Of a DNA stretch of 64,000 nucleotides, positions 1-64,000 are shown piece after piece. How positions within the stretch are numbered: position 1 is the stretch's first letter; each line of letters begins with the position of its first letter. The notes beneath the pieces are model-generated. The model worked only from the letters and a program-made list of their open reading frames with translations. It had not been told where the DNA came from and searched no databases. Position numbers and translations under genes: made by a program. Source of the stretch: Haladaptatus paucihalophilus DX253 (GTDB lineage Archaea; Halobacteriota; Halobacteria; Halobacteriales; Haladaptataceae); the NCBI RefSeq assembly GCF_000376445.1, contig NZ_AQXI01000001.1, positions 1,644,962-1,708,961 on the forward strand, in the 5' to 3' direction.

Positions 1-329
1 TCCTCGAACACGGCGTCCGCCGTCTTGGCGTTCGTGTGGCCGACGACGAGGATGGCCGTCCCCGCATCACGGATGTGTTCCTGGCCGTAGGCGAGTTCGA
101 CGACTTCGTCCAGTCGTTCGTCGTCCTGCACGGCGACGAACTCCCACGGTTGGAGGTTGTACGAGGAGGGCGCGATCGCCGCGTCCTCGATGAGCGCTTC
201 GAGTGTCTCGTCGGAGATGTCCTCCTCCGGGTCGAAATTGTGACCCGAGCGGCGGGTTTGCAGTCCTTCGATGAGTTCGGGAAACTCCGCGTCGTGTGCG
301 ACGTCTTCGGCAGCGAGTTGTTCGGACAT
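1..329 (-). CDS. Nitroreductase family protein, 3' part beyond window
   Basis: This is the N-terminal 109 residues of a nitroreductase-type flavoprotein; the gene runs off the left edge of the window. The family binds FMN and reduces nitro compounds or quinones with NAD(P)H in the cytoplasm. The visible part has the typical N-terminal twin-arginine FMN-binding segment (RRSGHNF, near residue 27) and the strongly conserved APSSYNLQPWEF stretch near residues 53-64. The ATG at 329 is the natural start because the family begins a short distance before the RRS motif. The catalytic C-terminal half cannot be seen, so substrate and completeness are unknown. Confidence 0.85.
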   Translation of the reverse strand, partial: MSEQLAAEDVAHDAEFPELIEGLQTRRSGHNFDPEEDISDETLEALIEDAAIAPSSYNLQPWEFVAVQDDERLDEVVELAYGQEHIRDAGTAILVVGHTNAKTADAVFE

Positions 330-470
330 ACGCGACCGAAGGGACTGGGTAGTTAACCGCACCACGGAAACGGCCGTGATTTCCGATTGGAGTGTGGTAG
401 CAGACGACGCTGAAAACCGCTACAGCAATCGCTCTCGGTGCACTGTCCGACTAAAACGCTCGCCGCCGAA

Positions 471-755
471 TCAGTTGATGTGACCTTCGCGTCGAAGTTG
501 GTCCGCCTGTTGCTTGTCGTAGCGCCACGTGATGTCGGCCTTCTCGTCCTGCCAGTCCCACGGTTCGACGAGTACGATGTCGTCCTCCCGAATCCAGACG
601 CGCTTTTGCATCTTTCCGGGGATTCGAGCGGTTCGTTCCTTGCCATCGGCACAGCGCACTTTCACCCGGTTGGCACCGAGCATGTTTGTGACTGTGGCGA
701 ATACCTCGTCGTCGTCCGGCATTCGGAGGTTGTTCCGTCCACTGCTGTCACTCAT
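471..755 (-). CDS. eif1A: Translation initiation factor aIF1A
   Basis: The 94-residue protein is the archaeal homologue of eukaryotic eIF1A and bacterial IF1. It binds the A site of the small ribosomal subunit and helps initiator tRNA and mRNA loading. It shows the S1/OB-fold core with [23 protein letters not shown] near residues 27-49, followed by [22 protein letters not shown], the canonical S1-like strand set. The tail is acidic to mixed, as is usual for halophiles. Length matches the family. A TATA-like element (785-791 on the opposite strand) lies about 30 bases upstream of the ATG, which suggests a leaderless transcript. It is transcribed as a single gene. Confidence 0.95.
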
Positions 756-784
756 GTCTCGTCCCCACGTTCGTGTGGTATACC

Positions 785-791
785 TTTAAAT
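785..791 (-). promoter_or_regulatory. TATA box of aIF1A
   Basis: The sequence reads atttaaa on the minus strand and sits 30-36 bases upstream of the aIF1A start codon. This is the expected position for a haloarchaeal TATA box driving a leaderless or nearly leaderless mRNA. Confidence 0.55.
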
Positions 792-923
792 CCGCCGTCC
801 GTGGCTTCGGTCGCACGTGCCGAACACGAACCCCGAGCGGTGGGGGTACGTCGTGGAGACGGAACTCGAGCGCTCGTCTCGCCAACTGTCGGTTTTAAGG
901 CAGTGGCAGACGCAATCCGGCCT

Positions 924-1124
924 ATGTTCGACAAACTCGGTGCGAAAGGTATCGCGGGGTTATTGGTCCTCCTCGCCGGAATCAGCGTCATCGCTATCAA
1001 GAGCGTCATTATCGCCGCCGGAATAGGCCTCGTTGTCATCGGCTTCGTTCTAGCCGCCTGGGGACTCGTTTCGGGGATGCTCTCCAGTTTCGGCATGGGC
1101 GGAATGATGGGCGGATTCGAATAA
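924..1124 (+). CDS. Small two-helix membrane protein
   Basis: This is a 66-residue hydrophobic protein with two predicted membrane segments (about residues 9-28 and 30-52) and a Gly/Met-rich tail ending MGGMMGGFE. An in-frame reading extends much further upstream, but it overlaps the aIF1A gene antisense. The ATG at 924 is preferred because a TATA-like ttttaag lies 24-30 bases before it (894-900) and the protein then starts with a short cytoplasmic segment, MFDKLGAKG. Small proteins of this kind are common and uncharacterised in haloarchaea. No function can be assigned. Confidence 0.7.
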   Translation: MFDKLGAKGIAGLLVLLAGISVIAIKSVIIAAGIGLVVIGFVLAAWGLVSGMLSSFGMGGMMGGFE

Positions 1125-1405
1125 TCAGACGCCATCGATTCTCGCTGGGTCAGTGAATCGTCCACGGATTTCGTCGAGAGAGCTGGTTTCGTGGGGTGTC
1201 TCTCTTCTCGAACAGTGAGGTCACGTCGGAGAAGCCAGAGAGTGGTCCGAAACGTACCCTCGATAAACTGATTTTGACGATATCAAATCACCATCGTGAC
1301 AATAATCGGGACGGGAGTCACAGGTCGGAGGACCGTGTGGAGGGGAGTCGATAACGTCGAGCGTTTCACTCGGTCGAATCCCGAGAGAAGTAATCGAGGG
1401 CTCGG

Positions 1406-2098
1406 TTATCCGACGATACTCGACAACAGGTCGTGGCCACCTTCGAGCGGGGGACCGTGCCCCGGACACGCGTATCGAAACCCCTCGGTTCGGTCGCAGA
1501 GCGACTCGATGCTGTCCGTGACTCGCCCGGTGTCGTAACTGGAAATCCGACCCGACGGGCGGAGGCGGTCCCCTAACCCGTACACGAGGTCGCCGAGAAA
1601 CGCGGCGGAGAGGTCCTCGTGAAGGTAGACCACGTGACCGGGCGTGTGTCCCGGCGTATGATAGACTCGCAAGTCACCGACCGTATCCCCGTCTTCGACG
1701 GAACGGATGGGGAGGTCCGGAAGCGTAAGCCGCCGGTAGTACAATCGGTGGAGTGCCTCGATTCCGTGGCGGGCGGTCCACGGGGGAAGTCGATTCCCGG
1801 CGACGTACGGTGCTTCCAGCCGATGGACGTACACCGGCGCATCCAACTCGGGAGTCAGTCTGGAGAGCGTCCCGACGTGGTCGGCGTCGTAGTGAGTCAA
1901 CAGCACCCGGTCGATATCCCCCGGACCGATATCGGCGTCGCGGAGGCTGTCCCGTACCGTCGCTTCGTCGCCGGGCCAACCGGCATCCACGAGCGTAATC
2001 GCGCCGTCGTCGACGATGTACGCGTTCGGTTTGTCCCGTGTCCGACAGTCGATGTGGCGAAGGCCGTCCGGTAGGGATGCCGTCATCACACGTGACAA
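1406..2098 (-). CDS. MBL-fold metallo-hydrolase
   Basis: This 230-residue metallo-beta-lactamase-fold hydrolase is of the glyoxalase II-like group. The metal-binding motif reads THYDADHVG near residue 68, which is the HxxxDH signature. Further ligands are the His of the HTPGHTPGHVVY segment (near residue 150), the Asp of FLGDLVYG and the late His of CPGHGPPLEGG near residue 215. These residues should bind two zinc ions, although the first motif residues are spaced as in distant family members. The family ranges from thioesterases to nucleases, so the substrate is open. The gene stands alone, tail-facing the small membrane-protein region. Confidence 0.85.
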   Translation of the reverse strand: MSRVMTASLPDGLRHIDCRTRDKPNAYIVDDGAITLVDAGWPGDEATVRDSLRDADIGPGDIDRVLLTHYDADHVGTLSRLTPELDAPVYVHRLEAPYVAGNRLPPWTARHGIEALHRLYYRRLTLPDLPIRSVEDGDTVGDLRVYHTPGHTPGHVVYLHEDLSAAFLGDLVYGLGDRLRPSGRISSYDTGRVTDSIESLCDRTEGFRYACPGHGPPLEGGHDLLSSIVG

Positions 2099-2191
2099 AT
2101 TCTCGAATCATAGTATAGTTTCTCGTCGAGAACTCCCGAACCGATTTCCGTTCGGCCCGTTACACGCAAAAGGATAGCAATCGAAACCGCG

Positions 2192-3169
2192 CTACTCGGC
2201 CTGTCGAAGCTTCTCGCGGCCGGGTGCGATGAGTTCGTCGAGGTACGTCGCCAACGCGCTCTTCGCGTCGGCGGGGTGTAGTTCGCCGCTCTCCAAATCG
2301 TCTTCGAGCGACTCGTAGTCGTCGTATTCGAGGTTGCCGCCGTACTTGTCGGGACGCTCGACGACGACGTTCTCGAAGCGGGGGAAGACGTGGTACTCGA
2401 AGATTTGGAGAACGGGATTTTCGAGGTCCCCGTCGGGGTCGCGGGTCGGCGGGCAGAACGCGCCGTTGACCTTCTCCTCGATGTCCTCGGTCGAATCCTC
2501 CATCGAGATGGTGACGCCCTTGCTGGAAGACATCTTTCCCTCGCCCGAGGAGAGTTCGGCGATGAGCGGCGTGTGCAGGCAAGTCGGCGACTCGTAGCCG
2601 ATGCTCGGGAGCGTGTCGCGGGCGAGCATGTGGACCTTGCGCTGTTCCATGCCGCCGATGGCGAGGTCCAAATCGAGGTACTCGATGTCGAGCGACTGCA
2701 TGAGGGGGTAAACCGCCTGTGAGACCTTCGTGGACTCGCCGCTCTGGATTTCCGACATCGCTCTGCTCGCGCGGTTGAGCGTGGTTTCCAGTTCGAGCGC
2801 GTGGAGGTCAAGCACGTAGTCGTCGTCCATCTGGAACTCGGAGCCGAACCGGAACTCGGTGTTCTCCTCGTCCAGCCCGTAGGCGATGAACTGCTCTTTC
2901 ATCCGTTCCGCCGTCTCCCGAATCTCCTCGAAGGAGCCCTTGTCGTTCAGGTAGGCGTGCACGTCGGCGAGCAGGATGACGACTTCGAAGCCCGCTTCCT
3001 GCAAGTCGATGAGTTTGTTCGCGGTGAGCATGTGCCCGATGTGGAGCACGCCGGAGGGTTCGTAGCCGACGTAGGCGCGCTTGCCCTCGGGGTCCTCCGC
3101 GAGTTCGCGCACTTCCGCTTCGGTTACCAACTCCTCGGCGTTCCGTGAGATTAGCTCGTAGGCGTCCAT
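2192..3169 (-). CDS. tyrS: Tyrosyl-tRNA synthetase
   Basis: This class I aminoacyl-tRNA synthetase of 325 residues charges tRNA-Tyr with tyrosine in the cytoplasm. The HIGH signature is at residues 43-46 (VLHIGHM) and KMSSS at 212-216 (GEGKMSSSKGV). The YxGxEPSG segment (residues 33-40), which helps bind the amino acid, precedes HIGH. The size and lack of a long C-terminal S4 domain fit the archaeal/eukaryotic-type TyrRS rather than the bacterial type. The tryptophan enzyme is longer and carries different N-terminal features. The start at 3169 leaves no unexplained N-terminal extension. Confidence 0.96.
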   Translation of the reverse strand: MDAYELISRNAEELVTEAEVRELAEDPEGKRAYVGYEPSGVLHIGHMLTANKLIDLQEAGFEVVILLADVHAYLNDKGSFEEIRETAERMKEQFIAYGLDEENTEFRFGSEFQMDDDYVLDLHALELETTLNRASRAMSEIQSGESTKVSQAVYPLMQSLDIEYLDLDLAIGGMEQRKVHMLARDTLPSIGYESPTCLHTPLIAELSSGEGKMSSSKGVTISMEDSTEDIEEKVNGAFCPPTRDPDGDLENPVLQIFEYHVFPRFENVVVERPDKYGGNLEYDDYESLEDDLESGELHPADAKSALATYLDELIAPGREKLRQAE

Positions 3170-3269
3170 GCCCGGAAAAAGAGTGTTGACCGGCTTTAGG
3201 GTTGCGTCATCGTGTTACCGGGAATCGCACGTCCCAACAGCCAAGTCGTCCGGGTCGAAATGCGAGGGT

Positions 3270-3470
3270 ATGAACGGAACACGAATCGGCCTCTGGTTGG
3301 CCGTCGTCGGTGGACTCGCGTTGTATCCCGCCATTCACCTGCAGGAGGGCGTCTCGACGACGCTTCCCGAGTACGTCTTTCTCTACGCCGCCCTGCTGGC
3401 GGTCGGGTTCGGCATCGCCATCTGGGGATTGAGCGTCCTCCGAACGCTGACGGCAGAGTGGACGACGTAG
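3270..3470 (+). CDS. Small two-helix membrane protein
   Basis: This is a 66-residue hydrophobic protein starting MNGTRIGLWLAVVGG. It has two predicted membrane helices (about residues 5-22 and 34-55) and a short polar tail. A longer reading from 3168 overlaps the tyrS start region, so the internal ATG at 3270 is preferred. It lies divergently from tyrS and converges on the DUF460 gene. No recognised domain is present and the function is unknown. Confidence 0.65.
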   Translation: MNGTRIGLWLAVVGGLALYPAIHLQEGVSTTLPEYVFLYAALLAVGFGIAIWGLSVLRTLTAEWTT

Positions 3471-3495
3471 CAAAGGTGAGAGAGAACGAGAGCGG

Positions 3496-5499
3496 TTAGT
3501 TGCCGAACGAGGACGACGACCCGCGGCCGTCCGCCCGTCGCTCCGCCCGGTGTTCGCTGATGAGTTGGTCGAGTTGCTCGGCCTTCTCCTCTTTCTGTCG
3601 CTCCTCGGCGCGGTCGTGCCAGTCGTCGATGACGGCTTCGACTTCCGACTCGCGCGCCACGGCGAGTTCGTCTATCTCCTGAATCGTCACCTCGTCGGCG
3701 GGGCCGACGGGAATCTCGTGTTCGAACAGCACCTCGTCGGCCGCATCCGAAATCCCGCCCGCCTTGAGCACGACGCGCGGCCCGATGTCGGCCAGTCGCT
3801 CGGCGGTCGAACGACCCGCCCCGCTCGCGTCGCGGAGGAATATCACGTCGCCTTCGGCGAGTCCGTAGCTCTCGTGGGCGGCGTCGATGGCGTCGTTGGT
3901 GAACTTCTCGACCGGTTTGACGGCGACGAGTCCGGCCTTCTTCTCGGACACGTCGCTGAAGTTCGAATGGTCGAGTTTCCACAACTTCTTGAGTCGGGTG
4001 AGTTTGCCCTCCAACTCCTCGATTCTGTCGTCGCGGTCGTCGAGTTCGTCCTCCAGTCGGTTGTTCTCACGCCGGAGACGCGAGATGTCCCGACGTTCGC
4101 GGGCGTTCTGGCGCTCCTTTCGACGCGTGTCCGAGAGTTCGGTTTCCAGCTCCTCGATTCGCTCGTCCTTCTTCTCGACGGTCTCGTTCAACTCCGCCGT
4201 GTGCGACTGCAAGCGCTCGACCTGCGATTCGAGTTGCTTGATGCGCTTCTCCTCGGCCGAGAGTTCGCGGACCGTGTGTTCGGATTCCTCCGCTTCCGGT
4301 TCCGGGTCGTCCGAAAGGTCCCGGAGGACGCTCTCGACGCTCTCGTCGTTCGCCACGACCCGGGCGGTGACTTCCCCGCGACTGATTCCCGGCGGCACCT
4401 TGCGGGCGATTCGCCGGAACTGGTCCTCGTGGCTGTCGAACGCGAAGAACGCGGCGGCCATCGCGTCGCGCTGGTGGTCGTTGTCGTAGCCGTCCTCCCG
4501 CGTCCGGTGTTGCTTTTCGTCCACCGGCAGGTCGCGTTCGGGCGTCCACCCGGCGGCGTCGAAGCTCCGGCGGAACTTCTCCACGGTTTCCGGCATCGGC
4601 GTCACGTCCGCCGCGACGATGACCGGTCGGCCCCGCTCGATTATCCACTCGATGACGTCGGCGGTGTCGGCGGTTCGCGTGCTCAACACGTCGAGGAGGG
4701 TCCCGTCCAAGTCGGTCATCGCCACCGCCGTCGTGGTACCGGGGTCGATACCGACGATAACGTGGTCGCGGCGCTTTGCGAGGGGTTCGAACTCGATTCC
4801 GTCGCGGCGGAGCCGCTCGATTTCGACCCGGATATCGCCGGAGCGCCGGGACGAGACGGGAATGTCGCCCGGACGGGCGTCCACGTCGAACGTCGCGTTG
4901 GAGTAGCCGCCGTACTTCTCCGTCACCTCGCGCTCGTAGTCGAGTCCGGCGCTCCGGAGTTCGGATTCGACCGTCCGAGAGTGTTCTTTCACCGACCCGT
5001 GAATCCGGCGGGTGTAGCGGTCCTCGCTCCAGCCGCCTTTTCCGGTCGAGCGCCCGCGGGAGACCTTGACGCGCGTCGTGTCCGTGAACGCCGACACGAC
5101 CTGCCCGACGTTCATCGCGGCGAGGCGGGCCGCGGCCTCCGCTTCGCGCATCGGTTTCTTCCCGTAGGGAACGCCGTGGCGAGACGCGACCCGTGAAAGC
5201 GGTTCGGGTCGTTCCGCGCCAGTCACCTGCACGAGGCGGGTTTCGTCCGGCAGGCTACCGAGGAAGTGGACGAGGGCGTTCTTGTCGGCCGCGAGTTCGT
5301 ACATGTTGTCCGTCGCCACGAACGTCGGTTCGTCGCGGTCGATGAGCCGACGGAGTTTGCGGTAGGAGACGACGTCGCGGTCCAACTCCTCGCCGTCGTA
5401 GACGACCAGTGCGTAAGAGGGAGAATCACCCCGAACGTCCCCGCTTTGGATATCGACACCGAAAACGAGGGTGTCAAGGGCACTCGTGCGCTCGCTCAC
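3496..5499 (-). CDS. DUF460 protein: RNase H-like fold with coiled coil
   Basis: This is a 667-residue protein of the archaeal DUF460 family. The N-terminal half contains an RNase H/resolvase-like core with VIVGIDPGTTTA (about residues 251-262). Later acidic residues lie in IVAADVTPMPETV and the YDNDHQRDAMAAAFFA segment, a layout like RuvC/YqgF nucleases. A long charged coiled coil follows (about residues 400-500, rich in EEL/RLR repeats). A C-terminal domain ends with a Ser-rich tail. The start is a GTG at 5499, because the conserved region begins at RTSALDTLVFGVDIQSG; an upstream ATG would add 36 unlikely residues. The family function is not established. A nuclease role is inferred from the fold. 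Confidence 0.85.
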   Translation of the reverse strand: MSERTSALDTLVFGVDIQSGDVRGDSPSYALVVYDGEELDRDVVSYRKLRRLIDRDEPTFVATDNMYELAADKNALVHFLGSLPDETRLVQVTGAERPEPLSRVASRHGVPYGKKPMREAEAAARLAAMNVGQVVSAFTDTTRVKVSRGRSTGKGGWSEDRYTRRIHGSVKEHSRTVESELRSAGLDYEREVTEKYGGYSNATFDVDARPGDIPVSSRRSGDIRVEIERLRRDGIEFEPLAKRRDHVIVGIDPGTTTAVAMTDLDGTLLDVLSTRTADTADVIEWIIERGRPVIVAADVTPMPETVEKFRRSFDAAGWTPERDLPVDEKQHRTREDGYDNDHQRDAMAAAFFAFDSHEDQFRRIARKVPPGISRGEVTARVVANDESVESVLRDLSDDPEPEAEESEHTVRELSAEEKRIKQLESQVERLQSHTAELNETVEKKDERIEELETELSDTRRKERQNARERRDISRLRRENNRLEDELDDRDDRIEELEGKLTRLKKLWKLDHSNFSDVSEKKAGLVAVKPVEKFTNDAIDAAHESYGLAEGDVIFLRDASGAGRSTAERLADIGPRVVLKAGGISDAADEVLFEHEIPVGPADEVTIQEIDELAVARESEVEAVIDDWHDRAEERQKEEKAEQLDQLISEHRAERRADGRGSSSSFGN

Positions 5500-5603
5500 G
5501 GTCCGTGGTAGGACCCGTCGAAATATAAATCCGGCGCGGGTGGTAGCGTGTCGCGTGGAGGAAATCGGCGACGCAAGGTAGACGGTCCCCACTCCGCCTC
5601 CCC

Positions 5604-5813
5604 TCACTCCAGTTCCGCGACGCCGACGTAGACGAGCACGGAGTAGACGAACAGACCGACGAGGAGCGCGAAGGAGAGGAACATCGTCGGGGCGGAGAGA
5701 TAGCGCGCCGTCCGGTAGGAGAGAACGAGGCGGCCGAACCCGAGGAGGACGAAACTGATGACGGTGAGGCCGAACGCACCGAGTCCGAGGAGCGTGAACG
5801 TGCGCTTTTGCAT
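5604..5813 (-). CDS. Small two-helix membrane protein
   Basis: This 69-residue protein begins MQKRTFTLLGLGAFGLT. It has two hydrophobic helices (about residues 6-28 and 43-65) separated by a basic loop, and the end is acidic. An upstream ATG at 5837 would overlap the end of the preceding DUF3267-like gene by 11 bases. The ATG at 5813, 13 bases past that stop, is as likely and gives a compact protein. It probably forms a transcription unit with the upstream membrane metalloprotease-like gene. The function is unknown. Confidence 0.6.
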   Translation of the reverse strand: MQKRTFTLLGLGAFGLTVISFVLLGFGRLVLSYRTARYLSAPTMFLSFALLVGLFVYSVLVYVGVAELE

Positions 5814-5826
5814 CGATTGTGGCGAG

Positions 5827-6417
5827 TTACTCGGCACCTATAGCGGTGTCGTTCGCGGGTTCGAAGGCGTAGCTGTGCTCGATATCCACGTCGTAAAACA
5901 GCGTCTCGGGTGGCAGTCGCCACAGTCGCCACGACATGTAGACGTCCCCCACCGCACCAGAGGTGTTGACGAGGAGGACGAGATACGCCACCGACGCGAC
6001 GGGGAGCGGCGCTGCCAACAGCGGAACCGCGACGGCGGTGATGACGACGAGCGGTGCGACTCCGGTGAGGAGATTGTCCCGACGGGTGACGAACTGCCCG
6101 AACGCGGCGGTGTAGAGGGCGGGAACGTGCGGTGCGAAGCCGAACGAGACGCGATAGCCCAGCCACCGAAAGACGAGGCCGTGTATCGCCTCGTGGACGA
6201 CCAGCGTGGCGAGACAGACGAGGAAGACGGCGACGACTCCCGCGAAGCCGAACGAGACGGACCCGCCCTCGGGGGTTCCCTGCAGGAACCAGAGGAGGGC
6301 ACCGAAGCCGACGACGGAGACGACGAACGCGACGAGCGACGCGAGGGCGAGAAAGGCAGAGGAGTAGCGGAACCGTTCGGGAGGACGGTATCCGGCGGGA
6401 GGAGACGGGGCGGTCAT
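5827..6417 (-). CDS. DUF3267-like membrane zinc-metalloprotease family protein
   Basis: This is a 196-residue integral membrane protein with about five helices. In the second helical region it has the HEAIHG motif (near residue 91), an HExxH zinc-protease signature placed within the membrane as in site-2-protease relatives and the DUF3267 family. A further Asp in the NTSGAVGDVYMSWRL segment near residue 166 is a likely third metal ligand, since DUF3267 proteins end with a similar GAxGDxxxxxxL motif. The start at 6417 removes a basic N-terminal extension that overlaps upstream sequence. The biological substrate is unknown. Co-transcription with the following small membrane protein is likely. 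Confidence 0.75.
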   Translation of the reverse strand: MTAPSPPAGYRPPERFRYSSAFLALASLVAFVVSVVGFGALLWFLQGTPEGGSVSFGFAGVVAVFLVCLATLVVHEAIHGLVFRWLGYRVSFGFAPHVPALYTAAFGQFVTRRDNLLTGVAPLVVITAVAVPLLAAPLPVASVAYLVLLVNTSGAVGDVYMSWRLWRLPPETLFYDVDIEHSYAFEPANDTAIGAE

Positions 6418-6579
6418 TGCGATGAAAACGCGTCCGGAAGGCTTCGCTGTTTCGTACCGCTTGCCACGTGACCGAAACGAAAGCGGCGGTTCGAAAGGGA
6501 TACGAATCAAAGTTGACAGTGGTTTCATACGACGGACCCCAACCTCGCGGCGGTAAATCGGAAACTGAATTGGCTCTCC

Positions 6580-6735
6580 GTGGCGGTGCTCCTCCTCTTC
6601 GCCATCGAAATCCTCCGCACGCTCGGCGGGAGTATCAGCGTGAGAGGGGACGGCTGGTTTTTCACCGTCACTCTCGGCGTCGTGTTCCTCGTTCTAGCGG
6701 TGGTGTTCACGGCCGTGACGGTGAACTGTGAGTAG
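6580..6735 (+). CDS. Possible small membrane protein without an ATG
   Basis: An open frame from the stop at 6514 to TAG at 6733-6735 translates to a convincing two-helix protein. Its central part reads LSVAVLLLFAIEIL, then a short loop GGSISVRGDGWFF, then a second helix, and it ends VTVNCE. No ATG, and only internal GTG codons (6580, 6586), are available, so the natural start is unclear. The conserved-looking part begins before the GTG, at about NRKLNWLS (6556). Either translation starts at an unusual codon or the gene is decayed at its 5' end. The hydrophobic pattern is unlikely by chance but not proof. Confidence 0.35.
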   Translation: MAVLLLFAIEILRTLGGSISVRGDGWFFTVTLGVVFLVLAVVFTAVTVNCE

Positions 6736-6794
6736 CAGGCACGAAACCCGTGACACGGAACCCCACGGACAGCAAACGTTGCCGTAACTGCTGG

Positions 6795-6802
6795 TTATAA
6801 AA
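6795..6802 (+). promoter_or_regulatory. TATA box of metYX operon
   Basis: The sequence ttataaaa lies 26-33 bases upstream of the metY ATG. This fits a leaderless haloarchaeal promoter for the metY-metX pair. Confidence 0.7.
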
Positions 6803-6827
6803 TTCTGGGAGAATATGCGTATTACAC

Positions 6828-8159
6828 ATGAGCAACGACGGGTCCCGATTCGATACTCGAAGCGTTCACGCGGGACAGGAGCCGGACCCCGCGACGGGGG
6901 CGGTCGCCCCACCTCTCTACCAAACCACGTCCTACGCGTTCGAGGACGCCGACCACGCGGCAGATCTGTACGCGTTGGAGGCCGACGGCCATATCTACTC
7001 GCGCTTGAGCAACCCGACCGTCGAGATGCTGGAAGACCGCATCGCCTCGCTCGAAGGCGGGACGGATGCGGTCGCCACCGCCAGCGGCATGGCCGCGCTT
7101 GACGCCCTCACGCTCGTCCTCGCCGAATCGGGCGATAACGTCGTCCTCTCGACCGACACCTACGGCGGCACGACGGCCTACTTCGCCCACACCGCGACCC
7201 GCCGGGGAATCGACGCCCGTCTCGTGGAAACGCTCGACTACGACGCCTACGAGGAGGAAATCGACGACGACACGGCCTTCGTTCACGTCGAAACCGTCGG
7301 CAACCCGTCGCTCGTCACGCCCGACTTCGAGCGCGTGGCGGCCATCGCCCACGACCACGGCGTTCCGCTCGTCGTGGACAACACGTTCGCCACGCCCGCG
7401 CTCTGTCGCCCGCTCGAACACGGCGCGGATGCCGTCTGGGAGTCCACGACGAAGTGGCTCCACGGGAGCGGCACCACGGTCGGCGGGGTCCTCGTCGACG
7501 GCGGTGATTTCGACTGGAGCGACTACCCCGAAATCGGCGGCGAGAACCCGGCCTACCACGGCGTGAACTTCTCGAAAGACTTCTCGGACGCGCCGCTGGC
7601 CGCCGCCGCGAGGCTTCGGTCGGTTCGAAGCCTCGGCAACCAACAGTCCCCGTTCGACGCGTGGCAGACCCTCCAAGGAATCGAGACGCTGCCGCTTCGG
7701 ATGGACCGCCACTGCGAGAACGCCGCCATCGTGGCGGAGTACCTCGCGGACCACGACGAGGTGGCGTGGGTCGCGTATCCCGGCCTCGACGACCACCGGA
7801 CGCACGACAGCGCGAGTCGGTACCTGTCGGGGGGCTACGGCGGCATGATCGCCTTCGGCCTCGGGGAGTTCGAGGCGAGCAAGGCGTTCTGCGAGGACGT
7901 GGACCTCGCGTCCTTCCTCGCCAACATCGGCGACGCGAAGACGCTCGTCATCCACCCCGCGAGCACGACGCACGCACAACTCTCTCCCGACGAACAGCGG
8001 GCGGCGGGCGTCACGCGCGACCTGATTCGCCTGTCGGTGGGAATCGAGGACCCCGCGGACATCCTTGCCGACATCGAGAACGCCATCGAGTCGGCGACGG
8101 ACGAGGCGGCCGCCGCGACGAAAAACGGGGTGACACGAACAGAGGACTCGACACGATGA
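6828..8159 (+). CDS. metY: O-acetylhomoserine sulfhydrylase (PLP enzyme)
   Basis: This is a 443-residue Cys/Met-metabolism PLP enzyme. It converts O-acetylhomoserine and sulfide (or methanethiol) to homocysteine (or methionine). The PLP lysine is K209 in the ESTTKWLHGSG motif, and VVDNTFATP (about 182-190) supplies the PLP-contacting Asp. The N-terminal SVHAGQ and the VYSRLxNPT-like stretch (YSRLSNPTVE, 57-66) are typical of MetY. Length fits the MetY group, which is longer than MetB/MetC (about 380-400). Its stop overlaps the metX start by four bases (ATGA), so the two are translationally coupled in one pathway. The last 30 residues are low-complexity and acidic/Ala-rich. Confidence 0.93.
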   Translation: MSNDGSRFDTRSVHAGQEPDPATGAVAPPLYQTTSYAFEDADHAADLYALEADGHIYSRLSNPTVEMLEDRIASLEGGTDAVATASGMAALDALTLVLAESGDNVVLSTDTYGGTTAYFAHTATRRGIDARLVETLDYDAYEEEIDDDTAFVHVETVGNPSLVTPDFERVAAIAHDHGVPLVVDNTFATPALCRPLEHGADAVWESTTKWLHGSGTTVGGVLVDGGDFDWSDYPEIGGENPAYHGVNFSKDFSDAPLAAAARLRSVRSLGNQQSPFDAWQTLQGIETLPLRMDRHCENAAIVAEYLADHDEVAWVAYPGLDDHRTHDSASRYLSGGYGGMIAFGLGEFEASKAFCEDVDLASFLANIGDAKTLVIHPASTTHAQLSPDEQRAAGVTRDLIRLSVGIEDPADILADIENAIESATDEAAAATKNGVTRTEDSTR

Positions 8160-9334
8160 CCGAACCGACCGACGCCACCGTCGATTCCTCGCTCTCGCTC
8201 GGTCCGTTCGAGTTCGAGTGCGGGGAGGAGATTCCCGAACTGGAAGTCGCCTACGAGACCTACGGCGAGTTCACCGGCGACAACGCGATTCTCGTCTGTC
8301 ACGCGCTGACCGGAAGCCACCACGTGACGGGGGCCGCCGACGGGCAGGGCGAAGGCTGGTGGGACCAAATCGTCGGCCCCGGCAAAGCCATCGACACACA
8401 CGAGCAGTTCGTCGTCGCCGCGAACGTGCCGGGGTCGTGCTACGGGACCACCGGCCCGGCCAGCACGAACCCCGAGACGGGCGACCCGTACGGCTCCGAC
8501 TTCCCCGCCGTGACTGTCGGCGACTGGGTTCGCGTCCAGAGACGACTCCTCGACGACCTCGGAATCGACCGACTGCGGGCCGTCGTCGGCGGCAGCGTCG
8601 GCGGGATGAACGCGCTCGAATGGGCGAAGCGATACCCGGAGATGGTCGAACGCGTGATTCCCGTCGCCACCGGTCCCCGACTCGACCCGCAACTGCTCGC
8701 CCTGTCGGCGGTTGCGCGGCGGGCGATTACCTCCGACCCGGCGTGGCAGGGCGGCGATTACTACCCCGACCACCCGGACAGCGGACTGGCGCTCGCCCGC
8801 CAACTCGGCCACATCACGTACCTCTCGAAGGAGTCGATGGGCGAGAAGTTCGGCCGGGACTTCGCCGACAGCGCGCCGGGGACGTTTCCGTCGAACGGCC
8901 GAGGAGCGGACGACCGAATCGCCGGATTCGGCCCCGATTCCTACCGCGACGTGGAGAGCTACCTCGATTATCAGGCCGAGAAGTTCGTCCGGCGGTTCGA
9001 CGCGAACAGCTACCTCCACCTCACGCACGCCATGGAGAACTACGACCTCGCCGCGAACTGCGACTCGGACGCCGAGGCGCTCGCCGACTTCGACGGCGAG
9101 GCGCTCCTCATCTCGATTTCTGGTGACTGGCATTTCACCGTCGAGCAGTCGAATCACCTCATGGAATCGTTCGAACGGGCGGGCGTCGAAGCGACGCACC
9201 GCTCCCTCCACAGCGACCACGGGCACGACGCGTTTCTCACCGAACCCGAACTGGTCGGCCCGCCGATTCGCCGGTTCCTCTCGTCCGATTCGAGCGACTT
9301 CGCGCCCGTTCACGCCAGCCTGTTCGCACAGTAG
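8156..9334 (+). CDS. metX: Homoserine O-acetyltransferase
   Basis: This alpha/beta-hydrolase enzyme of 392 residues acylates homoserine with acetyl-CoA as the entry to methionine synthesis and supplies the substrate of MetY. The nucleophile elbow is GGSVGGM with Ser147. The catalytic acid is Asp324 (SGDWHF) and the base His357 (DHGHDAFL). The oxyanion region CHALTGSHH (48-56) is also typical. Some family members use succinyl-CoA; the sequence alone does not settle that point. The start overlaps the metY stop (ATGA), indicating translational coupling. The downstream region contains a short tandem repeat before the next gene. Confidence 0.93.
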   Translation: MTEPTDATVDSSLSLGPFEFECGEEIPELEVAYETYGEFTGDNAILVCHALTGSHHVTGAADGQGEGWWDQIVGPGKAIDTHEQFVVAANVPGSCYGTTGPASTNPETGDPYGSDFPAVTVGDWVRVQRRLLDDLGIDRLRAVVGGSVGGMNALEWAKRYPEMVERVIPVATGPRLDPQLLALSAVARRAITSDPAWQGGDYYPDHPDSGLALARQLGHITYLSKESMGEKFGRDFADSAPGTFPSNGRGADDRIAGFGPDSYRDVESYLDYQAEKFVRRFDANSYLHLTHAMENYDLAANCDSDAEALADFDGEALLISISGDWHFTVEQSNHLMESFERAGVEATHRSLHSDHGHDAFLTEPELVGPPIRRFLSSDSSDFAPVHASLFAQ

Positions 9335-9343
9335 TTCCCGTCG

Positions 9344-9399
9344 CGCCACCGTCCCCGTCGTTCAGTCGTGAACGCCGCCGTCCCCGTCGTTCGGCCGTG
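9344..9399 (+). repeat. Two-copy 27-base tandem repeat
   Basis: Two copies of a 27-base unit (9344-9370 and 9373-9399) lie just after metX and match at 24 of 27 positions. The core gtccccgtcgttc is identical. They lie in the 100-base gap before the HtrA-like gene. The role is unknown; it may be a replication-slippage product. Confidence 0.8.
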
Positions 9400-9434
9400 G
9401 CACTGATTAGCGCGCGTGACGTCCAGAGTGCGAG

Positions 9435-10295
9435 ATGGGAACTCGACCGCTTCCGCCGTCTCGCACGCTCACCGTCGCCATCGTCTCCGTGGCTGCCGTT
9501 CTTCTCGTCACCGCGAGTTGGGGGGTCGTCCCGTCGTGGGGGACCGTCGCGTCGAACGGAACCGTCCGAGCACAGGGCACACAAGGAGCGGAGCAATCGA
9601 CGTGCGACTTTTCGAGCCTCTACGACCGGAGCATCGATTCCGTCGTCTCGGTCGGCGTCGAAACGCCCCGGAGCGAAGGCGAAGGGTCGGGGTTCGTCTA
9701 CGAACTGACCGAGGGGGTCGGCTACGTCGTCACGAACCAGCACGTCGTCGCGCAGGCAACTCGACTCCGCGTCCAGTTCGACCGCGGTCAATGGCGACGT
9801 GCGACGGTCGTCGGGGCCGCGCCGAAACGCGACCTCGCGGTCCTCCGCGTGCAAAACGTCCCGTCCTACGTCGAGTCGCTCTCGCTCGCGGAGCAGCGGG
9901 CGGAACCGGGACAGTCAGTCGCCGCCCTCGGCAGTCCGCTCGGTCTACAGGGGACCATCACGCAGGGTGTCGTCAGCGGGGTCAACCGGACGCTGCCGTC
10001 CCAGCACGGGGCGACGATTTCCGGCGTCGTGCAGACCGACGCGGCCATCAATCCGGGCAACAGCGGCGGACCGCTCGTGAACTGCAACGGACGCGTCGTC
10101 GGCGTCAACACGGCGGGAATCGTCGGCGGAGAGAACCTCGGCTTTGCGATTCCAGCGAGCGCGCTCCGCGAGACGGTGCCGTCGCTGGTCGACGGGTCGC
10201 GCCAAAAAAATCAGTCCGAAATCTCGATGCGGTCGCCGTCGTCGGTCTCCACCTCGCTGATGGGAAGCCGAACTTCGAGGACGCCGTTGCGGTAG
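9435..10295 (+). CDS. S1C (HtrA/DegP-like) serine protease without PDZ domain
   Basis: This is a 286-residue trypsin-like protease of the HtrA family. An N-terminal hydrophobic segment (about residues 10-30) is a signal peptide or membrane anchor, so it probably acts outside the membrane in protein quality control. The catalytic His is in VVTNQHVVAQ (near 101), the Asp in KRDLAVLRV (near 137) and the Ser in NPGNSGGPL (near 212). No PDZ domain follows. The natural protease fold ends at GFAIPASALRETVPSL (near 253). The last 30 residues come from reading through about 85 bases antisense into the Hsp20 gene, so the tail is probably non-native in origin. Confidence 0.85.
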   Translation: MGTRPLPPSRTLTVAIVSVAAVLLVTASWGVVPSWGTVASNGTVRAQGTQGAEQSTCDFSSLYDRSIDSVVSVGVETPRSEGEGSGFVYELTEGVGYVVTNQHVVAQATRLRVQFDRGQWRRATVVGAAPKRDLAVLRVQNVPSYVESLSLAEQRAEPGQSVAALGSPLGLQGTITQGVVSGVNRTLPSQHGATISGVVQTDAAINPGNSGGPLVNCNGRVVGVNTAGIVGGENLGFAIPASALRETVPSLVDGSRQKNQSEISMRSPSSVSTSLMGSRTSRTPLR

Positions 10296-10630
10296 GTCGC
10301 CTCGATTCCGTCCTTCTCGACCGGCTTGGGCATCGTCACGCGCTCCGAGAGTTCGCGGGCGCGGCTGAAGTCGTCGCCGGACACCTCGTGTTTCGCGGCG
10401 ACGGTCAGCGTGTCGTCCGCGAACGCGAGTTCTATCTCCTCCTTCTCGAATCCGGGGAGGTCGGCGACGAGGACGAACTCGCCGTCGCGTTCTTTCAGGT
10501 CCACGTGCGTCCCGTGGGATGCTCCTCGGAGTTCGCTCCGCGGGGCGTTCGTCCCCCACATGCGGGAACGCATCTGTTCGAACATTCGGTCCATGTCCTC
10601 GAAGGGGGTGTATCGTTCCATGACAATCAC
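10211..10630 (-). CDS. Hsp20/alpha-crystallin small heat-shock protein
   Basis: This 139-residue holding chaperone prevents aggregation of unfolding proteins. An N-terminal amphipathic arm (MERYTPFEDMDRMFEQM, the likely start being either of two close Met codons at 10630 and 10621) precedes the alpha-crystallin domain (about residues 40-130). That domain contains FVLVADLPGFEKEEIELAF and the late GxLxVxLP-like NGVLEVRLPI motif. The C-terminal I-x-I anchor is present as RIEIS. Its 3' end overlaps the tail of the convergent protease gene. An inverted repeat flanks its TATA box, which suggests stress control. Confidence 0.93.
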   Translation of the reverse strand: MIVMERYTPFEDMDRMFEQMRSRMWGTNAPRSELRGASHGTHVDLKERDGEFVLVADLPGFEKEEIELAFADDTLTVAAKHEVSGDDFSRARELSERVTMPKPVEKDGIEATYRNGVLEVRLPISEVETDDGDRIEISD

Positions 10631-10645
10631 CGAATGTATTAGACG

Positions 10646-10671
10646 CTCGCTGAGATATTAAAGATAGCGAG
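10646..10671 (-). promoter_or_regulatory. Inverted repeat flanking the hsp20 TATA box
   Basis: The six-base arms ctcgct (10646-10651) and agcgag (10666-10671) are exact inverted repeats around the AT-rich gatattaaagat, which lies about 26-34 bases upstream of the Hsp20 start and is its TATA box. A protein bound here would block TBP/TFB, as expected for a heat-shock repressor site. Confidence 0.5.
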
Positions 10672-10736
10672 ATGCGGAATATCACGTGTCTCAGCGCCCT
10701 ACCACCACATCCCCGATATGAAATGACGGCGAACGC

Positions 10737-11372
10737 TCAAATCGCGTTCTTCCGTCCCAGCACGTCGTCCAGTTCGTCCATGTGCGTGACGATGGTGTCA
10801 CAGGCGGGCGCGACGGCGGGTTTCGGGTCGAACCCGACGGCCAAGCCCGCGACTTCGAGCATCGGCAGGTCGTTCGCGCCGTCGCCGACCGCGACGGTGT
10901 TCACCATGTCGACGCCCTGTTCTTCCGCGAGCGCTTCGAGCGCGTCGTCCTTCGTCCCCTCGATGAGCGGCCCCTCGACCTCGCCCGTCAGTTCCTCCCC
11001 GTCGTCGAGCAGTCGGTTGGCGACGATGGTGTCCACCGAGACGCCCTCGCGGTCGAGCGCGGCCTGTACCCCGCGCTCGAACCCGCCGGTGAGGATGGCG
11101 ACGTGGGTTCCCTTCGCCGAAAGTTCGTCGAGGATTTCCGCCGCCCCGGGGCGGAGCGTCACCTCGGAGAAGGCGTCCTCGGCACCCGCGAGTGACAACC
11201 CGTCGAGCAAGGCCGCGCGGTCGCGCAGGCTCTCCGCGTAGCTGAGTTCGTCGTTCATCGCTCGGGCGGTGATGTCGGCCATCTCGTCGGCCACGCCGAC
11301 CTGTTTCCCGAGGAGCACGGTCATCTCCGAATCCGAAAGCGTTCCGTCGAAATCGAACGCGACTAACGTCAT
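10737..11372 (-). CDS. serB: Phosphoserine phosphatase
   Basis: This 211-residue HAD-superfamily phosphatase catalyses the last step of serine synthesis, phosphoserine to serine. The catalytic motif I is DFDGTLSDSE (residues 6-15) with nucleophile D6. Motif II is ILTGGF (near 93-98), and motif III/IV is the VGDGANDLPML segment near 162-172. The cap region lies between motifs I and II. The length is typical of the single-domain SerB. serA is encoded nearby at 13-14.6 kb. A TATA box is shared in the divergent region with the SPFH gene, but the two transcripts are separate. Confidence 0.93.
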   Translation of the reverse strand: MTLVAFDFDGTLSDSEMTVLLGKQVGVADEMADITARAMNDELSYAESLRDRAALLDGLSLAGAEDAFSEVTLRPGAAEILDELSAKGTHVAILTGGFERGVQAALDREGVSVDTIVANRLLDDGEELTGEVEGPLIEGTKDDALEALAEEQGVDMVNTVAVGDGANDLPMLEVAGLAVGFDPKPAVAPACDTIVTHMDELDDVLGRKNAI

Positions 11373-11397
11373 TCGAGTCGTGGTTCACAACCCAACG

Positions 11398-11405
11398 GTA
11401 TAAAG
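11398..11405 (-). promoter_or_regulatory. TATA box of serB
   Basis: It reads ctttatac on the minus strand, 26-33 bases upstream of the serB ATG. It lies in the divergent 101-base region shared with the SPFH gene. Confidence 0.6.
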
Positions 11406-11441
11406 TTCGATGCACGTCGGCGACAAACGCCAAGAGATATA

Positions 11442-11461
11442 ACATGTCTCTCGAGACATGT
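11442..11461 (+). promoter_or_regulatory. Perfect 8-bp inverted repeat at the SPFH promoter
   Basis: The arms acatgtct and agacatgt are separated by ctcg. The repeat begins at the end of a TATA-like gatataa (11436-11442) and covers the expected transcription start of the SPFH gene, whose ATG is at 11474. This is the position expected for a repressor operator. A hairpin in the short leader is an alternative. Confidence 0.55.
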
Positions 11462-11473
11462 GGTCGTACCTGA

Positions 11474-12448
11474 ATGAGTTCCGATAGTGACATTCCGATA
11501 GACCCCGACGGTTCCTCGGGACCGAACATTCCCGATATCGACCTCCGAAGCATCTTCGGCAACACCCTCCTCATCGTCCTCGTCATCGTCCTCATCGTCG
11601 CCCCGGTAATCGGGTTCCTCTCGTGGACGCCCGTCGACGAGGGGAACGTCCAAGTGGTCAAAAAGTGGGGTGCCGCGACGGGAACGGTGTTCGAACCGGG
11701 AGCCCACTTCATCAACCCGGTTTCGCAGGACACCGTGTCGCTCTCCACGCGACCCCAGTCTTACACCATGTCCAGTCAACAGGGCGAAGGAAACAAGGCG
11801 GGTACAGACGACTCCATCACCGTCCTGACGGAGGACGGACTCCGGGTGGACATCGACATCACCGTGCGGTATCGCGTGGATGCGGGACAGGCCGTGAAAT
11901 TCTACAAGAACTACCGGACGCTCGGGTCCGCGGAGCAGCGACTCATCCGCCCGAGCATTCGCTCCGTGCTCCGCACCGAGGCGGGTGCCCTCCCCGTGAC
12001 CGAAATATACACCGGAAAGGGCCAGACGGAATTGAAACAGGCCGCCCAGAGCGCCCTGAAGAAGGATTTCGCCCGCGACGCCCTCATCCTCGAAGCGGTC
12101 CAGATTCGGAAGGTCAACCTTCCGAAACAGTACGAGCAGGCGGTCGAACAGAAGGAAATCACGAAACAGCGCCGACAGCAGAAGGAGAACGAACTCGAAG
12201 TCGAGAAACTCGAAGCCGACCGAAAGAAAATCGAGGCGAACGGGGAGGCGGAAGCGAACCGCATCCTGAGCGAATCGCTCGACCAGAAGGTTCTCACACA
12301 GCAGTACATCGACAAACTCGACGACACGGATACGGTTTACATTCCGGTCGGCGGTGACGGCTACCCGCAGTTCGTGCGAAACATCGACGGGTCGAACGGC
12401 GATTCGCCGTCGCGGACGTCCACCAACTCGACGAACGCGTCGGCCTGA
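11474..12448 (+). CDS. Prohibitin-like SPFH/band 7 membrane protein
   Basis: This is a 324-residue protein with one membrane helix (about residues 33-52, LLIVLVIVLIVAPVIGFLSW) and an SPFH domain (about 55-225). The domain includes VDEGNVQVVKKWG and the DITVRYRVD core, followed by a charged helical coil (about 225-285, KEITKQRRQQKENELEVEKL). Family members assemble into rings or scaffolds on the membrane and can regulate proteases. The C-terminal tail is Ser/Asn/Thr-rich. Its stop overlaps the start of the next gene by one base, so the two are coupled and probably act together. Confidence 0.9.
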   Translation: MSSDSDIPIDPDGSSGPNIPDIDLRSIFGNTLLIVLVIVLIVAPVIGFLSWTPVDEGNVQVVKKWGAATGTVFEPGAHFINPVSQDTVSLSTRPQSYTMSSQQGEGNKAGTDDSITVLTEDGLRVDIDITVRYRVDAGQAVKFYKNYRTLGSAEQRLIRPSIRSVLRTEAGALPVTEIYTGKGQTELKQAAQSALKKDFARDALILEAVQIRKVNLPKQYEQAVEQKEITKQRRQQKENELEVEKLEADRKKIEANGEAEANRILSESLDQKVLTQQYIDKLDDTDTVYIPVGGDGYPQFVRNIDGSNGDSPSRTSTNSTNASA

Positions 12449-12948
12449 TGACGAACGACGCCACGGCCCGATTGACGAAGTGGGTCCTCGTCGCGGTCGG
12501 ATTCGCCTCGCTCGCGGTGCTCCTCGGCGTCGTCGTCCGGTCGTTGGTGAGTTGGAAGGCGTTCCTCCTGTTGCTCGTCGTTCTCGTCCCGGCGGTGCTC
12601 CTCTCCTATCGTCTCAGTCGGGCGGAACGCGCCTACGACCGCGGGCGGTACGGCGTCGGCCGTCGCGTCGTCACCGAGCGAATTGCGCTCGGTGACGGGG
12701 AGTGTGGCGTCTGTGGCACGCACGGCGGGAACGGCGTTCGACGGCGGTTCGTGAAGGAACTCGTCGTCGATGGCGTCCCGATTGCGCTGGTCGAAAGCGG
12801 GAGCAACGACTACTGTCGTGAGTGTTTCGCGGCCGAGTCGGATGGGAACGAAAACGATGGAAGCGATGCGAGCGACGAAGCGGTCGAAGCCCACGAAAAA
12901 GACGAGACGGAACGGCAGTCCTCCGACCGACGTGAGCGGAATCAGTAG
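12448..12948 (+). CDS. Membrane protein with two Cys pairs (putative zinc site)
   Basis: The 166-residue protein has two N-terminal membrane helices (about residues 10-31 and 34-53). A soluble part follows with CGVC (near 89-92) and CREC (near 126-129), spaced so as to form one four-cysteine zinc site. The last 35 residues are a charged Asp/Glu/Arg tail. The start shares a base with the stop of the SPFH gene (TGATG), so translation is coupled. No known domain was recognised. A role as partner of the SPFH protein is inferred from context. Confidence 0.65.
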   Translation: MTNDATARLTKWVLVAVGFASLAVLLGVVVRSLVSWKAFLLLLVVLVPAVLLSYRLSRAERAYDRGRYGVGRRVVTERIALGDGECGVCGTHGGNGVRRRFVKELVVDGVPIALVESGSNDYCRECFAAESDGNENDGSDASDEAVEAHEKDETERQSSDRRERNQ

Positions 12949-13070
12949 CCACCGACCGTAGCAGTCCCCCCAATGACAACATATTTTTAGAATATAGAAT
13001 ACGAAAATATATTGGCAATCTTCGCTGTGAGAGAAAGGGTTAACGGGTGGGGGGTGCATTCTCTCCAGCA

Positions 13071-14654
13071 ATGAAGGTTCTCGTCACGGACCCCATCGCG
13101 GACGCGGGTCTCGAGCGACTTCGTGAAAGCGGATACGAGGTAGAAACGGCATACGACGTAGAGGGCGATGCACTTTTGAACGCGGTTTCCGATGCGAACG
13201 GACTCATCGTTCGCTCGGGGACGGACGTCAACCGAGACGTGTTCGAAGCGGCGTCCGACCTCGTTATCGTCGGACGTGCGGGTATCGGCGTGGACAACAT
13301 CGACATCGAGGCCGCGACCGAAAACGGCGTCATCGTGGCGAACGCGCCGGAAGGCAACGTTCGCGCCGCCGCGGAGCACACGGTCGCGATGGCGTTCGCC
13401 GCCGCGCGCTCCATCCCGCAGGCACACGCCCGACTCAAGGGCGGCGAGTGGGCCAAGGGCGACTACCTCGGAACGGAACTGAACGGTAAGACGCTCGGCA
13501 TCGTCGGCCTCGGCCGCGTCGGGCAGGAGGTCGCAAAGAAACTCGACAGCCTCGGCATGAACCTCGTCGCGTACGACCCGTACATCAGCGAGGACCTCGC
13601 CAGGCAACTCGGCGCGGAACTGGTCGAACTGGACGACTGTCTCGAACAAGCCGACTTCCTGACGGTGCACACCCCGCTCACGCCCGAAACCGAGGGGCTC
13701 ATCAGCACCGAGGAACTCGCGCAGGTCGAAGGCGGGTACATCGTCAACTGCGCCCGCGGCGGCGTCATCGACGAGGATGCGCTCGCCGAAGCGGTCGCCG
13801 ACGGCGTGCTGGCGGGTGCAGCGGTGGACGTGTTCGCGGAGGAACCGCTCCCCAAGGACAACCCGCTGCTCGACGTGGACGACGTTATCCTCACGCCTCA
13901 CCTCGGCGCGAGCACGGAGGCCGCACAGGAGAACGTGGCGACCAGCACCGCGGATCAAGTGGTCGCCGCGCTCCGCGAGGAACCCGTCATCAACGCGCTC
14001 AACGCGCCGTCCGTCGAGGAGAGTGCGTTCCCCCGCGTTCGACCCTACATCGAACTCGCCGAAACCGCGGGCAAAATCGCCACGCAACTGCTGGACGAGC
14101 GCATCGAGCGCATCGAGGTGAACTACGAGGGAGACATCGCCGAGGAGGAAGTCGACCTCGTGACCGCCAGCGCCCAGAAGGGCGTCTTCCAGCCGCTCGA
14201 ATGGCAGGTCAACGCCGTCAACGCCCCCCAAATCGCGGAGGAGCGCGGCGTCGAAGTGACCGAGAGCAAGACCCGGCAGGCCGCCGACTTCCAGAGCCTC
14301 ATCACGGTCACGGTCGAAAGCGACGACGGGGAGATAACGGTCGAAGGAACCCTCTTCGCGGACGACGACCCGCGCATCGTCCGCATCGACGGCTACCGCG
14401 TGGACGCCATCCCCCACGGCCACATGCTCGTGGCTCGCAATCAGGACAAGCCCGGCGTCATCGGATTCATCGGAACCGTCCTCGGCGAACACGACACCAA
14501 CATCGCGGGCATGTTCAACGCCCGCGAAACCGACGGCGGCGAGGCGCTGTCGGTCTACAATCTGGACAGCGAAGTCAGTACGGCCGCGAAGGAAGCGCTC
14601 GAAGCGGACGAGCGCATCATCGAAGTGCGGAACATCGCGCTGAACGGGAACTGA
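13071..14654 (+). CDS. serA: D-3-phosphoglycerate dehydrogenase
   Basis: This 527-residue enzyme oxidises 3-phosphoglycerate to 3-phosphohydroxypyruvate, the first step of serine synthesis. The substrate-binding domain (about 1-95 and 285-315) surrounds the NAD-binding Rossmann domain with LGIVGLGRVGQEVAKKL (about 141-157). The catalytic triad residues lie in NCARGGVIDE, the Glu of the EEPLPKDNPL segment and the His of LTPHLGAST. The C-terminal ACT domain (about 450-527) is the serine-sensing regulatory part, preceded by an intervening domain. The ATG at 13071 fits the family start MKVLVTDPIA. An AT-rich region with mirrored arms lies upstream (12978-13012). Confidence 0.95.
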   Translation: MKVLVTDPIADAGLERLRESGYEVETAYDVEGDALLNAVSDANGLIVRSGTDVNRDVFEAASDLVIVGRAGIGVDNIDIEAATENGVIVANAPEGNVRAAAEHTVAMAFAAARSIPQAHARLKGGEWAKGDYLGTELNGKTLGIVGLGRVGQEVAKKLDSLGMNLVAYDPYISEDLARQLGAELVELDDCLEQADFLTVHTPLTPETEGLISTEELAQVEGGYIVNCARGGVIDEDALAEAVADGVLAGAAVDVFAEEPLPKDNPLLDVDDVILTPHLGASTEAAQENVATSTADQVVAALREEPVINALNAPSVEESAFPRVRPYIELAETAGKIATQLLDERIERIEVNYEGDIAEEEVDLVTASAQKGVFQPLEWQVNAVNAPQIAEERGVEVTESKTRQAADFQSLITVTVESDDGEITVEGTLFADDDPRIVRIDGYRVDAIPHGHMLVARNQDKPGVIGFIGTVLGEHDTNIAGMFNARETDGGEALSVYNLDSEVSTAAKEALEADERIIEVRNIALNGN

Positions 14655-14678
14655 AAATCGACCCGCGGGCGACGAACC

Positions 14679-14760
14679 TTTTTATACGGAAACGAGGCCA
14701 GCAGTCGGTGTGAGGACCAGTCGAACGAATCTTTGACCGCTTGCCCTGCCGCGAAAGCGG
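14679..14760 (+). promoter_or_regulatory. Promoter and structured leader of the MFS gene
   Basis: A TATA box (tttttata, 14679-14686) lies about 107 bases upstream of the MFS start, implying a leader of roughly 80 bases, long for haloarchaea. The leader contains a GTG-initiated mini-frame of eight codons (14710-14736). Directly after it comes a hairpin with arms ccgctt (14737-14742) and aagcgg (14755-14760). The layout resembles an attenuator, but this is inference. Confidence 0.35.
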
Positions 14761-14792
14761 GACTCAAGTAGCCGCCACGCCACCGTCGAATC

Positions 14793-16034
14793 GTGACGTC
14801 GGTCGAATCCAACCGCGGCGACGAACGACCCGGACGCGAGGAGCGGCTCGTGACGGGGTATTCCGGGCGACTGCTCCTCGTCGTCTCGCTCGGATGGATG
14901 ATGATTCAGGCCGGACGGCTCGTCCTCTCGCCAATGCTCCCGGCCGTGATGGAGGACCTCCACATCACGGAGCTTCAGGCGGGCGTCGCGTTCACCCTGC
15001 TTTGGGGCTTGTACGCGCTCGGTCAGTATCCGAGCGGCAGGCTGTCCGACCGCTTCTCGCGCAAAAGCCTGCTCGTGTCCGGGCTTTCGCTCCTCGCGGT
15101 CGGATTCACGGTCCTCGCGGCCGCGCCGACCTACGCCGTCTTTCTGCTCGGCGCGGCCGTCGTCGGGTGCGGTGCCGGACTGTATCCGACACCGGCGCGG
15201 GCGCTCGTCTCCGACCTGTTCGTCTCCCGTCGAGGGCAAGCGTTCGGCCTTCACGGCGCGTCGGGGGACACGGGCGGAGTGATAGCGGCGGGGCTGGCGG
15301 TCGCCGTCCTCGCCGTCGCCGTCTGGCGGGCCGCGTTCGTTCCCGTCGTGCTGGTAACCGTGTTGGTACTCGTTTTCCTCCACCGCTGGAGTCGAGAGGC
15401 CTACACCCGACCGACCATCGACGCGGACGCGAGACGAGCGGTCATCGCGGACGTCAGAGCGACGGCGCGGCGCTTCGGCAACCGCCGAACCGTGGCGCTC
15501 CTCGTGGCCTATTCGCTCTACGCGTTCGTCTGGCAGTCCGTCGCCGGGTTCCTCCCGTCGTTCCTCCAGGAGTCGAAGGACTTTTCGCCCGAACTCGCGG
15601 GAAGCGCGTTCGCGGCGCTGTTCATCGTCGGAACGCTGGTGAAACCGGTTTCGGGCGCGCTCGGCGACCGGATATCGCGCCCGGTCGTCGCCGCCGGGTC
15701 GCTCGTGCTGGCGACGGTCGCCCTCGCCGCGCTCGTACTGGCGAGCGGGACGCTGGCCGTCGCCGGAAGCGTCGCCCTGTTCGCAGCGGGGTTGATGGCC
15801 TATCCGCCAGCCATGCAGGCGCACCTGATGGACGTGTTTCCCGACGGGAGCATGGGCGGCGACCTCGGCGCGACGCGAACGGTCTACATCGGTTTCGGCA
15901 GCCTCGGGACGACGTACGTCGGGTACGTCGCGGGGCAGTCGGGATACGAGACGGCGTTCACCGGACTGCTCGCGTGTCTCATCGTCAGCGCGAGCATCGT
16001 GTTCGCGCTGGCGCGGTGGTCGCGGTCGGGGTGA
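14793..16034 (+). CDS. Major facilitator superfamily transporter
   Basis: This is a 413-residue, 12-helix MFS transporter of the inner membrane. The loop between helices 2 and 3 has GRLSDRFSRKSLLV (about 85-98), which matches the MFS motif A. The central cytoplasmic loop is near residues 205-225. The start is GTG at 14793. The first 25 residues are polar, then helix 1 begins at GRLLLVVSLGWM. The substrate cannot be told; the family includes drug and sugar exporters. A structured leader is described separately. Confidence 0.85.
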   Translation: MTSVESNRGDERPGREERLVTGYSGRLLLVVSLGWMMIQAGRLVLSPMLPAVMEDLHITELQAGVAFTLLWGLYALGQYPSGRLSDRFSRKSLLVSGLSLLAVGFTVLAAAPTYAVFLLGAAVVGCGAGLYPTPARALVSDLFVSRRGQAFGLHGASGDTGGVIAAGLAVAVLAVAVWRAAFVPVVLVTVLVLVFLHRWSREAYTRPTIDADARRAVIADVRATARRFGNRRTVALLVAYSLYAFVWQSVAGFLPSFLQESKDFSPELAGSAFAALFIVGTLVKPVSGALGDRISRPVVAAGSLVLATVALAALVLASGTLAVAGSVALFAAGLMAYPPAMQAHLMDVFPDGSMGGDLGATRTVYIGFGSLGTTYVGYVAGQSGYETAFTGLLACLIVSASIVFALARWSRSG

Positions 16035-16099
16035 CACCGTGAAACGGGGGGTCGCGCCGTGAGCCGCCAGAAATCGGAAACCACGACGGTGAGCGACCG

Positions 16100-17791
16100 T
16101 CAATCGAGTTCTCGACCCGGCGATGAAGTCTGTACGCCGCTGATGTCGAAGCGTGCTCCGCGACGAGTGTTGTCCGTCGCGTTCACCTCCCAGCCGTGTC
16201 GTTCGGCGATACCGGCGACGATGGAGAGTCCCGCACCCGTCCCGTCGGTTCGGGTCGAATAGCCGTGGTCGAAGACGCGACCCTGTTCGGTCGGCGGGAT
16301 GCCCGGCCCGTCGTCACCGACGTATATCGTTCCACTCCGCTGTTCGTTCTCGTCCTCTTTCCACCCGACCTCGACGGCCACGGTCGGTCCAGCGTGTTCG
16401 ACCGCGTTTCGAAACAGGTTCTCGAACACGCTCGACAACTGTCCCTCGTTCGCTCGAACGACGACGGGACCGGTTTCGATGGAGACCGTGGCGGCGTCCG
16501 TCTCGACGTTCTCCCACGCCCGCTCGGCGAGTCGTTCGAGATCGAGGGATTCGAACCGTTCCGAGCGCTCGTGACGTGCCATCGAAAGGACGTCATCGAT
16601 TATCTCCTCCATGCGGTCGTGGGCGCGTTCGACGTTATCGAAGTACTCGCCGTCGGAGCGCTCGCGTTCGAGTCCGAGGTACCCTTCGGCGACGTTGAGG
16701 GGATTGCGAAGGTCGTGGGCGATGGTGTGCCCGACCCGCTCCAGTCGCTCGTTGTGCCGCTCTACGGCCCGCTTTTTCCGCTCGAACTCGGTCACGTCTC
16801 GAACGATGAGTATCGTCCCCGAAAGCTTCGTCCCCGAGTCGGACACCTTCGAACAGTGGACGTCGAGGTACCGAAGGTCGCCACCGACGTCGCTGACGAT
16901 GGGCGTTTCGGGAACCCGCCGTGCACGGAAACACTCCACGAGTTCGGGGAACGCCGCACAGACGTCATCGAACCGTCGGCCGATATCGTCGGACGAAACG
17001 TCGAGCAGTCGGTTTGCCGCGGGATTCGTATCCACCAAGCGGCCGCTGTCGTCGGTGACGATGACGGCATCGGTCATCTCGTCCACGACCGCGGAGCGTC
17101 CGACCGGAACCAGATCGAACAACCGGTGGTGCCAGATAGCGTAGGCGAACGCGATGGCCGTGGCGGCGAAAAACACCTCCGGTTCGATTCCCAACAGCCC
17201 GTTGTAGAACAGCGCGGAAGCCGTCCACGGAATCATCGTCCCGACTATCAGCGCGGTCGCCTGTCCCCGGAAGAACCGGCGCGCTCGTATCAATCCTCGA
17301 AGGAGCAACAGCGTCCCGAGACCGTCCACGAGATTCGAGTAGACGACGCTCGTCCAGAACCACGGGCCGAACGTTCGGTCCAACCGAACCACGCCGTCGG
17401 TGACGACGAGTTCGCTCGACGTTCGAACGAGGTGGTGGACAGGATTGGTCCAGACGAGCACCAGCGTACCGCCAGCATACAAGAAGAGTATCGAGAACGT
17501 CCGCCGCGTCAGCCACTCATCGTGGCCCGTGTATTCACACGCGAAGACGAACCACGTTATCGGAATTGCGACGATGCCGAAGTACTGAACGTTGACCCAG
17601 AACAGTTTCCCAGCGAGCGACGTGCTCGCTATCTGCAGCGCGTTTCCGGCCGTCCAAACGGCCGCGGCTGTCGTGAATCCGACTAACGGCGTCGCACCCG
17701 GACGAGAGCGATAGCGCCATATGAACGCGGTAACGCCGAGGATGACGAGAGTCGAAACGACCGAGAGGGTCGCGGACGGTGTGACTTGCAT
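16100..17791 (-). CDS. Seven-helix sensor histidine kinase with PAS domain
   Basis: This is a 563-residue membrane sensor kinase. The N-terminal sensor has about seven helices (residues 8-222) of the 7TM histidine-kinase type. A PAS domain (about 236-335) follows. The dimerisation/phospho-acceptor region carries H359 in HTIAHDLRNPL. The ATPase domain has the N box NLFRNAVEH (458-466), DDGPGIP (493-499) and GTGAGLSI (517-524). No response regulator lies beside it, so it may signal to a distant partner, as is common for haloarchaeal kinases. A palindrome 75-90 bases upstream may control it. Confidence 0.93.
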   Translation of the reverse strand: MQVTPSATLSVVSTLVILGVTAFIWRYRSRPGATPLVGFTTAAAVWTAGNALQIASTSLAGKLFWVNVQYFGIVAIPITWFVFACEYTGHDEWLTRRTFSILFLYAGGTLVLVWTNPVHHLVRTSSELVVTDGVVRLDRTFGPWFWTSVVYSNLVDGLGTLLLLRGLIRARRFFRGQATALIVGTMIPWTASALFYNGLLGIEPEVFFAATAIAFAYAIWHHRLFDLVPVGRSAVVDEMTDAVIVTDDSGRLVDTNPAANRLLDVSSDDIGRRFDDVCAAFPELVECFRARRVPETPIVSDVGGDLRYLDVHCSKVSDSGTKLSGTILIVRDVTEFERKKRAVERHNERLERVGHTIAHDLRNPLNVAEGYLGLERERSDGEYFDNVERAHDRMEEIIDDVLSMARHERSERFESLDLERLAERAWENVETDAATVSIETGPVVVRANEGQLSSVFENLFRNAVEHAGPTVAVEVGWKEDENEQRSGTIYVGDDGPGIPPTEQGRVFDHGYSTRTDGTGAGLSIVAGIAERHGWEVNATDNTRRGARFDISGVQTSSPGRELD

Positions 17792-17865
17792 TTCGATATC
17801 GCTTTGCGTTCCAGATTTCGTATCGAGACTGATAAATCATCCCACTGCAATATCTGGTTCCGAAC

Positions 17866-17881
17866 CATCATATCTATGATG
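17866..17881 (-). promoter_or_regulatory. 16-bp palindrome upstream of the histidine kinase gene
   Basis: The arms catcata and tatgatg are exact inverted repeats with a two-base spacer. A second short inverted repeat, ggttc-c-gaacc, abuts it at 17857-17867. They lie 75-90 bases before the kinase start codon, in the 214-base gap between this gene and thrC. It is an operator or hairpin candidate. Confidence 0.4.
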
Positions 17882-18005
17882 TTTTCGAGAGACGGAGAAT
17901 ATTGTTGCGATTGTCATAATGAAAATATCGAACGTTCGGATGGATTCTATCGACTCGTCGTCAGTCGGGCGGCTACCGAGCGACGTTTCGACGTGATACG
18001 CTCGG

Positions 18006-19265
18006 CTACTGACTGAGCACGTCGAGCACATCGTCCGTGTCCGCCGGAACCGGTTCCGGCTCGACGCCCGCCGCGGCCGCCGCGTCGGGGTCTTTCAGGA
18101 GGTGGCCCGTCGTCAGGCAGACGACGTTTTCGCCCGGCGAGATTTCACCCGACTCGCGGAGTTTTCGCAATCCGGCGACGCTCGCCGCGCTCGCGGGTTC
18201 GACGCCGACGCCATCCCGCGCCAACGCGCGCTGGGCGTCGGTGATTTCCTCGTCGGTGACGGCGACGGCAGTGCCGCCCGTCTCCCGAATCGCTGGGAGC
18301 GCCTTCGGGGCGTTGACGGGATTGCCGATGCGGATGGCGGTTGCGATGGTCTCCACCTCGTCCCAGCGACGGACTTCCTCGGCGTCGTTCTCGACGGCTT
18401 CGACCATCGGGGCCGCGCCTTCGGCCTGCACGCCGGTCAGGACGGGCACCTCCTCGGGCGTGAGTTCCCCGGCGGCGACGAGTTCGCGGAACGCCTTGAA
18501 CAGCGCGCTGGTGTTTCCGGCGTTGCCGACGGGGAGGACGATTCGGTCGGGCAGTTCGCCCGTCTGGTCGCGGAACTGCTCTATCATTTCGAGGCCGATG
18601 GTCTTCTGCCCCTCCAGTCGGAAGGGGTTGAGCGAGTTGAGCAGATAGGCTTCGCCCCGATTTGCGAGGTCGGAAACGATGTCGAGGCAGTCGTCGAAGT
18701 TGCCGTCCACTTCGAGGATTCGCGCGCCGTGGAGGCTGGCCTGTGCGACCTTTCCGGCGGCGACTTTCCCGGCGGGGAGGAGCACGAGCACTTCGGTTCC
18801 GGCCCGTGCGCCGTAGCAGGCGAGCGCCGCGCTGGTGTTCCCGGTGCTCGCACAGGCGAGGCGGGAGACGCCCAACTCTTCGGCGACCTTGACGCCCAGC
18901 GTCATGCCGCGGTCCTTGAAACTCCCGGTCGGGTTCATCCCCTCGTGTTTGACGCGGAGCGCGTCGACGCCGACTTCCTCCTCGATGGTCGGCACCTCGT
19001 AGAGCGGGGTGTTCCCCTCTTCGATGCTCACGCCGGACTCGACGGGAAGGGCGTCGGCGTAGCGCCAGACGCCGCTCCCCTCGAAGTCGTCGAACGTCGG
19101 GTGGTCGGCGTAGCGGACTTCGAGCAGTCCGTCACAGTCGGGACAGCGGTAGCGAATCTCGTCGAAGGGTGCGCCGGTCCACTCGCAGTCGATACAGGCG
19201 AGCCATACGCCGTCGTCCGCACCGTCGGGTTCGGGTGCGGTCGGATTCGAGAGCGTCAGGTTCAT
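18006..19265 (-). CDS. thrC: Threonine synthase
   Basis: This 419-residue PLP enzyme converts O-phosphohomoserine to threonine. The PLP lysine lies in GSFKDRGMT (near 114), and the phosphate-binding Gly loop in VLPVGNAGN (near 238). The N-terminal part carries a CxxC...CxxC zinc-ribbon-like motif (CIDCEWTG ... CPDCDG, about 21-45), seen in many archaeal ThrC proteins. The start at 19265 (MNLTLSNPT) is preferred over an upstream ATG that adds 16 basic residues. Together with metX and metY it shows that the homoserine branches are encoded in this region. Confidence 0.94.
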   Translation of the reverse strand: MNLTLSNPTAPEPDGADDGVWLACIDCEWTGAPFDEIRYRCPDCDGLLEVRYADHPTFDDFEGSGVWRYADALPVESGVSIEEGNTPLYEVPTIEEEVGVDALRVKHEGMNPTGSFKDRGMTLGVKVAEELGVSRLACASTGNTSAALACYGARAGTEVLVLLPAGKVAAGKVAQASLHGARILEVDGNFDDCLDIVSDLANRGEAYLLNSLNPFRLEGQKTIGLEMIEQFRDQTGELPDRIVLPVGNAGNTSALFKAFRELVAAGELTPEEVPVLTGVQAEGAAPMVEAVENDAEEVRRWDEVETIATAIRIGNPVNAPKALPAIRETGGTAVAVTDEEITDAQRALARDGVGVEPASAASVAGLRKLRESGEISPGENVVCLTTGHLLKDPDAAAAAGVEPEPVPADTDDVLDVLSQ

Positions 19266-19376
19266 TGAGCGGGTGGATGGGTTCCGAGGTGAAAAAGGCG
19301 CGGACGGTGGCAACGCTGGCAGCGGCCGTCGGAAGCACCGCGCCGACCCGTGAAAACGCCGCGAACGACGGCAACG

Positions 19377-20366
19377 CTACGACGAAAGCGAGAGCACGAG
19401 GTCGTCGTTATCGCGCTGGAGCTCGGTACCGAACGCCGACGAAAGCGCGTCCATCCGCTGGACGCTCCACGTTCCCGCGTAGTGTTCCGCCTCGTGGACC
19501 GCGAGGTCGTAAATCTCCGTCGGGCGGAGTCGAAGCTCCGAGAGTTCACCGTCCGAGACGGTCACTTCGAAGAGAAAACCCCGGTCGTTGTGGCGTTCCG
19601 AATCGGTCGCGTAATCGTCCACGAAATCCCCCGTGTCGTAGAGCACGAGCGTATCGTCGATGACTTCGACGCCCTGAAAGACGTGCGCGCTGTGACCGTG
19701 CACGATGTCCACGCCCTCCTCCGCCAACCAGCGAGCGAACTCCCGAAACTCGACGGTGGGTTCGGTTCGCATGTTCGGACCCCAGTGAAGCGACGCCACG
19801 AGCAGGTCGGGGTCCTCCGTTCGAGCGCGGGCGAGGGACCGCCCGACGCGTCGCACCGCTTGCGGGTGGGTGACGTCGAAGTTCACGTACGCCGTCCCGG
19901 CTTTGTCCGACTTCGCCGCGAACTCCGGCGTGTTGTCGGTGAACGAGACGAACGCGACCTCCAACCCGTCCACGGTGACGAACGCGGGGGAACAGGCCGC
20001 TTCCAAATCGGCCCCCGCACCCGAATGGCGGATTTCGGCGTCGTCGAGGTGACCCACCGTGTCCGCGAGCGCGTCCGGGCCGTAGTCCAGCACGTGATTG
20101 TTCGCCAGATTCGCCCACTCGACGCCCACCGATTCGAGCGCCGGAATCGCCCAGTCCGGGTCGGCCCGGAAGTGAAACGGACGATACGTGTCCGTCCACA
20201 GCGTACCACCCGCGGAGAGACAGCATTCGAGATTGATGAACAGACCGTCGAGCGCGCGGAGGGTCCCTTCAACGTTGCCCCAAACCCCCGAGACGCTCCG
20301 CCGTTGCTGTCGTTCGTTTATCAACCGCCCGAGCATCACGTCCCCCGTAAAACCGAGTCGAGTCAT
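19377..20366 (-). CDS. CapA-like metallophosphatase-fold protein
   Basis: The 329-residue protein belongs to the CapA / poly-gamma-glutamate synthesis family (PGA_cap), which has a calcineurin-like phosphoesterase fold. Key segments are FTGDVMLGR near residue 8, WANLANNHVLDYG near residue 95, HWGPNM near residue 170 and VHGHSAHVFQG near residue 198, which carry the metal-binding Asp, Asn and His residues. In bacteria CapA helps synthesise surface polyglutamate. Some haloarchaea make polyglutamate, but no capB/C genes are visible here, so that role is only a possibility. Confidence 0.88.
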   Translation of the reverse strand: MTRLGFTGDVMLGRLINERQQRRSVSGVWGNVEGTLRALDGLFINLECCLSAGGTLWTDTYRPFHFRADPDWAIPALESVGVEWANLANNHVLDYGPDALADTVGHLDDAEIRHSGAGADLEAACSPAFVTVDGLEVAFVSFTDNTPEFAAKSDKAGTAYVNFDVTHPQAVRRVGRSLARARTEDPDLLVASLHWGPNMRTEPTVEFREFARWLAEEGVDIVHGHSAHVFQGVEVIDDTLVLYDTGDFVDDYATDSERHNDRGFLFEVTVSDGELSELRLRPTEIYDLAVHEAEHYAGTWSVQRMDALSSAFGTELQRDNDDLVLSLSS

Positions 20367-20502
20367 CCCCCTTTCTCACCCACCTAGAGGTAGCGTGACA
20401 CCGGCAAAAGGCTACTCGCTCGTGAGACGGCAATCGGGCAGGAAACCGTCCTGTTCGGTTCCTGCGGAAACCCACATCAACCACCGTGGCCTACGTTCAC
20501 AT

Positions 20503-20976
20503 ATGGCACAAGAACGGAGCGAAACCATCGGCGAGCGAATCAGAGAGCGCGGGGTTATCAACAGAACGTGGTCGAGTTCGATACTCGGGGGGCTGGTCGG
20601 CGGCATCGTGTTCGGCCTGCTGCTGCAGTCGATGGGGGTGCTGCCGACCGTCGCGGCGTTGTACGGACTCGACGGGACGACGATGGGGTGGGTCGCCCAC
20701 CTGTTCAACAGCGTCGTGTTCGGTCTCGTCTTCGGGGCCGTGATGACGATGACGCGACTTCGAGCGTACGCCGACCGCCCCGGCCCGACGGCCGGAATCG
20801 GCGTGGCGTACGGAATCGTGTTGTGGGTCGTCGCCGCGAGTTTCGTCATGCCGTTCTGGCTCGGCGCGGTCGGCATGACGCTCGCCGTCCCGACGTTCGA
20901 CGTCGTGAGCCTCGTCGGCCACGTCGTCTACGGCGTCCTGTTGGGTGCGGTGTTCGCCATCGCCTACCGGCGCTGA
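20503..20976 (+). CDS. Four-helix membrane protein, unknown function
   Basis: This 157-residue protein starts MAQERSETIGERIRERG, followed by four to five hydrophobic helices. Segments such as LVGGIVFGLLLQSMGVL and the Phe/Gly-rich VVFGLVFGAVMTM lie at about 28-45 and 72-86. A longer in-frame reading begins at 20188 but overlaps the CapA gene antisense, so the ATG at 20503 is used. It ends two bases before the argF stop region, converging on argF. No function recognised; similar membrane proteins are common in haloarchaea. Confidence 0.7.
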   Translation: MAQERSETIGERIRERGVINRTWSSSILGGLVGGIVFGLLLQSMGVLPTVAALYGLDGTTMGWVAHLFNSVVFGLVFGAVMTMTRLRAYADRPGPTAGIGVAYGIVLWVVAASFVMPFWLGAVGMTLAVPTFDVVSLVGHVVYGVLLGAVFAIAYRR

Positions 20977-20977
20977 C

Positions 20978-21871
20978 TCACCGTTTTCCCGCGAGGAACG
21001 CGAGGAGCGCCTTCTGTGCGTGAAGCCTGTTCTCCGCTTGGTCCCACGACAGCGAGCGGTCGCTTTCGAGGACGTTACCGGTAATCTCCTCGCCGCGGTG
21101 GGCGGGCAGACAGTGCATGACCGGCATCGAATCGGGGAGCAACTCCTCGTTCAGTTGGAAGCCGTCGAACGCGGCCAGTTTCGACTCGCGTTCGTCCTCC
21201 TCGCCCATGCTGACCCAGACGTCGGTGTAGACGACATCTGCGTCCGCGACCGCCGCGTCCGGGTCGTTCGTCACCGTCGGCTTCGGTCCGCGGGCGGCCG
21301 CCGTCGAGATGGCATCGGTCGAGGGTTCGTACCCCTCGGGAGTTGCGATGGTCAGGTCGATACCGACCGTCGCGGCCGCGATGGCGAAGGAGTTGACGAC
21401 GTTGTTACCGTCGCCGACCCACGCGACCGTGAGGTCCTCGAACCCGCCGAAGTGCTCCCGAATCGTCTGGAGGTCGGCGAGCGCCTGACACGGATGCGCC
21501 ACGTCGGAAAGCCCGTTGATTATCGGAATTGTGGCGTGTTCGGCCATCTCGACCAGACTGTCGTGGTCGAACACGCGGGCCATCACGGCGTCCACGTAGC
21601 CCGAGAGCACCCGCCCCGTGTCGGAGAGTGGTTCGCCCCTGTTGAGTTGCGTGTCGTTCGGCCCGAGGAAGATGGCGTGCCCGCCGAGGTCCGTCATCCC
21701 CGTCTCGAACGAGATGCGGGTGCGCGTGCTCGGCTTCTCGAACAGCATGGCGAGCGTCTGGCCGGAAAGTACGTGCGGCGACCCGCTCTCCTTGTATTCG
21801 GACGCGAGCGCCAGCACCTCCGCCACCTCCTCCGGCGACAGGTCGTCCACGTCGAGGAAGTGACGCGTCAT
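20978..21871 (-). CDS. argF: Ornithine carbamoyltransferase
   Basis: This 297-residue enzyme makes citrulline from ornithine and carbamoyl phosphate. The carbamoyl-phosphate motif STRTR is at 48-52, the HPCQ motif at 126-129 and HCLP at 253-256. It is the last gene of the lysW operon and its ATG overlaps the lysK stop by four bases (21868-21871). The upstream in-frame extension is only antisense reading through lysK. All family catalytic motifs are intact. Confidence 0.96.
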   Translation of the reverse strand: MTRHFLDVDDLSPEEVAEVLALASEYKESGSPHVLSGQTLAMLFEKPSTRTRISFETGMTDLGGHAIFLGPNDTQLNRGEPLSDTGRVLSGYVDAVMARVFDHDSLVEMAEHATIPIINGLSDVAHPCQALADLQTIREHFGGFEDLTVAWVGDGNNVVNSFAIAAATVGIDLTIATPEGYEPSTDAISTAAARGPKPTVTNDPDAAVADADVVYTDVWVSMGEEDERESKLAAFDGFQLNEELLPDSMPVMHCLPAHRGEEITGNVLESDRSLSWDQAENRLHAQKALLAFLAGKR

Positions 21872-22935
21872 GCATCCACCTCCAGTTTCTCGCAGACGGC
21901 AGTCAACACAGAAATCGACCTGTCGAACTCGGCCAGTTCGATGTGCTCTTCGGGCGTGTGGTCGAGCGAGGAGTCGCCCGGTCCGTACGTGACGACCGGA
22001 CAGTCCCAGGCCTCGGCGTAGAGGTTCGCGTCGCTCGTTCCCGTCTTCCGGAGCAGGGAGGGGTCGCCGCCCTCCTCGCGGATGGCGACGCGGAACGCAC
22101 GACCCAACTCCGTCCGCGGGCTGGAGAGCGTCGGCGGAATCGGGGTGTTCCACGATAGCTTACCGGCATCGAGTTCGGCTTCGGCGACCGACCGAATCTC
22201 TTCGGCCGTCGTACCCGACGGAATGCGGAACTGGATTTCGACCGTCGCCTCCGTGGCGAAGCCGTCCGGGGTCAGACCGCCGTCGAACTCGACGGGCTTT
22301 ACCGTCACCGAGGTCGCCGTCGAGGATTCGTCGGCGTCCGACGCCGCCGTGTCGAACGCCGATTCGACGCTCGTCAGCCACTCCGTCGCGTACTGAATCG
22401 CGTTCGGTTCCGGGCGGGAGGTGTGCACGGAATCGACCGTGACCGAGTAGGTACCAGTCAGGTAGCCGCGGTAGCCGAGCGTCAGGGCGTCCCAGCCGCT
22501 GGGTTCGCCGTTGACGACGAATTCGGGTTCGTCCACGTCGGAAACGAGGTGGCGCGCGCCGCGCGAGTTCGTCTCCTCGCCGACGACGCCGACGAAGCTC
22601 GCGCCGGTTTCGACCGCCGCGACCGCCATCGCGGCGAGCGGCCCCTTCGCGTCCACGCTTCCGCGACCGTGGAGGATTCCGTCGTCCAGTTCGACCGGGA
22701 CGTCGCCGGGCACGGTGTCGATGTGCGAAGTGAGGAGCACCCCGTTTCCGGGGGCGCGGACGTTGCCAACGTCGTCTATCCAGACGTCGCGCCCGTTCGC
22801 TTCGAGGAAGGCAGCGAGTCGTTCGGCACAGTCCCCTTCCTCGCCCGAAACCGAGGGCGTTTCGACCAGTTCGACCAGCAAATCGTGCGCGTCGGCTTGT
22901 GATACAGAAGTAGAATCCATCATCGTTCCTATCAT
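21868..22935 (-). CDS. lysK: [LysW]-lysine/ornithine hydrolase
   Basis: This 355-residue M20-family metallo-hydrolase releases ornithine (or lysine) from the LysW carrier. Metal-binding and catalytic residues are H71 (TSHIDTVPGD, with D73), D95 (GSVDAKGPL), the catalytic glutamate E120 with E121 in VGEETN, and the late His in the SLDHTPEEH segment (near 334). The ATG at 22935 overlaps the argD stop (ATGA), as with the other operon genes. Acetylornithine deacetylase (ArgE) is a close alternative, but the presence of lysW and argX in the same operon favours LysK. Confidence 0.9.
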   Translation of the reverse strand: MIGTMMDSTSVSQADAHDLLVELVETPSVSGEEGDCAERLAAFLEANGRDVWIDDVGNVRAPGNGVLLTSHIDTVPGDVPVELDDGILHGRGSVDAKGPLAAMAVAAVETGASFVGVVGEETNSRGARHLVSDVDEPEFVVNGEPSGWDALTLGYRGYLTGTYSVTVDSVHTSRPEPNAIQYATEWLTSVESAFDTAASDADESSTATSVTVKPVEFDGGLTPDGFATEATVEIQFRIPSGTTAEEIRSVAEAELDAGKLSWNTPIPPTLSSPRTELGRAFRVAIREEGGDPSLLRKTGTSDANLYAEAWDCPVVTYGPGDSSLDHTPEEHIELAEFDRSISVLTAVCEKLEVDA

Positions 22936-24065
22936 TCGTTCCCTCCCAGCACGTCGGCCAGCGCGGAAACGACGGTATCGACGTGTTCCGTGTCCACCGT
23001 CAGCGGCGGGAGGAGGCGGACGACGCTCCGTCCCGCCGGAAGCGCGAGAACGCCGTGTGACAGCGCCAGCTCCTTCAACACGCGGTTCGCTCCGCGTTTG
23101 ACCTCGATACCCACGAGCAGGCCGTGGCCGCGAACCTCGCGGACGGGCAGGTCGGCGGCTTCGAGTTCGGAACGGAGGTACTCGCCCATCTCGGCGGCGT
23201 GCTCCGGCAAGTTCTCCTCCACGAGTACCGAGAGCGTCGCCTCCGCCGCCGCGCTGACGACCGGACTGCCGCTGAAGGTCGAACCGTGCGACCCCGCGGA
23301 CTCGGCTATCCAGTCGGCACAGAGCGTCGCGCCGATGGGCAGGCCGCTCGCCAACCCCTTCGCCGTCGTGAGCACGTCGGGGGTGACGTCGGCGTGTTCG
23401 CACGCCCAGAAGGCACCCGTCCGGCCGAGGCCTGTCTGCACCTCGTCGAATATCAGGGCCGTTCCAGCGTCCTCGGTCAACTCGCGGGCGGCCTGAAGGT
23501 ACGTCTTCGTGGCGGGATTGACGCCGCCCTCGCCCTGTACGGGTTCGAGGATGACGGCCGCCGTGTCGTCGTCGATGACGTCGGCCAGTTCCTCCTCGTC
23601 GCCGTAGGTGACGAACTCCACGTCGTCCACGAGGGGTTCGAACGGCGCGCGGAACTTCTTCTTCCACGTCACCGACAGCGACCCCATGGTCCGGCCGTGG
23701 AAGCCGCGCTTCGCGGCGACGAGTTTCGACTTCCCGGTCGCGCTCCGGGCGAACTTCAGCGCCGCCTCGTTCGCTTCGGTTCCCGAGTTGTTGAGCCAGA
23801 CGTTTTCGAGGCCCTCGGGTGCGACGGCGGCCAGTTTCGCGTAGAGGTCGTCGCGGGCGTCGGTGGGATACGACGCGTGGACGAACAGCAGTTCCGCGGC
23901 CTGTTCTTGGACGGCGGAAACCACGTCCGGGTGGCAGTGGCCGACCGGTGTGACCGCGTAACTCGCGCCGAAGTCGAGGTATTCGGTTCCGTCCTCCGCG
24001 TAGAGGTACGGTCCCTCGCCGCTCGCGATTCGAATCGGCTTCTCGTTGTAGACGAAACCGCTCAT
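22932..24065 (-). CDS. argD: [LysW]-lysine/ornithine aminotransferase (ArgD/LysJ)
   Basis: This class III PLP aminotransferase of 377 residues makes the carrier-bound ornithine from glutamate semialdehyde. The GxGRTG segment FDEVQTGLGRTG (about 206-217) contains the Asp that contacts PLP, and the PLP lysine is in TTAKGLASG (near 233-241). The operon context with lysW shows that its substrate is carrier-bound rather than N-acetylated. It overlaps argB (24062-24065) and lysK by four bases on either side. The C-terminal end is short and lacks extra domains. Confidence 0.92.
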   Translation of the reverse strand: MSGFVYNEKPIRIASGEGPYLYAEDGTEYLDFGASYAVTPVGHCHPDVVSAVQEQAAELLFVHASYPTDARDDLYAKLAAVAPEGLENVWLNNSGTEANEAALKFARSATGKSKLVAAKRGFHGRTMGSLSVTWKKKFRAPFEPLVDDVEFVTYGDEEELADVIDDDTAAVILEPVQGEGGVNPATKTYLQAARELTEDAGTALIFDEVQTGLGRTGAFWACEHADVTPDVLTTAKGLASGLPIGATLCADWIAESAGSHGSTFSGSPVVSAAAEATLSVLVEENLPEHAAEMGEYLRSELEAADLPVREVRGHGLLVGIEVKRGANRVLKELALSHGVLALPAGRSVVRLLPPLTVDTEHVDTVVSALADVLGGNE

Positions 24066-25003
24066 GGCGACACCCCCAGCGAGGCGGGCGTAAAGCGAGT
24101 TCCGTGCCCCTTCCGGGCCGTCGTAATCGGGTCGTGGTTGTTCGCGTCCGCGACGACGACGGATTCCGCACCGCCTTCGAGCGCCTCCGTCGCGGCCATG
24201 ACCTTCTTCGTCATGAACCCTTCAGCGGCCGATTTCGCGGTTTCCATCTCCTCGGGAGTGTCCACTTGCTCGATGAGCGTCGTCTCGTCGTCGGGGTCTT
24301 CGAGGAGACCCGGCACGTCCGTCAGAACGACGAGTTCGCCGCCGAGTGCGCCGGCGATGGCCGCCGCCGCGCGGTCCGCGTCCGCGTTGACCGGCGTTCC
24401 GTCGTCGGCCAGCATGGGAACCGTCACGACCGGCGTGTATCCGCCGTCGAGGAGCGTTTCGAGGAGGTCGGCGTTCACGTCCTCGATTTTGCCGGAGTGG
24501 TCGCCGCGACGTATCTTCTTCTTGCCGTTCTCGACCACCCTGACGGCCGACTTGCGCGGCCCGGTCAGGAGCGCGCCGTCCACGCCGGACAGTCCGATGG
24601 AGCGGACGCCTTCGTTCTGCAGATTAGCCGTCAACTCGGTGTTGAGTTTGCCCGGCATCACCATCTCGAAGACCTCCATCGTCTTCTCGTCGGTGAACCG
24701 GCCCATGACACCGCTGGTGGACTCGACGTACTCGGGTTCCTCGCCGAGTTCGTGGAGCGTGTCGTCCACCGCCGTCGAACCGCCGTGGACGACCACGACG
24801 TCCTGTCCGTTTGCGGTGAGGTGCGCCACGTCCGACAGCGCGCCGTCGGGATTCACCGCCCGCGCGCCGCCGATTTTGACGACCACGGGGGCGGTGTCGT
24901 CCTCGACGACCCCGCCGTCCGCTCGAAGCCCGTCGTCGTTGTCGTTGTCGATGAGTTGGTCGTGTGCGGCCAGCAGTTCCTCGCGGCTGTATTCGTCAGT
25001 CAT
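24062..25003 (-). CDS. argB: [LysW]-glutamate/aminoadipate kinase (ArgB/LysZ)
   Basis: This 313-residue amino-acid kinase phosphorylates the side-chain carboxyl of the carrier-bound glutamate. The N-terminal glycine loop is VVVKIGGARAV (about 39-49), and a second HGGSTAV segment (near 74-80) binds the acyl substrate. The first 30 residues are an acidic extension that binds no recognised ligand. The gene overlaps argC (25000-25003) and argD by four bases each. The lysW operon implies the LysW-linked reaction in place of acetylglutamate. Confidence 0.92.
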   Translation of the reverse strand: MTDEYSREELLAAHDQLIDNDNDDGLRADGGVVEDDTAPVVVKIGGARAVNPDGALSDVAHLTANGQDVVVVHGGSTAVDDTLHELGEEPEYVESTSGVMGRFTDEKTMEVFEMVMPGKLNTELTANLQNEGVRSIGLSGVDGALLTGPRKSAVRVVENGKKKIRRGDHSGKIEDVNADLLETLLDGGYTPVVTVPMLADDGTPVNADADRAAAAIAGALGGELVVLTDVPGLLEDPDDETTLIEQVDTPEEMETAKSAAEGFMTKKVMAATEALEGGAESVVVADANNHDPITTARKGHGTRFTPASLGVSP

Positions 25004-26076
25004 GGGCTTCCCACGGGATGTAGTCCCTCGAATTCCAATCCGGCTGTTTCCTCGAATCCCAGCGCAAGGTTGGCGGCGTGGACCGCCTGTCCCGCCGACC
25101 CTTTCATCAGGTTGTCGATGGCGCTGAAGACGACGATGCGTTTATTGGTCGGGTCGAGTTCGAACCCGACCTCGGCGTAGTTCGTCCCGGCGACCGCCTT
25201 GGGTTCCGGGTAGCGATAGACGCCGCCGCCCCCCGCGACGAGGCGGACGAACGATTCGTCCTCGTAGGCCTCCCGATACGCTTTCCAGAGGTCTCCCTTC
25301 GAGACGGGCGAGTCGGGGAACACGTGACAGGTCGCGGAGGCTCCGCGAACCATGTCCACGGCGTGTGCACTGAACGACACGCTCGTTCCGAGAATCCCCT
25401 CGATTTCGGCCTCGTGGCGGTGGCCCGTCGGCGCGTAGGGGCGAACGATACCCGAGCGCTCGACGTGGCTGCTCGCCTTGCTCGGCGAGGCACCACCCTC
25501 GGAGGATCCGACCTTCACGTCCACGACGACCTGCTCGCTCCCGAAGAGGATTCCCGCGTCGAACAGCGGCGACAGGCCGAGCAGCGTCGCGGTGGCGTTA
25601 CAGCCACCCGCGGCGATGAGGTCCGCACCGGGAAGTTCCTCGCGCGTCAGTTCCGGCAGGGCGTACACCGCCTCGTCCAGATATTCGGGACAACTGTGTC
25701 CGTCGTACCACTCGTCGTACTCGGCTTCCGTGTCGAGGCGGAAGTCCGCGCTCAAATCGACCACCGTGTCGGCGGCCTCGCGGAACGAGTCGATGTGTTC
25801 CATCGAGACGCCGTGTGGCGTCGCGGCGAACAGCACGTCCACCGATTCGAGGTCCGAAGGCTCCGAGAAGCGAAGGTCGGACCCACGTAAATTCGGGTGG
25901 ACGGAGCCGAGCGTCTTGTTCGCGTATTCCCTGCTGGTCGCCTGTGCGAGTTCGAAGTTCGGATGTCCGGCGAGCAGGCGGAGCAGCTCTCCGCCGGTGA
26001 ACCCGCTGGCTCCGATGACGGTCGCCGAGAGCGTCTCGGCGCTCGTATCCGTCTCCGCGTCGGTCGCGGTAGCCAT
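25000..26076 (-). CDS. argC: [LysW]-glutamyl phosphate reductase (ArgC/LysY)
   Basis: This 358-residue NADPH-dependent dehydrogenase reduces the carrier-bound acyl phosphate to the semialdehyde. The nucleotide-binding loop is VIGASGFTGGELLRLL (about 20-35) and the catalytic cysteine lies in GGCNATAT (near 155-162). The His of ASSHVERSG helps catalysis. Length is close to other ArgC proteins. Its start shares one base with the argX stop at 26076, so the operon is tightly packed. Confidence 0.94.
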   Translation of the reverse strand: MATATDAETDTSAETLSATVIGASGFTGGELLRLLAGHPNFELAQATSREYANKTLGSVHPNLRGSDLRFSEPSDLESVDVLFAATPHGVSMEHIDSFREAADTVVDLSADFRLDTEAEYDEWYDGHSCPEYLDEAVYALPELTREELPGADLIAAGGCNATATLLGLSPLFDAGILFGSEQVVVDVKVGSSEGGASPSKASSHVERSGIVRPYAPTGHRHEAEIEGILGTSVSFSAHAVDMVRGASATCHVFPDSPVSKGDLWKAYREAYEDESFVRLVAGGGGVYRYPEPKAVAGTNYAEVGFELDPTNKRIVVFSAIDNLMKGSAGQAVHAANLALGFEETAGLEFEGLHPVGSP

Positions 26077-26936
26077 CAGGCCACCACCTCCGCCGGAACC
26101 TTCGTTTCAAGCCAGTCCACGACGGCGGCGGGAACGTCCGTTTCGACCGCCTCGTTCAGCGCCTTGAACTCGACCGTGTGGTTCACTTCGTGGACCGTGT
26201 AGCCCGACTCGGTCTCCATCAAGTCGACGCCGAGGAGACCGCCGCCGACCGCATCGCTGGCTTTCTTCACGAGCGATTTCGCTTCCGCGTCGAGTTCGAA
26301 CTCGTCCGTCTCAGCACCTTTCGCGGCGTTCGTGAGCCAGTGGTCCGAATGGCGGACCATCGCGGCGACCGGCTTCCCGTCCAATGCGACGACGCGGATG
26401 TCGCGCTCCGGCTTGTCCACGAACTCCTGCACGTAGAACACCTTGTGCTCGTAGTGGCCGAGCGTGGCCTTGTGTTCCAGAATCGCCTCCGCCGCACTGC
26501 GCGAGTCGATTTTCGCCATCAGGCGACCCCACGACCCGACGACGGGTTTGAGGACGCACGGGTAGCCGAAGCTTTCGATGGCCTCCATCGCGCTGTCGGT
26601 CGTGAAGGCGACCTTCGTCTCGGGCGTGGGGACGCCAGCGCCCGCGAGCGCGAGGCTGTTCTTCGCCTTGTCCGAACACACCTCCGCGGTTTCGTGGCTG
26701 TTGACGACGGGAACCCCGTACGCCTCGCAGAACTGCGTGGCGTAGAGGCTCCGGCTCGTCGCCAGACAGCGGTCCACGACGAGGTCGAGCCCCTCGAAGG
26801 CCGCAGGTGGCTCGGTCAGATCGAACGTCTGCTTGCGCACGTCGATCTTCGTTACCTCGTGTCCGCGCTCGCGGAGCTCCGCGAGGAGGAGCTTTTCGTC
26901 GCGGCGAATCCTGGAGTAGAGGATTCCTATCTTCAT
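26076..26936 (-). CDS. argX: Glutamate-LysW ligase (RimK/ATP-grasp)
   Basis: This 286-residue ATP-grasp enzyme attaches the amino group of glutamate (and possibly aminoadipate) to the C-terminal glutamate of LysW, using ATP. The N-terminal MKIGILYSRIRRDEK and the later VLKPVVGSWGRLMAKI segment (about 131-146) are the characteristic nucleotide-binding parts. The E/N metal residues lie in the C-terminal HEVNHTVEFK segment (near 263). LysX and ArgX are difficult to separate by sequence; the neighbours are arginine genes, so an ArgX role is preferred. The gene follows lysW after about 63 bases and overlaps argC by one base. Confidence 0.93.
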   Translation of the reverse strand: MKIGILYSRIRRDEKLLLAELRERGHEVTKIDVRKQTFDLTEPPAAFEGLDLVVDRCLATSRSLYATQFCEAYGVPVVNSHETAEVCSDKAKNSLALAGAGVPTPETKVAFTTDSAMEAIESFGYPCVLKPVVGSWGRLMAKIDSRSAAEAILEHKATLGHYEHKVFYVQEFVDKPERDIRVVALDGKPVAAMVRHSDHWLTNAAKGAETDEFELDAEAKSLVKKASDAVGGGLLGVDLMETESGYTVHEVNHTVEFKALNEAVETDVPAAVVDWLETKVPAEVVA

Positions 26937-26999
26937 GCGAGCACCCCACTCTGGGTGCGAGCGTGAGCCAGCAAGCTCTGAACGTCTGTGCTGTGCAAT

Positions 27000-27164
27000 T
27001 TACTCCCCCCAGTCCTCTTCGAGCTCCGGCGCTCGGTCGAGGACTGGCGGGTTCACGTCGATGACTTCCAGTTCGACACCGCAGGTTCCACAGTCGATGA
27101 TTTCGCCCGCTTCCAAATCGTCGTGCAAAGCCACGTCGGCTCCGCACTCAACGCATTCTGCCAT
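27000..27164 (-). CDS. lysW: LysW amino-group carrier protein
   Basis: This 54-residue acidic carrier protein lies just before argX. Two CxxC pairs (CVEC near residues 4-7 and CGTC at 25-28) make the zinc ribbon, and the C-terminus is EDWGE, the signature of LysW, whose final Glu carries the amino-group-protected intermediate. The gene ends with TAA at 27000-27002. It is short enough to be missed by automated calling, yet it is essential for assigning the argX-argF genes to the carrier-dependent pathway. It has its own TATA box 29-34 bases upstream. Confidence 0.95.
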   Translation of the reverse strand: MAECVECGADVALHDDLEAGEIIDCGTCGVELEVIDVNPPVLDRAPELEEDWGE

Positions 27165-27192
27165 TGTACTCTCCCGTATCGCCCTATCGAAC

Positions 27193-27224
27193 TTAAATCC
27201 ATCGTTATTAATTATGAAATAAAA
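27193..27224 (-). promoter_or_regulatory. lysW promoter with upstream box shared with argG
   Basis: The plus-strand ttaaat (27193-27198; atttaa on the coding strand) is the TATA box, 29-34 bases before the lysW start. The nine bases gaaataaaa follow at 27216-27224. The same nine bases occur at exactly the same distance from the argG TATA box (start to start, 23 bases). Confidence 0.6.
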
Positions 27225-27242
27225 GCGTAGACTGCCGTCTAA

Positions 27243-27255
27243 CGGCGTTAGAAGG
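27243..27255 (-). terminator. Hairpin between argH and lysW
   Basis: The gap downstream of argH contains the inverted repeat ctaac-ggc-gttag near 27240-27252, and a cccc/gggg hairpin at 27293-27304 just after the argH stop. On the minus strand these follow argH, so they could end the argGH transcript. No clear U-tract follows, so this is a weak call and the positions are approximate. Confidence 0.35.
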
Positions 27256-27315
27256 CGGATACCGCGGTTTCGACGTTAGTAATCAAGTAGTGCCCCACGC
27301 GGGGGTCGCGGTAGT

Positions 27316-28788
27316 TCAGGCATAGTCGTTTACCTCCGTCTGGAGCGTTTCACCGGCCGCTTCGAGCGACTCGGCGAGTTCGGTCGTCGTCGTTTCGTCG
27401 TCCACGAGCGTCGCTTCCGCGTCGGCGAGCGAGTCGGCCAGCGACTCGCTCGCCGGACCGCCGACCGAATCGCGCATGGCGACGCTCGTCGCCGCGTCGA
27501 GCGCTGATTCGACTTCCTCGGGGGCGACGAACTCCGAGAGCGGTGCGCCGAGGACCTCCTCGGCCGCCGAGTCCAGAGCGTCGTAGTCCGCTTCGCCCGC
27601 CGTCGCAACGACTTCGTGGGCCGTGCGGAACGGAACGCCGCACATCGCCAGCAGGTCGGCGACGCCCGTTGCGGTCGAAAATCCCTCTCCGGCCGCGTCC
27701 GCGAGCGCGTCGTCGTTCCACGTCGCGGTCGCCACCGCACCAGCCGCGACTTCGGTCGCGTCGGTCACGGCGTCGATGGCGTCCCACGCGTGCGGCGTCG
27801 CGCGTTGCAGGTCACGGTTGTACGCGCGGGGCAGTCCCTTCAGCGTGGTGAGCAGCCCCGACAGTCCGGAGTGAGCGTCGCCCGCGACCGCGCGAGCCAG
27901 TTCAAGCGTATCGGGATTCTTCTTCTGTGGCATGATGGACGACGTGGACGCGTAATCGTCCGAGAGTTCCACGAAGCCGCGGTTCGAGTAAATCACGAGG
28001 TCCTCGGAGACACCGGAGACCGTCGTGGCGAGGTTCGCCGCGGCGGCGACCGTCTCGACCAAAAAGTCGCGGGTCGAAACCGCGTCCATCGAGTTATCCA
28101 GAACGCCGTCGAAGCCGAGCAGTTCCGCCACGCGCTCGCGGTTCACGTCGAAGGGCGTTCCGGCGAACGCCGCCGCGCCGAGCGGACACTGGTTGATTCT
28201 CCCGTAAGCGTCGAGCAGGCGCGCCGCATCGCGGGCGACGGCCTGCTCGTAGGAGGCGAGGAAGTGCCCGACGGTCGTCGGTTGCGCGGGCTGAAGGTGG
28301 GTGTATCCCGGCATCACCGTCTCTGCGTGCGATTCCGCGGCGTCGAGCAGGGCCGAGCGGAGCGCCGTCGTGGTTTCGAGGAGCGAGAGAACGTCCTCGC
28401 GGAGGCGATAGCGGATGCAGGTCGCCACCTCGTCGTTCCGACTGCGGGCGGTGTGCATCTTCCCGCCGTCGTGGCCGACCCGTCCGACGACCGCCGTTTC
28501 GATGGCGGCGTGAACGTCCTCGCCCTCGGGGAGCGTCTCGTGGCCTTCGACTTCGACCACGTTCAGCGCGGTGAGGATTTCGCCCGCTACCTCGTCGTCG
28601 ATGATGCCCTTTTCGGCCAGCATCACGACGTGGGCGCGGTCGATTTCGAGGTCCGCCGCGAAGATGCGCTCGTCGGCCGCGAGCGACGAGAGAAACCCGC
28701 GGGCGGGACCGCCGCTGAAGCGGTCGCCGCGAACGACGTCTCCGTCCCCGAAGTCGTCCTCGCTCGCCGCGTGTCCGCCGTCACTCAT
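27316..28788 (-). CDS. argH: Argininosuccinate lyase
   Basis: This 490-residue member of the fumarase/aspartase superfamily splits argininosuccinate into arginine and fumarate, the last step. The family signature SSIMPQKKNPD (about 282-292) and the TSRSRNDEV-like ARSRNDEVAT (about 114-123) are present, with the loop His in PGYTHLQPAQPT (about 160-171). The start overlaps the argG stop by eight bases, so argG and argH are co-translated. The C-terminal tail is Ala/Glu-rich. Confidence 0.96.
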   Translation of the reverse strand: MSDGGHAASEDDFGDGDVVRGDRFSGGPARGFLSSLAADERIFAADLEIDRAHVVMLAEKGIIDDEVAGEILTALNVVEVEGHETLPEGEDVHAAIETAVVGRVGHDGGKMHTARSRNDEVATCIRYRLREDVLSLLETTTALRSALLDAAESHAETVMPGYTHLQPAQPTTVGHFLASYEQAVARDAARLLDAYGRINQCPLGAAAFAGTPFDVNRERVAELLGFDGVLDNSMDAVSTRDFLVETVAAAANLATTVSGVSEDLVIYSNRGFVELSDDYASTSSIMPQKKNPDTLELARAVAGDAHSGLSGLLTTLKGLPRAYNRDLQRATPHAWDAIDAVTDATEVAAGAVATATWNDDALADAAGEGFSTATGVADLLAMCGVPFRTAHEVVATAGEADYDALDSAAEEVLGAPLSEFVAPEEVESALDAATSVAMRDSVGGPASESLADSLADAEATLVDDETTTTELAESLEAAGETLQTEVNDYA

Positions 28789-29950
28789 CGTTCGCGAGGC
28801 GTGATTGATAGCCGTGGTATTTCGCGACCCCTGTCGCGTCGGCCTGCTCGATTTTGCCGACCGTCTCGGTGTTGAACGAGGCGGCGTCCTCGGAGTAGAC
28901 GGCGTGTTCGCTCTCGCGGGCGACCGCGCGGGCCTGCCCGCCCTGGAATTTGATGGTGACAGTGCCGGTCACCTTCTCCTGCGTGGTGTCGATGAAGCCG
29001 TCGAGGGCGTCCACGAGCGGCGCGGAGAGCAGTCCCTCGTAGGCCTTCTCGGCCCACTGCTGGTCGATACTCGTCTTGAACGAGCGCTCCTCCTTCGTCA
29101 ACACCAATCCTTCGAGCGCCTCGTGAGCGTTGAGGAGCGTCGTCGCGGCGGGGTGTTCGTAGTTCTCGCGGACCTTCAGGCCGAGCATGCGGTCTTCCAT
29201 CAGATCGGTGCGACCGACGCCGTGTTTTCCGGCGAGTTCGTTGAGGTACTCGATGAGCGACACCGCGTCCATCGCTTCGCCGTCAACCGCGACCGGTTTT
29301 CCAGCCTCGAACTCGATTTCGACGAGTTCGGTTTCCGCGCCGGGTGCGAGGGTCCACTCGTAGATGTCCTCCGGCGGGACGTAGCCGGGGTCTTCGAGAT
29401 TGCCGCCTTCGACGGAGCGGCTCCAGAGATTCGTGTCGATACTCCAGACGCCCTCGTTGCCGCCCTCGACGGGCAGGTCGTGTTCGTCTGCGTAGCCCAT
29501 CTCCCATTCGCGGGTGAGGCCCATCTCGCGCACGGGAGCGATGACCTCCAAGTCGGAGGCGCGCCAGACGGCCTCGAAGCGCAACTGGTCGTTCCCTTTG
29601 CCGGTACAGCCGTGGGCCACGGCGTCACAGTCGTTTTCCTTCGCCACGTCGAGAATCGCTTCGGCGATGACGGGGCGGGCGAGCGCGGTGCCGAGGGGAT
29701 AGCTCTGATACGTGGCGTTCGCCTTCACCGCGTCGAGACACTGCTCCGCGAACGCGTCCTTGGCGTCCACGACGTAGTGGTCCAAATCCAATGCCTCCGC
29801 TGTTTCCTCCGCTTCTGCAAACTCCTCTTCGGGTTGACCCACGTCGACAGTGACGCCGATAACGTCGTCGTAGCCGTACTCCTCTTCGAGGAGTGGGACG
29901 CATACTGTCGTGTCGAGTCCGCCCGAGAAGGCGAGTGCAACCGTTTTCAT
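28781..29950 (-). CDS. argG: Argininosuccinate synthase
   Basis: This 389-residue enzyme couples citrulline and aspartate with ATP. The PP-loop is ALAFSGGLDTTV (about 6-17), and the GCTGKGNDQLRFE segment (about 114-126) is typical of the family. The start at 29950 is fixed by MKTVALAFSGGLD. It heads a two-gene operon with argH. Its promoter has a TATA box plus an 18-bp palindrome and an upstream box shared with lysW, which suggests joint arginine control. Confidence 0.96.
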   Translation of the reverse strand: MKTVALAFSGGLDTTVCVPLLEEEYGYDDVIGVTVDVGQPEEEFAEAEETAEALDLDHYVVDAKDAFAEQCLDAVKANATYQSYPLGTALARPVIAEAILDVAKENDCDAVAHGCTGKGNDQLRFEAVWRASDLEVIAPVREMGLTREWEMGYADEHDLPVEGGNEGVWSIDTNLWSRSVEGGNLEDPGYVPPEDIYEWTLAPGAETELVEIEFEAGKPVAVDGEAMDAVSLIEYLNELAGKHGVGRTDLMEDRMLGLKVRENYEHPAATTLLNAHEALEGLVLTKEERSFKTSIDQQWAEKAYEGLLSAPLVDALDGFIDTTQEKVTGTVTIKFQGGQARAVARESEHAVYSEDAASFNTETVGKIEQADATGVAKYHGYQSRLANDE

Positions 29951-29978
29951 TGTACGAGTCGCCAGGGGCTACACCTAC

Positions 29979-30010
29979 TTAAATTCTTCTCAAGTATTTG
30001 AGAAATAAAA
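29979..30010 (-). promoter_or_regulatory. argG promoter with 18-bp palindrome
   Basis: The TATA box is plus-strand ttaaat (29979-29984). An exact inverted repeat, ttctcaa-gtat-ttgagaa, occupies 29987-30004 directly upstream of it, at the BRE/activator position. The A-rich gaaataaaa (30002-30010) matches that of the lysW promoter at the same spacing. It is a likely binding site for an arginine-responsive regulator. Confidence 0.65.
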
Positions 30011-30104
30011 TCGGAGAGCAGACTAAAGACGAGTTAATCACAGGTGAGTGCGTTTTGAACGAACATCGGAACGGAGTGGAATAGGTATTATTGGGACTAG
30101 AAAA

Positions 30105-30190
30105 GCCCCGGTCGTCGTCGCACGCAGAAGGAGTCACGGACGGACTCGTCGCTCACCAGAGGGGCGACCCCGGTAACGCGAGTCCGCGAC
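30105..30190 (+). other. Possible structured RNA or regulatory DNA
   Basis: Exact 8-base arms cggactcg (30141-30148) and cgagtccg (30179-30186) enclose a second stem, tcgc/gcga (30149-30152 and 30164-30167), and a C-rich internal loop. No open frame explains the conservation of these pairs. Whether it is transcribed, and in which direction, is unknown. Confidence 0.3.
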
Positions 30191-30269
30191 ATTATCGAGT
30201 CTTTCCGTCGCTCACCCCTTAAAGCCTTTCGGCACGGCAACGATTGCCAGCGGTTCCCTTCGTAGATAG

Positions 30270-30278
30270 ATTTTATTG
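30270..30278 (+). promoter_or_regulatory. TATA box of lipoprotein gene
   Basis: The sequence attttattg lies 24-32 bases upstream of the ATG at 30302, as expected for a leaderless haloarchaeal promoter. Confidence 0.55.
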
Positions 30279-30301
30279 TGTTCCGACGGTAACGTCGTGG
30301 A

Positions 30302-31423
30302 ATGCGACGGCTACCCGCCCTCCTGTTGGCCCTCCTCGTCCTGACCTCCGGCTGTTCGGGGTTTCTCCCGTGGACCGACTCCGGTTCCGGTGAAGAAACA
30401 CCGACCGCGACTTCGACCGGTTCGCTGTCACCGCCGCCCGGCGCGAACGGAGAGTGGATAGTCGACGCCGAGCGGTTGGTGTCCGCCCACGAGTCGGCGC
30501 TCGAATCGGAGCCCTATCGAATGACCGTTCGTATCCGCCCGAGACAGGACGTCGGGTCGAGAAACTGGATGAACTCGACCCTCACCGCGCACGTAGGAGG
30601 TGGCCGCGCGGGAATACGGGAGACGGGTGAGGGAGTGGTAGTGAACAAAATGGGGAACCCGTATCGAGGATACACGTGGAACGATAGCGTAGCATGGTGT
30701 CGACTCGCGGACGACACCTGCCGAGTTAATTCCGGGTGGGACTCCAATTTCATCCGACAACGCATCGGATCCGTTGCTCCACGAATGAAAACCATCCTCT
30801 CCAGCGCGGACTTCCTCGCGAACGGAACGACGGTTCGCAACGGAACGAAGTTGTACCGATACGAGGCCTCGGGGTCCTCGACGCTGGAGGGCGTCGAGAC
30901 GCTCTCCGCGACCGCACTCGTCGACGAACGCGGCATCATCCACGACCTATCCGGAACGGTTCAAACGACGGGAACACGCTCCGCGACCGTCGAGTTCGAC
31001 TATCAGCACGAGTTGGTTTCGAACCCGCCCACGCCCCCGAAGTGGATGGACGACCGTCCGCGATTGACCGTTCAACGGAACGAGAGCGAGGTCACCGTGG
31101 AACACCACGGCGGGAAACGTATTCCGGCAGGAACGAATGTGAGGGTGTCCGTTTCGAACGATACCATCTTCGGTTCGGGAACGGTTCAGCTCCCCAAATC
31201 GCTCGAAAAGGGTGACGCTGCCCACATCACCGTCACCTCCCTCGAAGACACAGAAGGACATTCCTACCGTATCACTGGAAACGCGACGATCAACCATCCG
31301 TCGTCGATCAACCCGGCGATAAACCACACCAAATGGGCGTCGGGTATCGGCCTCCGAACGGAGAGGTGGCGGGTTTCGATTTTGGGTTCCGCGATACGGA
31401 ACGACAGCAACAGCACCGCATGA
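30302..31423 (+). CDS. Secreted lipoprotein, unknown function
   Basis: This is a 373-residue exported lipoprotein. The signal peptide MRRLPALLLALLVLTSGC has a lipobox ending LTSGC at residues 14-18. It lacks a twin-arginine followed by the usual Tat consensus, so Sec or an atypical Tat route is possible. The mature protein begins with a Ser/Glu/Thr-rich linker (about 20-45). The rest is a beta-rich domain with many Asn/Thr residues (typical of surface-exposed halophile proteins) and a segment around HPSSINPAINHTKW near the end. Such lipoproteins are abundant in haloarchaea. No enzyme motif was recognised. Confidence 0.75.
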   Translation: MRRLPALLLALLVLTSGCSGFLPWTDSGSGEETPTATSTGSLSPPPGANGEWIVDAERLVSAHESALESEPYRMTVRIRPRQDVGSRNWMNSTLTAHVGGGRAGIRETGEGVVVNKMGNPYRGYTWNDSVAWCRLADDTCRVNSGWDSNFIRQRIGSVAPRMKTILSSADFLANGTTVRNGTKLYRYEASGSSTLEGVETLSATALVDERGIIHDLSGTVQTTGTRSATVEFDYQHELVSNPPTPPKWMDDRPRLTVQRNESEVTVEHHGGKRIPAGTNVRVSVSNDTIFGSGTVQLPKSLEKGDAAHITVTSLEDTEGHSYRITGNATINHPSSINPAINHTKWASGIGLRTERWRVSILGSAIRNDSNSTA

Positions 31424-31485
31424 GTTCAGCCGGTCTCGACAGACAAACGCCACCCTGATATTCCTCCCACTGCTCGAAGCGAACA

Positions 31486-31986
31486 GTGTTCAGCCTCAAC
31501 GTCCCGGTTCCCGGCGACATCGCTCGACTCGCGGAGGAGCTACGCCCCTCCCTCTACGGGTTCGACAAGGTTCGTGACCGACGGACGCTCGTCGTCAAGC
31601 GCTTCGGAAACGACGGGGGCTACGACCGACTGGAGATGCGGGTCCGAACCGCGCTCGTCGGAACGCCCGCGTTCGAGGCGAAAGTTTCGGACATCGACTA
31701 CTTCGAAACGCCGACGCGCGGCGCGGGTCCCGTCGTCTATCTCGGCGTCGAAAGCCCCGGCCTGCAGCGCCTCCACGACGAACTGACCGAGGAGTTCGGG
31801 ACCATCGAGGGGTTGGAAGGCGAGGATTACGTTCCGCACGTCACGCTGGCGCGCGGCGGGGACGTGGAGACGGCGCGACAACTCGCCCAACGCGATATCG
31901 ATTCGATTTCGTGGAGCGTCACGGAACTCCACCTCTGGGATGCAAAGTACGAGGAAACCGCCGCCAGACTCTCGCTTCCCGTCTGA
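31486..31986 (+). CDS. 2'-5' RNA ligase family protein with one HxT motif
   Basis: This 166-residue protein has the two-His phosphoesterase (2H) fold of ThpR/LigT-like enzymes, which hydrolyse cyclic phosphates or join RNA ends. The second motif is intact as YVPHVTLARGG (near 110-120). At the first motif position the sequence reads DRRTLVVKRF (about 29-38), so the first catalytic His is an Arg. The start is GTG at 31486. If this reading is correct, activity may be lost or changed. The gene faces the helicase gene tail to tail with a 19-base gap. Confidence 0.8.
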   Translation: MFSLNVPVPGDIARLAEELRPSLYGFDKVRDRRTLVVKRFGNDGGYDRLEMRVRTALVGTPAFEAKVSDIDYFETPTRGAGPVVYLGVESPGLQRLHDELTEEFGTIEGLEGEDYVPHVTLARGGDVETARQLAQRDIDSISWSVTELHLWDAKYEETAARLSLPV

Positions 31987-32005
31987 TTCGCTCTCGGTTC
32001 CGTTT

Positions 32006-34189
32006 TTACTGCGGTTTCGGCGGGTCGCCGTCCCACGCGTCCTTGTCCGTGAAGAAGTTCAGCATGGCGAACTTGAGCTTTTCCGGCGCGATGTCGATGG
32101 TCTCCCCGCGTTCCTCGGGGGGGAACGTCTCCCGAACACTGTACTTTCCCATCTCACGGACGCTCTTCTCGGTGTAGCGTTTGTCGAGGAGGATGCGAAC
32201 GCCGAAGTCCTCGGGCGAGCGAATCACCCGCCCGAGCGCCTGCCGAGTCTTCCGAATCGTCGGAATCTCCACGGCGTACTCCCAGCCCGAATTCCGGCCG
32301 GAGCGGTCCGCGAACACCGTATCGTAGGCGTCCTGCACCGCATCCATTCGGTCGTCGAGATGCGGGTACGGGACGCCGACCACGACGACGGTCCGCGCGT
32401 CGTCGCCGTCGAAACTGACGCCCTCTGCCAACGTCCCCCACAGCGAGGTGAAGAGCACGCCGTTGCCGTCCGACGTGAACTGCTGGCGGAGTTCCTCGAC
32501 GGGGGTTCCGGCCTCGTCGAAGTAGAGGGTCGCATCGACGCGGTTCCGAACGAGGTCGCGGTAGCGCTCCGCCTCGGCGTAACTCGGGAAGAAGACGAGC
32601 GTGTTCCCGGCGGTGAACCGAACCGCGTCGGTCAACGCCTCGGCGATGGTCTCCTGCGTCTCCGGGTCGCTTCGCTCGCTGGCGAACAACGCCGGGGTCT
32701 CGGCCGCGAAAGTGCGACGGTTCTCTTCGGGGAACTGGAGTCCGTAGGCCAGCGTGACGGGTTCCGAGAGCCCCAGCACGTCCGACAGCACGTCGAACGG
32801 GCGAAGCGTCGCGCTCATCAGCACCGTCGCGTACACCTCGTCGAACAGGGCCTGCGTCACCTCGCGCGGGATGCAGGTGTACAGTTCCGCTCGTCCGTAC
32901 ACTTGGTCGGTTCCCTCGTCGCGCCGCACCGCGACGACCGGATACTGTCCGAGTTCCGCCCCCTCGTCCATATAGGACTTGACAAACGCCGCGGCCTGCA
33001 ACGTCTGGCACTCCTTTCGCGTCGTCGCGTCGCCCTCCTTGTAGGCGTCCTCGTACTTCTGGTCGAGTTCCTTGGCGAGCGAGAGCGCGTCGTCCAACTC
33101 CGCGTCGATGCCCTTCCCGGAGTACTCCTGCAAGAAGTTCAGCGTCAGGTCGTCGCGTTTGTTCTCGTTCGCGACGGCCACGTCCTGCCAGTTCTCGCCG
33201 ACCGCTTCGCGCTCGCCGAAGCCGAACGAATCCTCGTAGGTGGCTTTCAGCGCGCGCTGGAATGCGGCGAGGACGTTGAATCCCGCCTCGCTCCGGAAGT
33301 CGTCGCTCTCCTGGAGTTCGTCCAGCGCGCTGTCGATGGTGTTCTCGGTCAGCGTGCGCGAGGCGTGGTCGCGGGCCGTCCCCTCGATGTTGTGCGCCTC
33401 GTCGAAGATGGTGATGACGTCCTCCGGGTCGCGGCCCAACCACCGGAAGAACTGCTCGCGTATCATCGGGTCGAGGAGGTGGTGATAGTTGCAGACGACC
33501 AAATCCACGCCCTCCATTCCGTCCTTCAGCAGTTCGTAGCCGCACATGTGCTGTTGCTCGGCGTACTCGTAGATGTCGTCGGGCGTCCGAACGCCGTCGT
33601 AGAGCCACTGATAGAACTCCTCGGTGTTCCCCGTGAGGTTGTTGTAGTAGTACTCACAGACGTTCTTCTCCTTCAGATTCTCCACCTCGTCCTGAATCTG
33701 TTCGAGTTCGTCCATCACCGCGCTGCGCGCCTCGGCGGCGTTCGAATCGCCCTCCTGCATATCGGAGAGCAGTTCGCTCTGGCGCTGTTCGAGTTCCCGC
33801 TTGTCGCGTTCTTTATCGACGACCTCGTAGGTGTTGTCCCGGAGCACCTGACACTCCTGATAATCCACGTCGATGTGGCACATCGACCCCTTCCCCCGGA
33901 AGACGACGGCGCGGAGCGGTTCCTTTCGCGTTATCTCGCGCGCCTCCGTGACGAACTGGCGCATCTGCTGGTGGACGTTGGTCGTGATGACGACCGTCTT
34001 GTCCTCCTCGCGCGCGAACTCCAGCGCGGGGACGAGCGACGAGAGCGTCTTGCCCGTCCCGCACGCGCCTTCGAAGAGCACGTCCTGCCCGCGCGTCAAT
34101 CCGTTGTAGATGCGGTCCATCGCCTCCCGTTGGTTCTCGTAGGGAGAATCGTACGGGAAGAACCGCATGTACTCGTTCGTCGTGGACAC
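32006..34189 (-). CDS. XPD/Rad3-like DNA helicase
   Basis: This is a 727-residue superfamily 2 helicase of the XPD/DinG group, 5'-to-3'. Walker A is GACGTGKTLSS (about 40-50) and the DEAH box lies in IFDEAHNIEG (near 255-264). Four cysteines for a 4Fe-4S cluster occur between motifs Ia and II: in GSMCHID, YQECQ, KNVCEYYY and QHMCGYE. The late GRVIRSPEDFG (motif VI) is present. XPD acts in nucleotide excision repair or related transactions, and UvrB/UvrC of the bacterial system are encoded in the same window. The last 40 residues are acidic/Lys-poor. Confidence 0.92.
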   Translation of the reverse strand: MSTTNEYMRFFPYDSPYENQREAMDRIYNGLTRGQDVLFEGACGTGKTLSSLVPALEFAREEDKTVVITTNVHQQMRQFVTEAREITRKEPLRAVVFRGKGSMCHIDVDYQECQVLRDNTYEVVDKERDKRELEQRQSELLSDMQEGDSNAAEARSAVMDELEQIQDEVENLKEKNVCEYYYNNLTGNTEEFYQWLYDGVRTPDDIYEYAEQQHMCGYELLKDGMEGVDLVVCNYHHLLDPMIREQFFRWLGRDPEDVITIFDEAHNIEGTARDHASRTLTENTIDSALDELQESDDFRSEAGFNVLAAFQRALKATYEDSFGFGEREAVGENWQDVAVANENKRDDLTLNFLQEYSGKGIDAELDDALSLAKELDQKYEDAYKEGDATTRKECQTLQAAAFVKSYMDEGAELGQYPVVAVRRDEGTDQVYGRAELYTCIPREVTQALFDEVYATVLMSATLRPFDVLSDVLGLSEPVTLAYGLQFPEENRRTFAAETPALFASERSDPETQETIAEALTDAVRFTAGNTLVFFPSYAEAERYRDLVRNRVDATLYFDEAGTPVEELRQQFTSDGNGVLFTSLWGTLAEGVSFDGDDARTVVVVGVPYPHLDDRMDAVQDAYDTVFADRSGRNSGWEYAVEIPTIRKTRQALGRVIRSPEDFGVRILLDKRYTEKSVREMGKYSVRETFPPEERGETIDIAPEKLKFAMLNFFTDKDAWDGDPPKPQ

Positions 34190-34284
34190 GATACGGGATA
34201 TTCGCGGCTTGGTTCAAAAACCCTTGCCTACGTGAGAGAAACGCGTGTTTTGCACCCGATGCGGACCGGTTTCGAGTGCTGCGA

Positions 34285-35253
34285 TTAGACGACCGATTCC
34301 GATGCCGTCTCCTGCACTTCCGGCTCGATGTACACCTTCTTCACGCTGTCGTTGGTCTCGAACAGTTCGTTTTCGATGTCGGTGATGTGTTCGTCGATTT
34401 CGCCGGTGTCGAGCGTCGGGTCGAACGCCACGTCGGCGGTGACGATGATGCGGTTGGGGCCGAAGTAGACCGTGCGGAAGTCGATTATCTCGGTGACGCC
34501 CTCCCAGCCGTCGAGCTTGGACCGGAGGAGGTCCTCCTCTTCCTTGGGCAGGCTTTCGCCGAGCAAGAGGCGCTTGTTCTCCCACGCGAGCGCGACGGCG
34601 AAGCCCATCAGGAGAAGCCCGATGAGGAGCGCCGCGGCGGCGTCGTAAATCGGGTTCCCGGTGATTTGCGACAGCCAGATGCCGAACAGCGCGAACCCGG
34701 CACCGCTGACGGAAACCGTGTCCTCGGTGAGCGCCGTCAACGTCGAAACGTCGCTCGTCTTGTGGAACGCCTCGCGGAATCCGCTCCAGTTTCGGCGGTC
34801 GATTTCGAGTTTCGTCGCGCGGTACGCCTTGCTGAAGGCGTAGCTCTCGAAGACGATAGCACCGATGAGGACCGCGTAGTTCACGTAGACGGGCGGGAAC
34901 GTTTGTCCGAGGAAATGGACCGCCTCACCGTTGACCGTCTCGTGGTGGAGCAGGGCTTCGTACCCGTGTTTCGCGCTCTCCCACCCGGCGATGCCGAAGA
35001 GGAGGACGCTGACCAGAAAGCTGTAGAAGAACTGTGCCTTGCCGTAGCCGAACGGATGAGCGCGCGTCGGTTTCCGCCCGCCGAACCAGATACCGATGAG
35101 GAGGAACACCTGATTCCCGGTGTCGGAGATGGAGTGAAACGTCTCGGAGAGCATGGCCGGACTCTGGGTGAGGACGAAACCGACGAACTTCATCACGGCA
35201 ATCGCCGCGTTTGCGACGAGGGCGGCAATCACGACGGACTTGCTATTCGCCAT
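34285..35253 (-). CDS. Cation diffusion facilitator transporter
   Basis: This is a 322-residue CDF-family metal/proton antiporter with about six membrane helices. The signature region SETFHSISDTGNQVFLLIG (helix 2, about residues 35-53) has the His and Asp metal ligands, as in the ZNT9-like branch. A second pair, in SVSGAGFALFGIWLSQ and YDAAAALLIG, is less certain. The cytoplasmic C-terminal domain (about 230-322) ends with acidic residues. Zn, Mn or Fe export is possible; the metal cannot be fixed. It is divergent from a metallophosphatase gene. Confidence 0.88.
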   Translation of the reverse strand: MANSKSVVIAALVANAAIAVMKFVGFVLTQSPAMLSETFHSISDTGNQVFLLIGIWFGGRKPTRAHPFGYGKAQFFYSFLVSVLLFGIAGWESAKHGYEALLHHETVNGEAVHFLGQTFPPVYVNYAVLIGAIVFESYAFSKAYRATKLEIDRRNWSGFREAFHKTSDVSTLTALTEDTVSVSGAGFALFGIWLSQITGNPIYDAAAALLIGLLLMGFAVALAWENKRLLLGESLPKEEEDLLRSKLDGWEGVTEIIDFRTVYFGPNRIIVTADVAFDPTLDTGEIDEHITDIENELFETNDSVKKVYIEPEVQETASESVV

Positions 35254-35394
35254 TATGCCACTAGCGGCGAGGAGGTGTCAAAGTCCTTACGACGGAGGGC
35301 CGAACGGAAGTCCGACGACACCGCGGAACCGACCCGTGAGAATCGAGCGCGACCCGACGTAAGACGGAAAACGAGGGGCTACCAACGTCGGAGC

Positions 35395-35913
35395 ATGATA
35401 ACCATCGTTTCGGACACCCACAGCACGACCGGTCACGAGCTTTCGGGACGAACGCTCGACGCCGTGCGAAACGCCGAACTCGTCGTCCACGCGGGGGACT
35501 TTACGACCGCGGCGGCGCTCGACGCGTTCGAAGCGGAAAGCTCGCGGTTGGTGGCGGTTCGCGGCAACAACGCGACCGAAGCGGTCGCCGACCGGCTTCC
35601 GGAGGTGCGCACGTTCGAGGAAAACGGGATTCGGTTCGCTCTCACGCACCGGAAACGAGGGGGCAGCACGGCACTGTCCCTGTTCGGCCGGGAGCGAGAG
35701 GCGGACGTGGTCGTGTTCGGGCACACGCACCGACACCTCGCCGAGCGCGCTGGCGAGGTGTTGCTGTTGAATCCGGGGAGCTACGCACAGCCGCGGGGGA
35801 ACCATCCGACACACATCGAACTCGAACCGAGGGAGAAGGGCTTCGCTGGGAGGATTTACAGGCAGGACGGGAAAATCATGGGGGAGATTCCCGTTGGAGG
35901 GCTGGAAAGTTGA
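35395..35913 (+). CDS. Metallophosphoesterase (MJ0936/YfcE-type)
   Basis: This 172-residue calcineurin-like phosphoesterase has the metal-binding motifs SDTHS (6-10), AGDF (34-37), GNNATEAV (55-62) and GHTH (107-110), in the order of the family. The ATG at 35395 (MITIVSDTHS) is natural; an upstream in-frame reading runs antisense through the CDF gene. Such enzymes hydrolyse phosphodiesters and are common in archaea. It lies alone between a CDF gene and an HTH/membrane protein gene. Confidence 0.92.
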   Translation: MITIVSDTHSTTGHELSGRTLDAVRNAELVVHAGDFTTAAALDAFEAESSRLVAVRGNNATEAVADRLPEVRTFEENGIRFALTHRKRGGSTALSLFGREREADVVVFGHTHRHLAERAGEVLLLNPGSYAQPRGNHPTHIELEPREKGFAGRIYRQDGKIMGEIPVGGLES

Positions 35914-36008
35914 TGGCGTACCAGTGGAGGGCCGAAGCAAGGCGGCTCCATTTCATCCTATGCGGAGGGACATAATGTACCCTTGGTAAGCTCAAAAGAG
36001 CGTTTTAG

Positions 36009-36641
36009 TTATCGATTTCGAACGAAATATACCGCCGCACCGAGGGCGAGAACGAGCGCACCGCCCGCGAAAAACAACGCTCCCGGCGGAATCGTCGCCA
36101 GTACATTTCCGGCGGCGTCCGCCGTCGATTCGGTCGAAAACGTCCCCATCTGCCCGCCGCCGGATGCCGTTTCCGCGGCCCTCTTGCCGATTTGTAACAG
36201 CCCTTCGGAGACGGCGTACTGAATCGCGGCGCTGACGAGACCGAGCAGGACGGCAACGCCGAGGACGCGGGAGAGCGCGTCTTTCAGTCCGGTCGTCTGC
36301 TCTTCCGTGCCCGCGAAGAGGATGAGCGGGCCGTCCGTCGGCGCGTACACTTTCATTTCCCGGCCCTTTTCGGAGTAGATGGTATCGACGGAGGAGATAA
36401 GGTCCGCATCTTCCAACTTCTTCAGGTGGTACTGGGCGTTCTGAAGCGAAGTGTCGGCGCGGTCGCTCAGTTCAGAAGCGGTCGCCGGTTGGTCGTGAAG
36501 TTCGGAGAGAAGACTGCGTGCGGTTTCGGACGAGAGCGCCCCGAGTAGATCGTCGGCGTCGTCACTGTCCACCCCGAGCACCCGAGGAGTGCCGCCCGAA
36601 GGGGGTTCCACGTCGGAACTGGAGGGCAAGAGATCAGCCAT
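36009..36641 (-). CDS. Membrane-anchored winged-helix (ArsR-like) regulator
   Basis: This is a 210-residue protein. Its N-terminal half (about residues 35-110) is a winged helix-turn-helix, with ARSLLSELHDQPATASELSD and SLQNAQYHLKKLEDADLI typical of ArsR/TrmB-type DNA-binding domains. The C-terminal half has two membrane helices (about 135-155 and 185-207) flanking a Gly/Thr-rich loop. It may link a membrane signal directly to transcription. The start at 36641 (MADLLPSSS) is preferred; a further upstream ATG adds nine residues. The target genes are not known. Confidence 0.85.
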   Translation of the reverse strand: MADLLPSSSDVEPPSGGTPRVLGVDSDDADDLLGALSSETARSLLSELHDQPATASELSDRADTSLQNAQYHLKKLEDADLISSVDTIYSEKGREMKVYAPTDGPLILFAGTEEQTTGLKDALSRVLGVAVLLGLVSAAIQYAVSEGLLQIGKRAAETASGGGQMGTFSTESTADAAGNVLATIPPGALFFAGGALVLALGAAVYFVRNR

Positions 36642-36725
36642 AAGTGACCGTATGAAACCGCTCGTCAATCAACTTTGTCACTAGAACGGCGAAACGAATT
36701 TGGTTCGTGGACTGATAGACTGGGT

Positions 36726-36878
36726 ATGGAACCACTCGGAATCTTCGAAAACTTCCTCAACGACCCCCTATTCGTCGCGCTTCTCGTCATCATGCTCGGC
36801 TTCGTCTTCTTCGTCTATCTGTTCATCCGCCGAACGCTGACGGGGTTTCAGGAAGGAGTGCAGAAGGGGCAGCGATAG
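36726..36878 (+). CDS. Single-helix small membrane protein
   Basis: The 50-residue protein MEPLGIFENFL... has one hydrophobic helix (about 16-36) with a positive C-terminal tail (RRTLTGFQEG). It is divergent from the membrane HTH gene. An earlier in-frame ATG would add 17 residues that precede the helix, and neither start has strong support. Small single-helix proteins of this type are frequent in haloarchaea and unstudied. Confidence 0.6.
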   Translation: MEPLGIFENFLNDPLFVALLVIMLGFVFFVYLFIRRTLTGFQEGVQKGQR

Positions 36879-37149
36879 CCGACATCGAGATAGTACGCTA
36901 TTTTGGCGTTGTCGAAACCATTGCTGAGAAACATGACGAGTGAGTAGCGCGGGGTGAAATCGATACCTTGCCGAAGTCACGACGCCGCTGGTTCGTCGAA
37001 CGTGCTATCGTGCTGGCCCGCCGTGCTGTTTCTCGGTTCTCAAGCCACGCCGTTCACGGCGAGGAGGATATCGCTGTAGCAGAGGGTACTTAATAATCTG
37101 TGATTACGAGGACGAGATTACTTAGGGGGGAGACACGAGACGCTCACCA

Positions 37150-37575
37150 ATGGAATTCATCGAAGCGGATTCGGCCGTTTTGTTCGGCTTGATTACGATG
37201 GTGACGTGGGGAATCTGGATCGTCTTGGGTAACGCCGCGTCGGAATCCATCGACCCCAGGACTGCAGCCGCCATCTCGTATCTCACAGCGGGACTCCTCG
37301 CACTCGGATTCATCCTCGTTTCAGACGCATCCATCGCCATTACCGCGAGAGGAGGGTTGCTTGCTGGCATGGCCGGATTGTTCACCGGAATCGGCCTTAT
37401 CTCGATGTACTTCGGATTAGCACAAGGGTCAACGACGGTCGTCTCAACTCTCGGTGCCATGTACTTCGTCGTCGCAGCCATCATCGGTATGGTCGCCCTC
37501 GGAGACGAGGTTACGATGACCAAATTTGCCGGTATCGCGTTCGCGGTTATTGGTGTCGTCCTGGTCGCTCGATAG
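37150..37575 (+). CDS. EamA-type (DMT) half-size transporter
   Basis: This is a 141-residue protein with four to five membrane helices that corresponds to a single EamA repeat of the drug/metabolite transporter superfamily. The helices start at about residues 10, 35, 66, 93 and 120. Single-repeat members act as dimers. The Trp in TMVTWGIWIVLG near residue 17 and the ALGDEVTMTKFAGIAF segment in the last helix pair resemble EamA/EmrE-like proteins. Substrate unknown. It stands alone after a 270-base region with no clear gene. Confidence 0.8.
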   Translation: MEFIEADSAVLFGLITMVTWGIWIVLGNAASESIDPRTAAAISYLTAGLLALGFILVSDASIAITARGGLLAGMAGLFTGIGLISMYFGLAQGSTTVVSTLGAMYFVVAAIIGMVALGDEVTMTKFAGIAFAVIGVVLVAR

Positions 37576-37770
37576 ATCGCCGCTACACAGTGGTCGGAAA
37601 ACAGTACTGCACATCGTCGCTTTCGCCCGTTCGTACGGAAGGACGAGGAAGGACGACGTTTCGGATAAGCGCGATTCCGCCGAACGGGGACGACAGGATT
37701 CCGAGCAAGAGCTAGTCGGACGTTCGCGTACACTGGCGCCCAAATCGGACGGTAAATCTCTCCTGTCGAG

Positions 37771-38787
37771 TTAGAGCGCGTCTCGAACCCGCTCTGCGGC
37801 GGTTTCGACATCCTCGCGGTCCACGTCCCAGTGGGTGCAGAACCGAACGACGTGCGTTCCGAATTCCGACCCGAGAACGCCGCGTTCTTCGCACGCGTCG
37901 AGGAGTTCTCCGGCGGTGAGTCCGGCGTCTTCGGTGTTCACGAGGACGATGTTCGTCTCGGGCGACTGGACGGAGAGGCCGTCCACGTCGGCGAGGAGTT
38001 CCGCGAGAACGCGGGCGTTCTCGTGGTCCGCTTCGAGTCGGGACACGTTGTCCAGCGCGAGCAGGCCCGGCCCGGCCAGCACGCCTACCTGTCGCATGCC
38101 GCCGCCGAGCAACTTCCGCACGCGTCGTGCGCGAGCGATGAACTCCTCGTCACCGGCGAGAACCGACCCCACCGGCGCACCCAACCCCTTCGAGAGGCAG
38201 AACATCACGGAATCGACGTTCTCGGTGATGCGAGACGGCGAGACGTCGAGCGCGACCGCCGCGTTGCACACGCGCGCACCGTCGAGATGGACCGGAAGGC
38301 CGAGGTCGTGGGCCGCTTCCGCCGCGGCGTCTATCTTCTCGGGGGCGATGGCGACGCCGCCCTTACTGTTGTGCGTGTTTTCGAGCGTCAACAGCCCGGT
38401 TCCGGGTCGGTGAGCGTCCTCCTCGACGTAGCCGTCACGGACCTGTTCCGGCGTCGGAATCCCGCGGTCGCCGCCGTCCAGCGTTCGCACCTGAAGCGCC
38501 GAGTGCTGGGCCAGTCCGCCGAGTTCCCACTTGTAGATGTGGCTCTCGCGCTCGACCAGCACCTCCTGTCCGCGCTCGGTGTGGACGCGCGCCGCTATCT
38601 GGTTGCCCATCGTCCCGGTCGGAACGTAGAGGGCCGCTTCCATCCCCATCAGCTCCGCGGCGACGGATTCCAGTTCGTTTACGGTCGGGTCCTCGCCGTA
38701 CACGTCGTCGCCCACGTCGGCGTCGGTGGCCGCGTCCCGCATCGCTTCGCTCGGTTTCGTTACCGTGTCGCTCCGAAGGTCTAGCAT
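37771..38787 (-). CDS. Threonine aldolase
   Basis: This 338-residue PLP-dependent enzyme of the beta-eliminating lyase family splits threonine or allo-threonine into glycine and acetaldehyde. The PLP lysine lies in CLSKGLGAPVGS (about 195-206), and HLDGARVCNAA (near 163-173) gives the PLP-contacting Asp. The start at 38787 (MLDLRSDTVTKPS) matches the family N-terminus; the longer form adds nine residues. It ends with an acidic/Arg-rich tail. Its neighbour, the M29 aminopeptidase, is divergent. Confidence 0.92.
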   Translation of the reverse strand: MLDLRSDTVTKPSEAMRDAATDADVGDDVYGEDPTVNELESVAAELMGMEAALYVPTGTMGNQIAARVHTERGQEVLVERESHIYKWELGGLAQHSALQVRTLDGGDRGIPTPEQVRDGYVEEDAHRPGTGLLTLENTHNSKGGVAIAPEKIDAAAEAAHDLGLPVHLDGARVCNAAVALDVSPSRITENVDSVMFCLSKGLGAPVGSVLAGDEEFIARARRVRKLLGGGMRQVGVLAGPGLLALDNVSRLEADHENARVLAELLADVDGLSVQSPETNIVLVNTEDAGLTAGELLDACEERGVLGSEFGTHVVRFCTHWDVDREDVETAAERVRDAL

Positions 38788-38892
38788 GTGCGCTCCTTTC
38801 GCACCGGCGGACAAATAGTCGAGGGTAAGAGCAGGGTGCTCCCGGAGAAATTACATCGAAAGTGGTTCCCAGTATCAGCAAAATTTTCCACC

Positions 38893-39987
38893 ATGGACCA
38901 ACGAATTCGGGACCACGCCGAGACGATAGTTGACCATTCCATCGACGTCGAAGCGGGCGATACTGTCGTCGTTCGCGCACCGACGGTCGCGGACGACCTC
39001 GCGGTTGCGCTCTCCGAACTCCTCGGGGAACGCGGTGCGTTTCCGCTCGTCACCGCGGGTCGGCGAGACAGAAAGCGGGCGGCCTTCCTTCGCGCCATCG
39101 ACCCGGACGACCTCGAAACCCCCGAACACGAGCGGGCGCTCTTCGAGGCCGCGGACGCCATCGTCCACGTTCGAGCGCACGAGAACGCCTCGGACATGAG
39201 CGACGTGGACGCCGAAACGCACGCGGCGTACAATCAGGCGTATCAGCCGATACAGCAGGAAATCCTCTCGTCGCGCTGGTGTCTCACGCAGTACCCGTCG
39301 CCCGGCAGCGCGCAACTCGCCGAGATGAGCACGGAAGCCTACGAGGAGTTCGTCTACAGCGCGATGAACAAGGATTGGGACGAACAGCGCGAGTTCCAAC
39401 AGCAGATGGTCGAACTTCTCGACCCGGCCGACGAGGTGCGCATCGTTTCCGGCGACACCACCGACCTCACGATGTCCGTGTCGGGAATGAAGACCATCAA
39501 CGACGAAGGGAAGAACAACCTTCCGGGCGGGGAAGTGTTCACCGCACCCGTCCCCGATTCGGTCGAGGGTGAAGTGCTCTTCGACAAACCACTCGTCCAT
39601 CAGGGCAACATCGTGGAGAACGTCTGGCTCGAATTCGAGGACGGCGAGGTCGTCGATTTCAGCGCCGAGAAGAACGAGGAGGTCCTCGCTGGCGTGCTCG
39701 ACACCGACGAGGGCGCACGGCGACTCGGCGAACTCGGCATCGGCATGAACCGCGACATCGACCGCTTCACCTACAACATGCTCTTCGACGAGAAGATGGG
39801 AGACACCGTTCACCTCGCCGTCGGCATGGCCTACGACATCTGTGTTCCCGACGAGCGAGAGCAAAACGAGAGCGCGGTGCACGTGGACATCATCGTCGAT
39901 ATGAGCGAGGACTCGTTCATCGAGGTGGACGGAGAAATCGTCCAGCGCAACGGGACCTTCAAATTCGAAGACGGCTTCGAGGGATAG
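38893..39987 (+). CDS. M29-family aminopeptidase
   Basis: This 364-residue metallo-aminopeptidase is of the thermophilic aminopeptidase (AmpS) family and removes N-terminal residues from peptides in the cytoplasm. Metal ligands are expected in WLEFEDGEV (near 249-257), the FDEKMGDTVHLAVG segment (about 299-312, Glu and His) and VHVDIIVDM (near 332-340, His and Asp). The start MDQRIRDHAE at 38893 is preferred over an in-frame extension of 35 residues. The last 10 codons (TFKFEDGFEG) reappear about 135 bases downstream, so the 3' end has been duplicated. Confidence 0.92.
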   Translation: MDQRIRDHAETIVDHSIDVEAGDTVVVRAPTVADDLAVALSELLGERGAFPLVTAGRRDRKRAAFLRAIDPDDLETPEHERALFEAADAIVHVRAHENASDMSDVDAETHAAYNQAYQPIQQEILSSRWCLTQYPSPGSAQLAEMSTEAYEEFVYSAMNKDWDEQREFQQQMVELLDPADEVRIVSGDTTDLTMSVSGMKTINDEGKNNLPGGEVFTAPVPDSVEGEVLFDKPLVHQGNIVENVWLEFEDGEVVDFSAEKNEEVLAGVLDTDEGARRLGELGIGMNRDIDRFTYNMLFDEKMGDTVHLAVGMAYDICVPDEREQNESAVHVDIIVDMSEDSFIEVDGEIVQRNGTFKFEDGFEG

Positions 39988-40138
39988 GTCCGCGAGGGAG
40001 CACCGTGACCGAGCGGGAGTTTTTAGTCCAGGTTTTTGCGAGGAGTGGTCGGCGAAGCCGACCCGACGACGTAAAAACGTGGAATGCGGACCTTCAAATT
40101 CGAAGACGGCTTCGAGGGATAGGTCCACGAGGGAGCAC
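39953..40138 (+). repeat. Two 51-bp direct copies of the M29 gene 3' end
   Basis: The first copy (39953-40003) covers the last 11 codons, the stop and the following 16 bases. The second copy (40088-40138) matches 50 of 51 bases, and even the stop codon is kept, but it is preceded by 84 bases that do not match. It looks like the trace of a lost second aminopeptidase copy or a local duplication. Confidence 0.9.
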
Positions 40139-40157
40139 AGCAAGGGTTTATATACCG

Positions 40158-40177
40158 TGCCGGGACCAACCCCGGCA
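40158..40177 (+). other. 7-bp hairpin just downstream of a TATA-like element
   Basis: The arms tgccggg (40158-40164) and cccggca (40171-40177) enclose accaac. They lie just after tttatata at 40148-40155. The hairpin could be a repressor site or the start of a small RNA. No gene is evident in the next 200 bases. Confidence 0.35.
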
Positions 40178-40383
40178 TGACCTGATCGTCGGCGCGCGAG
40201 CGGTCGAGGCGGGTGCGTGGCCGTCCCTCGCGCGAAACCGGTTGTGCCGCCTGTTCGCATTCAGTTCGACAAATCATAGAGACACATTCGGGGAGAACGG
40301 GTCGTCGTCTCGACGTTCGCCGCGGATTCGAGTACCTGCGGACGATCCTAGTGCCACGTAGGACAACGCCCAACGACGAGTTA

Positions 40384-40393
40384 GTATATATTT
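40384..40393 (+). promoter_or_regulatory. TATA-like element before small zinc-protein gene
   Basis: The sequence gtatatattt lies about 50 bases upstream of the GTG start of the small zinc protein, implying a leader of roughly 25 bases, longer than most haloarchaeal genes. Confidence 0.4.
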
Positions 40394-40440
40394 GTTGTGG
40401 CCCCCGGGAGTTAAGTGGGTCCAGTCGAAAACCAACAATC

Positions 40441-40590
40441 GTGTCAAAAGTAGCCTGTCCAGACTGTCGACGGAACATCGCGTTCCACGAACTGGAAACC
40501 AGAACCATTGCTCAGTCCAGTGGCTTCTCGACGAACTACCGCTGTCCGTTCTGCCGGAACGCCATCGAGAACGTCGCTGAGCTGCTGTAA
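40441..40590 (+). CDS. Small zinc-ribbon protein with two CPxC pairs
   Basis: This is a 49-residue protein with CPDC near residues 6-9 and CPFC near 35-38, the spacing of a zinc ribbon. It starts at a GTG (40441) reading MSKVACPDCRRNIAFHE when initiated with Met. A longer reading from 40213 is rejected because its upstream half has no pattern. Proteins of this kind are often regulators or RNA-binding factors in haloarchaea; this one is unassigned. Confidence 0.65.
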   Translation: MSKVACPDCRRNIAFHELETRTIAQSSGFSTNYRCPFCRNAIENVAELL

Positions 40591-40727
40591 CTGTTCTTTG
40601 AGACGTTCTATCGAGCAGCAGTGAAGCGACAGTGGACGGTCGATATCGCACATCGTTACTCGTCGTCAGTTCGATAGCGACCAGTCGCAGGAACAGTCAC
40701 CGAATCCCAACGACACTCACGAACGCG

Positions 40728-44122
<3,395 letters not shown>

Positions 44123-44126
<4 letters not shown>

Positions 44127-45037
44127 GCCGTCACCCCGCCTCTGGTGTAGGCCACGAAGAGGTCTTCGAGCGAGGCTTCCTCCGTGTCGAAGTCCGCGAC
44201 AGTTGCACCCGCGTTTTCGAGGGTGGTGATGACCGTCGTCTTGACGTTCCGATCACAATCGACGGTGAGCGTTTCGCCGTCGCGTTCGACGCCCCCCACG
44301 CCGTCGATGTCTCGTACCTGCTGGACTGCCGCCGACGGAAGCGAGGTGGTTTCGACCCGAAGGGTCGTGCCGTCGCCGACGTTCGCTCGAAGCCCTTCGA
44401 TGGAGTCCTCTGCGACGAGTTCGCCATCGCGGAGAATACCCACGCGGTCACAAACGGCTTCGACTTGGCCGAGAATGTGACTGGAGAAGAACACGGTCGC
44501 CCCGCGCTCTTGTTCCTCGCGGATGATTTCTCGCATCTCGCGGGCACCCGTGGGGTCCAACCCGGACGAGGGTTCGTCGAGGATGAGCAGGTCCGGCGTG
44601 CCCACGAGCGCCATGGCAAGCCCGAGGCGTTGGGCCATCCCCTTCGAATAGCCGCCCGCCTTGCGGTCCGCGGCGTCGAGGATGTCTACCCTGTCGAGAA
44701 GTTCCGCCGGGTCGTCGTCGGCGTCCTTCGCTTCGATAGCGAATTCGAGGTGCTGCATGCCGGTCAAGCGGTCGTAGACCGAGAACCCCTCGGGCAACAC
44801 GCCGGTCCGATTCCGAATTTCGATGCTTTCTGCCTGTGCGTCGTGCCCGAGGACGGTGACGGTGCCGCTCGTCGGACGAATGAAATCGAGAACGAGGTCG
44901 ATGGTCGTCGATTTCCCCGCACCGTTCGGCCCGAGAAAGCCGAACACCTCCCCCTCTTTCACGTCGAGAGAGAGGTCGTTAACGGCCGTGACGTCACCGT
45001 ACCGTTTCGTCACGCCGTCGAGTCGAATGGCGGTCAT
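44123..45037 (-). CDS. ABC transporter ATP-binding protein
   Basis: This 304-residue ATPase powers the ABC-2 permease that follows. Walker A is GPNGAGKST (about 37-45), the signature GGYSKGMAQRLGLA (about 133-146), and Walker B LLILDEPSSGLDP (about 156-168) with a catalytic His in FFSSHILGQ. The C-terminal 80 residues are an extension typical of ABC-2 partners. The start at 45037 (MTAIRLDGVTKRYG) is natural, since the 16 residues before it lie outside the fold. The two genes are translationally coupled by ATGA. Confidence 0.93.
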
Positions 45038-45081
45038 AGTTTCAGCTTTCGGTAACGAACATATAACATTGTTGTTCTGTG

Positions 45082-45336
45082 TCACACAGTGTCGTTCGGG
45101 TCGCGTTTTCGCTTCATTCGAGTCGCTTCGGCGGCGTATCGCTCCTGGTCGTCCTCGTCGGAAACGGGGGAGAGCCGCTCACCATCGACGTCGATTGCGG
45201 CGGTCGTCTCGCCGCCGAGTCGTCCCGCCCGTTCCTTCCTGAGGTATCGCTCGCCGTCGGGTGTCGCGTACACCAGCGTCAGTAGGTCGCGGTCGCTGTA
45301 CGTTCGCTCGACCAACCACACTCGAACGTCGTCCAT
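45082..45336 (-). CDS. Small acidic protein of unknown function
   Basis: This 84-residue protein starts MDDVRVWLVERTYSDRD. It has a small beta-rich pattern at the N-terminus and an Arg/Lys-rich C-terminus (RMKRKRDPND). A longer reading begins at 45525 but overlaps a plus-strand gene, so the ATG at 45336 is used. It lies 44 bases before the ABC ATPase gene in the same direction, so a common transcript is possible. No known domain was recognised. Confidence 0.6.
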   Translation of the reverse strand: MDDVRVWLVERTYSDRDLLTLVYATPDGERYLRKERAGRLGGETTAAIDVDGERLSPVSDEDDQERYAAEATRMKRKRDPNDTV

Positions 45337-45425
45337 GACGGGACGTTTGCGAGTCTCGAATTTGTATCTGGCGAGCGAGTTCCCAGCCACAACCTTATTT
45401 ATCGCAGTGATTGTCCCGGTAAACG

Positions 45426-46034
45426 ATGGAACAGTCCCCGCTGTCACAGGCGTCCGACGACCGCCTGCTCGACATGCTCTTTGCGGGTGAAGAAATAGAG
45501 GAGGAAATAGAGTTGGAAGGTGCACGAATCGCGGTGACGAGCCATCGTTTACTCGCGTTCATGCCCGAAGGGGGTGAGAGACGGTTCGACCACGAAGACC
45601 GACCGAACGTTCTCGACGCTCGCGCCCAAGCCGCCGGAAAGCCCGACTACCTCTCGTGGAGCGTCAGGAGTTTCGTTTACGGCCTACTTCTCGTTGGCTG
45701 CGGCTACCTGCTCAACAGCAGCGGTCTGCTCACGAACCTCGACGGAACGACACCGACCGAGGGAGGCGTTATTCTCGGTCTCCAGCAGATGGTCGGCATG
45801 ATGGTGAGCGCGTTCACCCTACTCACGAGCGTGTTACTACCGGTCGGCGGGGTGTTGTTGCTCGCCGCCGCCGTCTTCGGCGCCCTCTACGTCACTACTC
45901 GGTCGGAGGAACTGATAATCGAACGTGCGGGTCGGGACCCGATTCGCGTACCCGTAAATGGCGACGAGGCGAAAGACGCCGCCCGTCGGATTCGAGCGGC
46001 GGTAGGGACAAGTTCAAAGCCGAGCGCCGATTAG
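45426..46034 (+). CDS. Membrane protein with PH-like cytoplasmic parts
   Basis: The 202-residue protein has a soluble N-terminal region (1-72) with the pattern of a PH-like beta domain (EEIELEGARIAVTSHRLLAF, about 23-42). A Gly/Leu-rich transmembrane pair (about 78-98 and 115-160) follows, and a final soluble segment ends with AKDAARRIRAAVG. The N-terminal part resembles short-form PH-like proteins of haloarchaea. A nearby uvrC gene starts 9 bases after its stop and may be co-transcribed. The function is unknown. Confidence 0.65.
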   Translation: MEQSPLSQASDDRLLDMLFAGEEIEEEIELEGARIAVTSHRLLAFMPEGGERRFDHEDRPNVLDARAQAAGKPDYLSWSVRSFVYGLLLVGCGYLLNSSGLLTNLDGTTPTEGGVILGLQQMVGMMVSAFTLLTSVLLPVGGVLLLAAAVFGALYVTTRSEELIIERAGRDPIRVPVNGDEAKDAARRIRAAVGTSSKPSAD

Positions 46035-46043
46035 TCGAAATCG

Positions 46044-47777
46044 ATGGACGCGGCCACCGTTCGGGAGCGTGCGGGCGAACTACCGCGCGAATCCGGCGTG
46101 TATCAGTTTTTGGAAGACGAAACGGTTCGGTACGTCGGGAAGGCCGTCGACCTCCGAGCACGGGTTCGGTCGTACGCGGACCCGCGGAGCGACCGCATCG
46201 GACGGATGGTCGAACGCGCCGACGCGCTCGATTTCGCCGTCACGGACACGGAGACGCAGGCGCTCCTGTTGGAAGCGAACCTCATCAAACGCTACCAGCC
46301 GCGGTACAACGTCCGCCTGAAGGACGACAAATCCTACCCGCTGGTGCAGGTGACGGGCCACGAATTTCCGCAAATAGAGATCACCCGTGACCCCGACCGC
46401 ACGGGGGCGACGGTGTTCGGCCCGTTCACGAACAAATCGACGGTCGAAACGGTCGTCAAGGCGCTCCGGGAGACGTACGGCATCCGCGGCTGTTCGGACC
46501 ACAAGTTCGCCAACCGCGACCGACCGTGCCTCGACCACGACATCGGCCTCTGTACCGCGCCGTGCACGAACGAAATCGGCCGGGAAGCGTACCTCGGCGA
46601 CGTGGAGAGCGTCGAGCGGTTCCTGGGCGGCGAGGTGGACGTGTTGGCGCGCCCGCTCCGCCGCGAGATGGAGGCCGCCGCCCAGAACCGCGAGTTCGAA
46701 CGGGCGGCCAACCTCCGGGACCGACTCGAAGCCGTCGAATCGTTCCACGGTGGAGATGCGGGCGCGATTTCGTCACGGACGGACGAGCGAACCGTGGACG
46801 TGCTCGGTGCCGCAGTCGAGGGAGAACGGGCGACCGTCGCCCGGTTGCACAGCGAACGCGGCCAACTCGTGGACCGCGACCACCACTCGCTGTCGGTGCC
46901 GGACGGCGACGACGCGGCGGCGGTACTGGGCGGGTTCATCCCGCAGTTCTACGCCGAACGCGAGTTGCCCGACGCGCTGTTGCTCTCCGAACGACCGGAC
47001 GACGCGGACGTGCTCGACTGGTTGGACGCGGAGGGCGTCGGAACTCGCGTTCCGGGTGCCGGTCGGGAGGCGACGCTCGTGGATTTGGCGCTGAAAAACG
47101 CCCGCAGAGGGGCGGGCAACCCGGACGAACTCCGGGCGCTGGCGGACGCGCTCTCCCTCCCGTCCGCCGAGCGAATCGAGGGCTTCGACGTGAGCCACGC
47201 GCAGGGGTCGTCGGTGGTCGGGAGCAACGTCGTCCTCGTCGGCGGGTCGCCCGAGAAGCGCGACTACCGTCGGAAGAAGCTGACCGAGAAGAACGACGAC
47301 TACGCGAACATGCACGACCTCGTTCGCTGGCGGGCGAAACGGGCCGTCGAAGGCCGCGACGAACGACCGGACCCCGACCTGCTCCTCATCGACGGCGGGG
47401 AGGGCCAACTCGACGCCGCGCGCGAAGCGCTGACGGACATCGGCTGGGACGTCCCCGCCGTCGGACTCGCCAAAGCCGAGGAAATCGTCGTCACGCCGAA
47501 CGGCACCTACAACTGGCCGAACGACGCGCCACACCTCCACGTCCTCCAGCGGGTGCGCGACGAGGCGCACCGATTCGCGGTGCAGTACCACCAGACGCTC
47601 CGCGACGACGTTTCGACGGCCTTGGACGACGTGTCCGGCGTCGGACCCCAGACGCGTCGAAAACTGTTCCGACGGTTCGGGAGTCTGGACGGGATTCGCG
47701 CGGCCTCCGACGCCGAACTCCGGGACGTGGACGGTATCGGTGAAAAAACGGTGACGGCGTTACGACGCCGCTTGTGA
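46044..47777 (+). CDS. uvrC: UvrC excinuclease subunit
   Basis: This 577-residue nuclease makes the two incisions of bacterial-type nucleotide excision repair when bound to UvrB. The N-terminal GIY-YIG nuclease has [20 protein letters not shown] (about 18-37). A UVR-like region lies near 200-235 ([14 protein letters not shown]). The C-terminal RNase H-like nuclease includes [15 protein letters not shown] (about 382-396) and [13 protein letters not shown] (about 447-459). Helix-hairpin-helix repeats close the protein (about 525-577). The gene follows a membrane-protein gene at a nine-base gap. Confidence 0.95.
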
Positions 47778-47856
47778 GTCGAACGTCGAGAGGGTCGAGC
47801 GCTGGCCGTGAGACGTGCGTCGGGCGGAAAAGAGCGTCAGAAGAGACGAGCCTCGA

Positions 47857-48168
47857 CTACTCGCCCGTCCGCTCGAACGCGACTTCGTGCACTTCCAGTT
47901 GGTTCTTGTCGGTGAACATCTCCCTCGGCGGTCGGTCGGCGTGCGCCTCGCGGAACGCGTCGGTGTCGGTCCACGCCTCGAAGTCAGCCATCGACTCCCA
48001 GTACGTCTGTGCGACGTAGGAATCCGTGTCGGGGCGAGCGGGAGTCAGCAACTCGAACTTGACGAAACCGGGCTGGGACTCCACTTCACCCATACTGTTT
48101 CGGAACCGCTCGACGAACTGGTCCGCGTACTCTTCGGCGACGAACAATCTGTTTTCGACGACTATCAT
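47857..48168 (-). CDS. Heme-degrading monooxygenase-like (ABM) protein
   Basis: This 103-residue protein belongs to the antibiotic biosynthesis monooxygenase (ABM/HmoB) fold. The pattern MIVVENRLFVAEEYADQFVERF, then GFVKFELLTP and YVAQTYWESMADFEAW, is typical of IsdG/HmoB-like heme oxygenases. A clear active-site Asn/His set cannot be fully assigned. The gene is divergent from an SPFH gene across a 138-base region with an inverted repeat. Heme degradation is a likely role, but other small oxidations are possible. Confidence 0.8.
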   Translation of the reverse strand: MIVVENRLFVAEEYADQFVERFRNSMGEVESQPGFVKFELLTPARPDTDSYVAQTYWESMADFEAWTDTDAFREAHADRPPREMFTDKNQLEVHEVAFERTGE

Positions 48169-48216
48169 GCACCGGATACTGCGCCGGTTCCGGGTTTAAC
48201 TCTATCTCTCGAAATC

Positions 48217-48236
48217 GATTTGGTATAATCCAAATC
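48217..48236. promoter_or_regulatory. 7-bp inverted repeat between divergent SPFH and ABM genes
   Basis: The exact arms gatttgg (48217-48223) and ccaaatc (48230-48236) flank tataat and sit just before the SPFH TATA box (attatatac, 48239-48247). The element lies between the divergent promoters of the heme-oxygenase-like gene and the SPFH gene, so it could control one or both. Confidence 0.5.
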
Positions 48237-48306
48237 CGATTATATACTTCGATTCGGGACGGACGCGGTGGGAACTGTTATGCGAACTGAACAACTATCG
48301 GGTAGT

Positions 48307-49431
48307 ATGGACAATCCCTTCTACACCCTCGGCAAGGCGACGTCGAGGATGAATGCAGGGAAAGCCCTCTTCGCCATCGGTTTCGCCGTCTTCTTCTTTC
48401 TCGCCCTCCCGTTTCTCGACACGATGGCGATAGCGGGGCTCCTCCTGCTCGCCCTTGCGATTGCCACGGTGAACAGCGCCGTGGAAATCGTCGGTCCGTA
48501 CGAAAAGCGCGCGTTGACCGTTTTCGGGGAGTACCGCAAACTGCTCGACCCCGGTATCCATTTCATCCCACCGTTCGTGAGCGCCACGCGGCGATTCGAC
48601 ATGCGAACCCGGGTGTTCGACGTGCCGAAACAGGAAGCGATCACGCAAGACAACTCGCCCGTCATCGCGGATGCCGTCCTCTACGTTCGCGTGATGGACC
48701 CCGAGCGGGCGTTTCTCGGCGTTGACAACTACGAACGCGCCGTCGCCAACCTCGGACAGACGACGCTCCGGGCCGTCATCGGCGACATGAAACTCGACGA
48801 GACGCTTTCGCGCCGTGACGTCATCAACCGGCGAATCCGCGAGGAGATAGACCCGCCGACGGACGAGTGGGGCATTCGCGTCGAGAGCGTCGAAGTGCAG
48901 GAAGTGATGCCGAGCCGCGCCGTCGTCAACGCGATGGAACAGCAGACCAGCGCCGAGCGGAAACGCCGCGCCATGATTCTCGAAGCGCAAGGTGAACGCC
49001 GCGGTGCCGTCGAGCGGGCGGAAGGCGAGAAGGCGTCGAACGTTATCCGCGCGCAAGGTGAGAAACAGAGCCAGATTCTGGAAGCGCAAGGGGATGCGGT
49101 GTCGATAGTTCTCCGCGCGAAGTCGGCCCAGTCGATGGGCGAACGCGCCATCGTCGAGAAGGGGATGGAGACGCTCCAAACCATCGGCGAGGGAGAATCC
49201 ACGACGTTCGTCCTGCCGCAGGAACTCTCCTCGCTCGTCGGCCGCTACGGCAAGCACCTCACCGGCAGCGACGTGCGCGACGGCGCGGAGTTCCTCGAAT
49301 CGAACGAATTCGACCCCGAGACGCGCGAACTACTCGGGTTGGACGACATCGAGGAGACGCTTTCCGAAATCGACACCGAGGCGGTCGAAACCGCGAGTAT
49401 CGGTGAAAAGGTCGAACCGGAATCGAACTGA
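48307..49431 (+). CDS. Stomatin-like SPFH/band 7 membrane protein
   Basis: This is a 374-residue protein with an N-terminal membrane hairpin (about residues 17-55, FAIGFAVFFFLALPF then IAGLLLLALAIATV) and an SPFH domain (about 60-230, including EIVGPYEKRALTVFGEYRKL). A long helical part follows with AEGEKASNVIRAQGEKQSQI (about 240-270) and an acidic C-terminus. Stomatin-like proteins scaffold membranes and recruit proteases. The start may instead be 48280 (MRTEQLSGS...) or even GTG 48268, since the TATA box at 48239-48247 lies only 25 bases before the GTG. No NfeD partner gene is adjacent. Confidence 0.9.
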   Translation: MDNPFYTLGKATSRMNAGKALFAIGFAVFFFLALPFLDTMAIAGLLLLALAIATVNSAVEIVGPYEKRALTVFGEYRKLLDPGIHFIPPFVSATRRFDMRTRVFDVPKQEAITQDNSPVIADAVLYVRVMDPERAFLGVDNYERAVANLGQTTLRAVIGDMKLDETLSRRDVINRRIREEIDPPTDEWGIRVESVEVQEVMPSRAVVNAMEQQTSAERKRRAMILEAQGERRGAVERAEGEKASNVIRAQGEKQSQILEAQGDAVSIVLRAKSAQSMGERAIVEKGMETLQTIGEGESTTFVLPQELSSLVGRYGKHLTGSDVRDGAEFLESNEFDPETRELLGLDDIEETLSEIDTEAVETASIGEKVEPESN

Positions 49432-49458
49432 TTCGACCGAAATTCCCTTCGAAGGGCG

Positions 49459-50364
49459 TCAGCCGAGGGCGAACACGCGGACGAGGGTGAACACGCCGAC
49501 GAGGGAGTAGACGACCGTCATCGTCTGCACGGTCCGGTGTTCCGGAACGCGGCTGTTGAGGAACGCACCCGTCTGACCGCCGACAGCGCAGGTCACCCCG
49601 GCGACGAGGCCGAACTCGAACGGGACGGTGAAGTCGTGGCCGCTGAACGATTCGGGCGCGTAGCGCAGGAGAAGGAGGTTCGCAACGAGCGCGGACACGA
49701 TGGTTCCGTGCAGGATGAGCGCGCTCGTCCCCGTGGAGATGCGGATGGACACGTTCTTTCGGACCGTCAACAGGGTCTGTGCGAGTTCGCCGATGGCGAT
49801 ACCGACCAGGCCAGCCATCGCCCCGCCGACGCCCGCGATTGTGCGGTCGAACCGGTCGAACTGGGTGGTGTCCGGTGTTCCACCGTCCGTCCGTATTCGG
49901 GACGAATCTCCAAAGAGTCGGCTCGCGTCAACCAAGTCGCCGAGCGATTTTCCGTCCCGATGCGAGAGATAGAGGACGAAAGAGAGCACGAGCAACATCC
50001 CGCCGAACAGTACTTTGAGCGCGGTGGACGGGACGAAGTAGGACACCGCTCTGGCGACGATTGCGACCGGCACGCTGACCGCGAGGACGGCTTTGGCGAC
50101 GGTCCAATCCACCTGTCCGCGGAACCAGTAGGCCGAAACGCTACTCGTGTACCCGAACAGTTCGACGAACAGCGCGAGACCGATAGCACCCTGCAACGCG
50201 AGGTCGGGGAACGCCGGAACCAGTTCCGGATAGACGAACAGGAACGCGGGCGTGAACAGTACCGCCGCTTCCATGGCGAACGTGTTGACCGTCGTCGCAA
50301 TGAGGAAAGTCAATAGGACGAAGAAAGCCAACCCGGTCGGCGAGAATCCTAGCGGAAGCGACAT
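49459..50364 (-). CDS. TauE/SafE family permease
   Basis: This 301-residue membrane protein of the TauE/SafE (DUF81) family has about eight helices. The two halves each begin with a Pro/Gly-rich helix (for example TRKNVSIRISTGTSALILHG-like region near 206-225 and GLVAGVTCAVGGQTGAFLNSR near 260-280) as in this superfamily. The family exports sulfite or organosulfonates and related anions. The substrate is unknown. A tandem octamer atcgtgac lies in the promoter region to its right. Confidence 0.85.
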   Translation of the reverse strand: MSLPLGFSPTGLAFFVLLTFLIATTVNTFAMEAAVLFTPAFLFVYPELVPAFPDLALQGAIGLALFVELFGYTSSVSAYWFRGQVDWTVAKAVLAVSVPVAIVARAVSYFVPSTALKVLFGGMLLVLSFVLYLSHRDGKSLGDLVDASRLFGDSSRIRTDGGTPDTTQFDRFDRTIAGVGGAMAGLVGIAIGELAQTLLTVRKNVSIRISTGTSALILHGTIVSALVANLLLLRYAPESFSGHDFTVPFEFGLVAGVTCAVGGQTGAFLNSRVPEHRTVQTMTVVYSLVGVFTLVRVFALG

Positions 50365-50552
50365 CCTCAGCTAACACCCTCGTTCGGGAACGGCGCGTAT
50401 CGAACGCGGTTGGTCTCGCCGGAAATATCCGAAAACCGACACGGTGCGGTCGCTCCATGTAATCGTGACATCGTGACTGCTACACGCACAGTTACACTGA
50501 AAAAGGTTGATGTTCGGGAAAATATCGAGGAACGATGAGGCAGAATTCCGGA

Positions 50553-52610
50553 TTAGAACTCCCCACGCTCCGGTTCGACGCCGCCGATCTCCGTCTCCAC
50601 GTCGAACTCCTCGCGCAACTCACGAATCCGGTCGCGGATGTCGGCCGCGAGTTCGAACTCCAGATTGTTGGCGGCCTCCTCCATCCGGTCTTCGAGTCGG
50701 GAAATCTGTTCGAGCGCCTCCTCGTCCGTCTCCGGCGAGTTGCGGGTGACGCCGCCGGTGTCGGTCTTGCTTCCCGGCAGGTTCGCCTCGGAAACCGCTT
50801 TTTCGATGGTCTGTGGTTCGTAGCCGTGCTCCTCGTTGAACTCCCGTTGAATCCGACGCCGCCGTCCGGTTTCGTCCATCGCGCTCTCCATCGCGTCCGT
50901 CACCTCGTCGGCGTAGAGGACCACCTCGCCGTTGACGTTCCGGGCCGCGCGGCCCATCGTCTGGACGAGCGCGGTTTCCGAGCGGAGGAACCCTTGCTGA
51001 TCGGCGTCGAGGATGGCGACCATCGACACCTCCGGGATGTCCAACCCCTCGCGGAGCAGGTTGATGCCGACGAGCACGTCGAACTCGCCCAACCGGAGTC
51101 CGCGAACGAGTTCGTGGCGTTCGAGCGTGTCCGTCTCGTCGTGCATGTACTCGACCGCGACGCCCGCCTCCTCCAGATACTCGGTCAAGTCCTCGGCCAT
51201 CCGCTTCGTCAGCGTCGTGACGAGGACGCGCTCGTCGCGCTCGATTCGGTCGTCGATGCGCGCCATCAGGTCGTCGATTTGACCGGAGGCGTCGGCGACT
51301 TCGACCTTCGGGTCCACGAGGTGCGTCGGGCGAACGATCTGTTCGACGATTTGCTCGCTCTGCTCGCGTTCGTAGTCCGCGGGCGTCGCCGAGATGTAGA
51401 GCGTCTTCGCGCTCTTCTCCTCGAACTCCTCGAATGTGAGCGGACGGTTGTCGTAGGCCGTCGGGAGTCGGAAGCCGTTCTCCACGAGCGAATCCTTGCG
51501 CGACTTGTCGCCCGCGAACTGCCCCCGAATCTGGGGCACCGTCTGGTGGGATTCGTCGATGACGCAGAGGAAGTCGTCGGGGAAGTAATCGAGAAGCGTG
51601 TACGGCGCGTCGCCGACCTCGCGCTCGGTGAAGTACACCGAGTAGTTCTCGATGCCGGAACAGTAGCCCGCCTCCTTCATCATTTCGAGGTCGAACGTGG
51701 TCCGCTCCTCGATTCGTTGGGCGGCCACCAAGTCCCCGTTTCGCTCGAAGTAGCGGATTCGGCGCTCCAAATCCTCCTCGATTTCGGCGATTGCCTCCGC
51801 CATCGTCTCCTCGGGAATCGAGTAGTGTTCCGCCGGGTGAACGAGTACGGCGGGTTCCTGTGATTTGACTTCTCCTTCGAGCGGGTCTATCTTCACTATT
51901 CGGTCGATTTCGTCGCCCCAGAGTTCGACGCGAACCGCGTAGCGCCCGTACATCGGGAAGATTTCGACGGTATCGCCCCGGACGCGGAAGGTACCTTGGG
52001 TGAAGTCCATGTCGTTCCGGTCGTAGTTCAAGTCCACGAGACGGGCGAGGAGTTCGTCACGTCCGATTTCCTCGCCGACTTCCAGTCGCAGGCGCATGTC
52101 CTCGTAGTTTTGCGGGTCACCCAAGCCGTAAATCGCCGACACGGACGCCACCACGATAACGTCGTCCCGAGTGAGCAGGGAGCGCGTCGCGGAGTGTCGA
52201 AGCCGGTCTATCTCCTCGTTGATGGACGCGTCCTTGTCGATGTAGGTGTCCGTCTGCTCGACGTAGGCCTCCGGTTGGTAGTAGTCGTAGTAGGAGACGA
52301 AGTACTCCACCGCGTTGTCCGGAAAGAGGTTCCGGAACTCCTCGTACAACTGCGCCGCCAGCGTCTTGTTGTGCGCGATGACGAGCGTCGGTTTCTGGAC
52401 CTCCTCGATGGTCCACGAAACCGTGTTCGTCTTCCCCGACCCCGTGACGCCGAGCAGGGTCTGTTTCTCCATCCCTTCGTCGAACCCCTCGGCCAACTGC
52501 TCGATGGCCTCGGGTTGGTCCCCCGCCGGGTCGAACGGCGCGTCAACTCGAAAGTCGGTTTCGGCGTCCGGGTTGTCCGGTCGAAGCGGGCCGGACTGGG
52601 TGTCGCTCAT
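50553..52610 (-). CDS. uvrB: UvrB excinuclease subunit
   Basis: This 685-residue DNA-damage verification helicase works with UvrA and UvrC. Walker A is [10 protein letters not shown] (about 55-64), the beta-hairpin region is [20 protein letters not shown] (about 108-127), the DExH box is VIDESHQT (about 353-360), and the late motif [13 protein letters not shown] is motif V. The C-terminal UVR domain (about 620-665, [24 protein letters not shown]) binds UvrC. All functional parts are intact. It is transcribed alone, divergent from nothing, and lies about 3 kb from uvrC. UvrA is not in the window. Confidence 0.96.
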
Positions 52611-52717
52611 GGTATCTTTCGTAAGGATTCGAGGTACTTGAGAAGGTCGCTTGCATGATACCCGACGGTTCTACGACAGTCGAAACACACCGAAAAAAGA
52701 ACCAATCGGCCGATGTC

Positions 52718-53848
52718 TCAGTCGTCCAACCGCGCCAACACGGCTTCGGGGTCGTATCGCAGCGACAGCGACCGCGACCGTCCGCGACCATCGACGTTGG
52801 TGTAGGTGGCGTCGATGATGCCGAGTTGGTCCACCTTGTTGATGATTTCGGAATATCGGGTGTAACCCAAGTCGGTCTCCTCGTGGAAGACGTCGTACAC
52901 CTCGCCCGCCTGCTCGCCGTCGTGTTCGGCGATGACGCGGACGAGCGCGACCTCGTTTTCGCTCAAGGCGTGCAGGCTATGGGAGAGGTGGACGAACTTG
53001 GATTTCTCGTAGGCGTCCTCCACGTCCTGCAGGCTCACGGTTCGGCTGGCGCGCATCTCGGCGTTCAGGCCCGCGCGCCGGAGGAGGTCGATGCCGACGC
53101 GAAGGTCGCCGCTCTCGGCGGTGAGTTCGGCGACGCGCTCCAGCACGTCCGGGCCGATGACGCCCTCGTGGAAGCCGCGCTTGACGCGCTCGCCGAGGAT
53201 ATCGACGATCTCCTGTCGGTCGTAGACCGGGAAGTACACGTCCTCGGGTCGAAAGACGCTCTGGACGCGGGTATCGAGTTCCTCGATGACGTCGAGGTTG
53301 AGGTCGGAGGAGACGACGATGACGCCGATTTTCGCCCCGCTGTGGGCCTCGTGAGCGCGGAGGAGCGAATAGAGCGTATCGGAGGCTTCCCCCTCGTAGA
53401 ACAGGTAGTTCACATCGTCCAGCGCGACGACGAGCACCTCGTCCTCCTCGACCAGTTTGTCCGTGATTTGGCGGAACAGCTTCTTGAACGAGATACCGCT
53501 GGACGGCGGTTCGTAATCGAATATCCCCTCGAAGATGCGCGAGAAAATGGCGTACCGCGTCGAATCCACCTGACAGTTGACGCGAACCGTCCGAACGTCG
53601 GTTTGGGCCGACAGTTCGTCGAACAGTTTCTGTACGGAAGTCGTCTTGCCAGTCCCCGGCGGTCCGCGCGCCATGACGTTGAGTGGGCGCGACCCGCGAA
53701 CTGCTGGCCGAAGCGCGTATTGAAGGCTCTGTGTCTGGGATTCGCGGTGTTTGAACGTCTCCGGAACGTAGTCGATTTCGAAGACGTGCTCCTCGCGGAA
53801 CACCGACTCGTCCCACGACAACATCCCCTCCTCGGGGTCGTCTGCCAT
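52718..53848 (-). CDS. Orc1/Cdc6 family replication initiator
   Basis: This is a 376-residue AAA+ origin-recognition protein. Walker A is GPPGTGKTT (62-70), and Walker B is VLVVALDDVNYLF (138-150), where the usual DE is DD. The sensor 1 is the VIVVSSDLNLDVIEELDTRV segment (about 178-197). The C-terminal winged helix (about 290-375) ends with the DNA-binding RSRSLSLRYDPEAV. The start at 53848 (MADDPEEGML) is preferred over a GTG four codons upstream. No clear origin repeats were seen next to it, so it may act at a distant origin or control other loci. Haloarchaea carry many such paralogues. Confidence 0.92.
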   Translation of the reverse strand: MADDPEEGMLSWDESVFREEHVFEIDYVPETFKHRESQTQSLQYALRPAVRGSRPLNVMARGPPGTGKTTSVQKLFDELSAQTDVRTVRVNCQVDSTRYAIFSRIFEGIFDYEPPSSGISFKKLFRQITDKLVEEDEVLVVALDDVNYLFYEGEASDTLYSLLRAHEAHSGAKIGVIVVSSDLNLDVIEELDTRVQSVFRPEDVYFPVYDRQEIVDILGERVKRGFHEGVIGPDVLERVAELTAESGDLRVGIDLLRRAGLNAEMRASRTVSLQDVEDAYEKSKFVHLSHSLHALSENEVALVRVIAEHDGEQAGEVYDVFHEETDLGYTRYSEIINKVDQLGIIDATYTNVDGRGRSRSLSLRYDPEAVLARLDD

Positions 53849-53923
53849 CACTTTCACCACGCTCGCGTAGCTACTTAATCCTTCGCCAGAGACAAAAGAG
53901 CCGATGAACGGTCGTTTGAGCGA

Positions 53924-54082
53924 CTAGCTTTGCTCTATCGCGCCTTGGACGTCGTTTCGGTCCATCGACATACCGTGCTTTTCTCGAGCGTGTTCCTGCA
54001 CCATATCGACGATTTCTTGCTCGTCGTCGGCTCGTACCATAAAGTCACAATCCTGTTGCGTACATTCGAACTGGTGTGCCAT
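53924..54082 (-). CDS. DUF1059-type small protein
   Basis: This 52-residue acidic protein MAHQFECTQQDCDFMVRADD... belongs to the DUF1059 family. It has two Cys residues (C7, C12), then a helix with EIVDMVQEHAREKHGM and a His. These residues could bind a metal. It is too short for most gene callers and is reached in the same reading frame as an artefactual longer frame through the mutS-like gene. It lies 75 bases past the mutS-like stop, so the two may share a transcript. The role is not established. Confidence 0.8.
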   Translation of the reverse strand: MAHQFECTQQDCDFMVRADDEQEIVDMVQEHAREKHGMSMDRNDVQGAIEQS

Positions 54083-54156
54083 ATTATATCTCTCCTCCCC
54101 CCGACGGGGCACAAACGGGAACGACAGCCTCGTAGGTAACAGTTCTGGCTGTCGGG

Positions 54157-56130
54157 CTACTCGAACTTCGCCAGCAGTCGGTCGTAAAACCCGTTTTCTC
54201 CCCCGTCGGCCAGTTTCTCCACGATGAGTTCGGGCGTCGAACGAGCGAGGTGGTCTTTCACCGGGGAGCGTTCGACCACGAGTTCGCCGTCGACCAGTCC
54301 TTTGGCTTCGATGCCATCGACCGCCACGTCGTACCGCGCCACGTCCCGAATCTCGTCGGCGAGGTGGGAGACGAAGACGCCGGTCACGTCGCGCTCGCCC
54401 AACTCCTCCAGAATCCCCGCGATGATTTTCGCGCTCGCGCCGGGTTCGGTGATGCTTTCGAGTTCGTCCACGAGCACGAGGCGGCCCGCCTGCCCGTCGG
54501 CGAGGGCCGCGAACTCCCGGAGCGTGCTCTCGAACGCCCCCGCGTCGAGAGTTCCCTGCGTCTTGCCGTGGTAGTGCAGTTCCTCGAACCGTCGCAAGCG
54601 AACCGAGTCCGCCGGAACCGGCAGGCCCATGTGGGCGAGGATGACGACGAGCGCCACGAGGTCGAGCGTCGACGTCTTCCCGCCGCTGTTGACTCCCGAG
54701 AGGAGGGCCACGCCCGAGACGCCGTAATCGACCGGTTCGACGGCGGCGAACTCCACGTCGAGCAACGGGGAGCGCCCGGCCGCGATGTCGAAGCCGTCGC
54801 CGTCGAAGTCGGGCATGACGCACTCGAAGTCGCTGGCGAACCGGGCGACGGCGAGTTCCACGTCCAGTTCGAGCGCGGCGCGAACGAGTTCTTCCGCCGC
54901 CTCGCGCTCGTCCGCGAGTTCGCGGGCGAGTTCGCGCTTGTGTCGCGCCGCCCGCCGCGACTTTTCGGCTTCCAGTTGTTCTCGGAGCCGCGAAATCACG
55001 CTCTCGTCGTGCTCCACGGGAAACGTCGGGTCCTCCGGGAACGCCTGCCGCGCGAGTTCGGTTTCACCTGCGTCCAGCGCCAGCGTCTCGACCAAATGCT
55101 CGCGGGCGGCCTCGACGGCGGCGTCGTACTCGTCGCCCAACTCGCGCGAAAGGAGCGAATCGACGCCCGCACCGCGCTCGACCAGCGAGAGCAGGTCGGA
55201 GCCTTCGATGGTCACGTCCCGCTCCCGAATCGCCTCCCGAAGTCGGTCGTTGGCGACGTTTTCGGCCATCGAGACGGCGGCGTCCAAGTCGGCGATGGCG
55301 TCCGTCAACCGAGCGAGTTCGTCGTCGCCCGTCACCCCGCCATCCGCGGTGACGCGGGCGAGTGCGGACTCCAATCCGTCGATGTCGAGCAGCGCGTCCA
55401 TCCCCGCGACGCGGTGGACTTCGGCGGCGGCGAGCAGGGTGTCCCGATTCGCGGCGAAGAAGGCGAGCGGACGCTCGGGGACGAGTTCCGCAGGGGTTTC
55501 CAGCGCACCCGGTTCGACGCGAACGTCACCGTCGATGGTGACGCCCGCGAACGCCTCGTCCAGCGCGACGACGGTGGAGTACCCGCGCGCGAGTTCCGCC
55601 AGTTCCCGCGTGTCCTCCACGACTTCGACCGGCAGTTCGGGAATCACCTCGCGCGCTTTCGCGTACCGCTCGGCGTCGGTCGTCGCCAGACAGCGGTCGG
55701 TGACCCGAACGCCTTGCGGGGCCGAGAGCGGTTCGACGTCGGCCAACGCCGCCCGAACGTCCGCCGTCGGCGTTCGTTCCATCGACGCGCGCGTGAACGC
55801 CTGTACCTCTTCGATTCTGGATGCGGCGGAACTGGGATACAGCGTTTCGAGACGCTTTTTCGCGTACGTCGTGACGGCCCGCGCTTTCACGAGCGAGAGG
55901 GCGTCTCGGTACAACTCCCGCGCCCTGTCGGTGGCGAGAAAGCCGCCGTCGTCGTCGTGTCGAATCCTGATGGCACCGCGCGCGATGGCAGCGGCCCGCC
56001 CTTCCGTGATTCCCGGCGCTCGCGCCAACGTGGCGACATCGCCGGTTTCCAACGCTCGCTCGGCGTCGTCGAGTTCCGCGAGCGCGTCCGCGGTCTTCGC
56101 ACCGACGCCGGGTACCGCCTCAAGGTCCAT
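54157..56130 (-). CDS. MutS-related protein with N-terminal helix-hairpin-helix
   Basis: This is a 657-residue protein. It begins with helix-hairpin-helix repeats (VPGVGAKTADALAELDDAERALETGD, about 4-29, and a second near 30-50). It lacks the mismatch-recognition domain of true MutS. The MutS core and ATPase follow, with GVNSGGKTS (about 475-483) as Walker A and LVLVDELESITEPGASA (about 545-561) with Walker B. A short end contains the HTH-like VKDHLARSTPELIVEKLADGG. Such proteins are MutS2/MutS5-like in context. A role in recombination control or junction handling is inferred. Confidence 0.88.
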   Translation of the reverse strand: MDLEAVPGVGAKTADALAELDDAERALETGDVATLARAPGITEGRAAAIARGAIRIRHDDDGGFLATDRARELYRDALSLVKARAVTTYAKKRLETLYPSSAASRIEEVQAFTRASMERTPTADVRAALADVEPLSAPQGVRVTDRCLATTDAERYAKAREVIPELPVEVVEDTRELAELARGYSTVVALDEAFAGVTIDGDVRVEPGALETPAELVPERPLAFFAANRDTLLAAAEVHRVAGMDALLDIDGLESALARVTADGGVTGDDELARLTDAIADLDAAVSMAENVANDRLREAIRERDVTIEGSDLLSLVERGAGVDSLLSRELGDEYDAAVEAAREHLVETLALDAGETELARQAFPEDPTFPVEHDESVISRLREQLEAEKSRRAARHKRELARELADEREAAEELVRAALELDVELAVARFASDFECVMPDFDGDGFDIAAGRSPLLDVEFAAVEPVDYGVSGVALLSGVNSGGKTSTLDLVALVVILAHMGLPVPADSVRLRRFEELHYHGKTQGTLDAGAFESTLREFAALADGQAGRLVLVDELESITEPGASAKIIAGILEELGERDVTGVFVSHLADEIRDVARYDVAVDGIEAKGLVDGELVVERSPVKDHLARSTPELIVEKLADGGENGFYDRLLAKFE

Positions 56131-56287
56131 TCGCTCCGTGATATTGCGTCATACATAAAAAACGTTCCCGACGTGCATCGGTGAAAAGACGGTTCCGCAC
56201 CCGAAGTGGAGCGTCGAAATCGAATCGAACTGCGACGACACGGACGCGTGACGAGGCGCTTTTGCCCGTTCGCAACAATCACGAGGT

Positions 56288-57250
56288 ATGCCAACCGTCG
56301 AGGAGAAACTGGCCGCCGCGAAGGCAGACCTCGCGGAGCGCGACGGCGTGCTCGTCGCGTTCAGCGGTGGGGTCGATTCGAGCGTCGTCGCCGCTATCGC
56401 CCACGATGCGCTGGGGGACGATGCCGTCGCATGCACCGCGAAGAGCGAAACCCTACCCGAGGCCGAACTCGGGGACGCGAATCGTGTCGCCGACGAAATC
56501 GGAATCCGCCACGTCGTCGCCGAGTTCAGCGAGTTGGACGACCCGAACTTCGTCGAGAACGGCGACGACCGCTGTTATCACTGCCGGACGATGCGCCTCG
56601 GTGCGATGTTCGACAAGGCGGCCGAACTCGACATCGATATCGTCTGCGACGGGACGAACGCCGACGACGTATCCGCAGGGCACCGCCCCGGTCTCCGCGC
56701 CGTCGAGGAGTTGGACGCCTACTCGCCGCTCCTCCAACACGACATCTCGAAGGCCGAGGTCAGGGAAATCGCGGAAGCGTACGACCTCTCCGTCGCCGAC
56801 AAACCCGCGATGGCATGTCTCTCCTCGCGCATCCCGACCGGTTTGGAAGTGACCGAGGAACGCCTCTCCCGAATCGAACGCGCCGAAACGGTACTCCGCC
56901 AGTGGGGGTTCACCCAGTTCCGCGTCCGCGACCACGACGGACTGGCGCGCATCGAAATCGGCGAGGACGAACTGTCGCGGGCGCTGGACGAGGAGTTCGT
57001 TCGCGCCGCACGGGACCACCTGACGGACCTCGGATTCGAACACGTCACGCTCGACCTGCACGGCTATCGAACCGGGAGTGTAAGTCCGGAAGGCGATGCG
57101 CGCGAGTCGATAGACGAGCGGGCATCGAACGGCGAGCGGGGAGGGACGACCCGCGAGCAAGCCGACGGCGATGCGAGCGAGTCGGGACCGCAAGGCGAAC
57201 CGCTGGTCGAAGACGTGTTCAGCACGGAGTATCCGACCGGTGGTCAGTAG
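56288..57250 (+). CDS. larE: ATP-dependent sulfur transferase LarE
   Basis: This 320-residue PP-loop ATPase makes the sulfurated nickel-pincer cofactor of lactate racemase in known cases. The PP-loop is FSGGVDSS (25-32) and the sulfur-donor segment CLSSRIP has Cys177. Two further cysteines form CYHC (C96, C99). Three cysteines in this arrangement suggest a 4Fe-4S cluster-type LarE, rather than the single-Cys sacrificial type. The conserved part ends near residue 250; the last 70 residues are a low-complexity Asp/Glu/Arg-rich tail with repeated GDARES/GDASES units. No larA, larB or larC is seen in the window. Confidence 0.9.
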   Translation: MPTVEEKLAAAKADLAERDGVLVAFSGGVDSSVVAAIAHDALGDDAVACTAKSETLPEAELGDANRVADEIGIRHVVAEFSELDDPNFVENGDDRCYHCRTMRLGAMFDKAAELDIDIVCDGTNADDVSAGHRPGLRAVEELDAYSPLLQHDISKAEVREIAEAYDLSVADKPAMACLSSRIPTGLEVTEERLSRIERAETVLRQWGFTQFRVRDHDGLARIEIGEDELSRALDEEFVRAARDHLTDLGFEHVTLDLHGYRTGSVSPEGDARESIDERASNGERGGTTREQADGDASESGPQGEPLVEDVFSTEYPTGGQ

Positions 57251-57289
57251 AAAGCAGCGTCGGGCGTTCGCACCCGAAGGGTGGCAGTC

Positions 57290-57333
57290 TGCTGGCACGC
57301 GAACTGCGGTCTGTAGCTGCTGGCACGCGAGCT
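57290..57333 (+). repeat. Two-copy 16-base direct repeat
   Basis: The 16-base unit tgctggcacgcgaRct occurs at 57290-57305 and 57318-57333, with one base differing (a/g). It lies in the 213-base gap between larE and tatC, which are tail to tail. The role is unknown. Confidence 0.75.
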
Positions 57334-57449
57334 AAGGGTAGGCACGAACGCTACCGCTCCGTTGGAGATAAACTCCCTTAGTTATAACCCGGTTACGAAC
57401 GTCGAAAGGTGCCATTGCGTGATTCCGAATATCCGAGGAGGACGGGAGA

Positions 57450-57464
57450 ACGGTTCAAAACCGT
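57450..57464 (-). terminator. Hairpin overlapping the TatC stop codon
   Basis: The arms acggtt (57450-57455) and aaccgt (57459-57464) enclose caa. On the minus strand the hairpin starts inside the tatC stop region. With few U residues following, it is a weak terminator candidate. Confidence 0.35.
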
Positions 57465-58318
57465 CACTTGCCCGTCCACTTCAGGAGGAGCAAGGTGCCT
57501 TCGAACAGGCCGACCATCGTGATGGCGACGAGGAACGGAGCCATCCCGGTCGGGTCGGGGCTGAACAGGAACGCGAACCCGGCGAACGCACCCCAGAAGT
57601 ACAGCCGTCGGTTGGCCATCCACTGGCGCGTCGTCAGGCCCATCATGATGGCGAGCATGATGAGGAGCGGAATCTGGAAGACGACGGCCAACACGCCCAT
57701 CATCATCAGAATGAGGTTGAACGTCTTCGTCAGACCGAACGCGACGGCGACGTTCGCGCTCTGTGTGTACGACAGGAAGTAAGTGAAGATGGCGGGGAGG
57801 ATGAGGAAGTACGCGAAGCTGACGCCCACGAACGCGAGGACGAGGCTCGTCGGCACCGCCGCGAGGTAGTATCGACGCTCGTGCGGGTAGAGACCGGGGC
57901 GCATGAAGAGGTACGTCTCGTACACCATGACGGGGAGGGCGATAATGAGACCCGCGAGGCTGGCGACCTTGAGTTTCGTCATCACGAGTGCCAGCGGCGC
58001 GTAGAGCCGTGGTCGGGTTTCGGGACCGACCGGCAGAATTTGATTCCAGAGGAAGTTGATGACGTGATCCGCGAACGGGAGGGTGATGAGACTCACGACG
58101 CCAGCGATGACGAGGACGATGGCGAGCCGTTTTATCATCTCCTCTACGTGGTCGGCGAGCGGCATCTCCTCGTCGTCCATCGGCTGGCTCGGCCGCTCGA
58201 CTGCTGGCTCCGGGTCCTCGGGCGCGTACAGGTTCTCGTCCGGCGGCTCCGGCGCTTCTTCCGACGCCGGGACCTTCGATATATTACTGCCTGCCGTCGC
58301 CTCCGATTCTTCGCCCAT
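57464..58318 (-). CDS. tatC: TatC protein translocase subunit (single, TatCo-like)
   Basis: This 284-residue TatC, the signal-peptide receptor of the twin-arginine translocase, has six membrane helices. The polar N-terminal 60 residues precede the core, which starts with PLADHVEEMIKRLAIVL (about 53-69), the conserved Glu-rich opening of TatC. Helix-connecting loops carry conserved segments such as FMRPGLYPHERRYYLA (about 137-152) and FGLTKTFNLIL (about 192-202). Haloarchaea export most secreted proteins folded via Tat. It is divergent from the double TatC. A TATA-like ttattatag (58342-58350) lies 24-32 bases upstream. Confidence 0.93.
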   Translation of the reverse strand: MGEESEATAGSNISKVPASEEAPEPPDENLYAPEDPEPAVERPSQPMDDEEMPLADHVEEMIKRLAIVLVIAGVVSLITLPFADHVINFLWNQILPVGPETRPRLYAPLALVMTKLKVASLAGLIIALPVMVYETYLFMRPGLYPHERRYYLAAVPTSLVLAFVGVSFAYFLILPAIFTYFLSYTQSANVAVAFGLTKTFNLILMMMGVLAVVFQIPLLIMLAIMMGLTTRQWMANRRLYFWGAFAGFAFLFSPDPTGMAPFLVAITMVGLFEGTLLLLKWTGK

Positions 58319-58341
58319 TCACCCGGGGATAAGCAGCCGAG

Positions 58342-58350
58342 TTATTATAG
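58342..58350 (-). promoter_or_regulatory. TATA box of the single tatC gene
   Basis: It reads ctataataa on the minus strand, 24-32 bases upstream of the start codon at 58318. It lies in the 94-base region between the two divergent tatC genes. Confidence 0.6.
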
Positions 58351-58412
58351 GCTTTCTTCATCTTGCGAGACGGGAAGATTGATAACTGGCAGGGGGTTAC
58401 CATTCCCAAGCA

Positions 58413-60659
58413 ATGTCTACCTCGGGGAACAGTCTCATCGACGAGGATACCGCCAACACCGTCGCTTCCGGACGTGAAACCATCGGAGCGATGCTTTCGA
58501 CGGCACAGACACACCTTCAGAAAGTCTTCATCGTATTCGTTCTCGGCTTCATCGGCATGTTCTACGCCATGTCGATGGTGGTGTGGCCGTTCCTGCGCGA
58601 CGTGACGACCTCCGGGATGTCACAGACAGTGATGAAACACGTCGAAATCGTCGCGGTGACGCCGTTCGACGTCATTCTCCTCCAAGCGAAAATAGCGATG
58701 TTCTCCGGTATTATTCTCGCTATCCCCGTTTTGCTCTATCTCGGCCGTGATTCGATTCGGCAACGCGAATGGTATCCCGAGTTCTCCATCTCCTATTGGA
58801 AGATAATCCCGCTGGTCGGCCTCGCGGCGGCCCTGTTCATCGGCGGACTGGCCTACGGGTACTCCGTCTATCTCCCGCTGATGTTCCAGTTCCTCGCCAA
58901 GAACGCGGTGCAGGCGAACCTGAGCCCGAAGTACGGTATCGTGCAGTGGACCGAGTTCGTCCTCATTATCTCGCTTTCGTTCGGTCTGGCCGCGGAACTG
59001 CCGCTCATCATGAGCGGCCTCAGCTACTCGGGCATCGTCAAATACGAGACGTTCCGCGACAAGTGGCGCTACGCAATCCTCACCATCTTCGTCTTCGGCG
59101 CGGTAGCGTCCCCGCCGGACCCGTTCACGCAGGTCATGTGGGCGATTCCGCTCGTCATCCTCTACGGATTCAGTCTCTATCTGTCGAAAATCCTCGTCAC
59201 CATCAAGCGCGGGAGCAGCAAGGTGAGCATCAGAAAATCGGTGGCGGAGCGGTGGAACTACCTCCTCGGTATCGCACTCATCGCCGGTGGCGCGACGTAC
59301 CTCTTCTTCAGCCGAGCCGGGGTCAGCTACGTGAACAGCCAACTGCTCCCGGCACTTCCGGCCGGGTTCCGACCCGCGGCGTTCTCCCCCATCGAGGAGG
59401 CGCTGGGCATGCCGCGCGGAACGGCCATCCTCCTCGTCGCCGGAGCGGTCGGGCTGGTCGCCCTCGTCGTCGCCGCTCTCTACTACCTGTTCGTCTCGCT
59501 CGAAGCGAACGCCGCAGTCGGCCAGCAGCGCGGTGGCGCACCGGCCGCGATCGACATCGAACAGCTCGACGCCGCCGGGGTTCGGGCCGCTCCGCCCGAA
59601 GTGTTCACCGAGATGGACGAGGGCGAATCGCTCGACTACGCCCGCGCCGCGATGGAGGCCGACCAACCCGAGAAGGCGCAGGCCATCTTCGACCGTTTCG
59701 ACGAAGCGAACGCCGAAGAGGAAGAAGAAGAGGAAGCCGCGGAATCGGACCCGGAGGTCCGCGAGGCCGAGGGCGCACCGCTCGCCGAGGACGTCGCCCA
59801 GCAACCGAGCCAAGAGGCCCGAGAAGAGGGCAACGTCCTCCAGCGCACCGCCGCGGGCGTGACGAACGCGTTCACGGAAGACGAGACGACCGAGGACGAC
59901 ATCGGCGGCTACTACTACGACTTCGCGTTCATCCTCCAGAGTCTCACGTCGAAGTTCTTCCGCATCGTCGGCGTGTTCATGCTCGTGCTCGCCAGCGTGT
60001 TCGTCTACCTGTACCAGGGCGGCATCGGCGACATCAACAGCGACTTCACGAGCCGTGTGCCACAGTCGATACTGGCGAACGGTCAACAGCTCAACGTCGT
60101 CACCCTGCACCCGGTCGAGGCGCTCATCTTCGAGGTGAAGATAAGCACCCTGCTCGCCGCCGTGTCGGTGCTCCCGATGGTGCTCTACTACAGTTGGCCC
60201 GCGATGAAGGAGCGCAAACTCGTCAGGGGCAACCGCAACGTGTTCTTCCTGTGGGGCGGCACGCTGTTCGTCGGACTCATCGTCGGGAGCTACGTCGGCT
60301 ACACCATCGTCGCCCCGAACATCATCTCGTGGCTCGTCACCGACGCCCACAACGCCGACATGCTCATCTACTACCGAGTGAAGGCGTTCTTCTGGCTCGT
60401 GTTCCTCACCACGGTCGGCATCGGGTTGCTCGCCGACGTACCGGTGACGATGTTCCTGTTCCACTGGGCCGGAATCGTCCCGTTCGAGTCGATGTTCGAA
60501 TACTGGCGCGGCGTCGTCATCGGTGTCTTCGCCGTCGCCGCACTGGTGACCCCCGACAGCCTCTACACGATGTTCCTCGTCGCCATCCCCGTCTCCGTCG
60601 CGTACATCTTCGGACTGAGCGTCCTCTGGATAGGGACGCTCGGCGGACGACGCGCCTGA
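58413..60659 (+). CDS. tatC2: Double TatC translocase protein (TatCt-like)
   Basis: This is a 748-residue fusion of two TatC domains, with about 14 membrane helices. The first TatC domain covers about residues 30-345 and the second about 500-745. The linker (about 345-500) is acidic (rich in EEEEEEAAESD) and lies on one side. The TatCt type is described in haloarchaea, where both the single (TatCo) and double forms occur. Its start at 58413 is supported by MSTSGNSLIDE; the RHH gene follows 36 bases after its stop. Confidence 0.93.
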   Translation: MSTSGNSLIDEDTANTVASGRETIGAMLSTAQTHLQKVFIVFVLGFIGMFYAMSMVVWPFLRDVTTSGMSQTVMKHVEIVAVTPFDVILLQAKIAMFSGIILAIPVLLYLGRDSIRQREWYPEFSISYWKIIPLVGLAAALFIGGLAYGYSVYLPLMFQFLAKNAVQANLSPKYGIVQWTEFVLIISLSFGLAAELPLIMSGLSYSGIVKYETFRDKWRYAILTIFVFGAVASPPDPFTQVMWAIPLVILYGFSLYLSKILVTIKRGSSKVSIRKSVAERWNYLLGIALIAGGATYLFFSRAGVSYVNSQLLPALPAGFRPAAFSPIEEALGMPRGTAILLVAGAVGLVALVVAALYYLFVSLEANAAVGQQRGGAPAAIDIEQLDAAGVRAAPPEVFTEMDEGESLDYARAAMEADQPEKAQAIFDRFDEANAEEEEEEEAAESDPEVREAEGAPLAEDVAQQPSQEAREEGNVLQRTAAGVTNAFTEDETTEDDIGGYYYDFAFILQSLTSKFFRIVGVFMLVLASVFVYLYQGGIGDINSDFTSRVPQSILANGQQLNVVTLHPVEALIFEVKISTLLAAVSVLPMVLYYSWPAMKERKLVRGNRNVFFLWGGTLFVGLIVGSYVGYTIVAPNIISWLVTDAHNADMLIYYRVKAFFWLVFLTTVGIGLLADVPVTMFLFHWAGIVPFESMFEYWRGVVIGVFAVAALVTPDSLYTMFLVAIPVSVAYIFGLSVLWIGTLGGRRA

Positions 60660-60672
60660 CGCTGGGCTTAAG

Positions 60673-60688
60673 TATTCCTCCCGGAATA
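60673..60688 (+). promoter_or_regulatory. Inverted repeat at the RHH gene promoter
   Basis: The exact arms tattcc (60673-60678) and ggaata (60683-60688) lie between a TATA-like cttaagta (60667-60674) and the ATG at 60696, covering the probable transcription start. A site of this kind would allow the RHH protein to repress its own operon. Confidence 0.55.
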
Positions 60689-60695
60689 TCCTGGT

Positions 60696-60869
60696 ATGAC
60701 CAAGATAAGCGTCGAAGTGCCCGACGAACTCCTCTCGGATTTGGACGACCACGTGGGCGACGACGGGAAGTTCGTCAACAGGAGCGAGGCGATTCGCGCT
60801 TCGATTCGAAAGATGCTGGACATTCTGGACGAGATCGACGAACGCCACGGGAGACTTGAAGATGACTGA
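60696..60869 (+). CDS. CopG-type ribbon-helix-helix protein
   Basis: This is a 57-residue DNA-binding protein. The N-terminal strand MTKISVEVPDELLSDLDDHV is the ribbon, then GKFVNRSEAIRASIRKMLDI forms the two helices; this is the CopG/Arc-type ribbon-helix-helix. It is preceded by a leaderless-type TATA box and an inverted repeat. Its stop overlaps the start of the following transporter gene by eight bases, so the two are translationally coupled. It probably regulates this operon. Confidence 0.88.
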   Translation: MTKISVEVPDELLSDLDDHVGDDGKFVNRSEAIRASIRKMLDILDEIDERHGRLEDD

Positions 60870-61590
60870 GCGGCGGGACGCTCACTCGGTACTGGCCACC
60901 GGGCAACTCGGCCTCACCGCGCTGTTCGTGACGGCGCTCGTGACGGCACAGCTCACGGCGGCGAAGGTGCTCCAGTTCACCATTCCGCTCACCCTGCCGA
61001 TTACGGGCGACGCGCTCGTCCTTCCGGGGGCGGCGCTGGCCTACGCGCTGACCTTCTTCGCCTCCGACTGCTACGCCGAGGTGTACGGACGAAAGGCGGC
61101 CCAGCGACTGGTCAACGTCGCCTTCGTCATGATATTCGCCATGCTGGTGCTCGTCTGGTCCACCATCGAAGCGCCCGCCGCGCAGAACAGCGTGGACCCC
61201 GCCAAGTTCCGCACCGTCCTCAGCGCGAGCACGAACATCGTCGTCGGAAGCCTCTGTGCCTACGTCGTCAGTCAGAACTGGGACGTCATCGTCTTCCACC
61301 GAATCCGCGACCTCACCGACGGCGACCACCTCTGGGCTCGCAACATCGGGTCCACGGCGAGCAGTCAGGCAATCGATACCGTCATCTTCGTCGGCGTCGC
61401 GTTCTACGCGCTCCCGCGCTTCGCCGGTATCGGGCCGATACTCCCGGAGAACGTCATCCTCTCGCTCATCGTCGGCCAGTACGTCTTCAAACTGTTCGTC
61501 GCGCTGCTCGACACGCCGTTCGTCTACGCCGTCGTCGGGTTTCTCCGGTCGCAAACGTCCGCAAGTAGGGTGCCGAGTTCGGCCGACTGA
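60862..61590 (+). CDS. VUT/YhhQ family transporter (queuosine/archaeosine precursor)
   Basis: This is a 242-residue, six-helix membrane protein of the VUT (YhhQ) family, which in bacteria imports queuosine precursors. Helices begin around residues 13, 38, 57, 84, 115 and 202. The conserved FFASDCYAEVYGRKAAQ segment (about 68-84) and IGSTASSQAIDTVIF (about 164-178) are typical. In an archaeon the substrate could be the archaeosine precursor preQ0 or a related base, but this is inferred. The ATG at 60862 overlaps the RHH gene, so it is coupled to it. Confidence 0.85.
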   Translation: MTERRDAHSVLATGQLGLTALFVTALVTAQLTAAKVLQFTIPLTLPITGDALVLPGAALAYALTFFASDCYAEVYGRKAAQRLVNVAFVMIFAMLVLVWSTIEAPAAQNSVDPAKFRTVLSASTNIVVGSLCAYVVSQNWDVIVFHRIRDLTDGDHLWARNIGSTASSQAIDTVIFVGVAFYALPRFAGIGPILPENVILSLIVGQYVFKLFVALLDTPFVYAVVGFLRSQTSASRVPSSAD

Positions 61591-61599
61591 ACGCGGACT

Positions 61600-62364
61600 T
61601 CAGTCTCGGTCCAATCGCTGTGCGAAGCCGAACTTCGGTTTCACGTCATCGACGCGGATTTCGACCGTCTCTCCCTCCTCGGTGTTCGGAACGAACAACG
61701 TGTACTCCTCGACTTTCGCCACGCCGTCGCCTTCGCTCCCCACGCCTTCGATGGTCACTTCGAGGGTGTCGCCGGGTCTGACGGGCGCGGTGAGGCGTTT
61801 CCGGGCGACGAGGTAGACCTCGGAGGACTCGTCGCGCGAGGCGTCGGGACTCATGGTTCGAACGTACTCGAACTCGGGTTCCATGTCCTCGCGCAGGTCG
61901 TCCAAGTCCGGGCCTTGGAACACCTTGACCACGAAGTCGCCGCCGGAATCGAGGAGTTCGAGCGCCGTCTCGAACGCCTGTCGGGCGAGGTACACCGAGC
62001 GAGCGTGGTCGAGGCTGTACTCGCCGGTCATGTTCGGTGCCATGTCCGAGAGAACGACGTCGGCGGACCCGGCGACGTCGATGACCTCCTCTTGGGTTTC
62101 CTCCTCGGTCATGTCGCCGCGGATGGTTTCCACGCCGTCGATGTCCTTGATTCGCTGCAGGTCGACCCCGATGACGGTGCCGGTGTCGCCGACTTCCTCG
62201 GCGGCGACTTGGAGCCAACCGCCGGGGGCCGCCCCGAGGTCCACGACCGTCTCGCCCTCGTGGAGGAGGTGTGCGGATTCGTCCAACTGCTTGAGTTTGT
62301 AGGCCGCCCGCGAGCGGTAGCCTTGCTGCTTGGATTTGTTGTAGTAGTGGTCTTTACGGGCCAT
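61600..62364 (-). CDS. rlmE: 23S rRNA 2'-O-methyltransferase (RlmE/FtsJ) with TRAM domain
   Basis: This is a 254-residue FtsJ-type methyltransferase. The N-terminal KDHYYNKSKQQGYRSRAAYKL (about 3-23) is the rRNA-binding entry, and VVDLGAAPGGWLQVA (about 41-55) is the SAM site. The catalytic KDKE-type set is K21, D101?, K141 and E176? (positions approximate). A C-terminal TRAM domain (about 195-253) with VRPGDTLEVTIEGVGSEGDGVAKVE is typical of haloarchaeal FtsJ. It modifies uridine in 23S rRNA. It faces the VUT gene tail to tail with a nine-base gap. Confidence 0.94.
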   Translation of the reverse strand: MARKDHYYNKSKQQGYRSRAAYKLKQLDESAHLLHEGETVVDLGAAPGGWLQVAAEEVGDTGTVIGVDLQRIKDIDGVETIRGDMTEEETQEEVIDVAGSADVVLSDMAPNMTGEYSLDHARSVYLARQAFETALELLDSGGDFVVKVFQGPDLDDLREDMEPEFEYVRTMSPDASRDESSEVYLVARKRLTAPVRPGDTLEVTIEGVGSEGDGVAKVEEYTLFVPNTEEGETVEIRVDDVKPKFGFAQRLDRD

Positions 62365-62462
62365 TCGTTGTGAGACGGTTGTCTACGCGGATGTTTACGC
62401 CCTTCGTTCGTCGCCCCGCCGCTGGCCGTTACGACCAAAATGAATGATTCGCCGACGGGAAA

Positions 62463-62618
62463 CTACCCGTCTCGATACTCACATTCGGCCTGATGCCGAA
62501 TGAGATCCGATTTGTTCTTGCCACCGACGAAGACCTTCTTCTTACAGTAATTACAGACTCCCCATCGAGGGTCGTCTTCGTCGAGCGTGTATTCTTCCGG
62601 CCGCCACTCCTGCGACAT
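62463..62618 (-). CDS. Small CCHC-like zinc-finger protein
   Basis: This is a 51-residue protein with CNYC near residues 22-25 and an HQAEC pair (H42, C46), a CxxC...HxxxC arrangement that could bind zinc. It is basic in the middle (KKKVFVGGKNKSD) and acidic at the N-terminus, and could bind nucleic acid. The gene is too short for most callers. It is divergent from pcn with a 194-base gap. No function is known. Confidence 0.7.
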   Translation of the reverse strand: MSQEWRPEEYTLDEDDPRWGVCNYCKKKVFVGGKNKSDLIRHQAECEYRDG

Positions 62619-62778
62619 ATACGTTCAGAATACCTTCTAGCGTAAAACGTTTATCAAAAATCTTTATATTATCTACTGTAATAATAGGGAGACTGCGGTG
62701 AGTTAAACTCTGGCCGCTCCCGGTTCCTATCCGATGTCCGTTGTTTCTGCACGGCACCTCGCGCGCGCGAACGGGTGA

Positions 62779-62787
62779 CTTTTTATG
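62779..62787 (+). promoter_or_regulatory. TATA box of pcn
   Basis: The sequence ctttttatg lies 26-34 bases upstream of the pcn ATG at 62813. It fits a leaderless promoter. Confidence 0.6.
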
Positions 62788-62812
62788 CCACCCTTTCATA
62801 GGAATCACCAAC

Positions 62813-63556
62813 ATGTTCAAGGCTATCGTGAGCGCGGATACGCTCCGGACGACGATCGATTCCGTGGGCGTTCTGGTGGATGAATGCAAGATCCACCTCG
62901 AGGAGGATGGCCTCACCATCAAGGCAGTGGACCCGGCCAACGTCGGAATGGTGGACCTCCAACTCGATTCCGAAGCATTCGAATCCTACGAGGCTGACGG
63001 GGGCGTCCTCGGCGTCAACCTCGACCGTCTCGAAAGCATCGCTGGCATGGCCAGCTCCGACCAACTCATCGAGATGGAGTTGGACGAAGAGACGCGCAAA
63101 CTCCACATCAAGATCGACGGACTCGAATACACCCTCGCGCTCATCGACCCCGATTCCATCCGCCAAGAACCCGACATCCCGGACCTCGACCTCTCGGCGA
63201 CCATCGTCGTCGAAGGGTCCGACATCGACCGCGCGGTCAAAGCCGCCGACATGGTTTCCGACCACATCGCCCTCGGCGTGAACGAGGACGACGAGATATT
63301 CTACGTCGAAGCCGAAGGCGACACCGACAACGTCGACCTGAAACTCGACCGCGACGACCTCATCGACCTCACGACCGGTCCCGCCCACTCCCTGTTCAGC
63401 CTCGACTATCTCAAAGACATGAACAAGGCGATCCCGAACGACGGCGAAGTGTCCATCGACCTCGGCGAGGAGTTCCCCGTCAAGCTTCACTTCGAAATCG
63501 CGGAAGGCATGGGTGACGTGACCTACATGCTCGCGCCGCGTATCCAGAGCGACTGA
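62813..63556 (+). CDS. pcn: DNA polymerase sliding clamp (PCNA)
   Basis: This 247-residue sliding clamp forms a homotrimeric ring that tethers polymerases, ligase and repair enzymes to DNA. The N-terminal domain (1-120) begins [18 protein letters not shown], the interdomain connector loop is around 117-130, and the C-terminal domain ends with [15 protein letters not shown]. It is strongly acidic, as usual in haloarchaea. Its TATA box lies 26-34 bases upstream of the ATG. Other repair genes in the window (UvrB, UvrC, XPD, ligA) may be functional partners. Confidence 0.96.
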
Positions 63557-63585
63557 GGAAAAACGACTCGATTCGATTTTCGCTT

Positions 63586-64000
63586 CTACAGGTTCCGGTC
63601 GATGACCGCCTTCGCCGACTGGGCCTTCTCTTTCCACCCGTACCCGGCCTCGTAGACGTGACGCTTGGTTTCGACCAGTTCCTCCGGCGTGGACTCCTCG
63701 AACCCGCCGCGTCCCCACGTTCCGCTCTTGTGGAGCCACTCGACGACGTTCTCGCGCGTCTCGGGCCACGACAGGCCGACCATCTCGTACCACGCGATCA
63801 TGGCGAAGACGGCGTTGTCGTGACAGCCCGGAACGCTTCCCTTCTCGTAAATCGTCCGCATCGGCTCGAAGCTCGGCTCCGAGACGGTCTCCCGGAACTC
63901 GTCGGCGGTGAGGAGGCGTAAGGTTCCGTCGCTCTCCACGACCCGCTTTTCGTGACGAAGGCGGTCGAGCGCCGCCACGTGCGTGGCGTTCCAACGGCCG
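63586..64000 (-). CDS. C-terminal part of a primase-related-looking protein
   Basis: This is the C-terminal end of a protein whose start lies beyond the right edge. The reading frame stays open from the edge (GRWNATHVAALDRLRHEKRV...), so a GTG at 63978 is probably internal. The visible part has an HTH-like opening and the segment EPMRTIYEKGSVPGCHDNAVFAMIAWYEM near the middle. That arrangement of a motif, a Cys-His and a helical block resembles the C-terminal domain of archaeal primase proteins (PriCT-like), but no catalytic residue can be assigned. Primase genes often lie near pcn in haloarchaea. Confidence 0.5.
   Translation of the reverse strand, partial: GRWNATHVAALDRLRHEKRVVESDGTLRLLTADEFRETVSEPSFEPMRTIYEKGSVPGCHDNAVFAMIAWYEMVGLSWPETRENVVEWLHKSGTWGRGGFEESTPEELVETKRHVYEAGYGWKEKAQSAKAVIDRNL

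Follow-up and report, generated by a model that had tools for sequence, protein, structure and literature searches.

We propose that the small ribbon-helix-helix (RHH) protein encoded at this locus, directly upstream of a VUT/YhhQ-type transporter gene, is probably an autoregulated repressor of preQ0 supply for archaeosine, a tRNA modification of Archaea, acting on both the import and the synthesis of this precursor. Comparison across genomes establishes, at the level of sequence, an RHH-VUT operon, a conserved site at both proposed targets, linkage of the genes involved and their joint loss. This reading names a specific protein, a likely DNA site and a set of targets, and the conservation reaches beyond haloarchaea to families on the methanogen side of the phylum. 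Our searches of the open-access literature found no archaeal regulator described for the supply of archaeosine or preQ0.

In the window, by which we mean the whole stretch of 64,000 bases that was analysed from this 4.3-Mb genome, the RHH gene follows a TatC-like gene on the forward strand that ends at 60659, and an FtsJ-like gene lies in convergent orientation 3' of the VUT gene (Table 1). The longest ORF of the VUT gene begins with a TTG at 60856, while the likely start is the ATG at 60862. With this ATG the two genes overlap by 8 bp (60862-60869), and the ORF coordinates (60696-60869 and 60862-61590) thus confirm the eight-base overlap between a 57-residue RHH gene and a transporter gene that the initial annotation had described. 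The 6-bp inverted repeat that it had placed over the expected transcription start is likewise present (TATTCC-TCCC-GGAATA, 60673-60688) and ends 7 bases before the ATG. Further along, on the reverse strand at 62463-62618, an ORF of 51 aa encodes a CxxC pair together with an HxxxC motif; it is kept beside FtsJ within the same genus (81-95% identity), and no Pfam or NCBIfam match was found for it.

Table 1. Features of the RHH-VUT locus (positions in the window).
Feature	Position	Strand	Basis
RHH-VUT promoter: TATA-like element CTTAAGTA	60667..60674	+	Inferred from position; same TTAAG before the queD site in this genome
Predicted operator GTATTCCTCCCGGAATAT, 18-bp palindrome with a 16-bp core (60673-60688)	60672..60689	.	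Matrix score 18.1 bits
RHH regulator gene, 57 aa, ATG start	60696..60869	+	ORF, Pfam match
VUT/YhhQ/QPTR transporter gene (PF02592, TIGR00697)	60862..61590	+	Pfam/TIGRFAM; precursor-importer role (preQ0-type) predicted

Taken alone, the 6-bp repeat is at chance level, since the window contains 36 perfect repeats of 6 bp around a 4-bp loop (498 when loops of 0-12 are allowed), and we therefore rejected it as standalone evidence. It is nevertheless real as a conserved element, judging by its conservation across genomes. De novo discovery of palindromic motifs in the 130 bp before RHH at 55 VUT-linked loci returned gTATTCtC..GaGAATAc, with log-likelihood ratios (LLR) of 262-290 as compared to 23-33 in shuffled sequences, whereas the same procedure applied to 35 RHH loci without VUT found only weak GC-rich patterns. 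At an LLR of 290, against 24-33 in the corresponding shuffles, the consensus read gTATTC.C..G.GAATAc. The motif reached at least 10 bits at 48 of the 55 linked and 6 of the 35 unlinked loci (Fisher p 3.6e-11, uncorrected for kinship among genomes that are not independent, and with a 10-bit threshold picked after the scores had been seen), and 48 of the 55 linked loci still reached it when the matrix was trained with each family left out. Its centre usually lies at about -15 relative to the ATG, downstream of a TATA-like box and ahead of the point where a leaderless transcript would be expected to begin. The site described here has the same position (centre about 15 bp from the ATG of RHH), and in some genomes the motif sits 50-100 bp upstream. 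Once column composition was accounted for, the two arms covaried only weakly (z 2.1 at centre -15.5, which other centres equalled), and the case for an operator therefore rests on motif conservation and not on covariation. In line with this, the operator-like repeat of the initial annotation holds as a conserved promoter element, and the putative operator itself extends beyond the 6-bp repeat to a palindrome of 16-18 bp.

The window contains a single TATTC-N6-GAATA core, and the whole 4.3-Mb genome likewise has a single exact match, at the RHH promoter. Sites with at most one mismatch number 41 in the genome, and we read the context of 15 of them, the RHH promoter included. The sole other one of these 15 that closely precedes an ATG is L214 (10.7 bits); about 90 bp downstream of it begins a long ORF whose product resembles a membrane transporter. 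Within the window, a second matrix match (6799-6816, 13.7 bits) about 20 bp before an ORF at 6828 (MSNDGSRFDTRSVHAGQEPD...) is either due to chance or an extra target. In some genomes of families f4 and f5 (L180, L181, L190 and L178), an upstream ORF of 23-24 codons follows the operator, for example MRAFRQPARTVVVQVVDNRVSRR; it spans about -80 to -7 of RHH and ends with a Shine-Dalgarno-like AGGTGA before the RHH start. The similarity of these upstream peptides in different genera suggests a leader peptide or translational coupling.

The same site stands at the promoters of queD. In this genome, queD, queE and queC form one operon with queD first (QueE and QueC being named by sequence motifs and tblastn, not by a family scan), and the queD promoter carries TTTAAGTATTCTCTCGATAATCTCCGAATATG with 19.5 bits and the same spacing as at RHH. 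Across 80 panel genomes, a search for queD matched 61, three of them weakly, and 60 queD loci were scored with the RHH-trained matrix, which had seen no queD promoter in training; a second QueD-like gene (L293 in G353) was excluded from this set. At least 10 bits were reached by 57 of the 60 queD promoters (median 15.7), and by 39 of 40 outside family f8. Moreover, when queD promoters from outside f8 were used independently for motif discovery, they returned gTAaTctCcgGagAtTAc, which correlates at 0.89 with the RHH matrix. Weak queD sites occur in f4 and f6 (G182 with 2.1, G061 with 8.9 and G077 with 7.5 bits). Of the 80 panel genomes, 5 have no site of at least 10 bits at either RHH or queD, and one of these, G219, would score 19.6 bits if the start were placed further in.

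Control promoters rarely match. Promoters of FtsJ, TatC and PCNA genes reached 10 bits in 1 of 119 cases, and other ORFs had a matrix match in 11 of 353, some of which apparently represent divergent neighbours that share an intergenic region, with 1 of 353 centred at -15 +-2. The promoters of tgtA, which encodes the enzyme that inserts the base into tRNA, carried no site at -15 in any of 14 genomes, and tgtA was dropped as a target. These counts bear directly on the view that the motif represents nothing more than the basal elements of a leaderless promoter, namely a TATA box and an AT-rich -10 element, and no operator. The site does abut a TATA-like element, in a region where AT-richness is general to promoters, but basal sequence would hardly account for the low control scores or for the conservation of both arms of the palindrome; in addition, a TTAAG box is present without the palindrome at the RHH promoters of f8 (at least 10 bits in 1 of 24). 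We therefore regard this explanation as very unlikely and retain the palindrome as the predicted operator. At such f8 loci, L152, L156 and L172 among them, RHH is preceded by a different conserved pattern, cTTAAG....c.gCcTgCGAACg, which may belong to the basal promoter or serve some other control.

The co-occurrence of RHH and VUT genes in haloarchaea that the initial annotation had named as a check is borne out, in that VUT follows RHH in 55 of the 90 genomes (88 genera) in which the RHH locus was read. It does so in all loci read from f1, f5, f9, f13 and f15, in 16 of 17 from f4, 3 of 4 from f6 and 1 of 3 from f10, and in none from f7 (0 of 4), f8 (0 of 24), f11 (0 of 2) and f12 (0 of 1). 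Where VUT has moved off, RHH is retained, and the Natrialbaceae-like f8 genomes have the site at queD instead. For example, in G302, G128 and G145 the sole exact TATTC-N6-GAATA of the genome lies 15 bp before the start of queD, which is followed by QueE, and the RHH promoters have no exact core. Of the other f7/f8 genomes tested, G063, G216, G078 and G023 have the exact core elsewhere and G287 lacks it; in total, 7 of the 8 f7/f8 genomes tested have no more than one exact site, and G216 has three. Relocated VUT genes have the site in only 17 of 57 cases, and control of these genes in trans was consequently dropped from the model.

RHH also adjoins genes of precursor synthesis. In genus g8 (G061, G069, G077, G093 with two loci, and G105), queD is the gene that comes immediately after RHH; this genus from the gene order of the named Halococcus loci L087 and L093 is probably Halococcus. 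The same order is found in G344, and in G026 RHH is divergent from queD. Within g8, queD is found in all 5 RHH-bearing genomes tested (in G069 as a fragment at a contig end) and in none of 5 genomes without RHH. Likewise, RHH and queD are both present in G026 and both missing from G038, and G060 lacks RHH, queD and VUT alike. When all 22 genomes without an RHH orthologue were tested, queD was found only in G019 (63% complete), whose queD promoter scores -1.4 bits and thus has no site. Outside the order, we read 20 RHH loci with 55-74% identity, and 11 of them have que genes (queC, queD or queE) or VUT beside RHH; these belong to f21, f25, f26, f33, f39 and f41 and make up 11 of 11 loci outside f19. 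Promoters of at least 12 bits occurred at 8 of these 11 linked loci and at 0 of 9 f19 loci, and the two f33 loci carry GTATTCTCTCAGGAATAC and GTATTCCCCCAGGAATAC. In the Methanosarcinaceae-like f19 (L383-L389, L400 and L402), RHH orthologues of 55-71% identity have neither the palindrome nor que or VUT neighbours (9 of 9).

The f19 loci are relevant to the suggestion that another transcription factor binds the palindrome and that RHH merely travels with these genes or has other targets. Binding of the palindrome by RHH is itself a prediction, and RHH is kept without a visible site both in f19 and in G006, a genome with no site at RHH or VUT and no queD. A passenger would nevertheless not be expected to adjoin VUT or que genes in many families, nor to be lost jointly with queD, with the only RHH-less genome that retains queD having no site, and we hold this alternative to be quite unlikely. 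Small RHH proteins are often antitoxins, and one could also imagine that an antitoxin-like RHH or a mobile module came to lie before a transporter gene by chance. Given that the usual partner is the VUT transporter or a set of preQ0 enzymes and that the orthologue is near-universal in the order, we find this extremely improbable. We thus favour RHH as the regulator that acts at the palindrome. The initial annotation had considered a link between RHH proteins and queuosine/archaeosine-precursor transporters as unestablished, and comparison now supports a link to the 7-deazaguanine pathway through the queD sites, the que adjacency and the co-loss. Its notion of a self-regulated transport operon stands with regard to the site at the VUT-linked loci and falls short in scope, as the proposed regulon comprises import together with synthesis and RHH is kept without VUT.

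In palindrome-bearing loci of f10 and f12 (L203, L204 and L205), the site lies at the RHH promoter, VUT is absent and the QueD relatives are distant (33-40% identity). Four genomes (G068, G120, G153 and G163) have two or three close RHH copies and not one.

The RHH protein matches RHH_1/CopG (PF01402) with 22.0 bits, above the gathering cut-off of 20.5. Its predicted structure (pLDDT 90) has helices at residues 10-17 and 29-50 and an extended segment at residues 1-8, which is without a paired strand in this monomer model. A Foldseek search of the PDB with this model gave no significant match, and a sequence search of the PDB found NikR as its sole match (E 0.023). The protein appears as a bare RHH domain whose second helix is lengthened by a conserved helical extension of about 12 residues. 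Across 37 RHH sequences there is no variation at K3, P9, R34 and R38 or, past the RHH domain, at D42, D45, D48, R50 and R53. This invariance beyond the domain suggests a further function for the tail, such as contact with a ligand, a partner or another subunit of an oligomer. Matches of E <= 1e-3 were found in 389 of the 392 genomes of the order, 19 of them weak and at the level of paralogues, and a clear orthologue (E <= 3.5e-14) in 370 of 392; orthologues were also found in other families of the phylum.

Regulators of the NikR and MetJ type combine an RHH fold with a palindromic operator and control the uptake or synthesis of metals or metabolites. The protein described here is predicted to share the DNA-binding fold and the palindromic operator, but has only its short helical extension in place of a C-terminal ligand domain. 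NikR models (129-148 positions) score below their cut-off and cover only residues 1-43, leaving no counterpart of the C-terminal nickel-binding domain in a protein of 57 aa in all. The lack of any known ligand domain counts against the model proposed here.

The nearest NCBIfam model is that of CdrS (NF058555), with 34.3 bits, far below its equivalog cut-off of 100. CdrS, encoded in the haloarchaeal cdrS-ftsZ2 operon, is likewise a small stand-alone RHH protein at the head of an operon, but its partner is ftsZ2, whereas RHH here has tatC, VUT and the ftsJ-like gene as neighbours, VUT or que genes as partners and different proposed targets. Passages of PMC8406309 describe CdrS as a global regulator that is able to activate, and RHH could similarly be an activator or global regulator for which the preQ0 genes are only part of the targets. 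The distant match to CdrS, together with the high conservation of RHH and its presence even without VUT, would fit such a role. We believe this to be unlikely, however, as the site lies between the TATA element and the start, a position that passages of the same paper (PMC8406309) associate with inhibition, and as exact sites are so rare per genome.

The VUT protein matches Vut_1 (PF02592) with 173.1 bits (cut-off 27.2) and the queuosine precursor transporter family TIGR00697 with 144.8 bits (cut-off 50.95). It therefore belongs to the same Pfam and TIGRFAM family as the E. coli preQ0 importer YhhQ/QPTR (COG1738), but scores only 50.3 bits against the YhhQ equivalog for preQ0/preQ1 transport (PRK11212, cut-off 252), and preQ0 is its predicted substrate. 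COG1738 proteins transport preQ0 in E. coli and also occur in Archaea, where preQ0 salvage is considered likely (passages of PMC5372724). VUT is present in 368 of the 392 sampled genomes of the order. A full queD is missing from 22 panel genomes, of which 21 have VUT and 19 have the operator at RHH; conversely, a clear queD was found in 13 of the 24 VUT-less genomes, distant relatives alone in 4 and neither in 7, and the corresponding numbers for the 12 VUT-less genomes that are at least 90% complete are 9, 2 and 1. This complementary presence suggests that import and synthesis of preQ0 tend to replace one another, as would be expected if VUT imports preQ0. The proposed regulon in turn supports a role of archaeal VUT proteins in preQ0 import. 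In G390, a second, distant VUT relative (L281, 31% identity) is divergent from queD at a distance of 178 bp, and an operator of 18.0 bits lies near the queD start.

We infer from these comparisons that RHH binds the conserved site, that binding leads to repression and that an effector controls it. RHH, as a dimer or as several dimers, would bind gTATTCtC..GaGAATAc, which lies past the TATA element and ahead of where the leaderless transcript begins, and would there most likely block assembly of the initiation complex; it is this position of the operator that argues for repression. The predicted targets are its own transcript, which includes the VUT importer gene, and the queD-queE-queC operon, on which it would act in trans. 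The signal is probably preQ0 sufficiency, sensed directly or via a partner, and scarcity of the precursor would lead to release of RHH. Several findings speak against this model: the f19, f10/f12 and G006 cases, the weak queD sites, the 5 panel genomes below 10 bits, the relocated VUT genes that mostly have no site, the weak covariation of the arms and, in f8, a conserved DNA-contact strand though the f8 RHH gene has no site. A possible but doubtful extension is that RHH itself senses preQ0, or another archaeosine precursor, with tail residues D42, D45, D48, R50 and R53 forming a ligand pocket in the dimer. If so, RHH would be among the smallest ligand-sensing transcription factors and an archaeal protein counterpart of the preQ1 riboswitch.

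In bacteria, a preQ1 riboswitch and PurR control que genes and yhhQ, as described in passages of PMC5372724. The resemblance to the present case, as far as those passages go, is that COG1738 transport is controlled jointly with the 7-deazaguanine pathway, whereas the bacterial riboswitch is an RNA sensor and a protein operator is predicted here. Searches with Rfam found no riboswitch in positions 60400-61000 of the window or in L278, L241, L304, L395 and L307, and a preQ1 riboswitch regulon was rejected on the basis of these promoters. In two genomes, we also noted extra TGT-like gene pairs (G149:C2:180072-184341 and G023:C1:1500286-1504728) that are present besides tgtA and an arcS-like gene and that possibly represent DNA 7-deazaguanine modification or a mobile element.
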